Below are positions 1 through 64,000 of a DNA stretch of 64,000 nucleotides, piece after piece. Below the pieces are notes generated by a model. It made no database searches, had not been told where the DNA came from, and saw nothing but the letters and a program-made list of their open reading frames with translations. A program made the position numbers and the translations under genes. The DNA is from Sipunculus nudus (lineage: Eukaryota; Annelida; Sipuncula; Golfingiida; Sipunculidae). The DNA is taken from NCBI GenBank assembly GCA_026874595.1, contig CM049313.1, positions 67,076,659-67,140,658 on the forward strand. Reading direction: 5' to 3'. The number at the start of each line of letters is the position of its first letter. The stretch's first letter is position 1.

Positions 1-1210
1 TGTAAACTTGTAAATTTAAGATTTTTGTTTTTACAACAATATAATAGCATAATTATCATACAGATGCAGTCATATATTTTATACAACTGACGGAGACAAA
101 CCCCTAAGTGTCTGACCTTGTCAATCCTGTGTGATTTATGAGGAACTTTCGCTGTCTATTATTAAATGGCAAGGTAACAGATACCAGTTTGTGTGAAGGT
201 CATGAGTGTCCTATTATTATTGATTGTGTTGTCTGAACTTTGGTTCTTAAATCGAAATTACAAGGCCGCATGCCTGATGACCTTCTAACACATCAGGAAT
301 ATCTTCTCCATTTATCATTCAAAGTCTCTTCTAGACTGCAACCCGCTTGGGATTTAGGGTCATTGAGTACCGCGACATTTCAGATTTTTTCTCTTATGTT
401 CTTTTCACTTTACAAAAACAAAACGGTTTGCTGCCGGACCTTGCGTCCCGACCTCTGCCTTTTACGTGCGCGGCTTCCCGCGCAGGGTAAGCTAGGTGAA
501 CTTTTTGCCAGTTGAAAACTCTTCTGGCGAGAAATGAGCGTTAACATGCTAACTCAAAGCGTTTTCAACTGTCAATTTGAATCATTTGCATGAGTTCGTA
601 ATAAATTGATTTTGCTGGAAATTATCGTATGTCTGCTCTGGAGATCTTTTTATGTAAGAGTCCAGTAAAACCATGGTCAGTAACAAAATCCTATGTTGTT
701 ACATTGCACATACCACCTGTCATTTCTGATGGTTACCATTGACATACCGTTAACTACAGAGAAGTCTTGTTTCTGTGTTAATGCATTGAGCGATATAAAA
801 CCAATTAAATCTTTTTTTTAATATATATTGAATCCTGCATCTACATACTTAGTTGTGCCCCATTAATGCAAAACAGTTTTACCATCTGGCTAACCCTGTT
901 TTTCTTGTTTTTTATTTGTTTTTTTTTTTGCAGGGGAATCTGCACTACATATGTACCCTGTGCAAACTATTGAGAGATATACCAGTCTGGAACCTCCTAT
1001 CAGAATCTACTAATAGCAGATTTCCATTACCGTTTCGGATCGTGTGACAGGGATATCACAAACTTCCTCTAATTTAGCATCTCCCACAGGAAGGCTGTCT
1101 TATAGGGTTTGATGATGTTATATATGGGTCATTATATTTGAGGGTGGACTTTCTTAGGTTCCTATGGGTACAAAACCATCGACATTTCTTGGGTTTTTTT
1201 TTTCGCCTGT
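1..1210. other. Unassigned AT-rich stretch
   Basis: I see no convincing gene here. The short open frames (91, 64 and 71 codons) have no recognisable motif. A pyrimidine run followed by CAG at about 919-931 resembles a splice acceptor, but no coding exon follows that I can identify. Confidence 0.4.
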
Positions 1211-1214
1211 CCAT

Positions 1215-2158
1215 TGTTACGGAACCTAATATCAACAGATCACGTATGCGTGATGAACATAAATTTTGTCAAGGAGATAAAAAAATCAGATTCTGTAACA
1301 CTAGGCAGCGTGAAATGTCTAGGGTAATGAATAAAGAAGTAAGTGTTTTTTGATAACAAATATACTATAATTTATTCTTAAAACAATCCTAACATAACAA
1401 TACACTAAATCAATACAATGACACAGTAAAAAAAAACAAAGTACACAGTACTGGTTACCTCCAATGTCACAGCGACAAGTCCTTTAAGCCGGACGAACAG
1501 TTTACACAAATTCTCTCGGAAAATAACGGTCCAATATAAAATTTATTCTTAAAACAATCCTAACATAACAATACACTAAATCAATACAATGACACAGTAA
1601 AAAAAACAAAGTGCACAGTACCTGGTTACCACCAATGTCACAGCGACAAGTCCTTTAAGCCGGACGAACAGTTTACACAAATTCTCTCGGAGAATAACAG
1701 TCCAATATAAAGCTCTTGCAACAATCCCGAAAGTAAACTGAGGACCAAATAAGATAAGTCACAAATCCAGAAGAAAATCTGAAGAAAATCTATAATTGCC
1801 ACACTTATCGGAATAGGTCCCACAAACTGACATACACACTTCTGTGTCCGCTGTAATATTCTCTAACCTCTCTATCTCGGCTCTAAAACACGGCCTCTTT
1901 ATATAACTGTTCACCTCAAGCCGATGATTTTCCATTTCTCGAACAATCTAAGAACCTTACACGTGCACAGACGCGAACATTCGAGACAGGCACGGCAGCG
2001 AGCTGTTACACACCGCGAAAGTTCAACCAGTACGGATTAAACTGAGCGTGCAACACCCGGCCAGGCGAGGCCGCTACGACACGAGTTACGGCCGTGTCAC
2101 ACTATAAAAAAGACATCTGTAAGACTTGTGCACACAATAAAAAGGGGCACCTGTAACA
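1215..2158 (-). mobile_element. Solo LTR of an LTR retrotransposon (family 1)
   Basis: The segment begins TGTTACGG and ends CTGTAACA, the TG...CA ends of an LTR. It is flanked by the 4-bp direct repeat CCAT (1211-1214 and 2159-2162), as expected for integrase-made target duplication. The sense strand is minus, judged from a TATAAAG box (reverse complement at 1897-1905) and the matching sense copy at 34177-34985. No gag-pol or second LTR adjoins it, so it is a solo LTR left by recombination. It is longer than its relatives because of an internal 171-bp tandem duplication (1371-1712). The superfamily cannot be proved without coding sequence; Gypsy is the likeliest. Confidence 0.8.
1371..1712. 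repeat. 171-bp tandem duplication inside the LTR
   Basis: Two head-to-tail copies start at 1371 and 1542 with the same order of landmarks (TTTATTCTTAAAACAATCC ... GCCGGACGAACAG ... CCAATATAAA). They differ at only a few positions, so the duplication is younger than the family. Other copies of the LTR in this window have one unit. Confidence 0.85.
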
Positions 2159-2162
2159 CCAT

Positions 2163-3180
2163 ATATGCGCTTAAACCTCAATATGCCTGGTCCTTTGGCA
2201 CAATATTAGTTATAGGTGATAGAGTTGCTATTTATTTGTATTACTGAACTTTACTTAAATCAAACTCCTCAGTCTATCCAATAAGACTTAACTGTCCATT
2301 ATTGCCCTAACTCCTGCTAGGGAGGGAGGATTAAAAGGGTTTATTTCTATATATTTGAGTCAATATTTGGGTCAAATTTGTTTTTTAAGCTGGACCTTCT
2401 TGGGTCCTCCGACTGGCCAAATAACGATTTATTCTCTTCTCCCCCTATTCATTTTTCTGTCTTTCCGTGTTTGCGCCGGATATCCAATATGGCTGATATA
2501 AAAACTCATCTTCGGGTACAATATTAGGTACAGGTGACAGATTTACATCTGATACGCACTTTTTACCATGATCTTATTTCCAAGGTCATACCCTCCGAAG
2601 CCGTTCCGCCCACGATCGCGATTGCAGACATATAGATATCCTGGTGTTAACCAGGACCGTTGTCTAAATTACATGTGGGTCCTGGGTGTTAAATCAATCA
2701 TTCCGATTGGCTTGACATAATTAATAACACCGAGGAACCCCCCCAAACTCGCAGTCGTTTGTGAGTGATACACGTAGGAGGGGCGCGGCCTTCCCATCAA
2801 GGCATGCAGGTCGCTACCGTTCATCGGCTTACATTCGAATTCACGATCTTCAGCTCTCACTGGTTTAAACCACAGGACACGCCAGTCAAAACCGACTGTG
2901 CGATTAACACAGCCTGTCCTCAGTGGTCTCCTAGATCCTTAGTTATTTTAAGACTGGGGGTGAAACTAAGTTTCAAATCCCCCGCCTTCAGTTTTGCTCA
3001 TGATTATTCAATAAATGAATATGCTATTAAGGTCACGTGAAGTTCATGAGGTCAACGATTAATCAGCTATAAAGCGCTTAAACTTGGGGGAGGGATGTCG
3101 TTTTCAAAATCAGCAATATTTGAGATCCTACGCAAACTCGAGCAATGAGGCAGAGAAAATGGTAAACGATGTTCTTGCAC
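2163..3180. other. Unassigned stretch
   Basis: No coding sequence, RNA gene or repeat could be supported. Short open frames on both strands (62-91 codons) overlap one another and carry no motif. Confidence 0.4.
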
Positions 3181-3186
3181 TCGGGC

Positions 3187-3237
3187 GGTGGGGGGGGGGG
3201 GGGAGGGGGCGGGAGGGGGGGGGGTAGGTGGGGGGCA
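3187..3237 (+). repeat. G-rich tract with quadruplex potential
   Basis: About 50 bases consist almost wholly of G runs broken by single A, C or T bases. There are many more than four runs of three or more G, so several G-quadruplex registers are possible. The proline-rich frame read on the minus strand (3067-3255) is a by-product of the run and not a gene. Confidence 0.75.
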
Positions 3238-3329
3238 AAGAAAATCCACTCGCAAAATTGTGATCCAAATATTGAAATGGAAATTATCTCAACAACCCTA
3301 TATAAGACCCTCCTCCCCTATATCGGGGA

Positions 3330-3665
3330 CTCAATGTATTTAAAGTAACAGTATTAAATGTAAATTTAATAAATCCTAATAACTTAATGATAATTATTAT
3401 CAGGAATATCAATAATACTATTAAAATAATTACTATTATCAGTACTACTTGTTGCACTTATAGCATTATTACTACTTTGTATTTGATAATAACATATTCG
3501 CTGCAGAGCCAAATACTCGCAAGGAACTGCATCAGTCTTAGGGTAGTCATTTTTACTGATCGTAGTAGTAGTAGTAGTAATAATTGAAGTGGTAGTAGTA
3601 ACACTATTACCTGTATAAGTAGTTGTTGTTTTTGTTATAAGTCTATCAAAAAGTATAAAAAACAA
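3330..3665. repeat. Low-complexity AT-rich block with a TAG trinucleotide run
   Basis: The block is rich in ATT/TAA triplets and holds a short (TAG)n run at about 3561-3582. The isoleucine- and threonine-rich frames on both strands come from this composition and are not credible proteins. Confidence 0.6.
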
Positions 3666-4585
3666 GTATCCATATATATAGACACTGCTTTCAAGTTCCT
3701 CCAGGGTTATCTGAAATTGCTAGATAAGGACTGGTATCACACAACTAACGGTTACCGTCTTCGCAGTGAACGTCAAAATGTATAATCTCAGTTCCGCCTG
3801 ATACAGAAAATTGTGGGATTGTTTTCTTTATTAATAACGTTTTTGTTTAGTCTGCCAAACTCTCTCAGTATGTCTTTATTTCTTTTTCATGCAGCCGGTC
3901 ACCCTCTCACTGCCGTCAACATTAGTTTTCTAGTACCATATAATCTTATTACAACATGTGGCGCTGATATCAACGAGTGCGTGACATGTGACATGACACC
4001 AGCATTATCATTTAGACCAGGTTTACCCTTGAACATGTCATTCAATACGTACACTTCACTGGCAGGCAAACAATCACCAGGTCGTGTTTCCATATTGGAA
4101 CTTAATTCAAATGACTGAGTAAGTATTTCACTTCATATCCCGTGCAGAGCCATAAGGCAGTACAAAAAACCATCATTGTTATCAGGACTCTGGCAAAAAA
4201 AAAAGATAGAACAGTCTTTTTCTTCTTCCTTTTTTTCGTTAACCGTTCGAGATATTTTACTAGCTTTCTAAAAAAACATCAAATTGCTTCAGTTTTTTCT
4301 TAAATAGTGTATTAGTTCAACGCAAAGTTAAGCCTCTTTTCCATACTTTAGAGAATTCTTCCAGGGAAATGGCGCCAAACCACAGATAAGCAACATTACC
4401 ATGTAGTTGTAGTCTCATTTTCTCTTTGCGTAATGATCTACTTGACCTGGTTGTTTTGTTTGTCTCGTTATTCAGACTTGGTTTGGTCGTTTTGGTTGAC
4501 CAGGGCTAGATTTGCACCTAGTTTTAGTTTTAGTTTTAGTGATCCTTCATTACAGAAATCAATAAGAAGCAGAATATAGCATTTA
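3666..4585. other. Unassigned stretch with one exon-like segment
   Basis: A pyrimidine-rich acceptor-like site ends in CAG at about 3893-3897, and a GTAAGT donor-like site lies at about 4118. Between them one frame is open, but its stop codon abuts the donor, so a normal coding exon is not supported. The opposite strand (3899-4093) has a faint resemblance to a retroelement pol segment. Neither reading is secure. Confidence 0.25.
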
Positions 4586-4589
4586 TTTC

Positions 4590-4728
4590 TAGGGTAAAAA
4601 GTGTTCTTTTTATCACCCGATCCATCCAGACAAATTGTCTATGCAGACCTCTTCGACGGGGATCAAACCAAGGAAGTTTCATCACTTACTGCAATGTATA
4701 TCACCTTCTGCTATCAGCCCATTTTTTC
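4590..4728 (-). repeat. tRNA-derived SINE head (family S1)
   Basis: On the minus strand an A-box-like TAGCAGAAGG (complement of 4704-4713) is followed by the B-box-like GGTTTGATCCC (complement of 4658-4668). The spacing is the same as in a true tRNA, about 44 nt between box starts. No full cloverleaf is evident, so this is a SINE-type tRNA relic and not a functional tRNA gene. No poly(A) tail or target duplication was identified. Confidence 0.5.
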
Positions 4729-5097
4729 TTTCGAAACCACAAAGGTTACATGCTAGGTGTCTCTTGTTCACCTAAAGGTTTAACAATTTGTTATGTTGCT
4801 GTGTGTTGACAGAATCAATCCAAATGTGCGTATTTACAGCAACAAGACCGCGAGTCCGAAGGTACAATTTTTACGCCCAAAAGTTTTCAATCAAGTACGG
4901 AAAAATAACTTATGAGTTACAAAAAAATATATTTTTTAGCTGTTGGCCGCCATATAGATTCATGGTAGTGAAGCAAAAGGCAATGTTTGTGTTTTCGTTC
5001 TCACCACTGACCGCACACAATGCATGTTTATTTTTTATTGTGAATAACCATTATAGTCAGGGAGCTAATTTCTGTAGGGGCTCAAATAAACGAAATC

Positions 5098-5410
5098 TTT
5101 CAACCCAGCACACAGCCAATTAAGGTCTGCCTTGATATTATGGTAGCCTGACACCTCTGGAGCACTGCTGGGGGGAAGTACTGTTAAATTGTGGTATCGG
5201 TTTAGTGCTACTAACCCTTTCGTAGCCAACGCCTGATCGTTCGAGCTGTAAAGTGATAAAGTGGTAGGTTAACTAAAATGTGAATATCATGGCTTCCAAT
5301 GAACTCATCTTTATAATGAAAATATCTCTGGAAAGGTCTTTTAAGGGTCTATCAATATATGTAACAATCATGTACATGTATATATAATTTAAAACCCATT
5401 TCTAAAAATG
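5098..5410 (+). repeat. Dispersed repeat, inverted relative to 9465-9768
   Basis: About 310 bp here match the reverse complement of 9465-9768 at an estimated three-quarters identity. Shared landmarks include GCACTGCT, TTGTGGTATC, CCAACGCCT, CGTTCGAGCTGTAAA and CTCTGGAAAGGTCTTTTA. The pair could be two copies of one dispersed repeat or the degraded long inverted ends of a 4.7-kb element. I saw no terminal duplication that would decide. Confidence 0.65.
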
Positions 5411-5488
5411 TCACGTCCGATAAAAAAAATCTCCATTTTTTTTTTTTTTTGCATTCAAATTTTAAGTGGTCGCTCAAACTTTCAACAT

Positions 5489-5617
5489 TTTTACGAAGAC
5501 ATATTGCTCAGGGGAGCCATGTGGGTGGCGCACAAGTCCGGCGTACCAACCGCTTCGCTAGCAAAGCAAGCTTCAGTAGCGAGACAGTTCGGTCCGCTTT
5601 AATGTCAACCTGTAACA
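5489..5617 (-). mobile_element. Solo LTR of the miniature retrotransposon, B box deleted
   Basis: This is a second copy of the LTR found at 44733-44888. It shares the ACGAAGAC end, the CAAGTCCGGCGTACCAACCG segment and the final TGTAACA. The A-box-like segment is kept (complement of 5545-5560), but roughly 27 bases covering the B box are missing. No partner LTR or internal region is present. Confidence 0.6.
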
Positions 5618-5718
5618 CCATAACATTACACATGCTTTTTGAAGAAAAAAAATACATTCTGGACCTATTTATACTGTACATAATAACTTATTAGGTCTGA
5701 TGTTATCTTAATAATTTA

Positions 5719-6379
5719 ATGGGGCTGACCAACTTAGGCGACTCTACAGGCGACCAGGCTGTCGCCTCATGGTCGCCGAGGGGTCGCCTGTATGGTCGTC
5801 CGTATAGTCGCCTGTAGTCGCCCGAAGTCAGGCAAAGACGCGTGGCCTCTTACCTGTCGCCGCTGGATTTTCAACATGTTCAAAATTCTCAGGCAACAGC
5901 TTTTTTTGACGCCAGTGAGCGTAGCCTGTCTAATACTGGCGTAGGTGCTGTAGTTAGCTATCGCCAGGTCTCGTGGGTTGTCGTAGGTCCTGTCGTTGGC
6001 TGGTGTACTTGATACAGTTCCCATCCTTAACTATCTCCGGTCTCCTCACATAGCAGAGGGTTAAGACTCGTCGAAATTTGTCGCGGGTAGACGTAGCATG
6101 AATTCTGGTGTCGCAGGTTGTTGCCAGTAAATATAGTCGTTAATTGTCGTAGATGTGGTCGTAGGTTGTCGTCGGTGATTGTCCTTTGTCGCGGCGATTG
6201 TGTCGCCGGTTGGCGGCAGCTTGTCGTAGTTTGTCTTCAAACAGTCGTCAGCCTGTTGTAGCTTGTCGTAGACTATTGTCGTAGCGCAGGTCCTGTCACC
6301 AGTTTCTTTCGGCGACCATGAGGCGACAGCTTGGTCGCCTTTAGTCGCCGGTAGAGTCGACTAGGTGGGACAGCCCCAT
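5719..6379. mobile_element. GTCGCC-rich MITE with TA target duplication
   Basis: This 661-bp element has inverted ends of about 60 bp: ATGGGGCTG...GTCGCCTCATGGTCGCCG on the left, matched by the complement of the right end at 6311-6379, with one small indel. It is flanked by TA on both sides (5717-5718 and 6380-6381), the target duplication of Tc1/mariner-type elements. The interior is filled with degenerate GTCG/TGTCGTAG motifs and is much richer in GC than its surroundings. There is no coding capacity. The frames at 5767-6024 and 6273-6506 are incidental. Confidence 0.8.
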
Positions 6380-6381
6380 TA

Positions 6382-9340
6382 GAATAGGCTGCGCGGTATT
6401 TTGGCATGAAATAGTTTATCGGTAGATTTGTTGGAGAATATTTTAATGAACTATAAACTTTGTATAAATAGAATGAGGAAGTTCTGATGATTACATGCTG
6501 GGACACCTAGATCAATTGCAAGTGATTGAATTGCAGCTGATACACGTGTAAAATTATTTAACCCACATTATTCAAGGCCAATAATAGCAATTTCTTGCAA
6601 TATTTGCTCTTGTGATATACGTTATTTTCGCTGATAGAACCTTGTAGAACCTTGAATTTTTGTACCTCGTTTTCTCCGAAAATTCATTTTTCCGAAATAA
6701 AAAGTATGGAACCGATATTGATCTCTGTTAAATGATTCATTGCTTTTGAAGCAAACATAGGATTAACAATGATTAAAATTAGTCTAATGAGATTAAATTA
6801 CTGTATGTCAGGATTAGCATATTAATGGAACGATAATTATGATATGGCCAACGTACGCATCAATGTCCATCAGTATAATTCTTGAAACAAGTCTGACTTC
6901 GCGTATCCGTAACCTCAAATATCCGAACATATTTTATGTCGCCCGCACCATTTCGATAATCGAGGTTCTACTATAATTGCAGGGTATACTTTTTAGATAC
7001 GACATTCGCTGTTTCTGTTCGGGAATCTCTCCTGCTAATAAGTGGGCTGACAGATAGAGAATCATTATTGGCCGAACACTGGAGTCGTGCAAAATAAGCA
7101 TTTAGGCTTGGCCTTTGTTATTCAGTTATTTCTGATTAAAAATCCAACTGATAACATTTTGTTATTATTTAAAAAAATGTTAATGTCTGCTAATATAAAA
7201 TGAGTGTCTGATATGAAAAAAGCATCTAATGAAGGTACTTTGAGATGGAAGAGAGAGGGCCTATTTTTAAACAGTTATCACATTTCGAATAGGGTCTACT
7301 AAAATATACCCGACGGCAAATACACCATAAAGATTTCATTTTCAATATTCTTTTATTATTTAATACTTTATCATACAAATATATTGTGCAAAATTAAACA
7401 CAAAAATTACCATGAAAAGACTCTTACAGGCAAAATGTGTATTTACGAGTGTTTATGTAATTTTTAATAACCTTGACAATGTAGAAAAACTGTAAGATAA
7501 CAAACAAAAATTGAAATGAAAAAAATGAGTATATTTTTATATTGATAATTTAAATTATACACACATATTTAAGTATCTATGCTATGTAACTCATTTATTG
7601 CATCAACATTTGACGTATATATGAGGCTGATGATATTTTTTATCTATATGCTAATACGTTATCTGATATACATCTGCATTTGCTATTCAAAGAGGCGGTA
7701 AGTGCCTTCCTCATTGCATTAATCTGACGTTTTGAAGACATTTATCTTCAATGAATACAAATGTGACTCTCTCTTATTGCATCATCAAATTGACAAGAAA
7801 CGCCCGCAGATGAAGAACACCAAATCTAATCTACGTTACTTGTTGTCTACATATACATTTCTTATTTCAGTTTCAACTCAGACATGTTTTTGTCATGGCT
7901 ACATTCATATATCTGTCGGTAATACTTGCACTCCCTTGCACACGAGCCAATCAGATTATTTTTGTTAAACTATACAATGTTCTGGATTACAGACCGTATT
8001 TTAGTTTAAAAATTTGTTTGTTGATAACATTCTCGATATTTAGATTTATTGACCTATTATTCTTCTACGAGTTCTGCATGAAAGGAGCGGTTTTCAGACC
8101 CCAATATTCTAAAATATCCCTCTTTCTATATATGATGCCTTGTAGCTGTCCATATACATATTTAATATACTTGCCTTGCTTAAAATAAAAATAAATCTCA
8201 TAACTTGGAACTAGATTTTGTCATTTGTGTTAGGCGAGTTTATTTTTATATCTGTTAATATGTTCAATATAGAATTAATTTTCAAACAAGCTTCGAAGAA
8301 ATATATGAATGTGAATTTTTAGGAACAATTGAGACATAAATATAGGAGTTTATAGTATTTTCAAGAAAAATGAAGGACAAATATAGGCGTTTTCACTGGA
8401 CACTCATGTTTTACTTTGTTACTTTAATTCCATGGCCATCAGTTTTACAAGAAGCAAAAATAGAGCAGGGAATGAAAAACCCAGAAAATTATATGAGACA
8501 ATTATTCATAAGTGAATTATAAAAAAAAGGTCTGTATAGGCCTGCCATACCGAGTTATACGGGGTAAGCTTTTTCACTGTGAATTTACCTTTGAAAGCAG
8601 TTAATGGAACCGTCGTTGGATACTGTAATAAGATATTTTATAAAAAATCAGTAATAATATGTTTCTCCAACAATTCTTGAGCCGAAAATATTCATATCGT
8701 GGTACAATGAACGTTTTGAAACCTAAATTAATTTGATGCTATATCCCTGTTTCTGAATGTTTATTCCTGTGACGTCATTATTTTTATTCAGGTGCTAATA
8801 ACAAATAAAGTTAACAGGTTATTGCCATGATGCATTCACTTGAATGTGGTATTCCGAGTGAGGTAAGACTTCTAAAGACCAAATATTAAATATAATTTTT
8901 TTTGCTACAAGTTCAGTTTCGAATTTTATTTTGCATCTGAGTGGAAAAAAAAGAAAATGAAAGGCGATACTTTTCCATTTTACTCAAGTGGAGCGCCGTT
9001 CATCCGAACATCTTGGGGGGGGGGGGATATATGTTAGGATAAATGAACATACGGATGAATGGTAATGTGCAAAATAAAACAGCAGCATCGATGTAGTTAG
9101 CATAGTAAATAGTGTAAAGGTCTCACGGACTTTCAGAATTTAAAAAAAAGGACTTGAGTGAAGAAATTAAAAAATTAATTCAAGTAGTTATTATATTTTC
9201 AATTACTTTTATTTAGATTATTTGTCATTGATTATTTTTTTTCCTCAGACGATGTGCGGATTGTCTTTTGTCTCTTCGAAACTTATACGTGTCCGGCATC
9301 TGGTTTCTAAGTCACTTAACAATATCACGTCCAATGTGAA
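6382..9340. other. Unassigned AT-rich stretch
   Basis: No gene is supported. Short open frames at 7732-7968 and 7895-8188 overlap and have no motif; the second begins with a hydrophobic segment that AT-rich DNA often gives. A run of 13 G lies near 9014. Confidence 0.4.
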
Positions 9341-9379
9341 AAATTCCAATTTTTTTATGTTTTGGCATTAAAATTTACC

Positions 9380-9768
9380 ATGTATATATAATTTTAAAAC
9401 CCATTTCTGGGAAATAAAAATGTCATGTCCAAAAAAAAACGATTTTTATTATTTTTTCGTATTAAACTTTTATTTTCCAGAAATGGGTTTTTAATTATAT
9501 TTACATGGTTGTTACAAATATTGATAGACCTTATAAAAGACCTTTCCAGAGATATCTTCATTATAGTATATTAGAAGCAAAGATATTCACGTTTAAGTTC
9601 ACCTACCCCTTATCATTTTACAGCTCGAACGGTTAGGCGTTGGCTACAAAGGGTCAGTAGCACAAAACTGATACCACAATTTGACAGTAGTACTGCCCCC
9701 TAGCAGTGCTCTAGAGGTGTCCGGCTACCATTATAATCCGTCAGACCTTGGCTGTGTAGTGGGTTGAA
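9380..9768 (-). repeat. Dispersed repeat copy with an internal hairpin
   Basis: Positions 9465-9768 are the inverted partner of 5098-5410. In addition, 9380-9430 and 9465-9515 are inverted copies of each other (CATGTATATATAATT...AACCCATTTCTGG against its complement), which makes a hairpin with arms of about 40-45 bp. The inner part also carries a short direct copy of 5355-5420. Confidence 0.6.
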
Positions 9769-9902
9769 CGACGAGCCTTTTGCTATGTCCTAACTATTAA
9801 CAAATGGTTTCAGGAAGAAATCTTGGCATTTGCTGTTATATTTAAAGTAAATAACGCTGGATTCAATGCTCACCTTATGTACCTTGTACAAAAATGGACA
9901 CC

Positions 9903-10145
9903 GTTAAAGCCGTGTTCACACGGCCGATTATTTTTTAATGATTCCCATAATTTCCGGCAGTGGGGACACCAATTTGGGTCAATCAGTTCCAATGATAATC
10001 AGACCAACAAAATAAGAAATTTTCCAAATTTCAGAGTGCCCGATGAGCCGAATTTCTATACACTTGAACTGTTGGTTGGTAGTTGTATTGGTCAGTTATA
10101 CATACCATACAAGTGTGACCGCCGATTCGGGGCTGACGTCTTTAA
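9903..10145. mobile_element. Possible short MITE with TTAA ends
   Basis: The left end reads TTAA then AGCCGTGTTCACACGG. The right end, complemented, reads TTAA then AGACGTCAGCCCCG. The ends share only a short inverted repeat, so the call rests on the TTAA flanks plus the GTGTTCACACGGC style of terminus. The open frame covering it (9823-10191) has no motif. Confidence 0.4.
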
Positions 10146-10169
10146 CAAATATAGGTATTCTTTATTTAT

Positions 10170-10396
10170 TTTACATGGACTGTACAACTAGCTATTATAA
10201 CTAATACGAGGCATTCTCCATTGCCGGTGGCGCTCGCTAGTTTGTAAAGTTGGAAGAAAGCGGAGGACCCGGGGATAACAACCGACCTTGAACGGGAAAC
10301 TACACCCAACTCTCACGGCAACTCCGGATATCAAACCCGGGTTGCCAGCGGAGGGACCCGAGCCTTTTCTCCGCTCGACTGTCCAGGCGCCCCAAA
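10170..10396 (-). repeat. tRNA-derived SINE (family S2), copy 1
   Basis: On the minus strand a tRNA-like head contains TGGACAGTCGAGCGG (A-box-like) and GGGTTTGATATCC (B-box-like). The longer gap between the boxes is like tRNAs with a long variable arm. The body and tail match the second copy at 46512-46740 at roughly three-quarters identity. Landmarks are CATTCTCCAT, ACGGGAA and TTTACATGGA..GTACAA. No target duplication was identified. Confidence 0.6.
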
Positions 10397-11067
10397 ATCC
10401 CATTCATCTGAATTTCCGGAAATACTTCGAAGTCCAAAATATAGACACGCACGAGAATAAAATAGCTCTTCCCGAGCTAAAAAAAATATTGCAGCTTATC
10501 CGTGGATGGACTACTGGATCAGCTAGACAATGTATAAACTCAATATTCAGCATTCAGGTTTTATCGGAAAACGTTGATTTTATCCGACTGATGTATGTGC
10601 ATCGCGAGACGAGTCGGGAGCATAGTTTCGTCCAGTGGCCTCAATTTATCTTCAAGGGTGGGGGATGACAAGCGTGGGAGAGAAATCAAAGTTGAGACAA
10701 TTTTTTTAACATACACCAGGCATATATATATATATATATACATATATATAACCGTTTATTATCTGTGTGACACATTTCGAATATATACCAAGAAGGTATC
10801 TTCATATAAATAGTATATGTTAATTATAACGAAGTCATGATATAAAATATTTCAGAGCAAACTCAGAAATGAAAATAAATATATTAATCTAATTAATAAT
10901 TTATTGCATTTCCAATATATAAATTTTACTCTGGCCAAAAGTCCCCCCCCCCCGGTTTCGCCGTCAATGGATTATCTCCAGTATTCGCTAAAAGATATGT
11001 AAAATCTGTACAGCAAACCAGCGGCCCCTGTGGTCAGATATCTGATATCGGTGATGTTCATTTTTCA
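10397..11067. other. Unassigned stretch with a short TA microsatellite
   Basis: An ATATAT tract lies at about 10720-10750 and a C run at about 10943-10956. No gene is supported. Confidence 0.4.
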
Positions 11068-12402
11068 ATAATAACTGAATTCTCTCCAATATGAAATTAT
11101 TTTTTATATATTCTGTAAGTTATAACCGATAATCTTTAAAAAAATGACCAGAAAATTATTTATTTTGTTTTAAGTATTTATTGTGTTTTAAGTTACAACT
11201 ATATGTACTCAAATAAAAGTTTGGGGAACGTTTTGAGGAGGTTTTGCTGTGGAATTGGATATCATGTTAGAATTTTAGATCCCATACAATCATAACAAAT
11301 TTTGAAAGATCATTACAGAAACTTAAGGGATCTTGGAAAATTAAAATTGTGTTAAGACAGAAAATACAAACACATTGAAATTGGTTTAGTTTGTCACTCC
11401 AGAGTAATGACGGAAGAGCGAGAAGGGATGCATTGCATAATCTGAAATTAAAGGAAATTAAAGCGATAATTAAATTTACTGTCAAAAGAAGTTTAAAGGG
11501 AGTGACAGCTGTTGAAAAAAATTGTTACAATCGCATGCAGTCACAGCGAGCTTGATCACATGACCCGTGCTAGTTTTCCGCAGATCATGTGCTTGATTTC
11601 ACAAACACAGTTAAGCATTGTGCATTTGCTGAAACTTTCTTTCACTGCGTGGTCGCTTTGGCCGAGGTTTACACAGATAAGATGACGAAACGAAAATGTA
11701 TAAATAACTAATTACCCGCATCTGATTTTATACGGTAAGAATTTATATCTTGCACTAAGATTATTTCTAACAGTATCACACAAATTAAAGGCAGTCCTTG
11801 TACAGTACGATTAAATCAGATGAGAAACGGTCATCACGATCGGAAAACACCATCCACGTTATTACTTAGCAAGTAAACTATGTTTGACATAGTTAACAGT
11901 CAAATTGACGAGTATAAGTATCCCATATTTTGTTTCTGCACTATTTGACTGACGACAAGGGATGTCAATCAGTGCTGACATGAATATAAATCTGAATACA
12001 TATACGTGTTTTTTTCTTTGCGTTTCTGGTTTTGGCATAGTTTCCGGCACGGGGGATACGAAATATATTTTAATAAACCCTGAAGAAACTTGTACATCCA
12101 AAGGAAGCAATTATCTGGCAATGCCATATCCGTTTCAAGGGAAATAGACCCCTGTATTTGATTTTATGGAGGCAGACGCATAATTCTGCTTTTTCAGGAA
12201 CACAAGTTATAAAAACCATATCTGTCGTGTTTAACCAGTCAAGCTGGCTGAATTACAGAGGACCGGGAAAATTGGCCTTACAGCTATACGAAACATGTCC
12301 TTGAGCCCTGATACCAGCAAAGCTGAAGCCCACCTGGTATTTCGTGATAAAAGTTAAAAATGATGTGGAGTTTTGTCGGCGATATAAATCTAGGAATTAC
12401 TG

Positions 12403-12405
12403 ATG
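12403..12405. repeat. Target-site duplication ATG, left
   Basis: ATG precedes the left terminal repeat, and the same ATG follows the right one at 18304-18306. The empty site in arm B (31010-31012, complement CAT) holds a single copy, which proves the duplication. Confidence 0.8.
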
Positions 12406-12468
12406 TAGGCTAGTCAAAATAGCGCAAAAAAGGGCCAAACGTACCACTAATTGCAATAGAAACAAAAC
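12406..12468 (+). repeat. Left terminal inverted repeat
   Basis: The outer 17 bp and a second block at 12441-12456 match the right end in inverse orientation. About 9 extra bases lie between the blocks compared with the right end. Confidence 0.8.
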
Positions 12469-12469
12469 T

Positions 12470-13165
12470 TGCTGCAAAGTTATCCTAAGATACCCCCAAA
12501 TAACATATCAAAAATGTAAATCAATGGAATGAGTGGAAGAATGTGTTTTGAACAGTTATATCAAGGAAGTTCGCTTTCTGTACCCGATTCCTAGGAATAC
12601 ATTTTCAGCCATAACAGATATGAGGAGTTGACCACAAGTGTATCATTTCTATCAAAACCTATGTTTTTTTAGGCGATCTTTCACATGGACTTGGTTAAAA
12701 AAAAGATTGGGGCCTCCCTATAGGTATAACATGTACTACCCTACCCCAAAATATCTCCACCATGGCTATCATGACACAGAGTTTCTGATTTAAAGAACAT
12801 AATTTCTCTTTTCAGGCTTCAAATCCATTCACAGTTATTCTTAGATACCCCCAGATAACATAAAAGGTAAGTTAAAGTGATGTGTACAAGACTGTTTTAA
12901 TCAGTTATTTTGAGCTAGTTTCATTTACAGTATCTGGTCCCTAAGTACATTTTTAGCTATAAATGCGATGTAGATTAGTCCAGGAGTGTATCATTTGTAC
13001 TGAGCCCCGTTTTTTTGGGGTGATCTTTCACATGGACTTAGTAAAAAGGATTGGCAGCCTCCCTATAGGTGTAACATGTACTACTCTCCCCCCAAACAGC
13101 TCCACCATGGTTGTAAGGCCTAAAGTTACCAATTTCTCTTTTTGGAACTTCAAATTACATAAAAG
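12470..13165 (+). repeat. Roughly 350-bp imperfect direct duplication
   Basis: Two copies follow one another upstream of the transposase gene. Paired landmarks are TACCCCCAAATAACAT at 12491 with TACCCCCAGATAACAT at 12846, and GATCTTTCACATGGACTT at 12675 and 13022, followed by GCCTCCCTATAGGT and TCCACCATGG. The period is 347-355 bp and the copies are clearly diverged. It sits in the subterminal or promoter region of the element. Confidence 0.75.
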
Positions 13166-13303
13166 AACAATGAGTAGTATGGTTATCGTGAGGATACCTT
13201 AATGGGCTAACTTTTTCATTGTTTTCTTTAAATGTTTCCTATAAATGTACATGTATACCAACAGATAGCAATATGGCATTTCTTAGTCAGACAGGCATAA
13301 GTG

Positions 13304-13319
13304 TTTCTTTGTTTACAGT
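13304..13319 (+). promoter_or_regulatory. Possible 3' splice site before the transposase start
   Basis: TTTCTTTGTTTACAG lies immediately upstream of ATGGCC at 13320. The polypyrimidine run and CAG fit an acceptor, which would place a 5' untranslated exon and intron in the preceding 900 bp. No donor was identified. Confidence 0.4.
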
Positions 13320-16300
13320 ATGGCCGAGAAGTGTGCCCTATGTGGAGAGTACCTTGGTGATGGGAAACCTACAGCAACATTGACAGAAAAAGGATGCATA
13401 GGGATTGCCAAAGCAAATCTGGAACGAGAAGCTGAAATTGAAGTGAAACCTGGTGACAAGGTGCATGTGGACTGTAGACATAAACACACTAACAAAAATG
13501 AGATAAATAAATTCAAACGGAGGCGGGTATCAGATAGCCCAGATCGAAGTGACTTAAATCGTACTCTTCGCCCAGAAAGCCCCGCATTTTCATACCAGGA
13601 CCATTGTGTAATCTGCGGACAACCTGATAAGTACAGTGGAAAGAAAAAAGACCATGTATTAATTCCGGTCCGGTCCTTAGATTTTGTCCGGTCTATACTA
13701 AATCACTGTAATGATCGAAAAGATGACTGGGCAACTATTGTCAAAGCAAGAGTAACATTTACTCAGGACCTATACGCATTTGATGCAGTGTATCATGAAC
13801 TTTGTAGCACAAATTTCAGGACTGGAAGGAACATTCCCAAGATTTTCAAGGAAGGACTCATAGATCCATCCAAGAAACCAAAGATGGGGAGGCCAGAGAA
13901 TACTGTTAAACAAGAGGCTTTTATAAAAGTGACAGAATATCTCAAAGCAAATGATGAAGAACAGACAACTATCTATGATCTGATTGACAAGATGGGAGAG
14001 TTTCTGCAGGGTTCAGGCTTGAAGCCTTATGGTTTTACGTATATGAAGACAAATCTTCAGAAACATTTTGGAGATGGCATCATTATAGCAGAAATGTATG
14101 GTTATAAAAACATTGTTACATTGAAGGGTACTGCCTCATCTGTTCTCAGGGACTTTTATCAGAAGCCAAAGCTTCCTGACGCAGAAACAGAAAAAATGCG
14201 GGTGATTGAAACTGCCGACAGTCTTATTAGAGATGACATTAAGACTGTTGTCCAGGATAAGGACATTTATCCCACTAGTCTTTTCATGTCTGCTATTGAA
14301 GCATCTGCAGCATTTATCCCAGAATCATTGCAGTTTTGTTTCTGAAAACTCTGTTTGTGGGTACTAATAAAGAAATGAAAGTTTGCTCATTGGGGCAAGC
14401 CATTATGCAGGCGACACGTCCGAGAACTTTAACTGCTCCCCTTCAGTTAGGTCTGGCTGTTGACATGCATTCGAGTTTTGCCTCGAGATTTTTAATTGAC
14501 TCCTTGAATGCACTTGGATTCTGTTCCTCATATTATGAAGTTCTGAACTACCAACGGTCAGCAGCAGTGAGCCAGGGACTTGATCTTACAGAGTTTTCCC
14601 TGGACAATGGATGCAGTATATAGCAGACAATGTCGACCACGACATAAGGACAATTGATGGACGCAACACTTTTCATGGCATGGGGGTAATTGCGGCCGTT
14701 ACGCCAAAGACTGATGTTACTCCAGTAGTGAAACGTGTTTCCGTGAGTGCTAATGATGTAACTGCTGTTGGACGTATCGCCATCAGGCCTTTCTTACCTA
14801 CGGGAAATGAACTTCAAAAATTGAAATTTGAGTGCTTGCATGGCTTATCACTTCGGCACGAAGAAGGCAGACCATTGGTTGACTTACTATGGAAAACCTC
14901 CCTGTGTCTTAGAGCTCCTAGGCCTGCATGGTCAGGGTACATGCAGTTAATATCAGATGGAGATCACCCCGGGAAATCATCAATCATGTTCCTGCCAATG
15001 ATTGATATGAATCCGTCCGATATGACCTGTATCAATTCAACACTTCACTTCGTTTCTGACCATGCGAGACGCCATGATGTAGTGCCTGTAGTTACATTTG
15101 ATCAACCCCTTTGGTGGAAAGCCATGACCATAATAGAAGGTGTTCCGTTGGAGAGTCCTTTACACTCTATTATACCAAGGTTAGGCGGCTTTCATACTCT
15201 TATGAGTTTTTTGGGTTCAATTGGGCATCTAATGAGTGGAACAGGGATCCAGGAGTTACTAGAGGTGATCTTCGCAGCAAACACTGTTCCTCACATAATC
15301 AGTGGCAAAGCATATGCCAGAGCAGTTCGTGGGCATTTTCTGATTGATGCTGTCCTGCATACACTTTAGTTGTCCAAAGTTTGTGGAACAAAGATCACTC
15401 TTCCATACCAAGATGGTAATAAAGATGGGGTCAATGTTGAAAGCCAACTATCAGGCATTTCCGACCTGTATGATGACCTGATGTCAGGAACTGTGACTAT
15501 CTACCATGCAAGAGATTTTGCCATTCATGGCGGCCTCCGGGCATAATTCGTACACGAAATCACTGCATATTTACCTTCAGAAGATGACCAAATTGTCAGA
15601 AACACACCCACGAGTCCATGGTTTGTTCCTTATGGGATTTCATGTCATACGGCGATCCAACCGTTTTTGGGCAGGGCTGTCACCAGACCTCGTGATCGAA
15701 CAGGTCCTTATGAGGAGCTTGAAAACCAGTGGTGGCCTCAACCATGGGAGAGGTATTACCGAAGTCCAGAGGGTGCTTTGGTGTCTGTCAAGACCAGCCT
15801 GTGCTGAAATAAGCGACGCAATGCAACAACTGACTTCTGTTACACTAAGGACAAGTGAGCAGCATAAGGATTCGACTGTCGCTAGACAAAAGAGGGATTC
15901 AGCTGATTCCGAGAAACTTTTGTCATTCCTTGAATGGAGATCCCCATTTGATGCCAAGCCAGCCCTACAGAATATTGTTACTGGCATTTCTGCTGGAGCT
16001 CAGGTCAATGTTCAGCACGCAAAAGAAATTGGAGAAGATATCCTGAATAAAATGGCTGGAAAAGGTGTTCTTCAACATTCCTTTAAGAGGAAGGACCAGG
16101 CTGTTACTTTCAGTTCCAAAGCATCTGTCAAGATCGGGGATGACACAGTTCTAATTCACCTCCTTCTCCTGTTCCAAAGACTTGTGATAATTGGATCTCA
16201 GGAAAATGATCTGGCCAATGTCTTATGCTATGAACTATGCAGTTTCCCTCCTGCTCTCTTTCAGTCAAAGGATATGCTATTGGAAGCGGACAAGCCAAAT

Positions 16301-17523
16301 CTAGCAGGTGCCATTTGGTCAGCCGTGCCATCAAAGGATCCTCCAGAACATAACTTCAAATATGTCCTCGATAGGGGTACCCTAGTTCAACAAATTCCCT
16401 GGCAGGTTTGGGACACCTATGATAAAATTCTGAAAAGTTACATTGGGTATGTAACAAAACACTGTGGTCAGCCAGTTGTGGTCTTCGATGGATATTTAGA
16501 TGGACCTTCCACCAAGGATTGCACTCACCTTCGCCGGGGTGGTGGTGTTGAGGGCAGGAAGGTGGTGTTTAATGCAAACATGACGCTGCAGCTGAAAAAA
16601 AAGAATTTCTCTCCAACAGGGAGAATAAGCAGAGATTTATTGGTCTTTTGGGAGAAAGACTCTCTGAATGCGGGTGTGAAGTCCTGTGCGCAAGTGGAGA
16701 TGCTGACTTGATGATTGTACAAACTGCAGTTAAGATGTCAAATACCTGTGAGGTTGTGTTAGTTGGAGATGATATAGACCTCTTAGTCCTCCTGCTCTAT
16801 CTTGCAAGGGACGAGGGAAATGACATTTTCTTCCGTCCAGAACCAAAAAAAGGAGCAGTCATGAAATGTCTCAGTATAAAGATAACCCGATTAACCCTTG
16901 GAATGAATGTGTGTGATAACATCCTCTTTGTGCATGCATTGCTCGGGTGCGACACCACGTCAAGGCTGTCTGGTACTGGGAAAGGAGCTGGGCTGAAACT
17001 GATCAAGGACAATTGAGTCTTTCGTCAAGCAGCTGAAATATTCCAGAGCTCTGGTTCATCGAAGGCCGAAATCAAGAAAGCTGGGGAGAAAACTATGCTG
17101 ATTGTGTACAGGGGCAAGGAAACAGACACGCTTGATACATTGAGGCATCAGCGTTTTCAGGAGCTGGTGATTGTCAGCAAAAAGGCTGTACACCCAAATA
17201 TGCTGCCTCCTACCTCTGCTGCTGCAACATACCATAGCTTACGAGTTTTTCATCAGGTGCAAATTTGGAAAGGGAACTCTCTGGACACTGAAGAATGGGG
17301 TTGGAAAGTTTGTGATGGCAGGATGGTACCAATCAGTACTGACAAGGACCCAGCCCCTCAATCGCTCTTGAAGCGTGTGCGGTGTACATGCAAATCTGGA
17401 TGCGGGACGGTGTGGTGTGGATGCAGACGTCAAGGTCTTGACTATTCTATGGCTTGCTCAGGGTGTAGGGGAGTCTGTGATAATGTACCAAGTGAAAGAA
17501 ATGTCGAAGATATTGAGATGTGA
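13320..17523 (+). pseudogene. Academ-like transposase (DDE + XPG-like nuclease + CXC), broken
   Basis: An intronless coding region of about 1,400 codons is spread over six frames. In order: an N-terminal Cys/His region (CALCG at residue 5, CVICG near residue 95); a conserved block around YAFDAVYHELC; a putative DDE core with DNVDHDIRTIDG, VVTFDQPLWWKA and GIQELLEVIFAANTV supplying candidate Asp, Asp and Glu; an XPG/PIN-like nuclease with VVFDGY..STKD, GDADLMIV, GDDIDLLVLLL and LLGCDTTSR; and a C-terminal tesmin/TSO1-type CXC domain (CTCKSGCGTVWCGCRRQG...CSGCRGVC). It would bind transposon ends and cut and join DNA in the nucleus. Breaks: frameshifts near 14335, 14608, 15500 (perhaps with missing sequence) and in the A8 run at 16595-16602; in-frame stops at 15367 (TAG) and 17014 (TGA). 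The residues around each break join well, so decay is fairly recent. Superfamily is moderately sure; domain identities are stronger. Confidence 0.75.
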
Positions 17524-17679
17524 CTTTTCATATACCTCCTGGTGCAGATACGCAAGGTTGACAGTACCTACATCAGAAATTAGCCCTCTGTTATCAAAAT
17601 TGGATACCATAGGGCCCTGCAGTATTGACCTATTGAGACTTTGGTGATCAGATTTGATTGAATGTTAGTATAAAAGACA

Positions 17680-17685
17680 AATAAA
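17680..17685 (+). terminator. Poly(A) signal AATAAA
   Basis: AATAAA lies about 160 bp past the last stop of the transposase pseudogene, the expected place for its 3' end. Confidence 0.5.
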
Positions 17686-17699
17686 TGTTTTCCATACTT

Positions 17700-18252
17700 G
17701 AAACCAATCAATGCGCTTCATGTATTAGTTAAGCCTGTTTGTAAGAGATTTGGGGATAGGGGTACCCTAAATACACATATTTGTACTACACATATTTGTC
17801 TCATCATTCTTTTCAACTGCAAAAATAAAAAAGTCATTCTTACAATTTATCATTTGAGTAGAATCTTTGACAGCAAGGCCTGTACTCACCTGTAAGATTT
17901 CCCTCTGACTCAAGTGGTCCCAAAAAAGGTTTTGCCTAATTTTTCACCCTAAAAATCAAGTCTTATTAAAAATAAGTCTTATACACGAGGTCGACTTATA
18001 CGCGATAATTTACGGTTTCTATATTACTTCAGAATCATTTTAAACGAATAGATCGCTGTCTAAAACATAGGGACCAACACCAGTTTTAACAATATTGGTT
18101 ACTACTGCCCTGGCAATGAAAATTTTGAGTTTCTATAGGGTCATGGAAGCTGGAAATTGATGGTGGGTCAGAAACGTATGTTCCACTCCCTCCACAGAAT
18201 TACATTTTTAATATGTTGTTTAGATGCATATACAAAGGCAATTAAAAGTGAT
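17700..18252. other. 3' non-coding part of the Academ-like element
   Basis: There is no gene. A segment at about 17955-18015 has paired motifs (AAGTCTTA...AATAAGTCTTATAC and GACTTATACGCG) that might be a fragment of another small repeat. Confidence 0.35.
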
Positions 18253-18303
18253 TTCGTTTGTGTTGCAATTAGTGGTACCTGTTTCACTATTTTGACCAGC
18301 CTA
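18253..18303 (-). repeat. Right terminal inverted repeat
   Basis: This is the inverse of the left end, with perfect 16-bp inner (18263-18278) and near-perfect 17-bp outer (18287-18303) blocks. It is followed by the ATG duplication at 18304-18306. Confidence 0.8.
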
Positions 18304-18845
18304 ATGGCCGAATGTCTGAAAAACACGCTTAGGGCAGCGAAGGAATCTTTAAAAATATCAGCGGGTTACTAGAAAACAGTATTTTGAGCGATCACATGGA
18401 AGCAGTTTAACACGAAAAACAGTAGCCTAGATATGCGTGGGCGGATAAAACATGCTAACAGGAAGAACGGAGAAGTAGTCTCAATATATATATATATAAA
18501 TTACTTATCAGCTTCAATAAATATTGAACATTTCAAAATATTCAATGCTATTATTTTGAATGCCGACCATCTACACCTCCTAAAATTTGTTTCGTTTTAA
18601 CTTTTTATGTTTTGTTATGTTTTCATTGATTTGTATTTGTTTGTATTTGTTTTATTATTTGAATTTCAATTTAATTGTGATAATTATCTAATAACATACA
18701 AGTTGTATTTGACACAAAATAAGCCCAGTGGATTTAAGTTATTTAGTATATATATTATCTTCAACTTTAAAACATTGAACAACATTTTTGTGATGTCAGA
18801 TAATTAATTAGAGGTTTACGGAAACTGCATGAAACTTTCGAAATA

Positions 18846-18846
18846 C

Positions 18847-18914
<68 letters not shown>
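18846..18914. repeat. (TA)n microsatellite
   Basis: About 28 uninterrupted TA units from 18859. The tyrosine/isoleucine frames read through it on the minus strand are artefacts. The matching place in arm B (30361-30425) has only a short, broken TA tract. Confidence 0.9.
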
Positions 18915-18916
<2 letters not shown>

Positions 18917-19711
18917 ACACATACAAACATATATATAAATAGAATATTTCTAAATTCTCCTGGTGCTGGCTTAAGAAAGTAAATGAACATAAACAGAAGA
19001 GAGACATCAACGCCAACATTTCAATCATTCTAAAAATATGTAATAAGAGAAGTCATAAAATCACGCATTGTTAAGGCAAAGAAGCAGTAAATTTAACAGA
19101 AGGGCAAATAATAATAAAAAAAAAACAAATACGTTGACTTCCTAGTCAATGAGACGCAGATGTTCAATTCTTCTGCACTATATTGTTTATAATGGTCACA
19201 AGGACATATGGTAATACAAGCTGAACTTAATATACGTCTCTTCCAGATGCAGTCATATAAAATTGAGATTACTCAGTAAGATGATCCTATCTGACGTGCT
19301 TCCCTTTATAGTTGGCCAGCCAAACTCTAAAAAGTCTTCTAGAATAATTTTTACGGTATCGCGTGTTAATAGCAGGCATCCATGTGGGATCTAACCAGTG
19401 ACAGGAGGTTAAAAAAGATATGGGTAGATGCCATCTCGAAATTTGAATTTGAAGGTCATTTGAAAGGTCATCAAGGTCACAAGGTACAAAAAATTCGTTT
19501 TTTCCTTGTTTGGTATAATATAGGTCACTTTTTTGTCCACTTATTTTGTTGAAAATGAAATTTTTAATATTCAAACTGATAATTAAACTTGTAATGAATA
19601 TAAAAATGTTGATAATTTACTACATAGGACTATGATTATTAAGGTACATTATAATCACTTACATGAATGGCTAGGACCCCTCAGTTGCTTTAATCAGCTG
19701 AATCCTTTTGA

Positions 19712-20643
19712 AAGCAATACTGATGTGCCATAATTAGGAAATAAAAAAAGAGTTCATACTTAGTCGGCTACACAGACATATAGTAGGGGACAGATGTGGG
19801 TACCTGTGTCCTTAGGCCAGACTTTTTAAATTTTTCATTTTACGAACCCGCCGACCTCCGATTTCCTCATTTAAGAAAAAAAAAAAAATTGGCATTTTGA
19901 CTTTTTTTCCTTTTATATTGCGTCGCCGTATCCAACACGGTTGTTGGCAAATGATATGTTTATTGACCGTGTGTATTAGATCACCTCAAACGTTAGAACT
20001 CTTATGATTGGCTAATAAGGTCACTTTGGTAATGACAGATGGCGGGTTTAAGCCAATCACAGTAGGGTATCCTTGGGCCATAAATGCAATTGATTGGCCA
20101 TCAAGTAGTCAAAAGATTCAGCAGGGAAAATGAGAATTCTTGGAGAGTTTTCAAAGTTCGTTTTCTGCACTACAGTTGCATTTTCAAAGCTGCGTTTATG
20201 TCATATTTACCTCGTTAAACATATTTGTTTTAGATAGATGTGAATGAGAAAAGAAAATTATTTGGTTGCATAGCGGCTTTACCAGCTTGCCACCGTTAAT
20301 AACATGCTGGATATACAAACAAATTTACTTCTTAAGACTTATTATTGCATTCAAAGTCAGACGCTATTTACTACTGCAAATTGGCTAAGTTTCACAAGTT
20401 TACTCTTCAAAAATATTATAACTTGTCAAAACTTTAAACTTAACGCTTAAAAGAAAATTACTGAACAGATGAAATTATATGTACTGCAGGAGGTCGTCAT
20501 GTATTCTTTAAAAAACTCCAGGAATTCTAAGGGTTTCTGCAGGATTTCCAACTACCTGTAGTCTTAGTGGCGCGGGTTGAAGCGTAGGCTTTGCGGGTAT
20601 TTTTTATAGTCAAAACAAAAGCAAACTAAAACCAAAGCCATTT
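19712..20643. other. Unassigned stretch between arm A and the LINE
   Basis: No open frame of note. Sequence GCCAATCACA at about 20053 resembles a CCAAT box, but nothing else supports a promoter. Confidence 0.4.
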
Positions 20644-20650
20644 AAAATTC

Positions 20651-20659
<9 letters not shown>
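20644..20659. repeat. LINE target-site duplication, 3' copy
   Basis: AAAATTCAGAAACTTT is identical to 26513-26528. The last three T may belong to the poly(T) run, so the true length is 13-16 bp. Confidence 0.9.
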
Positions 20660-20686
<27 letters not shown>

Positions 20687-20691
<5 letters not shown>

Positions 20692-20692
20692 T
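20687..20692 (-). terminator. LINE poly(A) signal
   Basis: On the minus strand AATAAA merges directly into the poly(A) tail, an arrangement seen in LINEs whose 3' end is formed by cleavage at or just after the signal. Confidence 0.6.
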
Positions 20693-21020
20693 CAGACAAA
20701 ACATATACAATACAAATACATATACTCAGAAAACATTACAAAGTCAAAGCATTACAAATTTAAATACATGTATCTTGGAAAAAGAGCAGCATTATATATA
20801 TCTGACAAAATGCAACAATGACAAAATATAAAAAAAGAAGGCGGGGGAAATAAAAAGGAAAAAAAAAAAAATCACAAAAAGCACATCAAAGGAAGAAAAA
20901 AAAAAAAAAAAAAAAAACTTAAAAAATAAAGGATGTATATTCCTATATACATGGATACACACATATATTCTACATATACACATACATATTATATGCTTAG
21001 ATATCCAAATATAAACCGAA
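20690..21020 (-). other. LINE 3' untranslated region
   Basis: About 330 bp with two long pyrimidine-rich runs on the sense strand (near 20855-20870 and 20897-20919). The overlapping frame at 20792-21127 comes from those runs and is not a separate gene. Confidence 0.7.
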
Positions 21021-24000
21021 TTAGAATTTAAAGATACCCCATTTTTCATTAAGTACCTCCAGTTCGTCTTTTTTTTCTGCAATATGTTTTTCAATTTCAT
21101 AAATCTTCTTTGCATAATTGATACCATCCAATGCTCTTGGTTTCACTTCTTTGCATCTACATGTATACAAGTATTTTTTAAAGATAAGCAATATGAGATT
21201 CAATATATCATATTCCTTGACACCCAATATCACTAGCTTTAAGTCCAATATTATTGTTTGATCTCTCATTTTCTTGTTAAACCAACAGGCTAATTCGGAC
21301 CAATATCCTTGAGTAATAGGGCATTCCCAAAACAAATGTGTCAATGATTCTCTTCCTTCTTCACAAAAAGAACAATTTTCCGTATCTTTGAAACCAATTT
21401 TGAATAAAAATGTATTTGTTGTTAATATTCTATGTATCAAATTAAACTGAAATATCCTTAGGGTTGTAGACTGAGTAAGCTTCACTATATGCAAAAAGGA
21501 ATTAAGGATATATTTTTTGGAGTCATATTCAATATTTAGGTCCCTTGTCCATTTTCTTAATATTCTTTCGGGTTCTACGTATAGAGGTCTGACCAGTTCA
21601 TTGTATGCAGTTTTTGTCACATTTTTCACCTTAAATAATAGGGAAAATTTACTTATATAATTGTCATCTTCATTTGTATGCAATAAAATTTCTTTCCACT
21701 CTCTCGGAATCGAATCCAATAATCCTCTATATTCAAGAATATTAACTTTTTTAACCCTCAGGCTGATTTCTTCATATGTAAGAAATCTCTTAATATCATC
21801 TCCTGTTAATAAATCAGTTAAGCAGTGAATTCCTGCATTTATCCAGTTTTTATAAAATACTGGTTTATTATCCACCCGAATATGTGAGTTCAACCAGATA
21901 TTTTGATTACCAATTTCTGTTACTCCTTTGACTTGGTCTTTATAATTGTATGCACACCATGATTGTAGAACATCTTTCCAGAATGTATTTGTGTTTACAT
22001 AACTATACCATACATCCTCTTTGGCCAAATTACACTTAAAAAAATAATCACCTCCTCTGATCATACTAAGTATGTCTTGTTTATATTCTTCGGTGTCCTT
22101 CTTTAATAATAGTCTTCTGACCCAAGAGACTTTCAAAGATGTTATATAAGTTCTAGGATGGACCATATTAAGGCCTCCATTGTCATAAGATGAAATTAAA
22201 GATTTCCTTTTAATTTTATCTGGCTTGTTGGACCATATGAATCTAAACAGTCTCTGTTCAACCATATTTATAAAATCATCATCAGGTGTAGGTAATACTG
22301 AAAATAAATATGAAAGCTGTGATAACCCAAAAGTTTTAAGAATTGTAATTTTTCCAAGTAATGTAAGATTTCGATATGACCAAACATTAAGCACACTGTT
22401 TAATTTTTCCATGGCAGGGAGAAAATTCAGGTTTTTCAAATTATTTGCCTCTGGGGTTACCTTTATTCCCAGTACATCAACTGGGCCATATGACCATTTC
22501 AGATTCAAATTTTCAATTTCCTCTTTCACTGATCTATCGTAAGTCATGAGCAATGGCATCACTGTTGTCTTATTTAAATTTATCACAAGACCTGAAATTT
22601 TGGAGAAATTCATAAAAACTTTTAGTGCTTCTTTAACTGATGACACATCTTTCAAGGTAAGAACAGTGTCATCTGCATATTGTGTAAGTTTTCCTCCAGG
22701 CATGTAACTGTTAATTAGATTATTGTTCCTGATAGTTAATGCTAAACATTCTGCACATAAAATAAACAGGTATGGGGAGAGAGGACACCCTTGTCTAACT
22801 CCTCTTGAAATACTAAAGTAATTAGACATCCACCCATTGTTTATGATACAACTGCTAATGTCATTATACAAAATACTGCACCATTTTTGTATAACAGAGC
22901 TTATGTTGAAATATTTCAAAGTTTGCTCAAGAAAATTCCATTCCAATTTATCATAAGCTTTTTCAAAGTCTATTGTCATAAGTAGCCCATTTAATTTTGT
23001 TCTCTTTGCATGATAAATATTATTTAAAACTTTATTTATGTTTTCTCCAATATACCTGTTTTTAAGAAATCCTGTTTGGTTGTGGTGTATTATGTGTGGC
23101 AAAATCTTTTTCATCCTTGAAGCTATTACCCCAGCAATAATTTTATAGTCAACATTCATCAAAGAAATTGGTCGCCAATTTTTTATTTCTGTATTATCTT
23201 TACCTTTTTTAGGGATCAAACTTATGACACCTTGTTTTTGGGATATTGAAAGTTCACCACCATCATAAATATACCTTACTGCTTGCAGGAAATATTGTTT
23301 TAGTTGAGTCCAAAATTTTTTGTAGAATTCGGCAGGTATACCATCGTTCCCAGGTGTTTTGTTATTTTTTTGAGACAACAACACATCTGTTATTTCTTTT
23401 TCACTGATTAATGTATTCATTAACATGTTTTGTTCTTTTGAAACTTTTTGAATTGGCTGTACCTGTGCTAGGAATTCTGTGATACTGTGTGCATTTCCTT
23501 TTGAAAAGTTTGATTCATATAAGTCCTTATAAAATTCTTTAGCTGTTTTTATTATTTCCTTTTGATTGTCTGACAAAGACCCATCTGCAAGCCTTAATTT
23601 GTGTATCTTTTTTGCATTGTAGTTTCTTTTTTCCAAATTGAGAAAATATTTAGTGGACTTCTCACCTTGTTCATACCATCTTGTTTTACATCGAATTATG
23701 GCTCCCTCTGTTTTCTCCTGTATAATCTTTTCTAGTTTATCTTTAGTGTTTTGGTATTCTATGTCATCACCACCATTTAACTCTTTCAGGATTTTTAATT
23801 TTCTTTCGAGTATTTGTATTTCATTTTTCCTTTTTCTTGCTTTCTCAATTCCAAATTTAATGCTTTCCCTTCTAATGTACATTTTCATGGTTTCCCACAG
23901 CAGCAGTGGGTTTGTTCCTGGATTTTCTTCAACTACATCTTTGATTGTTTTATTCATAAGTTTTATATAATCATTTTCTTTTAAGAATGAAGTGTTTAAT

Positions 24001-24755
24001 TTCCACAAGCCAGGACCCTTTTGATTTACTGAAGTTCGTATGCCTAAAGTTATTGCACTGTGATCAGATTTGTAGTTTGGCAGAATGTCAGTGTTCACAC
24101 AGTTATTAATTATACCTTGTGACACCACAAAGAAGTCCAGGCGGCAGTGTACTGGCTGTGGCTGCTTTCTAGACCATGTATATTTTTTAACTTCTGGATT
24201 TTTAAACCTCCAAATGTCCACTAAATCAGCTTCTTCCATATAGTTTAGTATTACTTTTTGACTTAGTTTATTTGTTACCTTTCTTCCTCCACTCTTGTCC
24301 TTTGCTAAGTTAAGTACCATGTTCCAGTCTCCCACAAGAATTCTATTATCATTAGGCAGGTTTTCAACTTTTTTGAATATTTCATGGAAAAATTCTGGTG
24401 TGTCATTATTTGGAGCATAAACATTGGCCAGAGTCATACGCATACCAGCAATAGTACAGTCTAATATAATGAACCGACCATTTACATCAATGTCTTTTGT
24501 GTGGATTATGTGTTGAACATGATTCTTTACTAATATTGCAACACCTCTAGAATTACTATTGCCATGGCTACAGATCATTGTATGCCCCCATTCTGCACGC
24601 CACTGTTTTTCTGTTCTTTCTATACTATGTGTTTCTTGTATCATTATAATAACATGTTTCTTGTTCTGCAACCAATAAAATGTCTCCCTCCTCTTTTTGT
24701 AATCAGCTAGCCCCCTGGCATTAATTGATAATAAGTAAATTACACTATCATCCAT
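21021..24755 (-). CDS. LINE ORF2: AP endonuclease-reverse transcriptase
   Basis: A 1,244-residue protein that nicks chromosomal DNA and copies the LINE RNA at the nick. The N-terminal APE-type endonuclease (about 1-235) has all the catalytic landmarks: N12 (SINARGL), E41 (QETHS), Y113 (YAP), D143 and N145 (GDWN), D207 (RLDF), D231-H232 (SDHS). The reverse transcriptase follows, with SLIPKKG, the NWRPISL block, DFEKAYDKLEW near residue 593, GVRQGCPLSPYLF and the catalytic YADD near 692. A C-terminal Cys/His motif (CSFCEEG...H..W.C, about 1127-1146) is typical of the L1/Tx1 group. There is no RNase H. The start is the first ATG in front of the endonuclease, with no in-frame extension having motifs. 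The frame is fully open, so the protein is probably functional. The clade (L1 versus Tx1) needs a tree. Confidence 0.95.
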   Translation of the reverse strand: MDDSVIYLLSINARGLADYKKRRETFYWLQNKKHVIIMIQETHSIERTEKQWRAEWGHTMICSHGNSNSRGVAILVKNHVQHIIHTKDIDVNGRFIILDCTIAGMRMTLANVYAPNNDTPEFFHEIFKKVENLPNDNRILVGDWNMVLNLAKDKSGGRKVTNKLSQKVILNYMEEADLVDIWRFKNPEVKKYTWSRKQPQPVHCRLDFFVVSQGIINNCVNTDILPNYKSDHSAITLGIRTSVNQKGPGLWKLNTSFLKENDYIKLMNKTIKDVVEENPGTNPLLLWETMKMYIRRESIKFGIEKARKRKNEIQILERKLKILKELNGGDDIEYQNTKDKLEKIIQEKTEGAIIRCKTRWYEQGEKSTKYFLNLEKRNYNAKKIHKLRLADGSLSDNQKEIIKTAKEFYKDLYESNFSKGNAHSITEFLAQVQPIQKVSKEQNMLMNTLISEKEITDVLLSQKNNKTPGNDGIPAEFYKKFWTQLKQYFLQAVRYIYDGGELSISQKQGVISLIPKKGKDNTEIKNWRPISLMNVDYKIIAGVIASRMKKILPHIIHHNQTGFLKNRYIGENINKVLNNIYHAKRTKLNGLLMTIDFEKAYDKLEWNFLEQTLKYFNISSVIQKWCSILYNDISSCIINNGWMSNYFSISRGVRQGCPLSPYLFILCAECLALTIRNNNLINSYMPGGKLTQYADDTVLTLKDVSSVKEALKVFMNFSKISGLVINLNKTTVMPLLMTYDRSVKEEIENLNLKWSYGPVDVLGIKVTPEANNLKNLNFLPAMEKLNSVLNVWSYRNLTLLGKITILKTFGLSQLSYLFSVLPTPDDDFINMVEQRLFRFIWSNKPDKIKRKSLISSYDNGGLNMVHPRTYITSLKVSWVRRLLLKKDTEEYKQDILSMIRGGDYFFKCNLAKEDVWYSYVNTNTFWKDVLQSWCAYNYKDQVKGVTEIGNQNIWLNSHIRVDNKPVFYKNWINAGIHCLTDLLTGDDIKRFLTYEEISLRVKKVNILEYRGLLDSIPREWKEILLHTNEDDNYISKFSLLFKVKNVTKTAYNELVRPLYVEPERILRKWTRDLNIEYDSKKYILNSFLHIVKLTQSTTLRIFQFNLIHRILTTNTFLFKIGFKDTENCSFCEEGRESLTHLFWECPITQGYWSELACWFNKKMRDQTIILDLKLVILGVKEYDILNLILLIFKKYLYTCRCKEVKPRALDGINYAKKIYEIEKHIAEKKDELEVLNEKWGIFKF

Positions 24756-25495
24756 ATTTGGTTTCTCTTATAATTTCTATTGTGAATATTTCCATCTTTG
24801 TAGCACATCAAAATAAATTTAAGGTAGGCAAACCCGCCAGTATATTGTAAGTAATCACTGTCCTGCAGAAATCTATATCGTAACATGTATTTTAATTTTT
24901 TGGAAAAGAGATATGTCCAGCCAGCGTTACTGAAAATCATAACATCCATTCTAAAAAAGATACCCTTCATGTGCATCAATGCTGCGGCTAAGTAGACAAA
25001 CATGTTTGTATGGACATAGAAATTAGATGAGCGATAATAGGGTATCCCTTTAAATACGTTTAAACTACGGTGAGTAGAAATAAAAGATTGCCTGTGCATC
25101 TGTACGCTAGTGATAATTATTAATAGACATTTATAAACACATAACAAAAATACAAACATTACTTCCAATGTCTCTGAGACGATGCGTCTTGACTCAGCCT
25201 ACTGGTCTGGTCTGCTCGCTGGTTGTTGCATTGACCGTACGGTTTATCATTCTCCACACAGAGTGTCAAAATTAGAGACAAAAAAAAAAAAAACTCCAAC
25301 AGTTCTTGTCACTGTGTGGAGGCTTATTGATGTGCTTGAAGCGCCATCTGTTAGTCCCTGGTTCGTGCGACTGGACCTAATTCCGAATATTCATGAAAAT
25401 AACCGAAGCATTCCCGCTTCACACGTTACCAGTTACCTTGGACTCTTTTGTCCTGTTGCTGGGGATCGGACTTGGTACCCACAGAATGGCATGCT
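24756..25495 (-). other. Spacer between LINE ORF1 and ORF2
   Basis: The spacer is 740 bp, far longer than the short gap of mammalian L1. It holds a 142-codon frame (24740-25168) that overlaps the ORF2 start by 16 bases and has no recognisable domain. No inserted element was identified. It might contain an internal promoter, a translation re-initiation element or an unrecognised insertion. Confidence 0.5.
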
Positions 25496-26422
25496 TCACT
25501 GCACGGCTTTCCCGTTTACAAACAACTTTCCTCGCCAAAACCGCACTTTGTTTCCCTCATTATACTCTGACATCATTCTCGGTTTGAGCCGCTGCTTTTC
25601 TTTGTAGTCAATAGCCGTAAGGTCTTCGACGAACCGTATTCCCTGGGTCGGAGCCTGTTTGCTCTGTTTTATTATAATGTTTCGGTCAGGCCTTTCATGG
25701 AGCCTAACAATAATGTGCCTGGGGCGTTCGCCTTTGCGTCCTGTTCTATGAGCAGTTTCAATTTTTGCACGGACTGCATCTGTATCTAGCTCACCCAATA
25801 ATTTTCTTTCCTTTATAATTTTTGTCACAATTTCTTTACAGTCCTCTTTATCTGATTCTTGTTTCACCCCTAACACCCTGACGTTCCACTCTCTACTCCA
25901 GCGCTCTGCTTTGTTTATTTCTTCATCTAAGTGTCTCTGCAGCTCTTCAAGCTTTCTGTCTTTTTGCGAATTTTCCTCCTTCAACCGATTTACTTCATTT
26001 TTGAGTTCTTTTATCCTGACATGATCATTTTTTTTGTAAGTTTGCAGTTCATCTATTACAGCACTGACTGTTTCTACACTAGCTTCAACTTCCTTAAAGC
26101 GATTTGACATATGCAAATTATCTTGTGATAATGAAGTTAATTTTGATGTAAGTTCTTTATGAAATTTACTTATCTTTTCTTCCAGTGCTGTGTGTGAGTT
26201 CCTTACAATCTCTTTCATTTCCTTCATTGCACCCTCTATCATCAGTTCAAATGTGCCCATGGCCGTCTCTCCGTCTCTTTGTTCTCCACTGGCCATTTCG
26301 GTCTGTTGTTCAGACTTATTTTTATCCTTTTGCTTGTATTCCTCAGTTGGTTTGTCCATATATTTTGCAATGTCCTCACTAGCACTATTCTTTTTCGCTT
26401 TCCTAGCCCTGCTTCGTGTCAT
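25496..26422 (-). CDS. LINE ORF1: coiled-coil RNA-binding protein
   Basis: A 308-residue protein with the plan of L1 ORF1p (transposase_22-type). It has a very basic N-terminus (RSRARKAKK), a charged Glu/Lys/Gln region, a long coiled coil at about residues 75-175, an RRM-like part beginning near WNVRVLGV with AHRTGRKGERPRHIIVRL, and a C-terminal part ending KVRFWRGKLFVNGKAVQ. By analogy it trimerises, coats the LINE RNA and acts as a nucleic-acid chaperone. It is the first ORF of the element, about 90 bp from the 5' end, and is undamaged. No zinc knuckle of the CCHC type is seen, so it belongs to the coiled-coil/RRM type. Confidence 0.9.
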   Translation of the reverse strand: MTRSRARKAKKNSASEDIAKYMDKPTEEYKQKDKNKSEQQTEMASGEQRDGETAMGTFELMIEGAMKEMKEIVRNSHTALEEKISKFHKELTSKLTSLSQDNLHMSNRFKEVEASVETVSAVIDELQTYKKNDHVRIKELKNEVNRLKEENSQKDRKLEELQRHLDEEINKAERWSREWNVRVLGVKQESDKEDCKEIVTKIIKERKLLGELDTDAVRAKIETAHRTGRKGERPRHIIVRLHERPDRNIIIKQSKQAPTQGIRFVEDLTAIDYKEKQRLKPRMMSEYNEGNKVRFWRGKLFVNGKAVQ

Positions 26423-26512
26423 AACGGTCTTAACTTTTTGTTAAATCAGATGTATTCTGTGGAGCTCAGACACACCGCGTCCACCCTACTCCGCCATGAC
26501 ACCGGAACCTTC
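26423..26512 (-). promoter_or_regulatory. LINE 5' leader with YY1-like motif
   Basis: On the sense strand the element opens GAAGGTTCCGGTGTCATGGCGGAG. Bases complementary to 26489-26500 give GTCATGGCGGAG, a good match to the ATGGCGG core of a YY1 site. Human L1 has a YY1 site in the same place, where it fixes the transcription start. The leader is only 90 bp, so promoter activity must lie here or downstream. Confidence 0.55.
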
Positions 26513-26528
26513 AAAATTCAGAAACTTT
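26513..26528. repeat. LINE target-site duplication, 5' copy
   Basis: AAAATTCAGAAACTTT, identical to 20644-20659, marks the exact 5' end of the LINE. Confidence 0.9.
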
Positions 26529-28511
26529 GAAAGGATTCATTTAATTGTTCCAAGCTGGAAGCTTTAATGTGTATGGATGCCGAAAAGCAGTACCTGACTG
26601 ACAGTGGCCAAGTGATGGCATATTAAACCGAGTACGGTACGTACTGTCACGGCCGTGGTAAGAAATGCAGATCTTTATTAATAAATATTAAAAGATTATT
26701 AATACTTTTTTAAACTTTTAAAATAGTTGAATTATTCAATGTGATCTCCAATGGAAACCTCACTTTATTAGCAGTTGTTGAATAATCATTCAATGTGATC
26801 TCCAATGGAAACCTCACTTTATTAGCAGTTGTTGTATAATCAAAGGACTATCAAACATGCGCAACACCAAAATGGAAAGGTCATGGTTATGAATCAAACA
26901 ACTCGAGTTCCATGTTGTTGACATTTGATAAACAATAGGCGAATAGCTGCAAGTTGCTCATTGATATTGTCATTTACGACTGAAAAATAAAACTTCAGTA
27001 TATCATGCTAGCAGTGAATATTTAGTTTTCTCCTTGCATATCTGACAAAAATATATTATTTTGTATTTGTATAAGTATTTGACTGGTCATTAATTTGAAA
27101 AAAAACTTTATAAAATGAGGCAGTTCACTTGGCAGGGACAGTGACTAAAGTTTTATTTCAGGTGTGTATGAAATCATATATATAATACTGTTTAAACTTT
27201 TATTTGTCATTATTTTACCTTCGATGACATTTGAATGGTTTGAAATAACATGGCACACGCATGATTCATGTGGAAACTCAAGAGGATGATGATAATATTT
27301 TAATTTTTATATATTGTTTTATATATTTTATATAGGTTTATAAAGTGCCTTTTTAAAAATGAATTTTATAACCCAACTGTACAATACAGGATTCACGAAC
27401 ACCAGTATCCAGGATTGTTCCAATTTTTTTTTTTTTTTTTTTTGTTTTCCTACCTCCTACCTATCACTTTTGTCAAACATGTTCGTAAACTAAAGAAATA
27501 AAAAAGTCTGGCCTTATTGTCCTCATTGTACATGGTGTTACTTGGCATGGCGTGATGGAGCGTACACATCTGACTAGGATTAGTAATGAATTAATAATCT
27601 GCCGTTTCAACTTGTCACCAACAGAAGTTATAAAGTCATAAACGGTACATACATGCTGCCTCCTACATTACGTTAAAGTTTTTTTGGTTTGTTCTTCTTT
27701 CTGAAACCAAGAGATGTAACTTTTTTGTTCAGCTATATGTTAGCCTATTGTTCAACACTTTTGTGCTACATTCATCTGGGATGTGTAACTTTGATGCACA
27801 CCGGAATGTATACTGTGATGTTTTAAAGGACAATATTATATGTGGTGTTCTTCTTTGAAGTATAACAAAATAAATGCTGTGTTACCGTTCCTATTCTGTT
27901 TCGTTTGACCTTGAAAATGGAATTGGGAGAGTTACTTGGACTCTTCTCTCTAAGTTTTCATGACCACAAAAGAGCTACATAAAATAAAGGGCAGTCCTAA
28001 ATGCAGGATAAAGGCTCTAGAGATACGAACACGAATATCCTGGTCCAACGAATTTAATACTAATATGCTGAAGCACATTTGACTTTGTACTTGCTTTTGA
28101 GCGAATATCTCATCTGAAGTCATTATCAAAAAATTCCCCAAGTAATTTTACAGAATTATCATAATTATGATTGCAATGTGTTGGTTGTCGAACTGCATAA
28201 TTACATTAAAGCCATCCATTACAAATGTCGGAAACTAATAAGGATCAGCTTATCAATTTTACAAGTACACATCTAAATCACTCTCAAAGTATGTATCTTT
28301 TAACACACACAGTTTCATCAGTATGATTTATAATAAAGGCCAAAACACATTGACATCAAGCGTCAAGTCTGGTAAAAGTCGCTTCAGTTATTAACAATAT
28401 ATCTTGGGCAATTAATCTGCAGATCTGACAGGCACACCCTCCAAGATGCCTGCTAATGACATGCGTTGGTAAGGAAACAAAAGTTGCATTACGAAAATGG
28501 AGGTGTTTCCC
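26529..28511. other. Unassigned stretch between the LINE and arm B
   Basis: No coding region. It contains the 54-bp tandem duplication listed below and a run of more than 20 T at about 27424-27443. The flanks of the T run do not show a recognisable element. Confidence 0.4.
26734..26841. repeat. 54-bp tandem duplication
   Basis: Two almost identical copies start at 26734 and 26788 (ATTCAATGTGATCTCC ... GCAGTTGTTG), differing at one or two positions. Confidence 0.9.
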
Positions 28512-28583
28512 TCAAAAGGATTAAATTGATAAAAGCAACTGAGGGGTCCTAGCCATTCATGTAAGTGATTATAATGTACCTTA

Positions 28584-29671
28584 CCTGGCCTAAGTGTGAT
28601 TATATATAAACATATAAATTATCGTGAAAAAAAATTCTCATCTGGCACAGTCTTTCGCCCTAACCAAAAATTAATTCTTCAGGTATCTGAACAGCTTAAG
28701 AGAAGAAATAAAGAATTAAAATGAAATAAATAATAGACTATTTTAATGATTTATGTCCGGGTTAAGAATCTGTATAACACCTCTAGCTCTGTCATAAAAG
28801 CTACAATCAAGAACACTAGGTTTGTATCACAAGAATTTAACAGCTGATATGAGGATTGTTTTACTCAAATAAACACAAAATCTTTCATAAAAAACAGCAT
28901 ACAGGTCGACTAAAGATCAAGTAAAAAAATAGTTGATAGTATATTACCAAACCTGCTAGATGATATATATTTGTATGAACTAATACCTAATGAAAGGTAT
29001 AGATCTGGAGGGCCATAACAGTCACATTACCAAGTATCTATTATTGTTGTTTGTCATTATTACTGTGATCATATTTCCATATGGATTACGTGGTTTCAAA
29101 CACCTGGGACTTTCATTCATGCATGCAATCGATTAATCAGTCAAAGATATTCAATAACAAACCTTATTATTGATACACATTGTGTCATGATATTTAGTAT
29201 TATTCTATTCTTAACACTATGGTCGTCATAGTAGCATGTACATGCTAGTGTTTTTTTTTTATTCTCTCTCAGGCTCTGAATATAAGTAAAAATAGTTGAG
29301 AAAAGACTGTTAGCACTATCATAAATGAAATATTTGCAGAATGCGTCGATTTGAGACTTCGTGACAAAAAGAATGAAATTAAAGTTTATATCAGTGCAGT
29401 GGAAGAAACTACTGTCTAATTGTCAATACATGTTTACACACAGAACAAATAGACATCTATGACAAAACAAAACGTAGCCAAGTCATAGTCGCCAGCGCCC
29501 CCTGGTGGCCACAGTCGTATTGCAAACAATAGCTTGCTAATGTGGCCCATGCATGATAAAATTATTAAGTTTTAAGTATGTGCATTCGGACGTCTCAGAG
29601 GTGAATGAAATACGGACAGGACGATCAGACTATGTACAGTGCATACACACGGTTACACCTTCAGTAAAATC
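28584..29671. other. 1.09-kb segment present only in arm B
   Basis: Arm A reads straight from GTACCTTA to ATAGTCCTATG with nine bases between them. Arm B has about 1.09 kb at that point. The segment has no open frame with a motif and no clear terminal repeats, so it may be an insertion in B or a deletion in A. Confidence 0.6.
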
Positions 29672-30772
29672 ACAGTCCTATGTAGTAAATTATCTACATT
29701 TTTAAAGTCAATTTGCAATATTATAAATTTCATTTTCAACAAAACAAGTGGACACAAAAGTGACCTTTATTATTCCAAACAAGGAATAAAACGAAATTTT
29801 TTACCTTGTGGCCTTAATGACCTTTCAAATGACAATCAAGTTCAAATTTCGAGATGGCATCCACCCATATTTTTGTTATCTCCTGTCACTGGTTAGATCC
29901 CACATGGGTGCCTGCTATTAACACGCGATGCCGTAAAAAATATTTTAGAGGACTTTTCAGAGCTTGGCTGGCCAAGCTCTGAAGCACGTCAGATAGGATC
30001 TGGGAAGCACGTCAGATAGGATCATCTTACTGAGTAATCTCAATTTTAAATGACTGTATCTGGACGAGACGTATATTAAGTTCAGCTTGTATTACCATAT
30101 GTCCTTGTGACCATTATAAAAAATATAGTGGACAAGATTTGAACATCTGCGTCTCATTGACTAGGCAGTCAACGTATTTGTTTTTTTTTCATTATTTGCC
30201 GTTCTGTTAAATTTACTGCTTCTTTGCCTTAACAATCCGTGATTTTATGACTTCTCTTATATATTATATTTAGAATGATTGAAATGTTGGCGTTGATGTC
30301 TCCCGTCTGTTTATGTTCATTTACTTTCTTAAGCCAGCACCCGGAGAATTTAGAAATATTCTATGTATATATATGTTTGTATGTGTGGATATATTTATAT
30401 ATATTTATATGTATATATGTATGTATTTTGAAAGTTTCATGCAGTTTACGTAAACGTCTAATTAATTATCTGACATGACCAAAATGTTGTTCAATGTTTT
30501 AAAGTTTAAGATAATATATATAATAAATAACTTTAATCTACTGAGCTGATTTTGTGTCAAATACAACTTGTATGATATAAGATAATCATCATAATTAAAT
30601 TGAAATTCAAATAATAAAGCAAATACAAACTGACACAAATAAATGAAATATAAAAAAAAAAAAACATAAACAGTTAAAACGAAACAAATTTTAGGAGGTG
30701 TAGATTGTAGGCATTTAAAATAATAGCATTTAATATTTTAAAATGTTCAATATTTATTGAAGCTGATAAGTA

Positions 30773-30775
<3 letters not shown>

Positions 30776-30834
<59 letters not shown>
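30776..30834. repeat. (TA)n microsatellite in arm B
   Basis: About 29 TA units. The corresponding place in arm A (18485-18500) has only about seven, so this tract grew after the duplication. Confidence 0.9.
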
Positions 30835-30837
<3 letters not shown>

Positions 30838-32364
30838 CTACTTCTCCGTTCTTCCTGTTAGCATGTTTTATCCGCCCACGCATATCTAGGCTACTGTTTT
30901 TCGTGTTAAACTGCTTCGATGTGATCGCTCAAAATACTGTTTTCTAGTAACCCGCTGATATTTTTAAAGATTCCTTCGCTGTTCTAAGCGTGTTTTTCAG
31001 ACATTCGGCCATCAGTCATTCCTAGATTTATATCGCCGACAAAACTCCATATCATTTTAAATTTTTATCACGAAATATCAGGTGGGCTTCAGCTTTGCTG
31101 GTATCAGAGCTCAAGGACATGTTTCGTATAGCTGTAAGGCCAATTTCCCCTGTCCTCTGTAATTCAGCCAGCTTGACTGGTTAAACACGACAGATATGGT
31201 TTTTATAACTTGTGTTCCTGAAAAAGCAGAATTATGCGTCTGCCTCCATAAAATCAAATACAGGGGTCTATTTCCCTTGAAACATATATGGCATTGCCAA
31301 ATAATTTCTTCCTTTGGATGTACAAGTTTCTTCAGGGTTTATTAAAATATATTTCGTATCCCCCGTGCCGGAAACTATGCCAAAACCAGAAACGCAAAGA
31401 AAAAAAACACGTATATGTATTCAGATTTATATTAATGTCAGCACTGATTGACATCCCTTGTCGTCAGTCAAATAGTGCAGAAACAAAATATGGGATACTT
31501 ATACTCGTCAATTTGACTGTTAACTATGTCAAACATAGTTTACTTGCTAAGTAATAGCGTGAATAGTGTTTTCCGATTGATGTAATAATAAACAGACAAC
31601 ATGATGACCATTTCTCGACTGAATTAATCGTACTATATAGGGACTGCCTTTAATTTGTGTGATACTGTTAGAAATAATCTTATTCCAAGATCTAAATCTA
31701 ACCGTATGAAATCAGATGCGGGTAATTTGTTAGTTATACATTTTCGTTTCGTCATCTTATCTGTGTAAACCTCGGCCAAAGCGACCACGCAGTGAAAGAA
31801 AGTTTTAGCAAATGCACAATGCTTATAACTGTGTTTGTGAAATCAAGCACATGATCTGCGGAAAACAAGCACGGGTTATGTGATCAAGCTCGCTGTGACT
31901 GCATGCGACTGTAACAATTTTTTCAACAGCTGTCACTCCCTTTAAATTTTCTTTTGACAGTAAATTTAATTATCTCTTTAATTTCCTTTAATTTCAGATT
32001 ATGCAATGCATCCCTTCTCGCTCTTCCGTCATTACTCTGGAGTGACAAACTAAACCAATTTCAATGTGTTTGTATTTTCTGTCTTAACACAATTTTAATT
32101 TTCCAAGATCCCTTAAGTTTCTGTAATGATCTTTCAAAATTCTTGATTGTATGGGATATAAAATTCTAACATGATATCCAATTCCACAGCAAAACCTCCA
32201 CAAAACGTTCCCTAATCTTTTATTTGAGTACATATAGTTGTAACTTAAAACACAGTTAAAATAAATTGCTGGTCATTTTTTTGAAAGATTATCGGTTATA
32301 ACTTACAGAATATATAAAAAATAATTTCATATTGGAGAGAATTCAGTTAATTATTGATTTTGCA

Positions 32365-32525
32365 AGGTTCGATTTGCGATTTTGAAGGCGTTAACTGATT
32401 TTTTTTATAATGTTCAGTAAAGGGAACACGCTTCATATTACAGTTGACAGCTTCCCATTTGGACCAATCGTTATTGGAAACCTTGTCTTAGATATGTGTG
32501 AATTGCACGTAGATACTTTTAGAAT
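32365..32525 (+). repeat. 160-bp direct repeat bordering copy C, left
   Basis: The segment resembles 35670-35825: both contain AAGGCGTT.ACTGATTTTTTTT, AAAGGGAACACGCTTCATAT, CCAATCGT and TAGATAC. The two lie on either side of the third unit copy. Confidence 0.7.
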
Positions 32526-34176
32526 TTTTATGGAACGTTTTGTTAAGGTTTTTGATATAGTGTAGGATATCGTTTTAGATTTTTAGACCTCATACAGACA
32601 AGCCAATTTGAAAGATTATAAAAGATACTTTAGGGATCTTGAAAAATCAAAATTGTTTTAAGACAGAAAATACAAACCCACTGAAACTGGTTCAGTTTTC
32701 ACTCAACAGAAATGAAAGGAGAGCGAGAACGATGTATTGCATTATCTGAAATTGCAGAGATAATTAATTTTCCTGTTGAAAAGAAAAGTTGAAGGGAATG
32801 ACAGCTATTGGGAAAAAGTATCTCACAATCAATTAAAGTTAATCCCTTCTGTTTGGCCTTTGGGCACTGTGTCACGGCCGGGACTACTTGTCTTAACTGT
32901 CTAACGTCAAAATCAACATTTGTTACATGTAAAGGAAATACCTTCTGTTTACACTTCGCATGCGCGTGCTTACAAAATATTACTTTTTCCGTACGTTCCA
33001 ACCAAAAAAAAAGACCCATGTTTATGTAATTGGCCTTGAAACAATTCTATCCAACCCACTTGAACGGAATACATTGTCCTCTTTATAAAATTAATACTAA
33101 CGCCATTGGCATATTGACTTTTTATTATTACATAAATCGAAAAATACTATTTATGCTCTTACTTATTAGCAAATAAATTATGTTTGACAAAGTGAACAGT
33201 CAAATCGAAAAGGATAATTATTCCATATTCTGTTTCAGTACTATGTTGCCTGACGACAAGTGATGTTAACCAATGCTGAAGTAAAGCGATTCCAGAAAAT
33301 ATTAAATATTTCAGGGGATACACGACATATTTTTGACACGAGTAGCTAGCAAATATATATATTGTGAAACCCTGATGGAGGTCTAAACATCCCAAGGAAG
33401 TTATTATCTGGCTATGCCGTATCCGATTATAGGGAAAAAAGATCCTTGTATTTGATTTTTATGGAGGCAGACGCATAATTCTCCCTTTGCAGGGTTACAA
33501 GTTGTAAAAACCAAATATGTCGTGTTTAACAAGTATAGTTGGCTGAATAACTGAGGACTGGGGAAATTGGCCTTACAACAATACGAAACATGTCCTTGAG
33601 CCCTGAGGAATATTAACCCGGTCGTGATAAAAGTAAAAAAAAGTATGGAGTTGTGTCAGCGATATAAATCTATGAATGGCTGATAGCCGAGTGTCTGGAA
33701 AACACGCTTGGCACCGTGAAGGAATTTTTAAAAATATCAGCCGGTTACCAGAAAACATATTTCAAACCGTATAAAAAAATATAGACTTACAGGAAAAACG
33801 GAGAAGAAGTATCAATACAGATACAAAATTGCCATATAAGCTTTAATAAATATTGAACATTTTTTAAAATATATTATGCGAATATTTTAAATGCCTACAG
33901 TATACACCTTTTTAAATTTATTTCATTTCAATTTAATTGATTTGTATTTGTTTTATTATTTTAAGCTCAATTTAATTGTAATGATAATCTTATAAAATAC
34001 GGGCTGTATTTGGCAGAAAATATGCTCAGCGGATAAAAGATTTTACTTAATAACATATCCTCAACGTCAAAACATAGAACAATATTTTTGTATCGTCAGA
34101 TAGTTAATTTGGCTTTTACGGAAAATGTTAAAGAATTAAAAGCAGCTTGGTTAACTACGAGATGATTTATATATAT

Positions 34177-34980
34177 TGTTACAGGTGCCCCTTTTTATTG
34201 TTTGCAGCGGTCTTACAGATGATTGCTTTATTGTGCACACGGATGTTCCATGTGTTGTTTGAGTGCCACGCGAAGCTCGTATTGTAGCGGGTTCGCCTGG
34301 CCGGATGTTGCAGGCTCGGTTTAATCCGCATTGGTTGAACCCTATATACACAGCGTTCTTTGTTCTAGTATGTTCTTTGAACGTGTGTACTGTGTTAGAT
34401 TCTTTAAATTGTTCGAGAAATGGAAAATTCTCGGCTTGAGATGAAAAGTTATATAAAGAGGCTGGGTTTTAGAGCATAGAGAGAGAGGTGAGAGAATATT
34501 CCAGGGGACATATAAGCGTGTATGTACGTTTGGGGGACCTATTCCGACAATTATAGGCTTTTCTTCAGATTTTCTTCGGATTTGTGAAGAATCTTATTTG
34601 GTCTTCAGTTTACTTTGGGTATTGTTACAAGAGCTTTACATTGGACTGTTATTCTCCGAGAGAATACATTTTAAAGGACTTGTCGCTGTGACAGTGGTGG
34701 TATCAAGGTACTGGCCACTTTGTTTTTTTTTTTGTTTTTTTTTTTTACTGTGTGATTGTATTGATTTGCTTTTATACTGTGTTATTGTATTGATAAAGTG
34801 TATTGCAATGTTTGAGTTGTTTTAAGAATAAATTATGGTTATTCATTAACAAAAAGCCACTGACTTCTTTATTCATTCCCCCAGACACTTCACGCTACCT
34901 AGTGTTACAGAATCTGATATTTTTTCCATTACAAAATATATGTTCATCACGCATACGTGATCTGTTGGTTTTAGGTTCGG

Positions 34981-34985
<5 letters not shown>
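34177..34985 (+). mobile_element. Solo LTR (family 1), sense orientation
   Basis: The element starts TGTTACAGGTGCCCC and ends GGTTCGGTAAC, the complement order of the copy at 1215-2158. It contains a TATA box (TATAAAG, 34452-34458) and AATAAA (34827-34832) about 375 bp downstream, the layout of U3, R and U5. It inserted into a TA-rich tract, so TATAT flanks it on both sides and the exact target duplication cannot be read. No gag-pol is attached. Confidence 0.75.
34452..34458 (+). promoter_or_regulatory. LTR TATA box
   Basis: TATAAAGAGGC is conserved in the copies at 34452 and (complement) 1897-1905, and is ATAAATAGGGGG in the 57900-58497 copy. It defines the sense strand of the LTR. Confidence 0.65.

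Positions 34986-35047
<62 letters not shown>
34986..35047. repeat. (TA)n microsatellite
   Basis: About 31 TA units directly abutting the 3' end of the LTR. Confidence 0.9.
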
Positions 35048-35051
<4 letters not shown>

Positions 35052-35669
35052 GAGACCATAAAATCACGCATTGTTTAGACAAAGAAACAGTAAGCTTAAC
35101 ATAACGGCTAATAAAAGAAAACAAGTACATTGACTTCATAGTCCATAGGGCACAGGTGTTCAATTTTACTGCTCTATATTGTTGATTATGGTCACATCAA
35201 CATATGGTAATACCAGCCGAACTTAATATACGTCTTGTCCAGATGTAGTCATATAAAATTGAGATTACTCAGTAAGATGATCCTCACTGACATGCTTCCG
35301 TTCATGGGGATGCACGAGATTCAGTCTCAAAGTCAACCTTTACATATCCATGCCGTAACCTGACAAGTGGTTCAAACACAATCACGCTTGCATCATCCAT
35401 TTTTGGGTCACACAACCATGTAGTTTGGTACGCTCGCTGCATCATTTGCTCGCTGCAAATAAAGCATGTATTTATCTTTGTGATATAGAAACATGTAAGA
35501 AAACATTTAAAAAACGGTTTAACCGTGCACAAGTGTGCATTAAGATTTATCTACACTTCCAGTTATTAATTAGTATCGACTGCTGTCAAAGGTTAGGCTG
35601 TCACATAAGTATTCAACTTGATAATATGGTATGTTGATTCTTGTCAATACGACTGATAATTGATTTGAG

Positions 35670-35825
35670 AATATTTGATTGGGGTATTTTAAGGCGTTCA
35701 CTGATTTTTTTTTAAATGTTAAGTTAAAGGGAACACGCTTCATATAAAAAAAAGAATGCTTCCAATCTGAGCCAATCGTACTTGGAAACCGTGTCTTAGA
35801 TTTGTGTGAACTTCCACGTAGATAC
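35670..35825 (+). repeat. 160-bp direct repeat bordering copy C, right
   Basis: This is the right-hand partner of 32365-32525. Confidence 0.7.
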
Positions 35826-36968
35826 AAATATACTTAAATGCAACGAACGCCGATTATCATTCAGATATAAAATTTTAAGGAACAAAAAGGCTAGACCCTG
35901 ACATTAGAGACGTAGACAATGAATGTAAAATAATATTCATACATCTTGGGTAGGATGATTTTATTTTAAAATGTACTTCATGAAAATTATGTTGTTTGCA
36001 CTTGCATGTAACATTGATAATTGATTCCCTCACGTGACGTGCGTCACGAACATAGAAATATTCATTAAAAGTACGCCCGATCAACCCCCTCACGAGTTCA
36101 GTTCTGACAACAGTTTTTAGAAATGAACAACTATAGACGGTTGCCCAAATGGACTTTAATTACAAAATAATCATTATTCCAGCAATAGGAAGTAGGTACC
36201 ATTGATGATGGAACCGGAAGTAACAATCGGACATGCAAAGCGTAGACACAAGAGTGCGGGGGCGGACGTGTATGACGTGAGTATTATTGTCATTGAAATA
36301 CTGAATTACGTTGGCGCTCTTTTAAACAATGTTTCAACGATACAGCGTGATCAGACACCTGATACATGTGAATTCGATGCCGATTCCCCTGATTCACGAC
36401 AATGCCCAGGACAAATTTATCCGTCTCATTCTGTATGGGACGACGAATGCCCATATCCTGACACTCACAATACACGTGAGCTAGGTTTCCGTGCATGGAG
36501 GCTAAAATCAACGAAAAGGACTGCTGTAGACCTTGTGTACTTCCGGCCATGTTCTCTGTCATAAGACTGGGTTCTAACTGGCGAGGGCACGCAGTTTACG
36601 GTGTTTTCAGTTAACGTATGGTGCCACGCACATTTCTGTTCGAACAGATTTTTTGAGCTTATCTTTAAACGTAATCTAATTAAGACATTCTAAAACAAGA
36701 TCAATGAAAGTCTTAATTGTCTGTTTATTCTTCCAATTAAATATTACTTGGTCTGTAATGCAGTATTTTTCATGATCAGGCGCAACATAAAATGTCATTT
36801 TTTTATCATACTCCAATAGAAAAAAATATCTTTTGTTGGACAAATTAAGTTAATGAGTTAAAACACGATAAAGAATGTATACATCTCAATATATATAAGT
36901 AAATGTTCACATTTAATATTCATTTTGCAGCATAATTACATGTATTTTGACATGTTAAACATGAATTC

Positions 36969-37022
<54 letters not shown>

Positions 37023-37720
37023 GCGGGAACCTGACTTGTTAAAATAAAAGTTGATATAAAGATATACAATTCTTTTGACTGCCATAACGTTTTCAAGCCA
37101 GTGATTAAACGAAGTGTTTTTTTTCGACACCAGCCTAAACAGTCTGGATCATATTTAGAAAAAAAAAACTATAAAGACAGAAATGATCTACAACTACATT
37201 ATTACATCAAAACATTGTTGAAATGTGTGAGTAGTCTTACGCTCCCATCTGAATCTATCGCCTTTGTAAAAAAGCACCGTTTAGATACACATGATAAAGA
37301 TGATGCACTGTTAAGAGAGAGTAGTGCGGCCTGTGTCATATTCTTTTTACCGCATTTACGACAACAGCGGTTGGCAAAAATGCTCAAAAAAGAATATAGA
37401 GCGGTCAACCAAATAATGTCATGTAAAATGCACCAGCTGAGAACAGCCGAGACAGCAGCTACGCGGCTAGCGGAACCAAGGGTGCAAAGATAGATAAAAT
37501 AGATCAACAACTTCAAATGATGTTGTTAGAATCAAAGCAAATGATGCATAATTTGATATAAAGTTATACAGGGGCGTCTATATAGGGGGATGGGGGTATA
37601 TATCCCTTACTATTTAGCAAGGTGGGATAGTCAATTTAATCTTTCCCCTGCTATCAGAAAATGATATTTACATATTGGAAAAGATATATATTAATAATTA
37701 GAATTATAGACTTTGGATTC

Positions 37721-37767
<47 letters not shown>

Positions 37768-40700
37768 CATCCCCCCCCCCCCCCACCAACCTTGAGGATA
37801 AATTGACGCCAAAGCAGATATAAATAAACTAGCTGATAAACCCGGTATACCGGGCTTTTTACCGGGGTTTGGGAGATATATTTACTGAGATATTGAATGT
37901 TGACTCATTTTTTATTATAAAAGTTAAAAGAAAATATAGATTTTTAGTGGGAAACTCTCGGAATACGATATGTACAAATATATTTTACTCTTATTTTGTG
38001 GCGCTGTGCTCGTGGCAAAAATCATACCCCGGTATGTTTACCTTGAAGACCTGGTCAGTGATGGTTTACATTGCGAACCGGAATGAGACGCGGAGGCATA
38101 CAGTGTTTCGTTGATATTTGACTGGTTTCTATCGTTGGACGTATAAAGAATAGGTTGATGCGAGGAACACATGAAAGATTAATTAAATGTACGTTGCAAG
38201 GAAACCGTCCATGAAGAAGGAAACAAATATGCTTACATAAGTAGCAGTAGCGGTCCCAGCGGGACTCCATGCAGTGGGTCCGTATCCCATTTTTAACTAC
38301 CTCAACCTTTCTTTCATCGTAACAGACACATTTTGAGGCCTGAACCCCCGCCACCACCCAACCCCACCCCAGTTCCTGAATTTCGGACCCTGAATAAGGT
38401 TTTGTCATTAATCCTCCTGGGTTGAACTCTCCATTTTATAAAGCGAGAAACATGTGTTTTTCTCTTTTACTGACCACGCACGTGGGTCAAATCCCTCAAT
38501 GAAAGCAAGCTTTATTCATATGAACAATAGTCCTTTGTGCTAGAGGTTAAGTGACCACGATGTACACATTCCGGTGATTGCCGAAGGCAGTTCGGCTGCG
38601 CTCGGTAAAAAAACGGAAAAATCACTCAAAATTATATGTACATTAAAAATTATTTATTTTCATATCGCCTATGTCGCTGGGGGGATAATAACCTTTCAAT
38701 GATATATGGAACAATATTGTACACAACGCGAATTTAGAGAACACTGCGAACAAACGTGAACCGAATTCCTTTTATAAGTATTAGATAGATAGCAGAGATT
38801 TATAAGTAATTTTCTCAAAACGTGCAACATTAACTGGCTAAATGGACAACAATTGTCACTTTGAAAGCCCTTTAGTCTGGTATAGTTATCAGTCAGACGT
38901 AGCCGTGTGACCCGGCCTTGTTTCACAGACATATATGTCTCTATGATATATACCCCCGATAACCCTCGCTGACAGGTTATCTCCTCGGTCTAAAAAGAAT
39001 CTGCAAATCCTGGGCTTTCCCGCGGGGACGGGCGCTTAGACATCCAGACATCATGAATTCGGGACACTTTCAGTAGCTAGCTTAATCCAACAGGAAACCA
39101 TTTTAACACCAATATCTATGTTTAAAAGGAGTTATAAATTTATATACTTTATTTGTTTCTGATTAATATAGATTTTCATTTGAATGGTAAGAAAATAGAA
39201 ACGAAATCTCCGAAAATCATACATTTATTTTAGAGTTTTCATAATGGAATCAGCCAGATTTAGTGATTAGTTTCACTTTCTATTACGCGTTTTAAGGTCA
39301 TTCATATGTGTATGTTTATTAAATGAAACATGTATATTATGATAGATTTATTCTAAATCCTGGTTTATTCTGTATACAAACACCACAGAGAAGTCATCAA
39401 TATATATATATATATATATATGGTAGAGGTAGGTGTGTAAATGTGGTCAGATGTGTGTAATCTATTTTTCCGAATTCACTTCGCTGTCTTTCGAAGAACA
39501 AAAAACAATTCAACCATATGCTTCGTTGGAAATGTTTATGTGCATACTGAAATATATTATGAATATATACACTTATTTGTTATAATTCTAAGCCAAAAAA
39601 AAACATGATTGAACTTGCACATACAGAAGGTTCAAATGAACCAGCTTAGCTCATGCTGGTGTTTGTATTGTTTTTATCCATGAAAAACATGCTTCAATCT
39701 GTCACTTCTGTCTGGTCTCGCTTCCGGTGTCTTTAGCCAAGTAGTAACAGGAATTTCCGAAGGGAAATAACATCATAGTGGTTTGCACGGTTATTAGTTT
39801 GAAAGGAAAGAAAATATAATGAGTTTTCTGAAGAGGGTACAAATAAGTCCAGGAAAATGAAAGGAAATAAGATAATTGAAAGTGAAAGGGGCCGAGGCGA
39901 GGATTAAAGTAAAGCTGACGCTAGACAACATCACTATAGGCACCCTACTTTTATAGTCGTTAAAAAGGTTGCTATTTATTTTTGGTTTTGTGCTCAAAAT
40001 ACAAAGTCCCTGACAATTCACACCGAGTTTCTTTTAGAACCCACGTGAATATTTTTTATGAGATCATTTTTCTGGTGTGCTAATGTGCTTTGATGTAATA
40101 TATTAATAGTTAATTTATGCATTGGTTTGTTGCAGTTACTGTATAGTATCAGAGGTTTAATAAAACTGGCAGGGATTTTAGTTACGTCAGTTATGGTAGG
40201 TGTCTATGACGCTTGAAGTCCTCTCTTGACGCTCGTTAATTTAGCGGGTAAAACACCAACAAGTAGAAATCATGTACCTTTTCATTATATAATGTGAATG
40301 TCATCGTATTTCGGCGTTTTCTTTTCGCTATCACCTGCTATTTTAAACATCCAGACGGACTACGGCGATTGACTTGTGATTTTCCACGCCTGCGTTCATT
40401 TGATTGGCTTAGTGACGACTTACTGTAGACAGAGAGCCAGTCAGATATTCGTAGTAAGAATTAACGCACGTGATTTCATTCATACCATTTTTTGGCGGGA
40501 TTGAGTTCACGGATATTGCTCACGGTGTTTAGCAATAGCTCACGGTGCCCAGGAAACTAATTATTCAGCCTAGACCATATGGCCCTGAGTAAAATTTGGC
40601 AAATGAAGTATAATTTTATATTGATCCTGGTACTGACGAGGTGACATGACATGATCATTATCATACGGTTAAAAGTCCGATGCTGTATGAATTACATGAC

Positions 40701-42600
40701 TTCACGTCAGTTTTATGTCAGGGTTTTCGGAGCGGATCCTCTCTGTCACCTCTCCCTAGAGGTCGTTTCTATTCAAAATATAATTTGAGTACGATTATGT
40801 GCGAAGTAAAAGTAATTATTGAGACCGAAGTCCAATGAAACACTGTCTGCCGTCATGCACTGGCGCGCATTTGAAACATCGCCGGTTAATTGATTTATGA
40901 TAAAAATAAATATCCTTGTGTAATAGTGAAAACGCGCACAAATACGCTATTTTCCATCTACGTCATAAAATAAGATTTACTGTGAAATAACAGTGAGAAA
41001 TGCTGTAATTGTCGTCAAGAATCTGACTGCGGGGTCATTCGAGACAACTGCAGAGAGGCGACGCCATTTGACTGTTCCGTTAACCATTCAGTGTGTACCA
41101 AAATGGTTGAATTATTTTATCAGATTATTGGGGGATTGAGGTATTAAACAGAACAACGCCTAGTACCATTCACCGTACGCTCCATAGGCAGCGGCTACGC
41201 TACGCTCAACTATTCGCTACACTAACCGCTGCAATTACCCGCGGTTCCGGTCTGGCCACCAGACCGTGCTGTCTCTGTGGAATTCCCCATGCGTTATATT
41301 TAACGAAACACATTGCAGGTATCACCAGCACAAACGGATGTTCTTCGAGGTACCGGTCACTTTACAGTGCTGGGGAAAGCGCTTGGCAGCACAGACTTTT
41401 TTTCACTCCATGGGAATACACACAATGCAATCGTCAGCTTTCATCACAGTCTGTATACTGACTAACCAAAACATTCAGACTCCATTCAGGAATGGAGTCC
41501 GAACACTTGTTGGTGAGAGTTTCCCCTCTTATTGGACCACAACCCCAAAAGAGTATCACTTGCAAATGAACAGAGGGATCTATGCAAATTACCTAAAACA
41601 CCCAAATATGGTGGTTCCTCATAAATCCCCAAGGATAGACCCTCCTTAGCCTTCCCAGCATGCTTTGCCAGGCTGTAAACAAGAGCAGATGGAGGTAATC
41701 ATTGTCTGGATTTCTTGAATGTAAGTGCCAATAATTTAATACATACTGAACATTTAAGTTACAATTTATTTCTCAACTGAGTCAACATAGCTGTATTATG
41801 CGTAATATGTAGAGGTTGTTGCATGTCCTCCCGCTCAAACGCTTTGGTCAGATTTGAACAAACTTTAAAGGGTAAACTCTCCACCTTAGGAGCTGTAAGG
41901 CAAAAAAGTAAGAACAAATAGAATTGTTTGCGTTATAGGCCTGTAGCTATATACTGACTTGCCTGAGGTCAGTTATCCCCCACTCTCTGCATATTTCCTG
42001 TATAGCGTGCCGCACAAGCTTGCCCCGCATATGCCCCGCTTTGTTTGTTTACACGCGCGCTAAGCCAATCAGATTTCTTCTAATAGTTCTGCAGATTCAT
42101 TTTAAACGCAGAGCCAATCAGATTTTACTTTATCCAGCGCAAACTGACTGGGTGTTGCCAAACCTTAAGAATTGCTATTTCTCACAGCGTGTGAGTGGAA
42201 GGTCACTAGGCCGGGAGGTCATGCGCTGTGTTCAGAGCGTACCTTCACCGGCCCTGCTTGGTAATTTGGTAAAATTCTCCTCTTTGCTTAAAACTGATTC
42301 TACTTAAGTTGATACAACACGGAAATCTTCCAGCGAGACCGACCTTGCAGTAATGGCACGTGACATTCGTTAGAGACAACCTTCCACGAAACGTGGTGGC
42401 TCTTTATTCTCTGTCTAATCAAGAATAATAAGGAGATGTTATGTTTATATTGCGTTAGGGGCGCACTAAACGCGCTTCTAAAAAGAAAATAAGGGGCGCG
42501 TGGGGCCTAAATCAGATGCCGTGATTATATATGAGAGTCATATAAAACAAAACGATTCGTACCAATACAAGTAATGAAATTTTAAAGGAAAGGCCATCAA
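35826..42600. other. Long unassigned stretch
   Basis: No recognisable gene in 6.8 kb. Open frames of 120, 130 and 127 codons (36202-36564, 37101-37493, 41266-41649, all +) have no motif I know, but they are the longest frames here and could be exons of an unrecognised host gene. TA microsatellites lie at 36972-37017, 37723-37761 and 39400-39421, and a C run at about 37771-37784. Confidence 0.35.
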
Positions 42601-42629
42601 CTAGTTTTTTTTTTTTTAATAAAAAAGTG

Positions 42630-42720
42630 GGGTCCGGTAAAATCTTTTGAGGTCCGGCACATTTTCTGTGCTGCCGGACCCCAATGTCCGGTGGCAATAT
42701 CCGGCAAATTCGTGCCCTGC
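42630..42720 (-). repeat. Possible hAT-type terminus or fragment
   Basis: On the minus strand the sequence reads CAGGGCACGAATTTGCCGG, which resembles the CAGGG ends of hAT elements, and continues into repeated CCGGAC/GTCCGGC motifs. No opposite end or 8-bp duplication was identified. Confidence 0.3.
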
Positions 42721-42844
42721 CAAGCAATGCATTTAAGCTCTGAGTACTTTATTTAGGTTATAAATAACGCCTTTCCCTTCACTATAAATCTTTTCTTGGA
42801 ACGATACTATGCATTTAGGAGTGTTCTTTTTTTTAATTCTATGG

Positions 42845-42955
42845 CTTGTGTCACTGGATGTACACATTCTATGGTTTAAAGCATAGAATGTGCACATTCT
42901 ATAACCGCGGCCCATAGAATATACACATTCTTTGGTTAAGTCACAGAACGTATAT
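42845..42955. repeat. Cluster of palindromic ACATTCTATGG motifs
   Basis: Four alternating copies of TGTACACATTCTATGG-like sequence and its complement occur within about 110 bp, so the segment can fold into nested hairpins. The origin is unknown. Confidence 0.6.
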
Positions 42956-42959
42956 ACAG

Positions 42960-44732
42960 AGTATATGCTTTGACTATAAACAGTTTATACATTATATTGC
43001 TAGCTTTAATCTTTACGATATATTCATGTAGTGGAACAATAGCCACTAACCACTGTCTAATATTTGTATTAACCGCTCTGGATAGTGGTTTTCTCCATTT
43101 TCTTAGGGGTCATTGAATATTAAGTAGCTGAAAATTGAGTCTTCATCATTTCGTTTGAAGAGACCGTTCTTTCTTCAAGCGGAGACTTGTTAAGGTCAGG
43201 TTATATAATGGGGAGGGATCTCGCGCACAATCCGTCAACCTCGGTCAAATCCTTCTGATCCGTACAAGGGATCTGGGGACTTTCATGTTTTCTTTGATTG
43301 TTTGTCAGAGGATTTCGCCAAAGCGCCCGGAGTGGAGGGGTTACTTGTTACTAAAGTCCAGGACGAATGTCACAGTGTGTTCTGTCATTTGTAATACGGT
43401 ACTCCTTGTCTTTTGTCATCGCTTTTATTAAATCGACAATGATGAATCGTACCTCGCAGTTTCTATCAAAGGAAAGTGATCGATCACTCAATAACAGGAC
43501 GACGTTTAGAATGTACGTTGTGACAAGCACAGTCACGCAGGGTCTTCCAAGGGTATTAGACGATCTTCTTCAACTGGGGAAATTCTTTAACGACAAGATA
43601 TTCGAAGTTTCATATTTATATCAACGCTAAAAAAAAATGAACCAAAATGCAGTTGGATCAATTTACTTGCTCTTTCGACGAGTTATGTGATTTCAAAATA
43701 GTGTTTCAAGCAACAGCGTATTGGTATGGTGTTTACCAATAGATAAATTTTACATGACATTTTTATTACATCCTTTATGACACTTTTTTACAAAACCTTT
43801 CAAGTTTTCAAGCCCCTCTCATAAATATAAGGTGGAAAATAATTAAGCGTTTGATCAATTTCTATTCCATGTGTAAATATTATGAAGTAAAATTCTAGAT
43901 ATTAAAAAGTCCCGGTATGTCATCTCATTCAGCATCAAACTGGTGCTCAAAGTATTAATCCCTGTTTTACTTTTTTTATATTGGTGTATGCAGAAAAGCT
44001 GCAGCATCCATCTTAAAAAGTGTGAGAACTTGCCTTAATTGTCAAGATCCAGATTTTGATTGCACTTGCTTTAGTTAACGGGACATTGAATTGTTACCTA
44101 CAACTTTCTGTTTTTTTTTCTTTTGTAATGACCTTGTCTGATGATACCACTTTCTCTGTGTCCTTTTCATCATCAATATGCTCCCAAATGAGATTTGTTA
44201 CGGGATCATTTTTATTCAGATCTATTTTACCTTCATATGTCGTAAATAATGAAACTGTGTATATGGAATATCTGCAGTAAGACCATGTATAATTGGAATG
44301 AATAATTTGAAGTTTATTATAATTAAGTTTGTTTTATCGTTGACTAGCGAACACGTTTGTGTAACAATAATAACCTGCTATCAACCGGTAAAAAATAGCG
44401 GTCATAGGGTACTCAATCGCCACTTCAGACATTGTGTGCAGCTACAACGCTGAACTGTGAACTCCGAGTAATTTAACGCCTCGAGTAAAACCATAATGTA
44501 ATTATAAGTTGATCTACGACTGACAGAAGAAGCGATGGTGCCGCCTTGGTAGAAATGAACTGGAAATTGTGTTAATATTAGGAACAATACATCTTAGCCC
44601 TTTCCTCTCTTATCCAAAGGTTATTTCGTAAATTCGTCTAAACCGATCCAACTGGACATTTAAATATGCCGAAGTGATTGTTCTTATAGCCGTTTTGGAG
44701 TTTTATTAACTTATCAAAATTGTGTTGTAAGC
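42960..44732. other. Unassigned stretch
   Basis: Short frames only (up to 87 codons), many on opposite strands of the same segment. No gene is supported. Confidence 0.4.
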
Positions 44733-45042
44733 TGTCACGAAGACAAATAGCTCAGGGGAAGAAACTGAGGCGATCCGGAATTCGAACCCATGTCGGTGGC
44801 GAACAAGTCCGGCGTACCAACCGTTTCGCTAGAAAAGCAAGCTTAACTAGCGAGACAGTTAGGTCCGCTTTCATGTCACCTCGTAACACACCCCCTCGTA
44901 AAAGAATAATTATCCCAGGAGTCCCACTTTGGTGAGCTTATTCCCTCGGCCGCACAAATACCGTCACGTTGGACGAGCCCCCATTTTGTTACGAAGAAAA
45001 GCAAGCTTCACTAGCGAGAGAGTTCAGTCCGCTTTTATGTCA
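44733..45042 (-). mobile_element. Miniature LTR retrotransposon (TRIM) with tRNA-Pro primer site
   Basis: Read on the minus strand: a shortened 5' LTR (complement of 44987-45042), three bases, an 18-base primer-binding region beginning TGGGGGCTCGTCC (complement of 44966-44983), about 70 bp of non-coding sequence, a purine tract GAGGGGGTG, and a 3' LTR of 156 bp (complement of 44733-44888) with ends TGTTACG and CGTGACA. The first 13 bases of the primer site equal the complement of the 3' end of tRNA-Pro including CCA. There is no coding sequence, so it would depend on proteins of a larger LTR element. The 5' LTR lacks the tRNA-like part and its outer end. Confidence 0.6.
44778..44831 (-). promoter_or_regulatory. 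tRNA-like Pol III promoter inside the LTR
   Basis: The minus strand has TAGCGAAACGGTTGGTA (complement of 44815-44831, A box) and GGTTCGAATTC (complement of 44778-44788, B box), with box starts 43-44 nt apart as in real tRNAs. A 3-bp D stem (GCG/CGC) and a short T stem can form, but the anticodon stem is poor. It is therefore a tRNA-derived promoter and not a tRNA gene. Confidence 0.55.
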
Positions 45043-45940
45043 CAAAGCAGATCCTCAAACTTCAATACAATAAGTAAGGTGTGAATATATAAAACTATTA
45101 TACAATGAAACCATGCAATAATTAATTACACATTACCAGCTTTACATCGATATCCTAATCCTCTAGATAAAGATTTCGTTACGTAACATTCCAATCTGAT
45201 CAAGCCAGAATAGTTTATCCTCAAAAACAACACTTAAAATTAAATTTTAGACACTTGCTGTAATGGGGTATAATTGATCAATATTTTAATGTTTCCTTCT
45301 TACTCCACCCTTTTTCTATATTTCTTATTTACTATATAGTGTGTTTTATCAATATTTAAAGGTAACTTATTGACATTAAAGGGACATAATCAGGAGCAAT
45401 ATTATGCCTATTTTTCACACTGTCAGTTCAGTTTTGATTTATACTAAGTGTCCCAGCAAAACGATCCTAGCACTCAACCTCAGTAGCTCGCATAGGACTG
45501 TTTAACACCTTGTTATGGCTCTGCGTGTTAGTAAACACAGTCAATGTGTGTATGTTTACCATAACAAGGCCGCGTGACCGGAGGTCGGATTGTGAGCTGT
45601 TTCAGCCAACGGGAAAAGGTATTAGATTTTTTAGGGCCAAGTCAGTCAAGGCATCTCCTAATTGACACGTGCTGGGGCTCCGCGATGCACACGGCCCCAC
45701 GCGTTGTGTTAATGTTGACACCTGTGATCGCGCCCGGTCCACTGTTTTAACACTCTTTTACAGGAATAAGAAAACGGTTTCAAGGCAATATTTTTTAAGA
45801 AAAAGATTTATTTAAAAGGAAGCAGCTATTTCTCATGTTAATTGAACATGCCTTATAGGTGATTGGGCACCTTAAAGCCACACAACCACATTAGATAATT
45901 CATTGATTAAAATGTTTGCTATATCAGTTAAGTTTTTTTC
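45043..45940. other. Unassigned stretch
   Basis: No gene or repeat could be named. Confidence 0.4.
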
Positions 45941-45949
45941 CATTGACAA

Positions 45950-46420
45950 ATTTTTGTGTATCATGTGCAAATAATTTTTGAAAAAATTTAGTTGAAATAT
46001 AAACCATATCATTAACATATAATAAAGATAGCAAAGGGGTCAGTAGTGATCCTTGAGGGACACCATAGTTAACTTCCTTAACTTCTGAACTAGCTTTTTT
46101 ATAAGGAACAAAATGAACATTGTCTTGTAAATACGAAAAAAAAAATCATATGCAATTCTCATGATACCATATTTTCTAAGTTTAAAATATCATGACACAC
46201 AGTATCAAAAGATTTTGAAAAATCTAAAAAAATCACCTTTTTCATGGTCACTATCATGGGGATATTTCAATATCATATCGAATAATGTAATCAGAGATAA
46301 ATTGTACCATTTTTTTTCTGTATCCAAACTGGTAATCATCCAAAATAGTAAACTTTCCCACAAATATTCTCTTTTCACACAATTTTATTTGCCTTCGTAA
46401 TCTTTTGTCTGACCTATAGC
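45950..46420 (-). pseudogene. Decayed non-LTR reverse transcriptase fragment
   Basis: The minus strand still encodes classic reverse-transcriptase blocks in shifted frames: YQFGYRKK (near 46320-46343), FLDFSKSFDTVCHDIL (about 46187-46236) and YGVPQGSLLTPLLSLLYVNDMV (about 46006-46071). The wording DFSKSFDTV and GVPQGS..PLL..YVND is that of the CR1/Jockey group and unlike the intact LINE above. Stops and frameshifts break it, the catalytic YADD block is not visible, and no ends were found. It is an old 5'- and 3'-truncated relic. Confidence 0.65.
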
Positions 46421-46511
46421 TCAACAAAAGCTATGAACATGTCTTTCTATAACCTACTCTAGTGACTATTTTAACCACTCATCTTATTTCTTTTTTATAT
46501 ATATAAACTTA

Positions 46512-46740
46512 CTTATTTTACATGGATTGTACAAATAATTTAAATTACTGATCAGTGCATTCTCCATGGCTCAGATGTTGGTGTTCGGTTGTCTGTACGG
46601 ATGAAGGATCCCACAGAAAACCACCGGCCTTGGACGGGAAGCTGCGACCTACACTCATAGCAACGCCGGGGGTCGAACCCGGGTCCCCAGCGTAGAGAGA
46701 GAGCCAGGGCGTTTTAGACCTCTATTGTCCAGCTCCCTGT
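46512..46740 (-). repeat. tRNA-derived SINE (family S2), copy 2
   Basis: A minus-strand head has TGGACAATAGAGG (A-box-like) and GGGTTCGACCCCCGG, an excellent B box. Body and tail parallel the copy at 10170-10396. The plus strand therefore shows the CGAACCCGGG motif near 46673-46683. Confidence 0.65.
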
Positions 46741-46888
46741 CAAATAGGAAGCTTATAGCCTGACGGCTTTTTGAAAAGTAATTTTACCGAAATATGACAA
46801 AACATATCAGCTAGAAATTAATCAGTTTGACTATGCTATCAAATCATACGTTTGTGCTGGTGCATGCGGGTAATGGTGTGTAGGTTAT

Positions 46889-48045
46889 TATCCCCTCGCA
46901 ACGAAGTTGCGAAAAGGATATAGTAACACCTCCGTTCGTGCGTACGTCCGTCTGTCCGTCCGAAATTGCCTTGTGGATCGATTTCAAGCCAAACCGTTTG
47001 CCCAAAACCTTTCATCTTGCACATATGGCTTACCCACCCAAGGATGAAGAAACATATCGATTTTGAGGTCACGGGGTTAAAGGTCACGGCCACAGCACCC
47101 ACATCTAGAAAAAGCTTGTGGTCCCATTTTAAGCAAAACCGTTTGACCTAAACCTTTCATCTCGTACATATGGCTCACCAACTCATAGATGAAGAAACCT
47201 ATCGATTTTGAAGTCCCGGGGTCAAAGGTCACAGCCACAGCACCCACTTCTTCAAAAATCGTGTGGATCAATTTCAAGCAAAACCATTTGACCTAAACCG
47301 TTCATCTCGCACATATGGCTCACCCATCCATGGATGAGAAAACCTTTTGATTTAGAGGTCACGGATATAGTAACACCTCCGTTCGTGCGTACGTCCGTCT
47401 GTCCGTCCGAAATTGCCTTGTGGATCGATTTCAAGCCAAACCGTTTGCCCAAAACCTTTCATCTTGCACATATGGCTTACCCACCCATGGATGAAGAAAC
47501 ATATCGATTTTGAGGTCACGGGGTTAAAGGTCACGGCCACAGCACCCACTTTTTGAAAAAGCTTGTGGATCAATTTCAAGCAAAACCGTTTGACCTAAAC
47601 CTTTCATCTCGCACATATGGCTCACCCAACCATAGATGAAGAAACCTATCGATTTTGAGGTCACAAGGTCAAAGGTCACGGCCACAGCACCCACTTCTTG
47701 AAAAAGCTTGTGGACCCATTTTAAGCACCTGCAACGTCATGCTCAATTTTCCAGCGCCCTTGTGCCATATGCTTTTTTCAACTGGACCCAATCCTTCTTA
47801 TAACAAAATTGCAACAGCGGATATACTAGCTCCTAAATATGTACATCCATCTTCCTGTCTGTCTTCCCATCCGTTTCGATATACCATATTGATCAATTCT
47901 AAGCCGAATCATTTGATCTTAAGCTTTCTCCTTCACATATGCCTCACCCATCCATACACGTACAACCTCCTCATTTTAACACTTGCGTAATAAACCCCAT
48001 ATCATTATGCTCCCATGCGAGGGGATGCTCCGCTTTGCGGTGCCC
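46889..48045. mobile_element. Non-coding element with internal tandem units
   Basis: The block opens ATCCCCTCGCAACGAAGTTGCG (first 11 bases 46890-46900) and closes with TGCGAGGGGAT (48016-48026), an 11-bp inverted pair. Inside are five or six related units of about 147 bp (CACATATGGCT, AAACCGTTTG, ATCGATTTTGAGGTCAC, GGCCACAGCACCCAC). They include a near-identical 185-bp segment repeated at 46916 and 47363. Frames through it (for example 46839-47102 and 47352-47579) are repeats of one another and not genes. It fits a non-autonomous DNA element of a type I associate with mollusc genomes. Confidence 0.6.
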
Positions 48046-48569
48046 TTGTTGTTTGTGTTTACCTCTGGACCTTTTGTTCCTGTCTGTTATCTGGTAAGTT
48101 TATAAGCTCCGCGGGCAGTCACAAGGTTAGGTTCCAGCGCTGCCGGCCAAAATTACATTGCTAAACAGCCGGTACCTAAATGAACCAGCCTATACCTTTT
48201 CTTTAGAATGCAATAACCCTTTGTAGTGTCCTCGCTCATGTAGCAAAATCTCAACTCCGTATAAATTGAATGCCAAAATTGAGAAACCAATTGTTTTCAC
48301 TTCATTTAGATGTATGCTGATGGAAAAAGTTAGGTAACAATTTTTATCCCCCCCCCCCCATCCAAGATGGCCGCCATCATAACAAAAGAGCCAAAATATT
48401 ACATGGATATTCTAACTATAGCATCAAATGAATAATATTGGATCGATTTATGAGAGTTTGAATATGTCCTGGTAATACTAACTACTCAGGGAGCTGTCTA
48501 AAGTTTAGGGAGGGTATTCAAGGTCAAGGTCAAACTTATTTACCAACCTTCGATCTTAAGAATAACATT
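48046..48569. other. Unassigned stretch before the satellite
   Basis: A C run at about 48349-48359. No gene is supported. Confidence 0.4.
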
Positions 48570-49560
48570 AGACATCTTGGGTACACGGTGACGTATATTT
48601 TGGAATATGGTTTTCAATGATTATCAGAATTAATTATTAGACATCTTTGGTACTACGCTGACATATATTTTGGAATATGGTTTTCAAATAGTTATCAGAA
48701 TTAATTATTAAACATCTTGGGTACTACGCTGACATATATTTTGGAATATGGTTTTCAAATAGTTATCAGAATTAATTATTAGACATCTTGGGTACTACGC
48801 TGACATCTGTTTTGGAATATGGTTTTCAATGATTATCAGAATTAATTATTAGACATCTTGGGTACTACGCTGACATATATTTTGGAATATGGTTTTCAAA
48901 TAGTTATCAGAATTAATTATTAGACATCTTGGGTACTACGCTGACATATATTTTGGAATATGGTTTTCAAATAGTTATCAGAATTAATTATTAGACATCT
49001 TTGGTACTACGCCGACATATATTTTGGAATATGGTTTTCAAATAGTTATCAGAATTAATTATTAGACATCTTGGGTACTACGCTGACATATATTTTGGAA
49101 TATGGTTTTCAAATAGTTATCAGAATTAATTATTAGACATCTTGGGTACTACGCTGACATATATTTTGGAATATGGTTTTCAAATAGTAATCAGAATTAA
49201 TTTTTAGACATCTTGGGTACTACGCTGACATATATTTTGGAATATGGCTTTCAAATAGTTATCAGAATTAATTATTAGACATCTTGGGTACTACGCCGAC
49301 ATATATTTTGCAATATGGTTTTCAAATAGTTATCAGAATTAATTATTAGACATCTTGGGTACTACGCTGACAAATATTTTGGAATATGGTTTTCAAATAG
49401 TTATCAAAATTAATTATTAGACATCTTGGGTACTTCGCTGACATATATTTTGGAATATGGTTTTCAAATAGTTATCAGAATTAATTATTAGACATCTTGG
49501 GTACTACGCTGACATATATTTTGGAATATGGTTTTCAAATAGTTATCAGAATTAATTATT
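48570..49560. repeat. 71-bp satellite array, about 14 units
   Basis: Units begin at GACATCTTGGGTAC (48571, 48640, 48711, 48782, 48852, 48923, and every 71 bp to 49491). They are 95% or more alike, with a few diagnostic variants (ACGCCGACAT, TTTGGTAC). The first units are the most diverged, as usual at array edges, and two units are one or two bases shorter. Confidence 0.95.
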
Positions 49561-49647
49561 GTCTAGGCAAAATAATATATCGTAGGGAATACATTATCAA
49601 AATACATTACACTTAGATACTGTCATATGGTTTACAAATGGACCTTA

Positions 49648-50253
49648 AGCATGTATCTCACTGCGACAGCTTGAGACAAATTGCGAACAGCATTCGCAAG
49701 AGAGACTTGGAATAATCGCGGCTGTTCCAATATCCAGTGATTCGCAAACTGTGGCTTCCTTGTCACAGAAATTTTGAACATGTTAAAAAAATTTGCAAAT
49801 TCGCACGACAAAAAATTCTCTCAAAAAGTCGCTGAGGCGTCGTTGGTGCCTGGAACCCGTCTCGAATCTTTCGCAAACTTTTCCGAAAAAACAGTTTCCG
49901 CAAGTCAGAAGCTGCGATAACTGCAAGACGACTTTAAGAGGGATTCGCCACCTTTGTAAGTACATTGCGAATGATGGGAGATAAAAATGCGAATCTGTCG
50001 CATTGGGACTCGCGAGTGCGGCAAAATCTCAATGTTTCTTGCGTATGTCGTGCGAATTTCTTGAGAACATCGGACAATATTCGCGCGACAGGCATACAAA
50101 CATTGGTGCAATACTAGTGCGATGTCGTAAACTTGCCGTAAGCACAATTCAGTGTGATTGCAAGTGATAGTTGTCGCTAATTCGCGTATTTTTCTCCCAA
50201 TTGTTGGGTCTCCATCTAGTTGCACGCTATCGCAGCCTAGTGAGATACAGGCT
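49648..50253. mobile_element. MITE with TTA target duplication and GCGAAT-rich interior
   Basis: The ends are AGCATGTATCTCACT (49648-49662) and, complemented, AGCCTGTATCTCACT (50239-50253), flanked by TTA on both sides (49645-49647 and 50254-50256). TTA is the target duplication of PIF/Harbinger-type elements. The 606-bp interior is crowded with TTCGCA/TGCGAA motifs. The overlapping frames on both strands (49793-49984, 49905-50267) are incidental. Confidence 0.75.
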
Positions 50254-50256
50254 TTA

Positions 50257-51885
50257 AAGGTGTGCATTCCCCTACCTGTTTGAAAGAGAAATGTTTTGTG
50301 ATTTCTGGCTTCTCTTTGTTTATATTAATTATCTAAAAGTAATTCTGGTTTTGGATAGTTCTTATAATACTTCCATGAAGGATGTATGAACTTGTTGACC
50401 AACAGCATGTTTGTTAACGCAGCAATGTTGACAAAAGGAGACAAAATGTAACCTAACATGGTATGTTGCATTTATTCGGAGGCACAAAAGGTTATTTGTT
50501 GCAAAACGCCATATGCATAACTCTAGCCTACCGACTTGTTGCCCAATGCCATTGTTTATTTTGTTTAATTTTGGCGGGCCTTAACATATTATAAACAAGT
50601 TGATATAAACAAAACAAGCAGCCTGGGTGCGTGATATCAACGTTTTCCGGCCTATTTTGTTTAAAATTTCAAAGGTATTACCTTAAGTTTATAGAAGTCA
50701 TATAAGTTAGGTTCCTTTTAAATATGAAATTTATGTGCGTATTACATATTTCACATTTTGCTGATTCCCTACAGATTAATTGCTTAGTACTAATCGTCAA
50801 CAGGATGAATGCGGAACAACCATTTTGAAATCAATTTTTGTGGTTAGTAAAAAAGATTAAAACCGTCTTCTTTATCCTGATACAGGAACAATCTATGGCA
50901 TGTTAACTATTCCAGACGCCTGCACACTTCGAGGAGTTTCAGTAGAAACTTATGTCTGAATATCTTTGGGGTTAGCCTGAATATGGGCGGATATAGGTCA
51001 GCTATTAATGTGATTGTTACAAAAAGATTGAAATAGTTAAACAGAAAAATATGTTATTTTCACCGAAGAAGACAACACATCTGCACGTGTATAGGGTCAT
51101 ACCGGTGCGGTCCGTGAAAAAAATGTTAAGTGTGTACATTTAAATGGCATCTGGCGAATTCAAATACATGTACCTTTAAGAACCCCGTAGGTAAATGTGT
51201 GATAATCTGGACAAAGAACCTCAAGATTTAGATTCCACTAGCAGGGATGATAATATAATAAATTTCTATCAAGTCTACATCGACTAGAAGATGCGCGTGC
51301 AATATGAAACAGAATTTGGAAAAACCAGAATGTATCAGCAGCTGTTTATAAGAAACGCTTAGAACGTATTCGACTATTAATGGGATGGGCAGCGGAATAT
51401 ATAATATAAGGATAACTATTTCAAATAACCATATGTAGGCAAAGTCAACATGGATTTATCTTGAACATGGTTGAAATTTTGTATTATATGTCAATCCTAA
51501 GGCACAGCAATGCTTGAAAGACAGTCTTTGGGAACATCTGAAATACTTGGGTTTTTTTCTGCTTCAGTCCTGTTATCTATATATTTAATACGCAGTTGAG
51601 TTTTTTCTAGACCACGGTTTACCTGCTTCCGTTCTGATTTGACTCTCCAAATTCGGCACACGTATCGGTGGTGCACTCTTTAGGACAAGTTTGTTTTATT
51701 TTTACGGAATTATGCCCTATTAAACTGAATAATTAATAATTTTAATATTTCCCCATTAGGTGCCCCTAATCTTTTGTGCTGCAAGGTCCTCCACACCTGT
51801 GACGCTTTTTCAGGAGGCGCCTCGGGGATTTTCACTGGCCTGTTAAGACCTTGGCCAGAGCGCATGTCCTGCCCAAAAGGCATTT
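50257..51885. other. Unassigned stretch
   Basis: No gene is supported; only short frames. Confidence 0.4.
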
Positions 51886-51889
51886 CCGT

Positions 51890-52170
51890 GCAAAATGCGG
51901 TCACGTGGGTCCACTATAATCCCCATTGATCCTCCATATCCATTGTAACGCCTCTAAAGGAAATTTCTCTTTCTAAGGAAGGAACGGTTTTAATCCAAAG
52001 ACCACATCACTCCGCTTTCAGTGTGAGGGCTTTTCAGTTTGGTAAACACTGGTCACTGAGTCCAGTGATGTGACCACCGTTTGACAATTTTTTTATGTGT
52101 TACAGGTATGTTGATTTTTATACACTCAAAAACATCTTTCCATGATAACCATGGTTTCAAATGTTCGGCC
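51890..52170. repeat. Dispersed repeat related to 58785-59060
   Basis: Shared order of TAATCCCCA.TGA.CC, CCAT..CCATT, AGGTATGTTGA, TTTTTCCATGATA, ACATGGTTT and TTCGGCC shows that the two segments are diverged copies in the same orientation. The origin is unknown. Confidence 0.5.
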
Positions 52171-52393
52171 ATGTCATGTGTTAAATGAAGTTTTTTTTTC
52201 AAAAAGAAGCCCTAACTTAATTATAATTCGGGTTGCGTGGGGGTGGGGTGATAGGTTGTGTGTGTGTGGGGGGGGGGGGCATATATTTGTTAAAATGTGT
52301 TGTCTCTAGGGGCGTTAAACATGAAAAAAAATATCACCAGTACAACTTTAAATTGATAAAAAACCAGAATCTGTAGTCAGGGCGAACAGACCT

Positions 52394-52525
52394 TGTTACA
52401 GGTGCCCTTTATATTGTGTGGCACGGGCGTAGCTCGTGTTGTGGCGCCCGTGTCTGGCCGCGTATTGCATTCTCGCTTTAATCCGTACTTGTTGAACTCT
52501 CGTTGTAATGCTGTTGTATTGTAAC
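52394..52525 (+). mobile_element. Fragment of the family 1 LTR (5' part)
   Basis: It begins TGTTACAGGTGCCC and continues with CGTAGCTCGTGTTGTGGCG and CTGGCCG, parallel to 34177-34340. It stops well before the TATA box. Confidence 0.6.
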
Positions 52526-52599
52526 CCCTATATTGAAGAAAAGCAGTCTTGATGCACACGTTTTAAAGCACTATCGGCCAATATCTAACCTTTCGTCCC

Positions 52600-53290
52600 T
52601 TACTCACGGGCGCAATTAGGGACGGGGGGGGGGGGGGAATGTCCCCCCCCCCACTTTTGCAATCAGGGGGGACAAACCATACTTTGTCCCCCCCACACAC
52701 ACATTTTGCTAAATTAAAAGCGGTCAAGCTAAGACTATTTTTTCCATCACTATTAAAAACTATTTATTATTAATAATACTTATGTTTATTTTGAGTATGA
52801 GGGATGTTAGTTTAATATCAAACAGATAAAAGATCCTTATGGGCTTGGGCCAATCAAGTTTAACATGTCATGTTTGAATTATTTAAAATAACTAATTATT
52901 TGGCGACAAAACATAATCTACCCAGGGGCTTGCTAGAAACGCTGTTGGAAGCTATATCCACACATCGGGCGCTATAAGGATGACGTCAGCCCGAGTCCCC
53001 GACTATTAAAATCACCAGGACCCGGCAAGGCCTAGTCGCCCTGTCTGGCTTCTACAAATTGTTACAATGTGGTTACATGAATTCAATTGAATATTCAGTG
53101 AACTCCTAGTAACAAGGAAACTGAAACAATGTAATACATTGTTTTACAGTGCTCCTGTAAATTTTACTTTGTCGTTGCATGAAGACAAGGTACTGAAAAA
53201 TTGTAATACATGGTTTATTACTGCAGCGATCATCCAGGTATAAAGCATACCAGGTCGACCTCAAATCCCGTTCATGTTTAGTTAAGACAG
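52600..53290. other. Unassigned, with G and C homopolymer runs
   Basis: A G run (about 52625-52638) is followed by C runs. CACGGGCGCAATTAGGGA near 52615 resembles a hAT-type end and could be the left end of the transposon whose gene follows, but no matching right end was identified. Confidence 0.3.
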
Positions 53291-53293
53291 CAT

Positions 53294-55623
53294 TTGTTTG
53301 TTAGTTTCAATTCAGATTCGATCAGCTTTAGAAGCACAAGGGAATATGGATACGAAGGTTTGTTTGCCATTGATGTTCCCAAGCCCACTTCAAGTAGCAT
53401 TAAGTCTGGTGACAGTGAGACAGCAGAGAAACACGAGACTTCAGCTGAAAGTGTACCTGATGTCACCAGCAAAGTACACCATGGAGGACAGTCCACTGAG
53501 GCCAGTTCCAGTCATCACCCGGAGCGGCCAGTGAAAAGTTTACCCGATGAGCCATATCATCCGGATACCAGTATCATGCCTGTGCAGAAGCTACCTAAGC
53601 GTACATTGAAATCTAACAAAGTTGGTTCACAAAATATCCTTGGCTTCATTTTGACACTACGGTTGGTGGTGTTATATGCCACGTATGCGCCACGGCCACC
53701 TTTCATCACATTCTAGATTTAGCTATGTGCTCTGAGAACACGAACACTTTTATAACAAAAGGGTTTTCTAATTGGAAAAGGGCTCCTAAAAAAATTTGAA
53801 GCCTATTAAAAATCCTAATCGCACAAGCTTGCTCTTCAAAATGTCAGATTCATGAAGAAAGACGCTGTTACAGTACAGCTTAGCTGAGGTTTGAAAGTTG
53901 ACAAAGAAAAAGCCTAACAAGCTCTCCCGAAAATAGTGTCTCCTTTGAGGTTTCTAGCTATGCAGGGCCTTCCACTTCGTGGCAGTGATGAATTTAGCGG
54001 AAACTTGATGCCACTGCTGCATCTCCGTTGTGAAGATGACCCTTATCTTAAGACATGGTTATCAAAGAAACAAAGCTTTGTCAGCTGGGATATTCAAAAT
54101 GAAATCCTTAAGATTATGAGCCATGCAATCTTGCGGCTTATCATAAGATACATAAATACAAAAATCTGTCCAGTACGGGTTAGTTGTTGATGGTACACAA
54201 GACGTGCAGGGGAATGAGCAGGAAAGTATTTGTATTCGATATGTTACAGACACGTTAGAAGTCCAAGAAGACTGTGTTGGCTTGTATCAAGTTTCCTCAA
54301 CAACTGGGGAGTCTCTCAGCCTGATAATTCGTGATGCTCTGTTGAGACTTCAACTGCCAATTGAAAATCTCAGAGCTCAAACATATGACGGAGATTCTAA
54401 TATGTCTGGAATACACCGAGGATGTCAAGCTGAAATTAAAAAAAGTTCAACCTCTTGCTTCAAATGTTCATTGCGATGCACACGTAACTCATCTCGTGAC
54501 AGCCAAGGCGGTTGAAGCCGCTCCGTATTTAAGTGATTCACTTGATAGCGTGCATGAATTTGGCAAAATCTATGAGGGATCAGTAAAAGTTCAAGAATCT
54601 CTATTTAAGCCTCCATGATGATTTCACGGATGTACCAGAACCATCTCGACTGAAACCGATATGCCAAACTAGTTGGTTGATCAGACTTTCAGCAGTCGAT
54701 GCTGTCTTGAAGAATTACTCTGATATGCTAGATGCACTGCAGAAAGCAGCAGCCACCTTTGGGAGCAATGTTGCATCAGAGCAAATGGTTTACTCACAAT
54801 TTTTTCATCAGGCAAGATTATGCTGGGCCTCTTGACTGCATTACCTTTTATAAATTGCACGGAGAAATAGAACTGAGCTTTACAGGGAACAGATGTCAAC
54901 GTGGCAAGCATGCTGCAATCCGTAAATCTCGTTAAGGCTGAACTTCAACACCTTCGTTCAGATGAAGAATTCAGTCGTATATTTAGAAAGGCTGAAGAAA
55001 AAATAACTGATTTGGATCTCAACCCAATAGTAGCTCCAAGGAGGATGAAGCTACCAAAGAGATATGGTCAAGGAACTGCTCCACAGCACGAGTTTGAATC
55101 TGTGGAGGCACTGTATCGTTGCCAGTTCTTCAGTGTAATCGACGTGGCTGTCAGACACCTTGACGATTACTTTGAATCATCAGATCTGGAGGAATACAGG
55201 AAATTGTCAAACCTTTTCCTCAAAGCAGAAGCCCCGATTGATCATCATACCAAACAGCCAATCGTTAAGAAGTATCCTGAGCTAGAACCTTCTTTGGAGC
55301 TTGAACTGAATTTTTACAGACAGCACCACAGGGGAGCCAGTTTAGAAGAACACAGACTTATTTTCCAGTCCATGGAAAATGGGACAAGGAAAATGTTCCC
55401 GAAGGTAGAGAGGCTCATGAGGCTGCTGTTGGTATCACCAAGTAGTTCCTGTGCAGCTGAGAGGTCCTTCAGAGCCCTTAGGAGGTTTAAGACAAGGCTG
55501 TGTTCCACCATGACGCAGAGACGGTTAAACCATGTTATGATCTGTCATGTTCACAAGAAACGTCTTGGGGAAGTGTCTTGTCAGCAGATAGCCGTGGAAT
55601 TTGTGAAAGGGGAAGATTATTGA
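53294..55623 (+). pseudogene. hAT-family transposase, broken
   Basis: The relic of a TTF/ZMYM1-like hAT transposase is spread over all three plus frames. In order: a low-complexity N-terminus (53294-53622); after a one-base shift a TTF-type zinc-finger segment with WFTKYPWLHF, GGVICHVC and FITKGFSNWKRAPKK; SPLRFLAMQGLPLRG (from 53936); the first catalytic region VVDGTQD after a shift near 54175; YDGDSNMSG with the second Asp (from 54391); VHCDAHVTHLV after a shift near 54440; LHDDFTDVPEPSRLKPICQTSW; and the C-terminal dimerisation region with SSCAAERSFRALRRFKTRL (in the open frame 54901-55623). At least five frame changes make it non-functional. The family is clear; no terminal repeats or 8-bp duplication were confirmed. 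Confidence 0.85.
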
Positions 55624-56530
55624 ATGCAAGTTTTTGGTAAATTCTAAAAGTGAAACAACTAGTCTATTGGGTGTATTGCACTGACAACTGATGATCTAAT
55701 CATGTAACAGACGTCTTGACTCAATAGACATCTGGGGAAAAATTTATCAGTTATTGTAATTAGACATGTCTTCTAGATAACAGTAGCGAGGAACATTTGC
55801 GAGCATTCAACATTTGAAACTTCAAATATGTTTTTGTCATCATTATCTTTTGCATGACTTCATGATTAAAAACTTCATGATCTGATCGCGTCAATTTTAT
55901 GTATAACTGTGATTATTTATTTTTGTCAAGCCTAATCTGGCATTTATGTACCAACTGATTATTGTGATCCAAGCTTCATAATTTAAAATACTGTCTGAAT
56001 AAAAAGCTGCCATTTTATTTCATTTGAGATCTTATACAGGAGCTACGCCGTCATCCACGTCGGCATCATTTTTAGCTCGAGTAAAATCTTAAACTTTAAT
56101 CATTCAGTAACTATGTATTTCTTTTTTCACTGTTTTTTCCTTCAGATTAAATTTTCAACAGACACCCGTTTAATTTGACAGTTCTCATTTGTATTTGATA
56201 TCTGTGAATGGTACTGGATGGTTAAATCTAAAAGATGAAGAGTTACACGTGGTCATCAGCAATATCAGTTGATGAAAGGCTGTTAATCAGAGACACTAAA
56301 CTTTAAGTATATCATTACATTAACTATTTAGTTGTTAATCTTTAACCATGCAGCTTTTCATTCTTCGAATTCTTGCAACAGATCAATATATCAGATATAC
56401 TGAGCATCTTTGAGATCCAGTATCTGCTTTGTTTTCCTGTTGTCCCATAGGCCTACAGTGGAAAAGGCAAGCTGCTTTGTGGCCCTTATTTAATGTCTCA
56501 TTTAGTAAGTGACTAAAATAATGAAAAACT
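55624..56530. other. Unassigned stretch after the hAT relic
   Basis: No gene is supported. AATAAA near 55999 might be the old poly(A) signal of the hAT gene, but it is 370 bp downstream. Confidence 0.4.
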
Positions 56531-57513
56531 AGATGTGTCGGAACGACACGAATGCCCCCGCCTTGGGCAAATTAGAAACATTTGTAAAATTTTGAATTTT
56601 TTTTTAAGTTCAGGAGGTGTCGTATGGTCAAAAGTAGGTCAACAAGAGCAAAATGCAAACTCAATCTGTAACAAGTCATTATCAAACAACACCAAAAATC
56701 ATGCCATTATATGCAGGCATTGTGAAAAAAAGTCCATACATGTGCATTTTCCATAAAAAATTCTGTCTTTCATGAAATTTTCTATGTTTAGGAGCCGTAA
56801 AACAATCAAAAATAGGTCTACCAGAACGAAACGCAAACTCGATCTGTAACTGTCATTATCTGCCTACACATAAAAAATCAGGGTGGTATCTGCAGGCATT
56901 GATGAAAAAAAAGCCAGTACATATGCATTTGTTATGAAAATTTCTATTTTTCATGAAAATTTCAGGAGCAGTCAAATGGTCAAAAGTAGGTCAACTGGGA
57001 CAAAACAAGAACTCGATCTGTAACTGGTCATTATCTGCCTACACACCAAAAATCAGGCCCGTATCTGCAGGCACTGCGAAAAAAAGTCCATACATGTGCA
57101 CTTTTTTTTAAATTTTCTATGTTAGAGCACCGTCAAATGGTCAAAAGTAGGTCAACTGGGACAAAACGTTAACTCGATCTGTAACTGGTCATTATCTGCC
57201 CACACACCAAAAATCAGGCCAATATCTGCAGGTATTGCGAGGAAAAGTCTGTACAAGTGTATTTGTCATGAAATTTTATATTTAACATGAAATTTTCTAT
57301 GTTCAGGAGCCGTAAAACGGTCAAGAGTAGGTCAGCCGGGACGAAACGCAAACTCGATCTGTAACTGGTCTATATCTGCCCACACACCAAAAATCAGGCC
57401 AATATCTGCAGGCATTGCGAAAAAAAGTCCGTACAACTGTTTGATTTCGGAATGACGGAATGACGGACATGGGTAAAACTATATGCCTCGGCCACTTTGT
57501 GGCGGGGGCATAA
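56531..57513. mobile_element. Second non-coding element with internal tandem units
   Basis: The ends are marked by ATGCCCCCGCC (56552-56562) and its inverse GGCGGGGGCAT (57501-57511). The interior has about five units of 165-180 bp built on GTCAAAAGTAGGTCAAC, CTCGATCTGTAAC, ATTATCTGCC and AAAATCAGGCC..ATCTGCAGGCATT. Its design matches that of 46889-48045, but the sequence is unrelated. Confidence 0.6.
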
Positions 57514-57587
57514 AAATATTTGCGTTGATTTAACAGCCATTCAATTATATTTCAAGAAAACTTGCATATAACGTCATGATAGTTAGA

Positions 57588-58618
57588 CGTATTTATTTGT
57601 TCTGCCACTCGCAAGGTGTATTCGTGTTACTGAAGCATGACAGTGCTCACACATGAAATGCATACAGGTGAACACATGGCTGATATTAAAGGAGATTTTG
57701 GTGGAGGTTGTCAGGAACCCAATATAAACAGATCACGTATGCGTGATGAACACAAATTTTGTAATGGAGAAAAAAAAATCAGATTCTGTAGAACAAGGCA
57801 GCGTGAAATGTCTAGGGGAATGAATAAAGAAGTCCGTGGTTTTTTTTTGGTTAACAAATAATTATAATTTATAACAAAACGCATGTTTACTGTGTACTAT
57901 GTTTGACCCTTTAGACTGTTCGAGAAGTGGAAAATTCTCGGCTTGGGGCAAGAAGTGATAAATAGGGGGCTGTGCTTTAGAGCCGAGAGAGAGAGGGAGA
58001 GGGGATGATTCCAGCGGACACAGACGTGTGTATGTCAGTTTGTGGGACCTGTCCGATTATCCAGTAATTTCAGGGATTCTACTATTCCTAACTCTATACA
58101 ATTTAATGCTGCTTGCCTCAAGTTTACTTTCTGGATTGTTACAAGAGCTTAACATTGGACTGTTATTCTCCGAGACTACACATTTTAAAGAACTTGTCGC
58201 TGTGCGGTGATGGTATCCAGGTACTGTGCTCTTTGTTTATAAGGCTGCGTGATTATATTGATTTGATGTTATACTGTTATTGTACTGAGTAATTGTATTG
58301 ATTTAGTGTACTGTAATGTTAGGGTTGTTTTGTTATAAGTTATAATTATTTGTTAACCAAAAAAAACCATGGACTTCTTTATTCATTTCCCTAGACATTT
58401 CACGCTGCCTTGTTCTACAGAATCTGATTTTGTTTTCTCCATTACAAAATTTGTGTTCATCATGCATACGTGATCTGTTTATATTGGGTTCCTGACAACC
58501 TCCACCAAAATCTCCCTTAATATCAGCCATGTGTTCACCTGTATGCATTTCATGTGTGAGCACTGTCATGCTTCAGTAACACGAATACACCTTGCGAGTG
58601 GCAGAACAAATAAATACG
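57588..58618. repeat. Foldback: 293-bp inverted arms around a partial LTR
   Basis: Arms 57588-57880 and 58326-58618 are nearly exact inverse copies; the 74-codon frame at 57637 reappears inverted in 58333-58569. The spacer and right arm up to 58497 form a truncated sense-orientation family 1 LTR (TTCGAGAAGTGGAAAATTCTC, ATAAATAGGGGG, ending GTTCCTGACA). The remaining 121 bp of each arm are not LTR sequence. Confidence 0.8.
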
Positions 58619-59325
58619 AATAGGTGGCTTCCACACGGGGACAAAGGAATGGTCCTTTGTCATAATGGTTTAAAAGGAAATATATATTATGGTGATTCTT
58701 ATTACCTCCAAAATGAAATGGACTATTGATTTGTTTTGACCCTAAACCTGCACAAATGTTCAGCACAAAATTTTCGCCTGTCACGCTTTTCCGGAGGCGA
58801 CCTGTAATCCCCACTGAACCCCATTTCCATTACATCGCCTGATAAGGAATTTTTAGCTGTCAAAAGGAAGTAAAGATTTTTAATTCAAGCGCGGAACATA
58901 TGTCCACATGAATCTTTTAATAAGGAGCACTTTTCCGTTGAGTGGACACAAAGAGCTGAGGCCCTTTACACGATCACCGTTTTATAGGTTTACAGGTATG
59001 TTGACATTTATATATTCAGAAGTATTTTTCCATGATATACATGGTTTTAATAGTTCGGCCGAATAATGACTTTAAAACCTTGCAAGAATCTACTAATCAG
59101 TCGTTGGTTCATACGTGCACGTTTCATGTAAAACATTGTCATGGTTCGGAAACACGGGTTCATCAGGCGAGTGACAGAACAACTGCATAAGAATGGGCGG
59201 CATAAAAAATAGCCCCTTATAATTAATCCTTTGTTGAATTGTAATTATGGCACTTAAGAAAATAATATATTATGGTGATTCCGATTACCTCCAAAAATGT
59301 AATGGATAATGGGTGCAGTTTTACT
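58555..59325. repeat. Diverged direct duplication, period about 560 bp
   Basis: Segments 58555-58735 and 59110-59325 share GTCATG.TTC.G.AACACG, GCGAGTG.CAGAACAA, ATATTATGGTGATTC and ATTACCTCCAAAA in order. The copies are diverged. The first copy also supplies the non-LTR end of the foldback arm. Confidence 0.5.
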
Positions 59326-59329
59326 GTTC

Positions 59330-61667
59330 AGCAAAAGCTGTATGTTACATTTTGCATATTTGCTGACAGACAATACAACGAACCAAGGCTGAAATGGTAC
59401 CTTTGCTAAATGCTTTCATCGAAATATGCTTTATTTTTATCTTGGAGGGTTGTGAATTTTGCATCAGACCTGCTTATTCTTTGACAAATTACAGTACTTA
59501 AACCAAAAATTGAATACTGTTGGATTATATTTTTCTGGGCCTATCTTTTTCACATCGGCAGCTATACGTTTCGCGTACAAGAGACTTCAACGACATAGGC
59601 GTGTGTATACAAATAACGTATGTGTTTGTTAACATGCCTTACACTATACCCTCAACTGACTATACTGAATAAACATCGTGTTTTACGATGTCACCTGAGC
59701 TTCAACTAATACAAAGCATCTTTCATTAATTTCACGGTAAATGCTTCTTTATACAATCGTTATATCTACGATATTTCCAAAGAAATGTAGCTGTGGGACC
59801 TATGTTGGTTATCGGGAAAAAAACTTCTCATTTAACAATTCGTACACCCTGTATATGCCTCACGTCCAAAATTTATTTTTTTGTGGGATTTCTGGAATAG
59901 AATAACTATTCCTTTTAATTTAATATTTTGGTGGAGGGTGTTCCTGGAGAATCCTAGCTGAAGTGATCTTTATATCATATAAGTGAAACACATGACAAAT
60001 GTTCCTGCAAAAAACCCAGAATTAAAATATGAGTCGGTTAGTTCCTAACAGCTCATTACAAAAATATGCATCATATAGAGCCGTGAATTTTCCACGGGAG
60101 CAGCAAGTCTATATTATTTGGTAAAACGGTTGACCATGCAACTACGGAGGCCGATGATGCTGTGTAGAGTTTAAGTGTTAAATTGGGCAATTTGCGCCGC
60201 TCTTCTTCAATTCAAGAAATAATGCCTCCTGTATAGGGAGAATATTTAAATATGAAATTTAAAGATGAATTTAAGGAACAAGATGAGAGTAACAAGGCAC
60301 ACAAGCCAAGAATCGGCGCCCTGCAGTCTAACGGGAAGGCTGTGCATAATTCAGATATGAGTGCAATTTTGGGATCTATACCCTAGTCTTATGACCACGC
60401 AGAATGCAATTAAGGAAAGTACTCTTCCTAAGTATTCAAATATTTAGATGTTATCTTAACGGAGCAAATCACTTATACGTCAATTAATAATTTGATTGCT
60501 GGGGAATAAAATTAAAATCTGGAAAAAAAAATCAGGAATAAATGAGAAAAGAATCAAAGAACATAAGAGGTGTAAGCGCTGAATGGAACGGGGGGGGGGG
60601 GGGGAGGGGGGCAGTTTTTCACCACTGGAAAAAGCTTATGGTTTACCTTATTATGGCATTTGCATCCCCTGGTTGATGTACACCTGACAGTGATTTCACC
60701 CAGGCGTAAAGGGAAGGTCGTGCTCAACGGCCGTGTTTTACTCACAAACATTGCGCCTTTCGGGGGGTTTCTAAGTGTTATGACCCAACAATGGGTATGA
60801 TTACACACCCAGGGCCCGCAGGTGCAGTTGTCATTTGGGCTTCGAGAACGGCGGGATATAAATGAGAGGTTACGTAGTCCGAAACCGGAATAAACATCTG
60901 CAGATGTACATGTATGCAGTTAAGTTTGCATTTAGAAATGGAGGCGGTTTCCTCCACAAAAAAAAAGAAAAAAAAGATTCCATTCCGGTGTTCGCCTTTA
61001 TGTCTAAATCTACATGGTCCGTTTTATCCAACAAGTGTACCCTAGAGATATTTGTATTCCCGTAATGTGCAAACTTTCCTTTAGGAATAATGCGTACCCA
61101 TATGCAATTTTACATATGCAGATGTGCCTAATTTTCTGCTGGTCCAATATGACTGATTAGTTTTTGTGTGCATTATTTGTCTCTTTTTAGCTTTCTAGAA
61201 GTAACTTATCTATAACTTATAACAATTTGACCTGTTTCAGCACATATTCAGATAAACTATGTAGAAATATAAGATATCTACACAACCGTTTCTACTCACC
61301 CCCCTGTTCTAAAGTGTACTTGGAATAGTTTACGATGACATGAATATTTCGATATCATGACCGCCAACAAGGCTTTTTGTATCTTGAAATCTTTCATATA
61401 ACCACACAAATTGATTGTAATGTTTGTTTTGTTATAATATGGTAGACCCCTAGAACATGTAGTACTACTATGAGAGAATCAGCAATATTAAAAAAAAGAG
61501 ATCACGAGCATCAAATTCATTAGGTCTAGTTCTTTTTTATCACCATATCACATAACATATTACAGTGTAGTGCCACGATATTTTTTATGCTTTAAATTAT
61601 TATTAGTACATGTACATACATTTGACTTTGACCTTGCGTACCATCTGTAAGATTCTGACAACTTCTG
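59330..61667. other. Unassigned stretch
   Basis: No gene is supported. A G run lies at about 60590-60609, with a proline-rich artefact on the other strand. Confidence 0.4.
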
Positions 61668-62511
61668 ATTAGTTGCAATTAACAGAACACATTCTAATAC
61701 GTATAAATTGTTACGGAACCTAATATCAACAGATCACGTAGTCATGACGAGCATAAATTTCGTTATGGAGATAAAAAAATCAGATTCTGTAACACTAGGC
61801 AGCGTGAAACGTCTAGGGGAATGAATAAAGAAGTAGTGTTTTTTTGTTAACAAATAATTATAATTAATTCTTAAAACAATCCCAATATTACAATAAACTT
61901 AATCAATACAATTACACAGTATAACAACAGTACAACAGTAAATCAATGCAAGTATAAAAAGTGTACAGTACCTGGATACCATCACTCACAGCGACAAAAA
62001 GTCTTTTAAAGCATATAATCCAAATGAACAGTTCACATAAATCTTCTTAGAGAATAACAGTCCAGTTCAATCACAAAATCAATTTGTTGTAATTCAAAAC
62101 AGAAGTTCTGGTAGTGATCCAAAGCAAACTAAAGACTAATTAAAATCCGTTACAAATTCGAAGAAAATCTGTAACTGCTAGTCTGGGTCTTTCTCAAAGC
62201 CCCAGACTAGCATGACCGCTGTTTACACGTCAGATCCAACGCGTGGGCCGGGCTATGCCACCATAGCAACGGCTAATTCTAGCGCTGCACATACACATAG
62301 GACTGCTGCATACAATAAAAGAGACATCTGTAACAAATCGATCCAATTATCTTACATCATTAAATTTTATCGTTATCTCTATGGCCTATTATCTTTTATC
62401 ATTAAGTTTTCTCATTTACTCTATGGCCCTTTTGGATTCCCTGGGGTCATAGAGCTCATAAAAACTCTTTTTTAGTTGCAATCGACAGAACACATTCAAA
62501 GACGTATAAAT
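61668..62511. repeat. Short direct repeats bordering the LTR
   Basis: TTAGTTGCAAT..ACAGAACACATTC....ACGTATAAAT occurs at 61670-61708 and again at 62475-62511. The second copy continues into CGGTCCAAC, as the first does across the LTR (CGATCCAAT), so the second copy shows the locus without the insertion. Confidence 0.7.
61709..62335 (-). mobile_element. Solo LTR (family 1), shortened
   Basis: The ends are TGTTACGGAACC and CTGTAACA, flanked by AAT on both sides. It is about 150 bp shorter than the copy at 34177 and has a hairpin of 11-bp arms (62177-62187 with 62201-62211, CTAGTCTGGG) in the middle. No internal retrotransposon sequence is attached. Confidence 0.75.
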
Positions 62512-64000
62512 CGGTCCAACAACATTAAGATTTAAGCGACAGTTACAGTATAATACTATTATCTCTATGTAAAGACTGCAGTGGTGGCCATTTTGGAACA
62601 GGGTTCATTAAACATTATAACCTGCATTCATTCATCAGATTAAGAGCAAATCAAAAGAAAGCAAGCACTATCTCAGTCAATTTCTACGAAAACGTTCTGT
62701 TTCACGTGCAAGTACACTATATCCCGAACACTCAATGATTCCAATGGGTGAAGGCGGCCATCTTGGATTTTCGGTGTTAGAGGGATCTGAAAATGTGTTA
62801 CCTAACATTTTCCATTAGTTCATATCCTGTTAATGCCAAATCAGTCATTTTCGCAATTTTGGCATAATATTCCTATGGAAAAACCTCCTCGTCTTCACTA
62901 TTGGCTTCATATACAGAAATTTAACCCGTCTCTAATTTCAGAAGCAGAATCTATAAATGCTTGATTGAGTAAAATAACGTCATATTTTCTCTTGCACTTA
63001 TTTTGCTTTCAGTTCACAGTACATGAGCAGTCAATCGTTTGTTTACCAGAGCAGTAAAGTCGGCAATTAAAGTCGGAGGACTGATGAGATTTGGTCTCGT
63101 GACCAACAAGGCACACAGAATGCCAGCTTGATAATGATCTCATAACCATTTTTCGAAAGAAAATAATGGCGGCCGCCCATGCGTGACGCCAGCCAGCCTA
63201 TCACATTCGACTAAAGAATTATAGAGGCGGAAAGCTGAAAACGTTATATTTATGGTGAGGTTTTTCTTCTCGCGCTGAAGTAGTATTCCTAGTGTAATTG
63301 ATGTTAAAGGTGTCAGGAGAAAGAATCTGATCGTATGCTCGCTCATGAAATGCTTCGTGATGTATAATGGTGTTGACAAGGCCATACATTTTGGGAGAAG
63401 CATACGCCGTTGATACGCTGAGTTTAATTTAGGACTGGTTAGCTGATCGAGTGTCTTAGGTGGTCACTCCTACATTTATGTTATATTAACAAATATTATA
63501 CGGCATTCTTTACCGTTTAAGCTGGAATAAAATAGCAGTTATTAATTATACGCTTCTTCAAATAAACATATATCTAAAGTTTCAACCAAATGAAAACCAA
63601 AAAAATACGAAAGGTAATCTTTCAAACGTGAGAGAGATAATATTGTTATATCCCGAGATGGCTTGTCATTTTCAAGCATGAATTATGCATCACTCGATTG
63701 TTAATGCAATTTAACGTAATTAGCCGGCTTTCCACTCAGACCTAGCCGTCAATCCCTTCTTAATAAAAATGTCTCTAGAGATTTGATTTGTAATTTGATT
63801 ACTTTATCTTTCTTAACTATGATGTAAAGACATTTAAACAGGTAGGATGGAAAGATATTAGTCTTAATTTATCAATTTGTCCCAATAAGAACCGCTGGGC
63901 AATACACTCAGTGCACTTACTGCTTCCTGAAAGAAACTGAAAATTAAATATTAATTGAAGATAATAAAGAGAAACTGATGTCCGCGGACAAACAATTAAT
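62512..64000. other. Unassigned stretch to the window end
   Basis: No gene or repeat could be named; only short frames. Confidence 0.4.

Follow-up and report, generated by a model that had tools for sequence, protein, structure and literature searches.

The insertion at positions 44733-45044 of the window, the 64,000-nucleotide stretch of Sipunculus nudus DNA analysed here, is very probably an old and partly deleted miniature LTR retrotransposon (TRIM) of the Helenus type (TRIMp3), which carries RNA polymerase III (Pol III) promoter sequence in its LTR and follows the life cycle proposed below. As an element it adds one more ordinary case to a group already published; what deserves specialist attention is a set of fused insertions elsewhere in the genome. 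Taken jointly, these fusions probably form a fossil record of TRIM reverse transcription, in which mature tRNA-Pro bearing its CCA served as the primer, landing on the B box gave rise to palindromes, and one Ty3/Gypsy element acted as helper.

TRIMs are gene-less, and the autonomous element that mobilises them has mostly been guessed from signals held in common. Fusions that hold both elements and the primer tRNA within one target site duplication (TSD) would let the helper be read from the assembly, a reading applicable to other TRIMs. If the joint reading is true, they would be direct evidence, at the genomic level, of which helper serves a Pol III-type TRIM. Additionally, a run of four T residues (T4), found at a constant position behind the B box, offers a candidate R region that can be tested in Helenus.

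Structure of the focal insertion

The initial annotation described a TRIM with LTR ends, a tRNA-Pro primer binding site (PBS), a polypurine tract (PPT) and no coding sequence, and all of these parts were located in the focal copy (Table 1), which is confirmed as a TRIM insertion with corrections: its end, first placed at 45042, lies at 45044, and its sense strand is the minus strand. On that strand the 5′ LTR is followed by AAA, the PBS, the remaining internal region, the PPT and the 3′ LTR. The A and B boxes do lie in the LTR at tRNA spacing, 43 bases apart in the focal 3′ LTR, and no other pair of this kind occurs in the 64 kb, whichever strand is read (scan at A ≥6/7, B ≥9/10 and spacing 30-60; reversed control, 0).

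The two focal LTRs share a 49-mer at 90%, and alignment to 70 complete LTRs of the family shows that the 5′ LTR is missing the tRNA-like part along with 8 bases near its start. A tRNA gene was considered at this locus and rejected, as Rfam gave no tRNA match at E≤1 in seven loci that include the focal one, and ARAGORN found no tRNA gene in the window or in three fetched loci (L012, L013 and L024). The Rfam scan of the window at gathering also gave no match. Around the second TRIM copy in the window, a solo LTR, no TSD was seen.

Table 1. Features of the focal TRIM, the second TRIM copy and the LTR2 copies, in window positions.
Feature	Position	Strand	Remarks
Whole Helenus-type TRIM insertion	44733..45044, 312 bp	-	LTR tips, PBS, PPT, flanking 4-bp TSD
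TSD AAGC, left	44729..44732	.	Perfect 4-bp copy of right TSD; minus-strand reading GCTT
TSD AAGC, right	45045..45048	.	Perfect 4-bp copy of left TSD
5′ LTR, 58 bp left	44987..45044	-	Internally deleted; TGTGACAT...TTCGTAACA
Internal region, non-coding, 98 bp	44889..44986	-	
tRNA-Pro PBS TGGGGGCTCGTCC, 13/13	44971..44983 (minus 44983-44971)	-	Plus-strand letters GGACGAGCCCCCA
PPT GAGGGGGTG	44889..44897	-	
3′ LTR, 156 bp, with tRNA-like part	44733..44888	-	TGTTACGAGG...CTTCGTGACA; TGTTACG...TGACA
A box TAGCGAAACGG, 7/7, LTR 58-68	44821..44831	-	
B box GGTTCGAATTC, 9/10, LTR 101-111	44778..44788	-	
Family T4-run site, LTR about 125-130	44759..44764	-	Focal copy reads TTTCTT
Second TRIM copy, solo LTR	5489..5617	-	A box kept, B box deleted
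LTR2 solo LTR	1215..2158	-	TSD CCAT both sides; Gypsy identity via L213
LTR2 copy, part aligned	34654..34988	+	
LTR2 fragment	57714..57872	-	
LTR2 copy, part aligned	58168..58492	+	
LTR2 copy, part aligned	61708..62009	-	

The family in the genome

A 30-mer core of the tRNA-like part has 3,439 genome matches at up to 2 mismatches and an internal 31-mer has 2,008, each against 0 in the reversed control, so the focal element is no chance match. From 2,332 candidate places 40 were scored, and with the focal one set aside the 39 loci that match the focal copy best (L009-L047) were fetched. Because this set is biased to focal-like copies, a second sample was taken by the tRNA-like core, consisting of the first 30 exact core matches, all on contig C1. 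Every one of these overlaps an LTR match, with a complete LTR in 26 of the 30 loci and the internal region in 21; the two partial cases are L142, which matches LTR 43-135 only, and L152, which matches LTR 46-156 only.

The 39 loci hold 42 chains, several of them tandem arrays of 3 to 5 LTRs. Target duplications, expected if these are full copies, are found: a perfect 4-bp TSD flanks 13 of the 24 chains with both outer LTR ends, compared to 9 of 552 mismatched pairings, and the other 11 complete chains are without a perfect TSD; L039 and L040, whose flanks are identical, were both counted. The simple two-LTR copies (17 complete, 401-426 bp long) have a perfect TSD in 9/17. The element structure and flanking bases of L039 and L040 are alike on two chromosomes, which suggests a duplicated segment.

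The 49 other internal regions measure 91-123 bp, and 22 of them keep the exact 13-nt PBS. Neighbouring LTRs differ by a median K2P distance of 0.099 (31 pairs; lowest 0.029), and with a median divergence of about 10% the family is mostly old. Single-sequence folds of the internal region in three fetched copies form a CCCAGG/CCTGGG hairpin. This was considered as a packaging signal and rejected, as RNAalifold on the 49 internal regions did not select it and gave little covariation.

The tRNA-like part belongs to the LTR of the family

The tRNA-like part is confined to the 3′ LTR in the focal copy, as it would be had an ordinary TRIM received a SINE in just one of its LTRs. It may also derive historically from a SINE, as is proposed for Helenus (Kojima, 2024, PMC10886601). 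Yet the 1.43-Gb genome has a single exact occurrence of the 20-mer spanning the tRNA-less junction, and at up to 2 mismatches this 20-mer gives 4 matches versus 3 in the reversed control. In 36 of the 39 fetched loci, both of two successive LTRs hold the tRNA-like part (span LTR 58-111), so that full copies do have paired LTRs. The unique junction and this pairing together indicate that the deletion in the focal 5′ LTR is private and that the tRNA-like part belongs to the family LTR. Rather than a stand-alone unit without LTR or PBS, as a SINE would be, all 30 core-sampled loci have the part inside an LTR match, and most of it is also present in the solo LTR at 5489-5617. The junction, the core sample and the paired LTRs rule out a SINE in one LTR for the focal copy, and we regard this origin as extremely improbable. 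The expectation that the tRNA-like part lies in both LTRs therefore holds for the family, but not for the focal copy.

Putative promoter, terminator and R region

Over the 70 complete LTRs, agreement is 0.92 in the A box, 0.875 in the B box and 0.90 in the whole LTR, so neither box is conspicuous. The distance between them is 43 in 60/70 LTRs and differs in the other 10. The conspicuous feature is a T4 run about 26 bases downstream of the start of the B box, with TTTT at alignment columns 127-130 in 54/70 LTRs. Counted by raw positions rather than by alignment columns, which accounts for the difference, T4 falls within LTR 116-140 in 51/70 LTRs, compared to 28.1 ± 3.3 in shuffles, a standard deviation that is too small because the copies are related. 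In the core sample T4 follows the B box in 27/30 copies. In 34/70 LTRs a further T4 immediately precedes the A box (within LTR 45-58); it may lie too near the start to have an effect.

By the rule for tRNA genes, which we take to apply here, initiation would fall near LTR 40-48. This suggests an R region of about 45-130, with U3 at 1-45 and U5 at 130-156, an arrangement that would require read-through of the first T4. Among openly licensed papers, no earlier report of a T4-defined R for a Helenus-type TRIM was found.

The use of this promoter sequence by Pol III is inferred from the sequence, and the tRNA-like part could instead be a degenerate relic whose boxes hitch-hike in an LTR transcribed by Pol II. 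Such a relic would explain why the boxes are conserved no better than the remaining LTR, why the Rfam tRNA model is not reached, and why T4 is not depleted in the internal region, a depletion considered as proof of Pol III transcription and rejected (9/49 observed and 10.9 expected, not significant). A copy from a related subfamily (L177) also has an altered A box and is missing 13 bases between the boxes. That same copy, however, retains CGCCACCGACATGGGTTCGAAT despite its more diverged LTR, and together with the T4 that follows the B box and the constant spacing of the boxes, this argues against a relic, which we consider unlikely.

Probable primer tRNA-Pro and the fused insertions

The 3′ part of tRNA-Pro has 108 genome matches, which occur in clusters. 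Among the matches listed, clusters lie at C14:19.08-19.32 Mb, where the spacing is in part ~3.65 kb, and at C5:41.59-41.81 Mb. Two genes from the clusters were identified by ARAGORN as tRNA-Pro TGG and CGG, and by Rfam as tRNA, and the PBS corresponds to the 3′ end plus CCA of both. A third place (L180) proved to be a fused LTR with no tRNA gene.

A pattern made of the tRNA T arm, the acceptor and CCCCCA, which selects tRNA-Pro junctions and leaves other primers invisible, marks 50 dispersed places in the genome and 0 in the reversed control. We read 30 of these junctions (L181-L185, L187, L188 and L190-L212), comprising all 23 exact matches and 7 of the 27 with one mismatch; two further loci outside the 50 were dropped (L186, and L189, which looks like a tRNA-Pro gene). 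In 21/30, a TRIM LTR runs to the tail of the B box (LTR 115), passes into the 3′ end of the primer and continues into an inverted TRIM LTR. Another four (L184, L199, L204 and L205) were scored by the script as a TRIM LTR and primer end with no adjoining TRIM LTR. In L199 the primer end is repeated and an inverted TRIM LTR follows, while L184, L204 and L205 have the inverted copy of another LTR, which we label LTR2, beside the primer end.

Sequence from the body of tRNA-Pro is present in 5/30 junctions, starting at nucleotide 10 in L187, 38 in L195, 37 in L203, 41 in L208 and 42 in L209. In L187 and L195 it continues past CCA into a TRIM LTR in antisense orientation, and in L203 into LTR2; for L208 and L209 the script matched nothing on the right side. 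Since CCA is encoded in neither of the tRNA-Pro genes read, these copies derive either from a processed tRNA or from tRNA joined to a PBS. Nucleotide 37 is presumably the modified base m1G37, and the starts at 37 and 38, two of the five, are consistent with a stop caused by a modified base 3′ of the anticodon. Among those compared, the arms of a palindrome are 89-95% alike, compared to 84-95% between different palindromes, and because these ranges overlap arm identity is no proof of self-copying.

A Ty3/Gypsy candidate for the helper

LTR2 recurs five times in the window (Table 1), and its identity comes from locus L213 (C2:76994480), where a tRNA-Pro PBS (17/17) comes after an LTR2 end and frames for RVT_1 (Pfam, 1.1e-33) and RNase H (PF17917, 1.3e-28) come next, as in a Ty3/Gypsy element. 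The nearest solved chain is Ty3 RT (4ol8, 2.5e-37), and the frames are short only. Perfect PBS sites (129 matches) had also been used to look for a helper, and the two loci read first from that search, L176 and L177, were rejected as helpers and look like related TRIM subfamilies, as they have their internal region, and L177 also its LTR, in common with the TRIM. L213 was picked later, by its LTR2 end. The tips of LTR2 are TGTTACAGG and CCGTAACA in the window copy and L213 and TGTTATAGG in the fused copy of L205, next to TGTTACGG and TTCGTAACA for the TRIM family.

Three fusions place the two elements together. In L187, a TRIM LTR leads through the PBS and the tRNA-Pro copy into LTR2, and from there into the PBS of LTR2 and a Gypsy leader, with 319 bases matching L213 at 87%. 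L205 consists of a TRIM LTR, the primer end and an inverted LTR2, flanked by ATAC on both sides, and L204 of a TRIM LTR, the primer end, part of LTR2 and an inverted TRIM LTR, flanked by TACC on both sides. Fusions of TRIM and LTR2 within one 4-bp TSD, the PBS in common and the similar tips suggest that tRNA-Pro is the primer and the Gypsy element a candidate helper.

The flanks bear on whether the fusions are single integration products. Of the 15 loci that have a TRIM end on the left, 6 (L181, L193, L196, L199, L204 and L205) show a perfect repeat of 4 bp where a U3 terminus is recognised; counting loci that share flanks as one gives 5/13. The left flanks of L181 and L193 are shared, and those of L201 and L202 likewise. 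Six of the 15 have no 4-bp flank match (L182, L183, L184, L185, L188 and L190), and the matches in L201, L202 and L206 lie off the U3 terminus and were not counted as TSDs. With shuffled flanks, a match arises somewhere downstream in 3.4 of the 15 loci. The unmatched and displaced flanks, the shared flanks and this background count in favour of an origin by rearrangement or nested insertion after integration, in which case the fusions would be uninformative on the helper. The homology AATCCCGG/TCCCGG could serve such recombination, and the similarity between the arms of one palindrome does not clearly exceed that between arms from different ones. Against this stand the six perfect repeats at a U3 terminus, which include the two TRIM-Gypsy fusions with TACC and ATAC, and the five junctions that carry tRNA-Pro body with a CCA absent from both genes read. 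We therefore judge rearrangement decidedly unlikely and take the fusions as probable products of reverse transcription.

Proposed life cycle

In the proposed cycle, Pol III would start upstream of the A box, around LTR 40-48, and would read through the T4 of the 5′ LTR, near LTR 127-130, often enough to reach the T4 of the 3′ LTR. The resulting RNA would have an R of about 45-130 at each end. Mature tRNA-Pro would prime minus-strand synthesis at the PBS, as the fused insertions support. The single-TSD fusions of TRIM and Gypsy in turn suggest that reverse transcriptase and integrase are supplied in trans by the Ty3/Gypsy candidate, which has a PBS and TSD length as in the TRIM and similar tips (TGTTAC...CGTAACA). 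Integration duplicates 4 bp, and the solo LTRs and tandem arrays seen in the genome presumably form by recombination between LTRs. A by-product may arise when plus-strand strong-stop DNA extends over the acceptor and T arm of the primer and re-anneals to the matching B-box tail in an LTR. Once extended, this DNA would integrate as the LTR-inverted-LTR palindromes found here, some of them with TSDs.

Relation to known TRIMs

The structural part of the initial annotation stands, but its suggestion that an animal TRIM with a tRNA promoter would be new does not, as animal TRIMs whose LTR contains promoter sequence of tRNA origin had already been described in 2024 under the name Helenus (Kojima, 2024, PMC10886601). 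Helenus ranges over six animal phyla, fungi and Selaginella, and its helper in animals is taken to be a Gypsy element, inferred from PBS similarity (PMC10886601). The family described here is Helenus-type, a known class to which it is assigned by anatomy against the published description: it has tRNA-derived LTR sequence, box spacing, PBS and PPT, a 4-bp TSD, and a non-coding length below 1 kb. Bivalve Helenus likewise combines tRNA-derived LTR sequence, a PBS to a tRNA 3′ end (tRNA-Pro being among the bivalve primers) and a PPT, and Helenus further resembles the family in its 4-bp TSD in animals, its solo LTRs and its lengths from 311 bp (PMC10886601). The abstract, methods, results, discussion, legends and tables of that paper report no fused insertions, and in the text covered "terminator" is used a single time, about Cassandra (PMC10886601). 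Among openly licensed papers, a search on Helenus and TRIMp3 gave Kojima (2024), a 2026 meeting report and unrelated papers.

Cassandra, from plants, is also a TRIM whose LTR includes both a promoter and a terminator for Pol III, and its short R results from initiation and termination inside the small-RNA part, as proposed here (PMC10886601). It differs in having a 5S rRNA promoter and an R of 18 bp, compared to the approximately 85 nt inferred here (PMC10886601). No 5S match was found in seven loci of the present family at E≤1. According to Kojima, nothing points to a helper for Cassandra (PMC10886601).

Two other animal TRIMs are similar in part. biv-TRIM (Satovic et al., 2019, PMC6934838), from bivalves, also forms tandem arrays and solo repeats, with terminal repeats of 202-218 bp; it differs in having no unambiguous PBS and in its PPT, GGGGAGA, and the term "polymerase III" is absent from the text covered. 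For ta-TRIM of taeniid cestodes (PMC4558846) a helper was likewise proposed, by way of the PBS, LTR tips and TSD length, whereas its PBS is to tRNA-Leu. The passages covered contain neither "polymerase III" nor fused insertions, and they state that before this candidate no TRIM helper had been proposed in any species (PMC4558846).

The fused insertions have a parallel in the template-switch insertions of Triticeae (Sabot and Schulman, 2007, PMC1950507), which are also TSD-flanked composites explained as one reverse-transcription product. Those composites differ in being within-family fusions that share an LTR, in direct orientation and with no primer tRNA at the junction (PMC1950507). Among the openly licensed matches listed, no title or start of an abstract pointed to earlier primer-tRNA palindromes or fused TRIM insertions.

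Other features of the window and assembly

The window also contains a LINE-like element on the minus strand (21021-26440), whose long frame matches endonuclease, RVT_1 and zf-RVT and is preceded upstream by a 314-aa frame without a Pfam match. Tandem arrays occupy 48567-49560 and 46970-47727, with 71-bp units (14 copies) and units of about 145 bp, and pieces of a hAT-like transposase with DUF4371 and Dimer_Tnp_hAT matches lie at 54156-55623. Elsewhere in the assembly, bacterial-type COX1 is present at nine places on C60-C89 (C60, C61, C62, C66, C72, C74, C75 and C89) and at one on C123, a contig that looks bacterial. A search for a molluscan haemocyanin beta-sandwich domain, run with no positive control, found none. 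The C60 COX1 has 59% identity to the best of 80 GTDB loci listed, and with so distant a relationship a little-known bacterial associate may be in the assembly.
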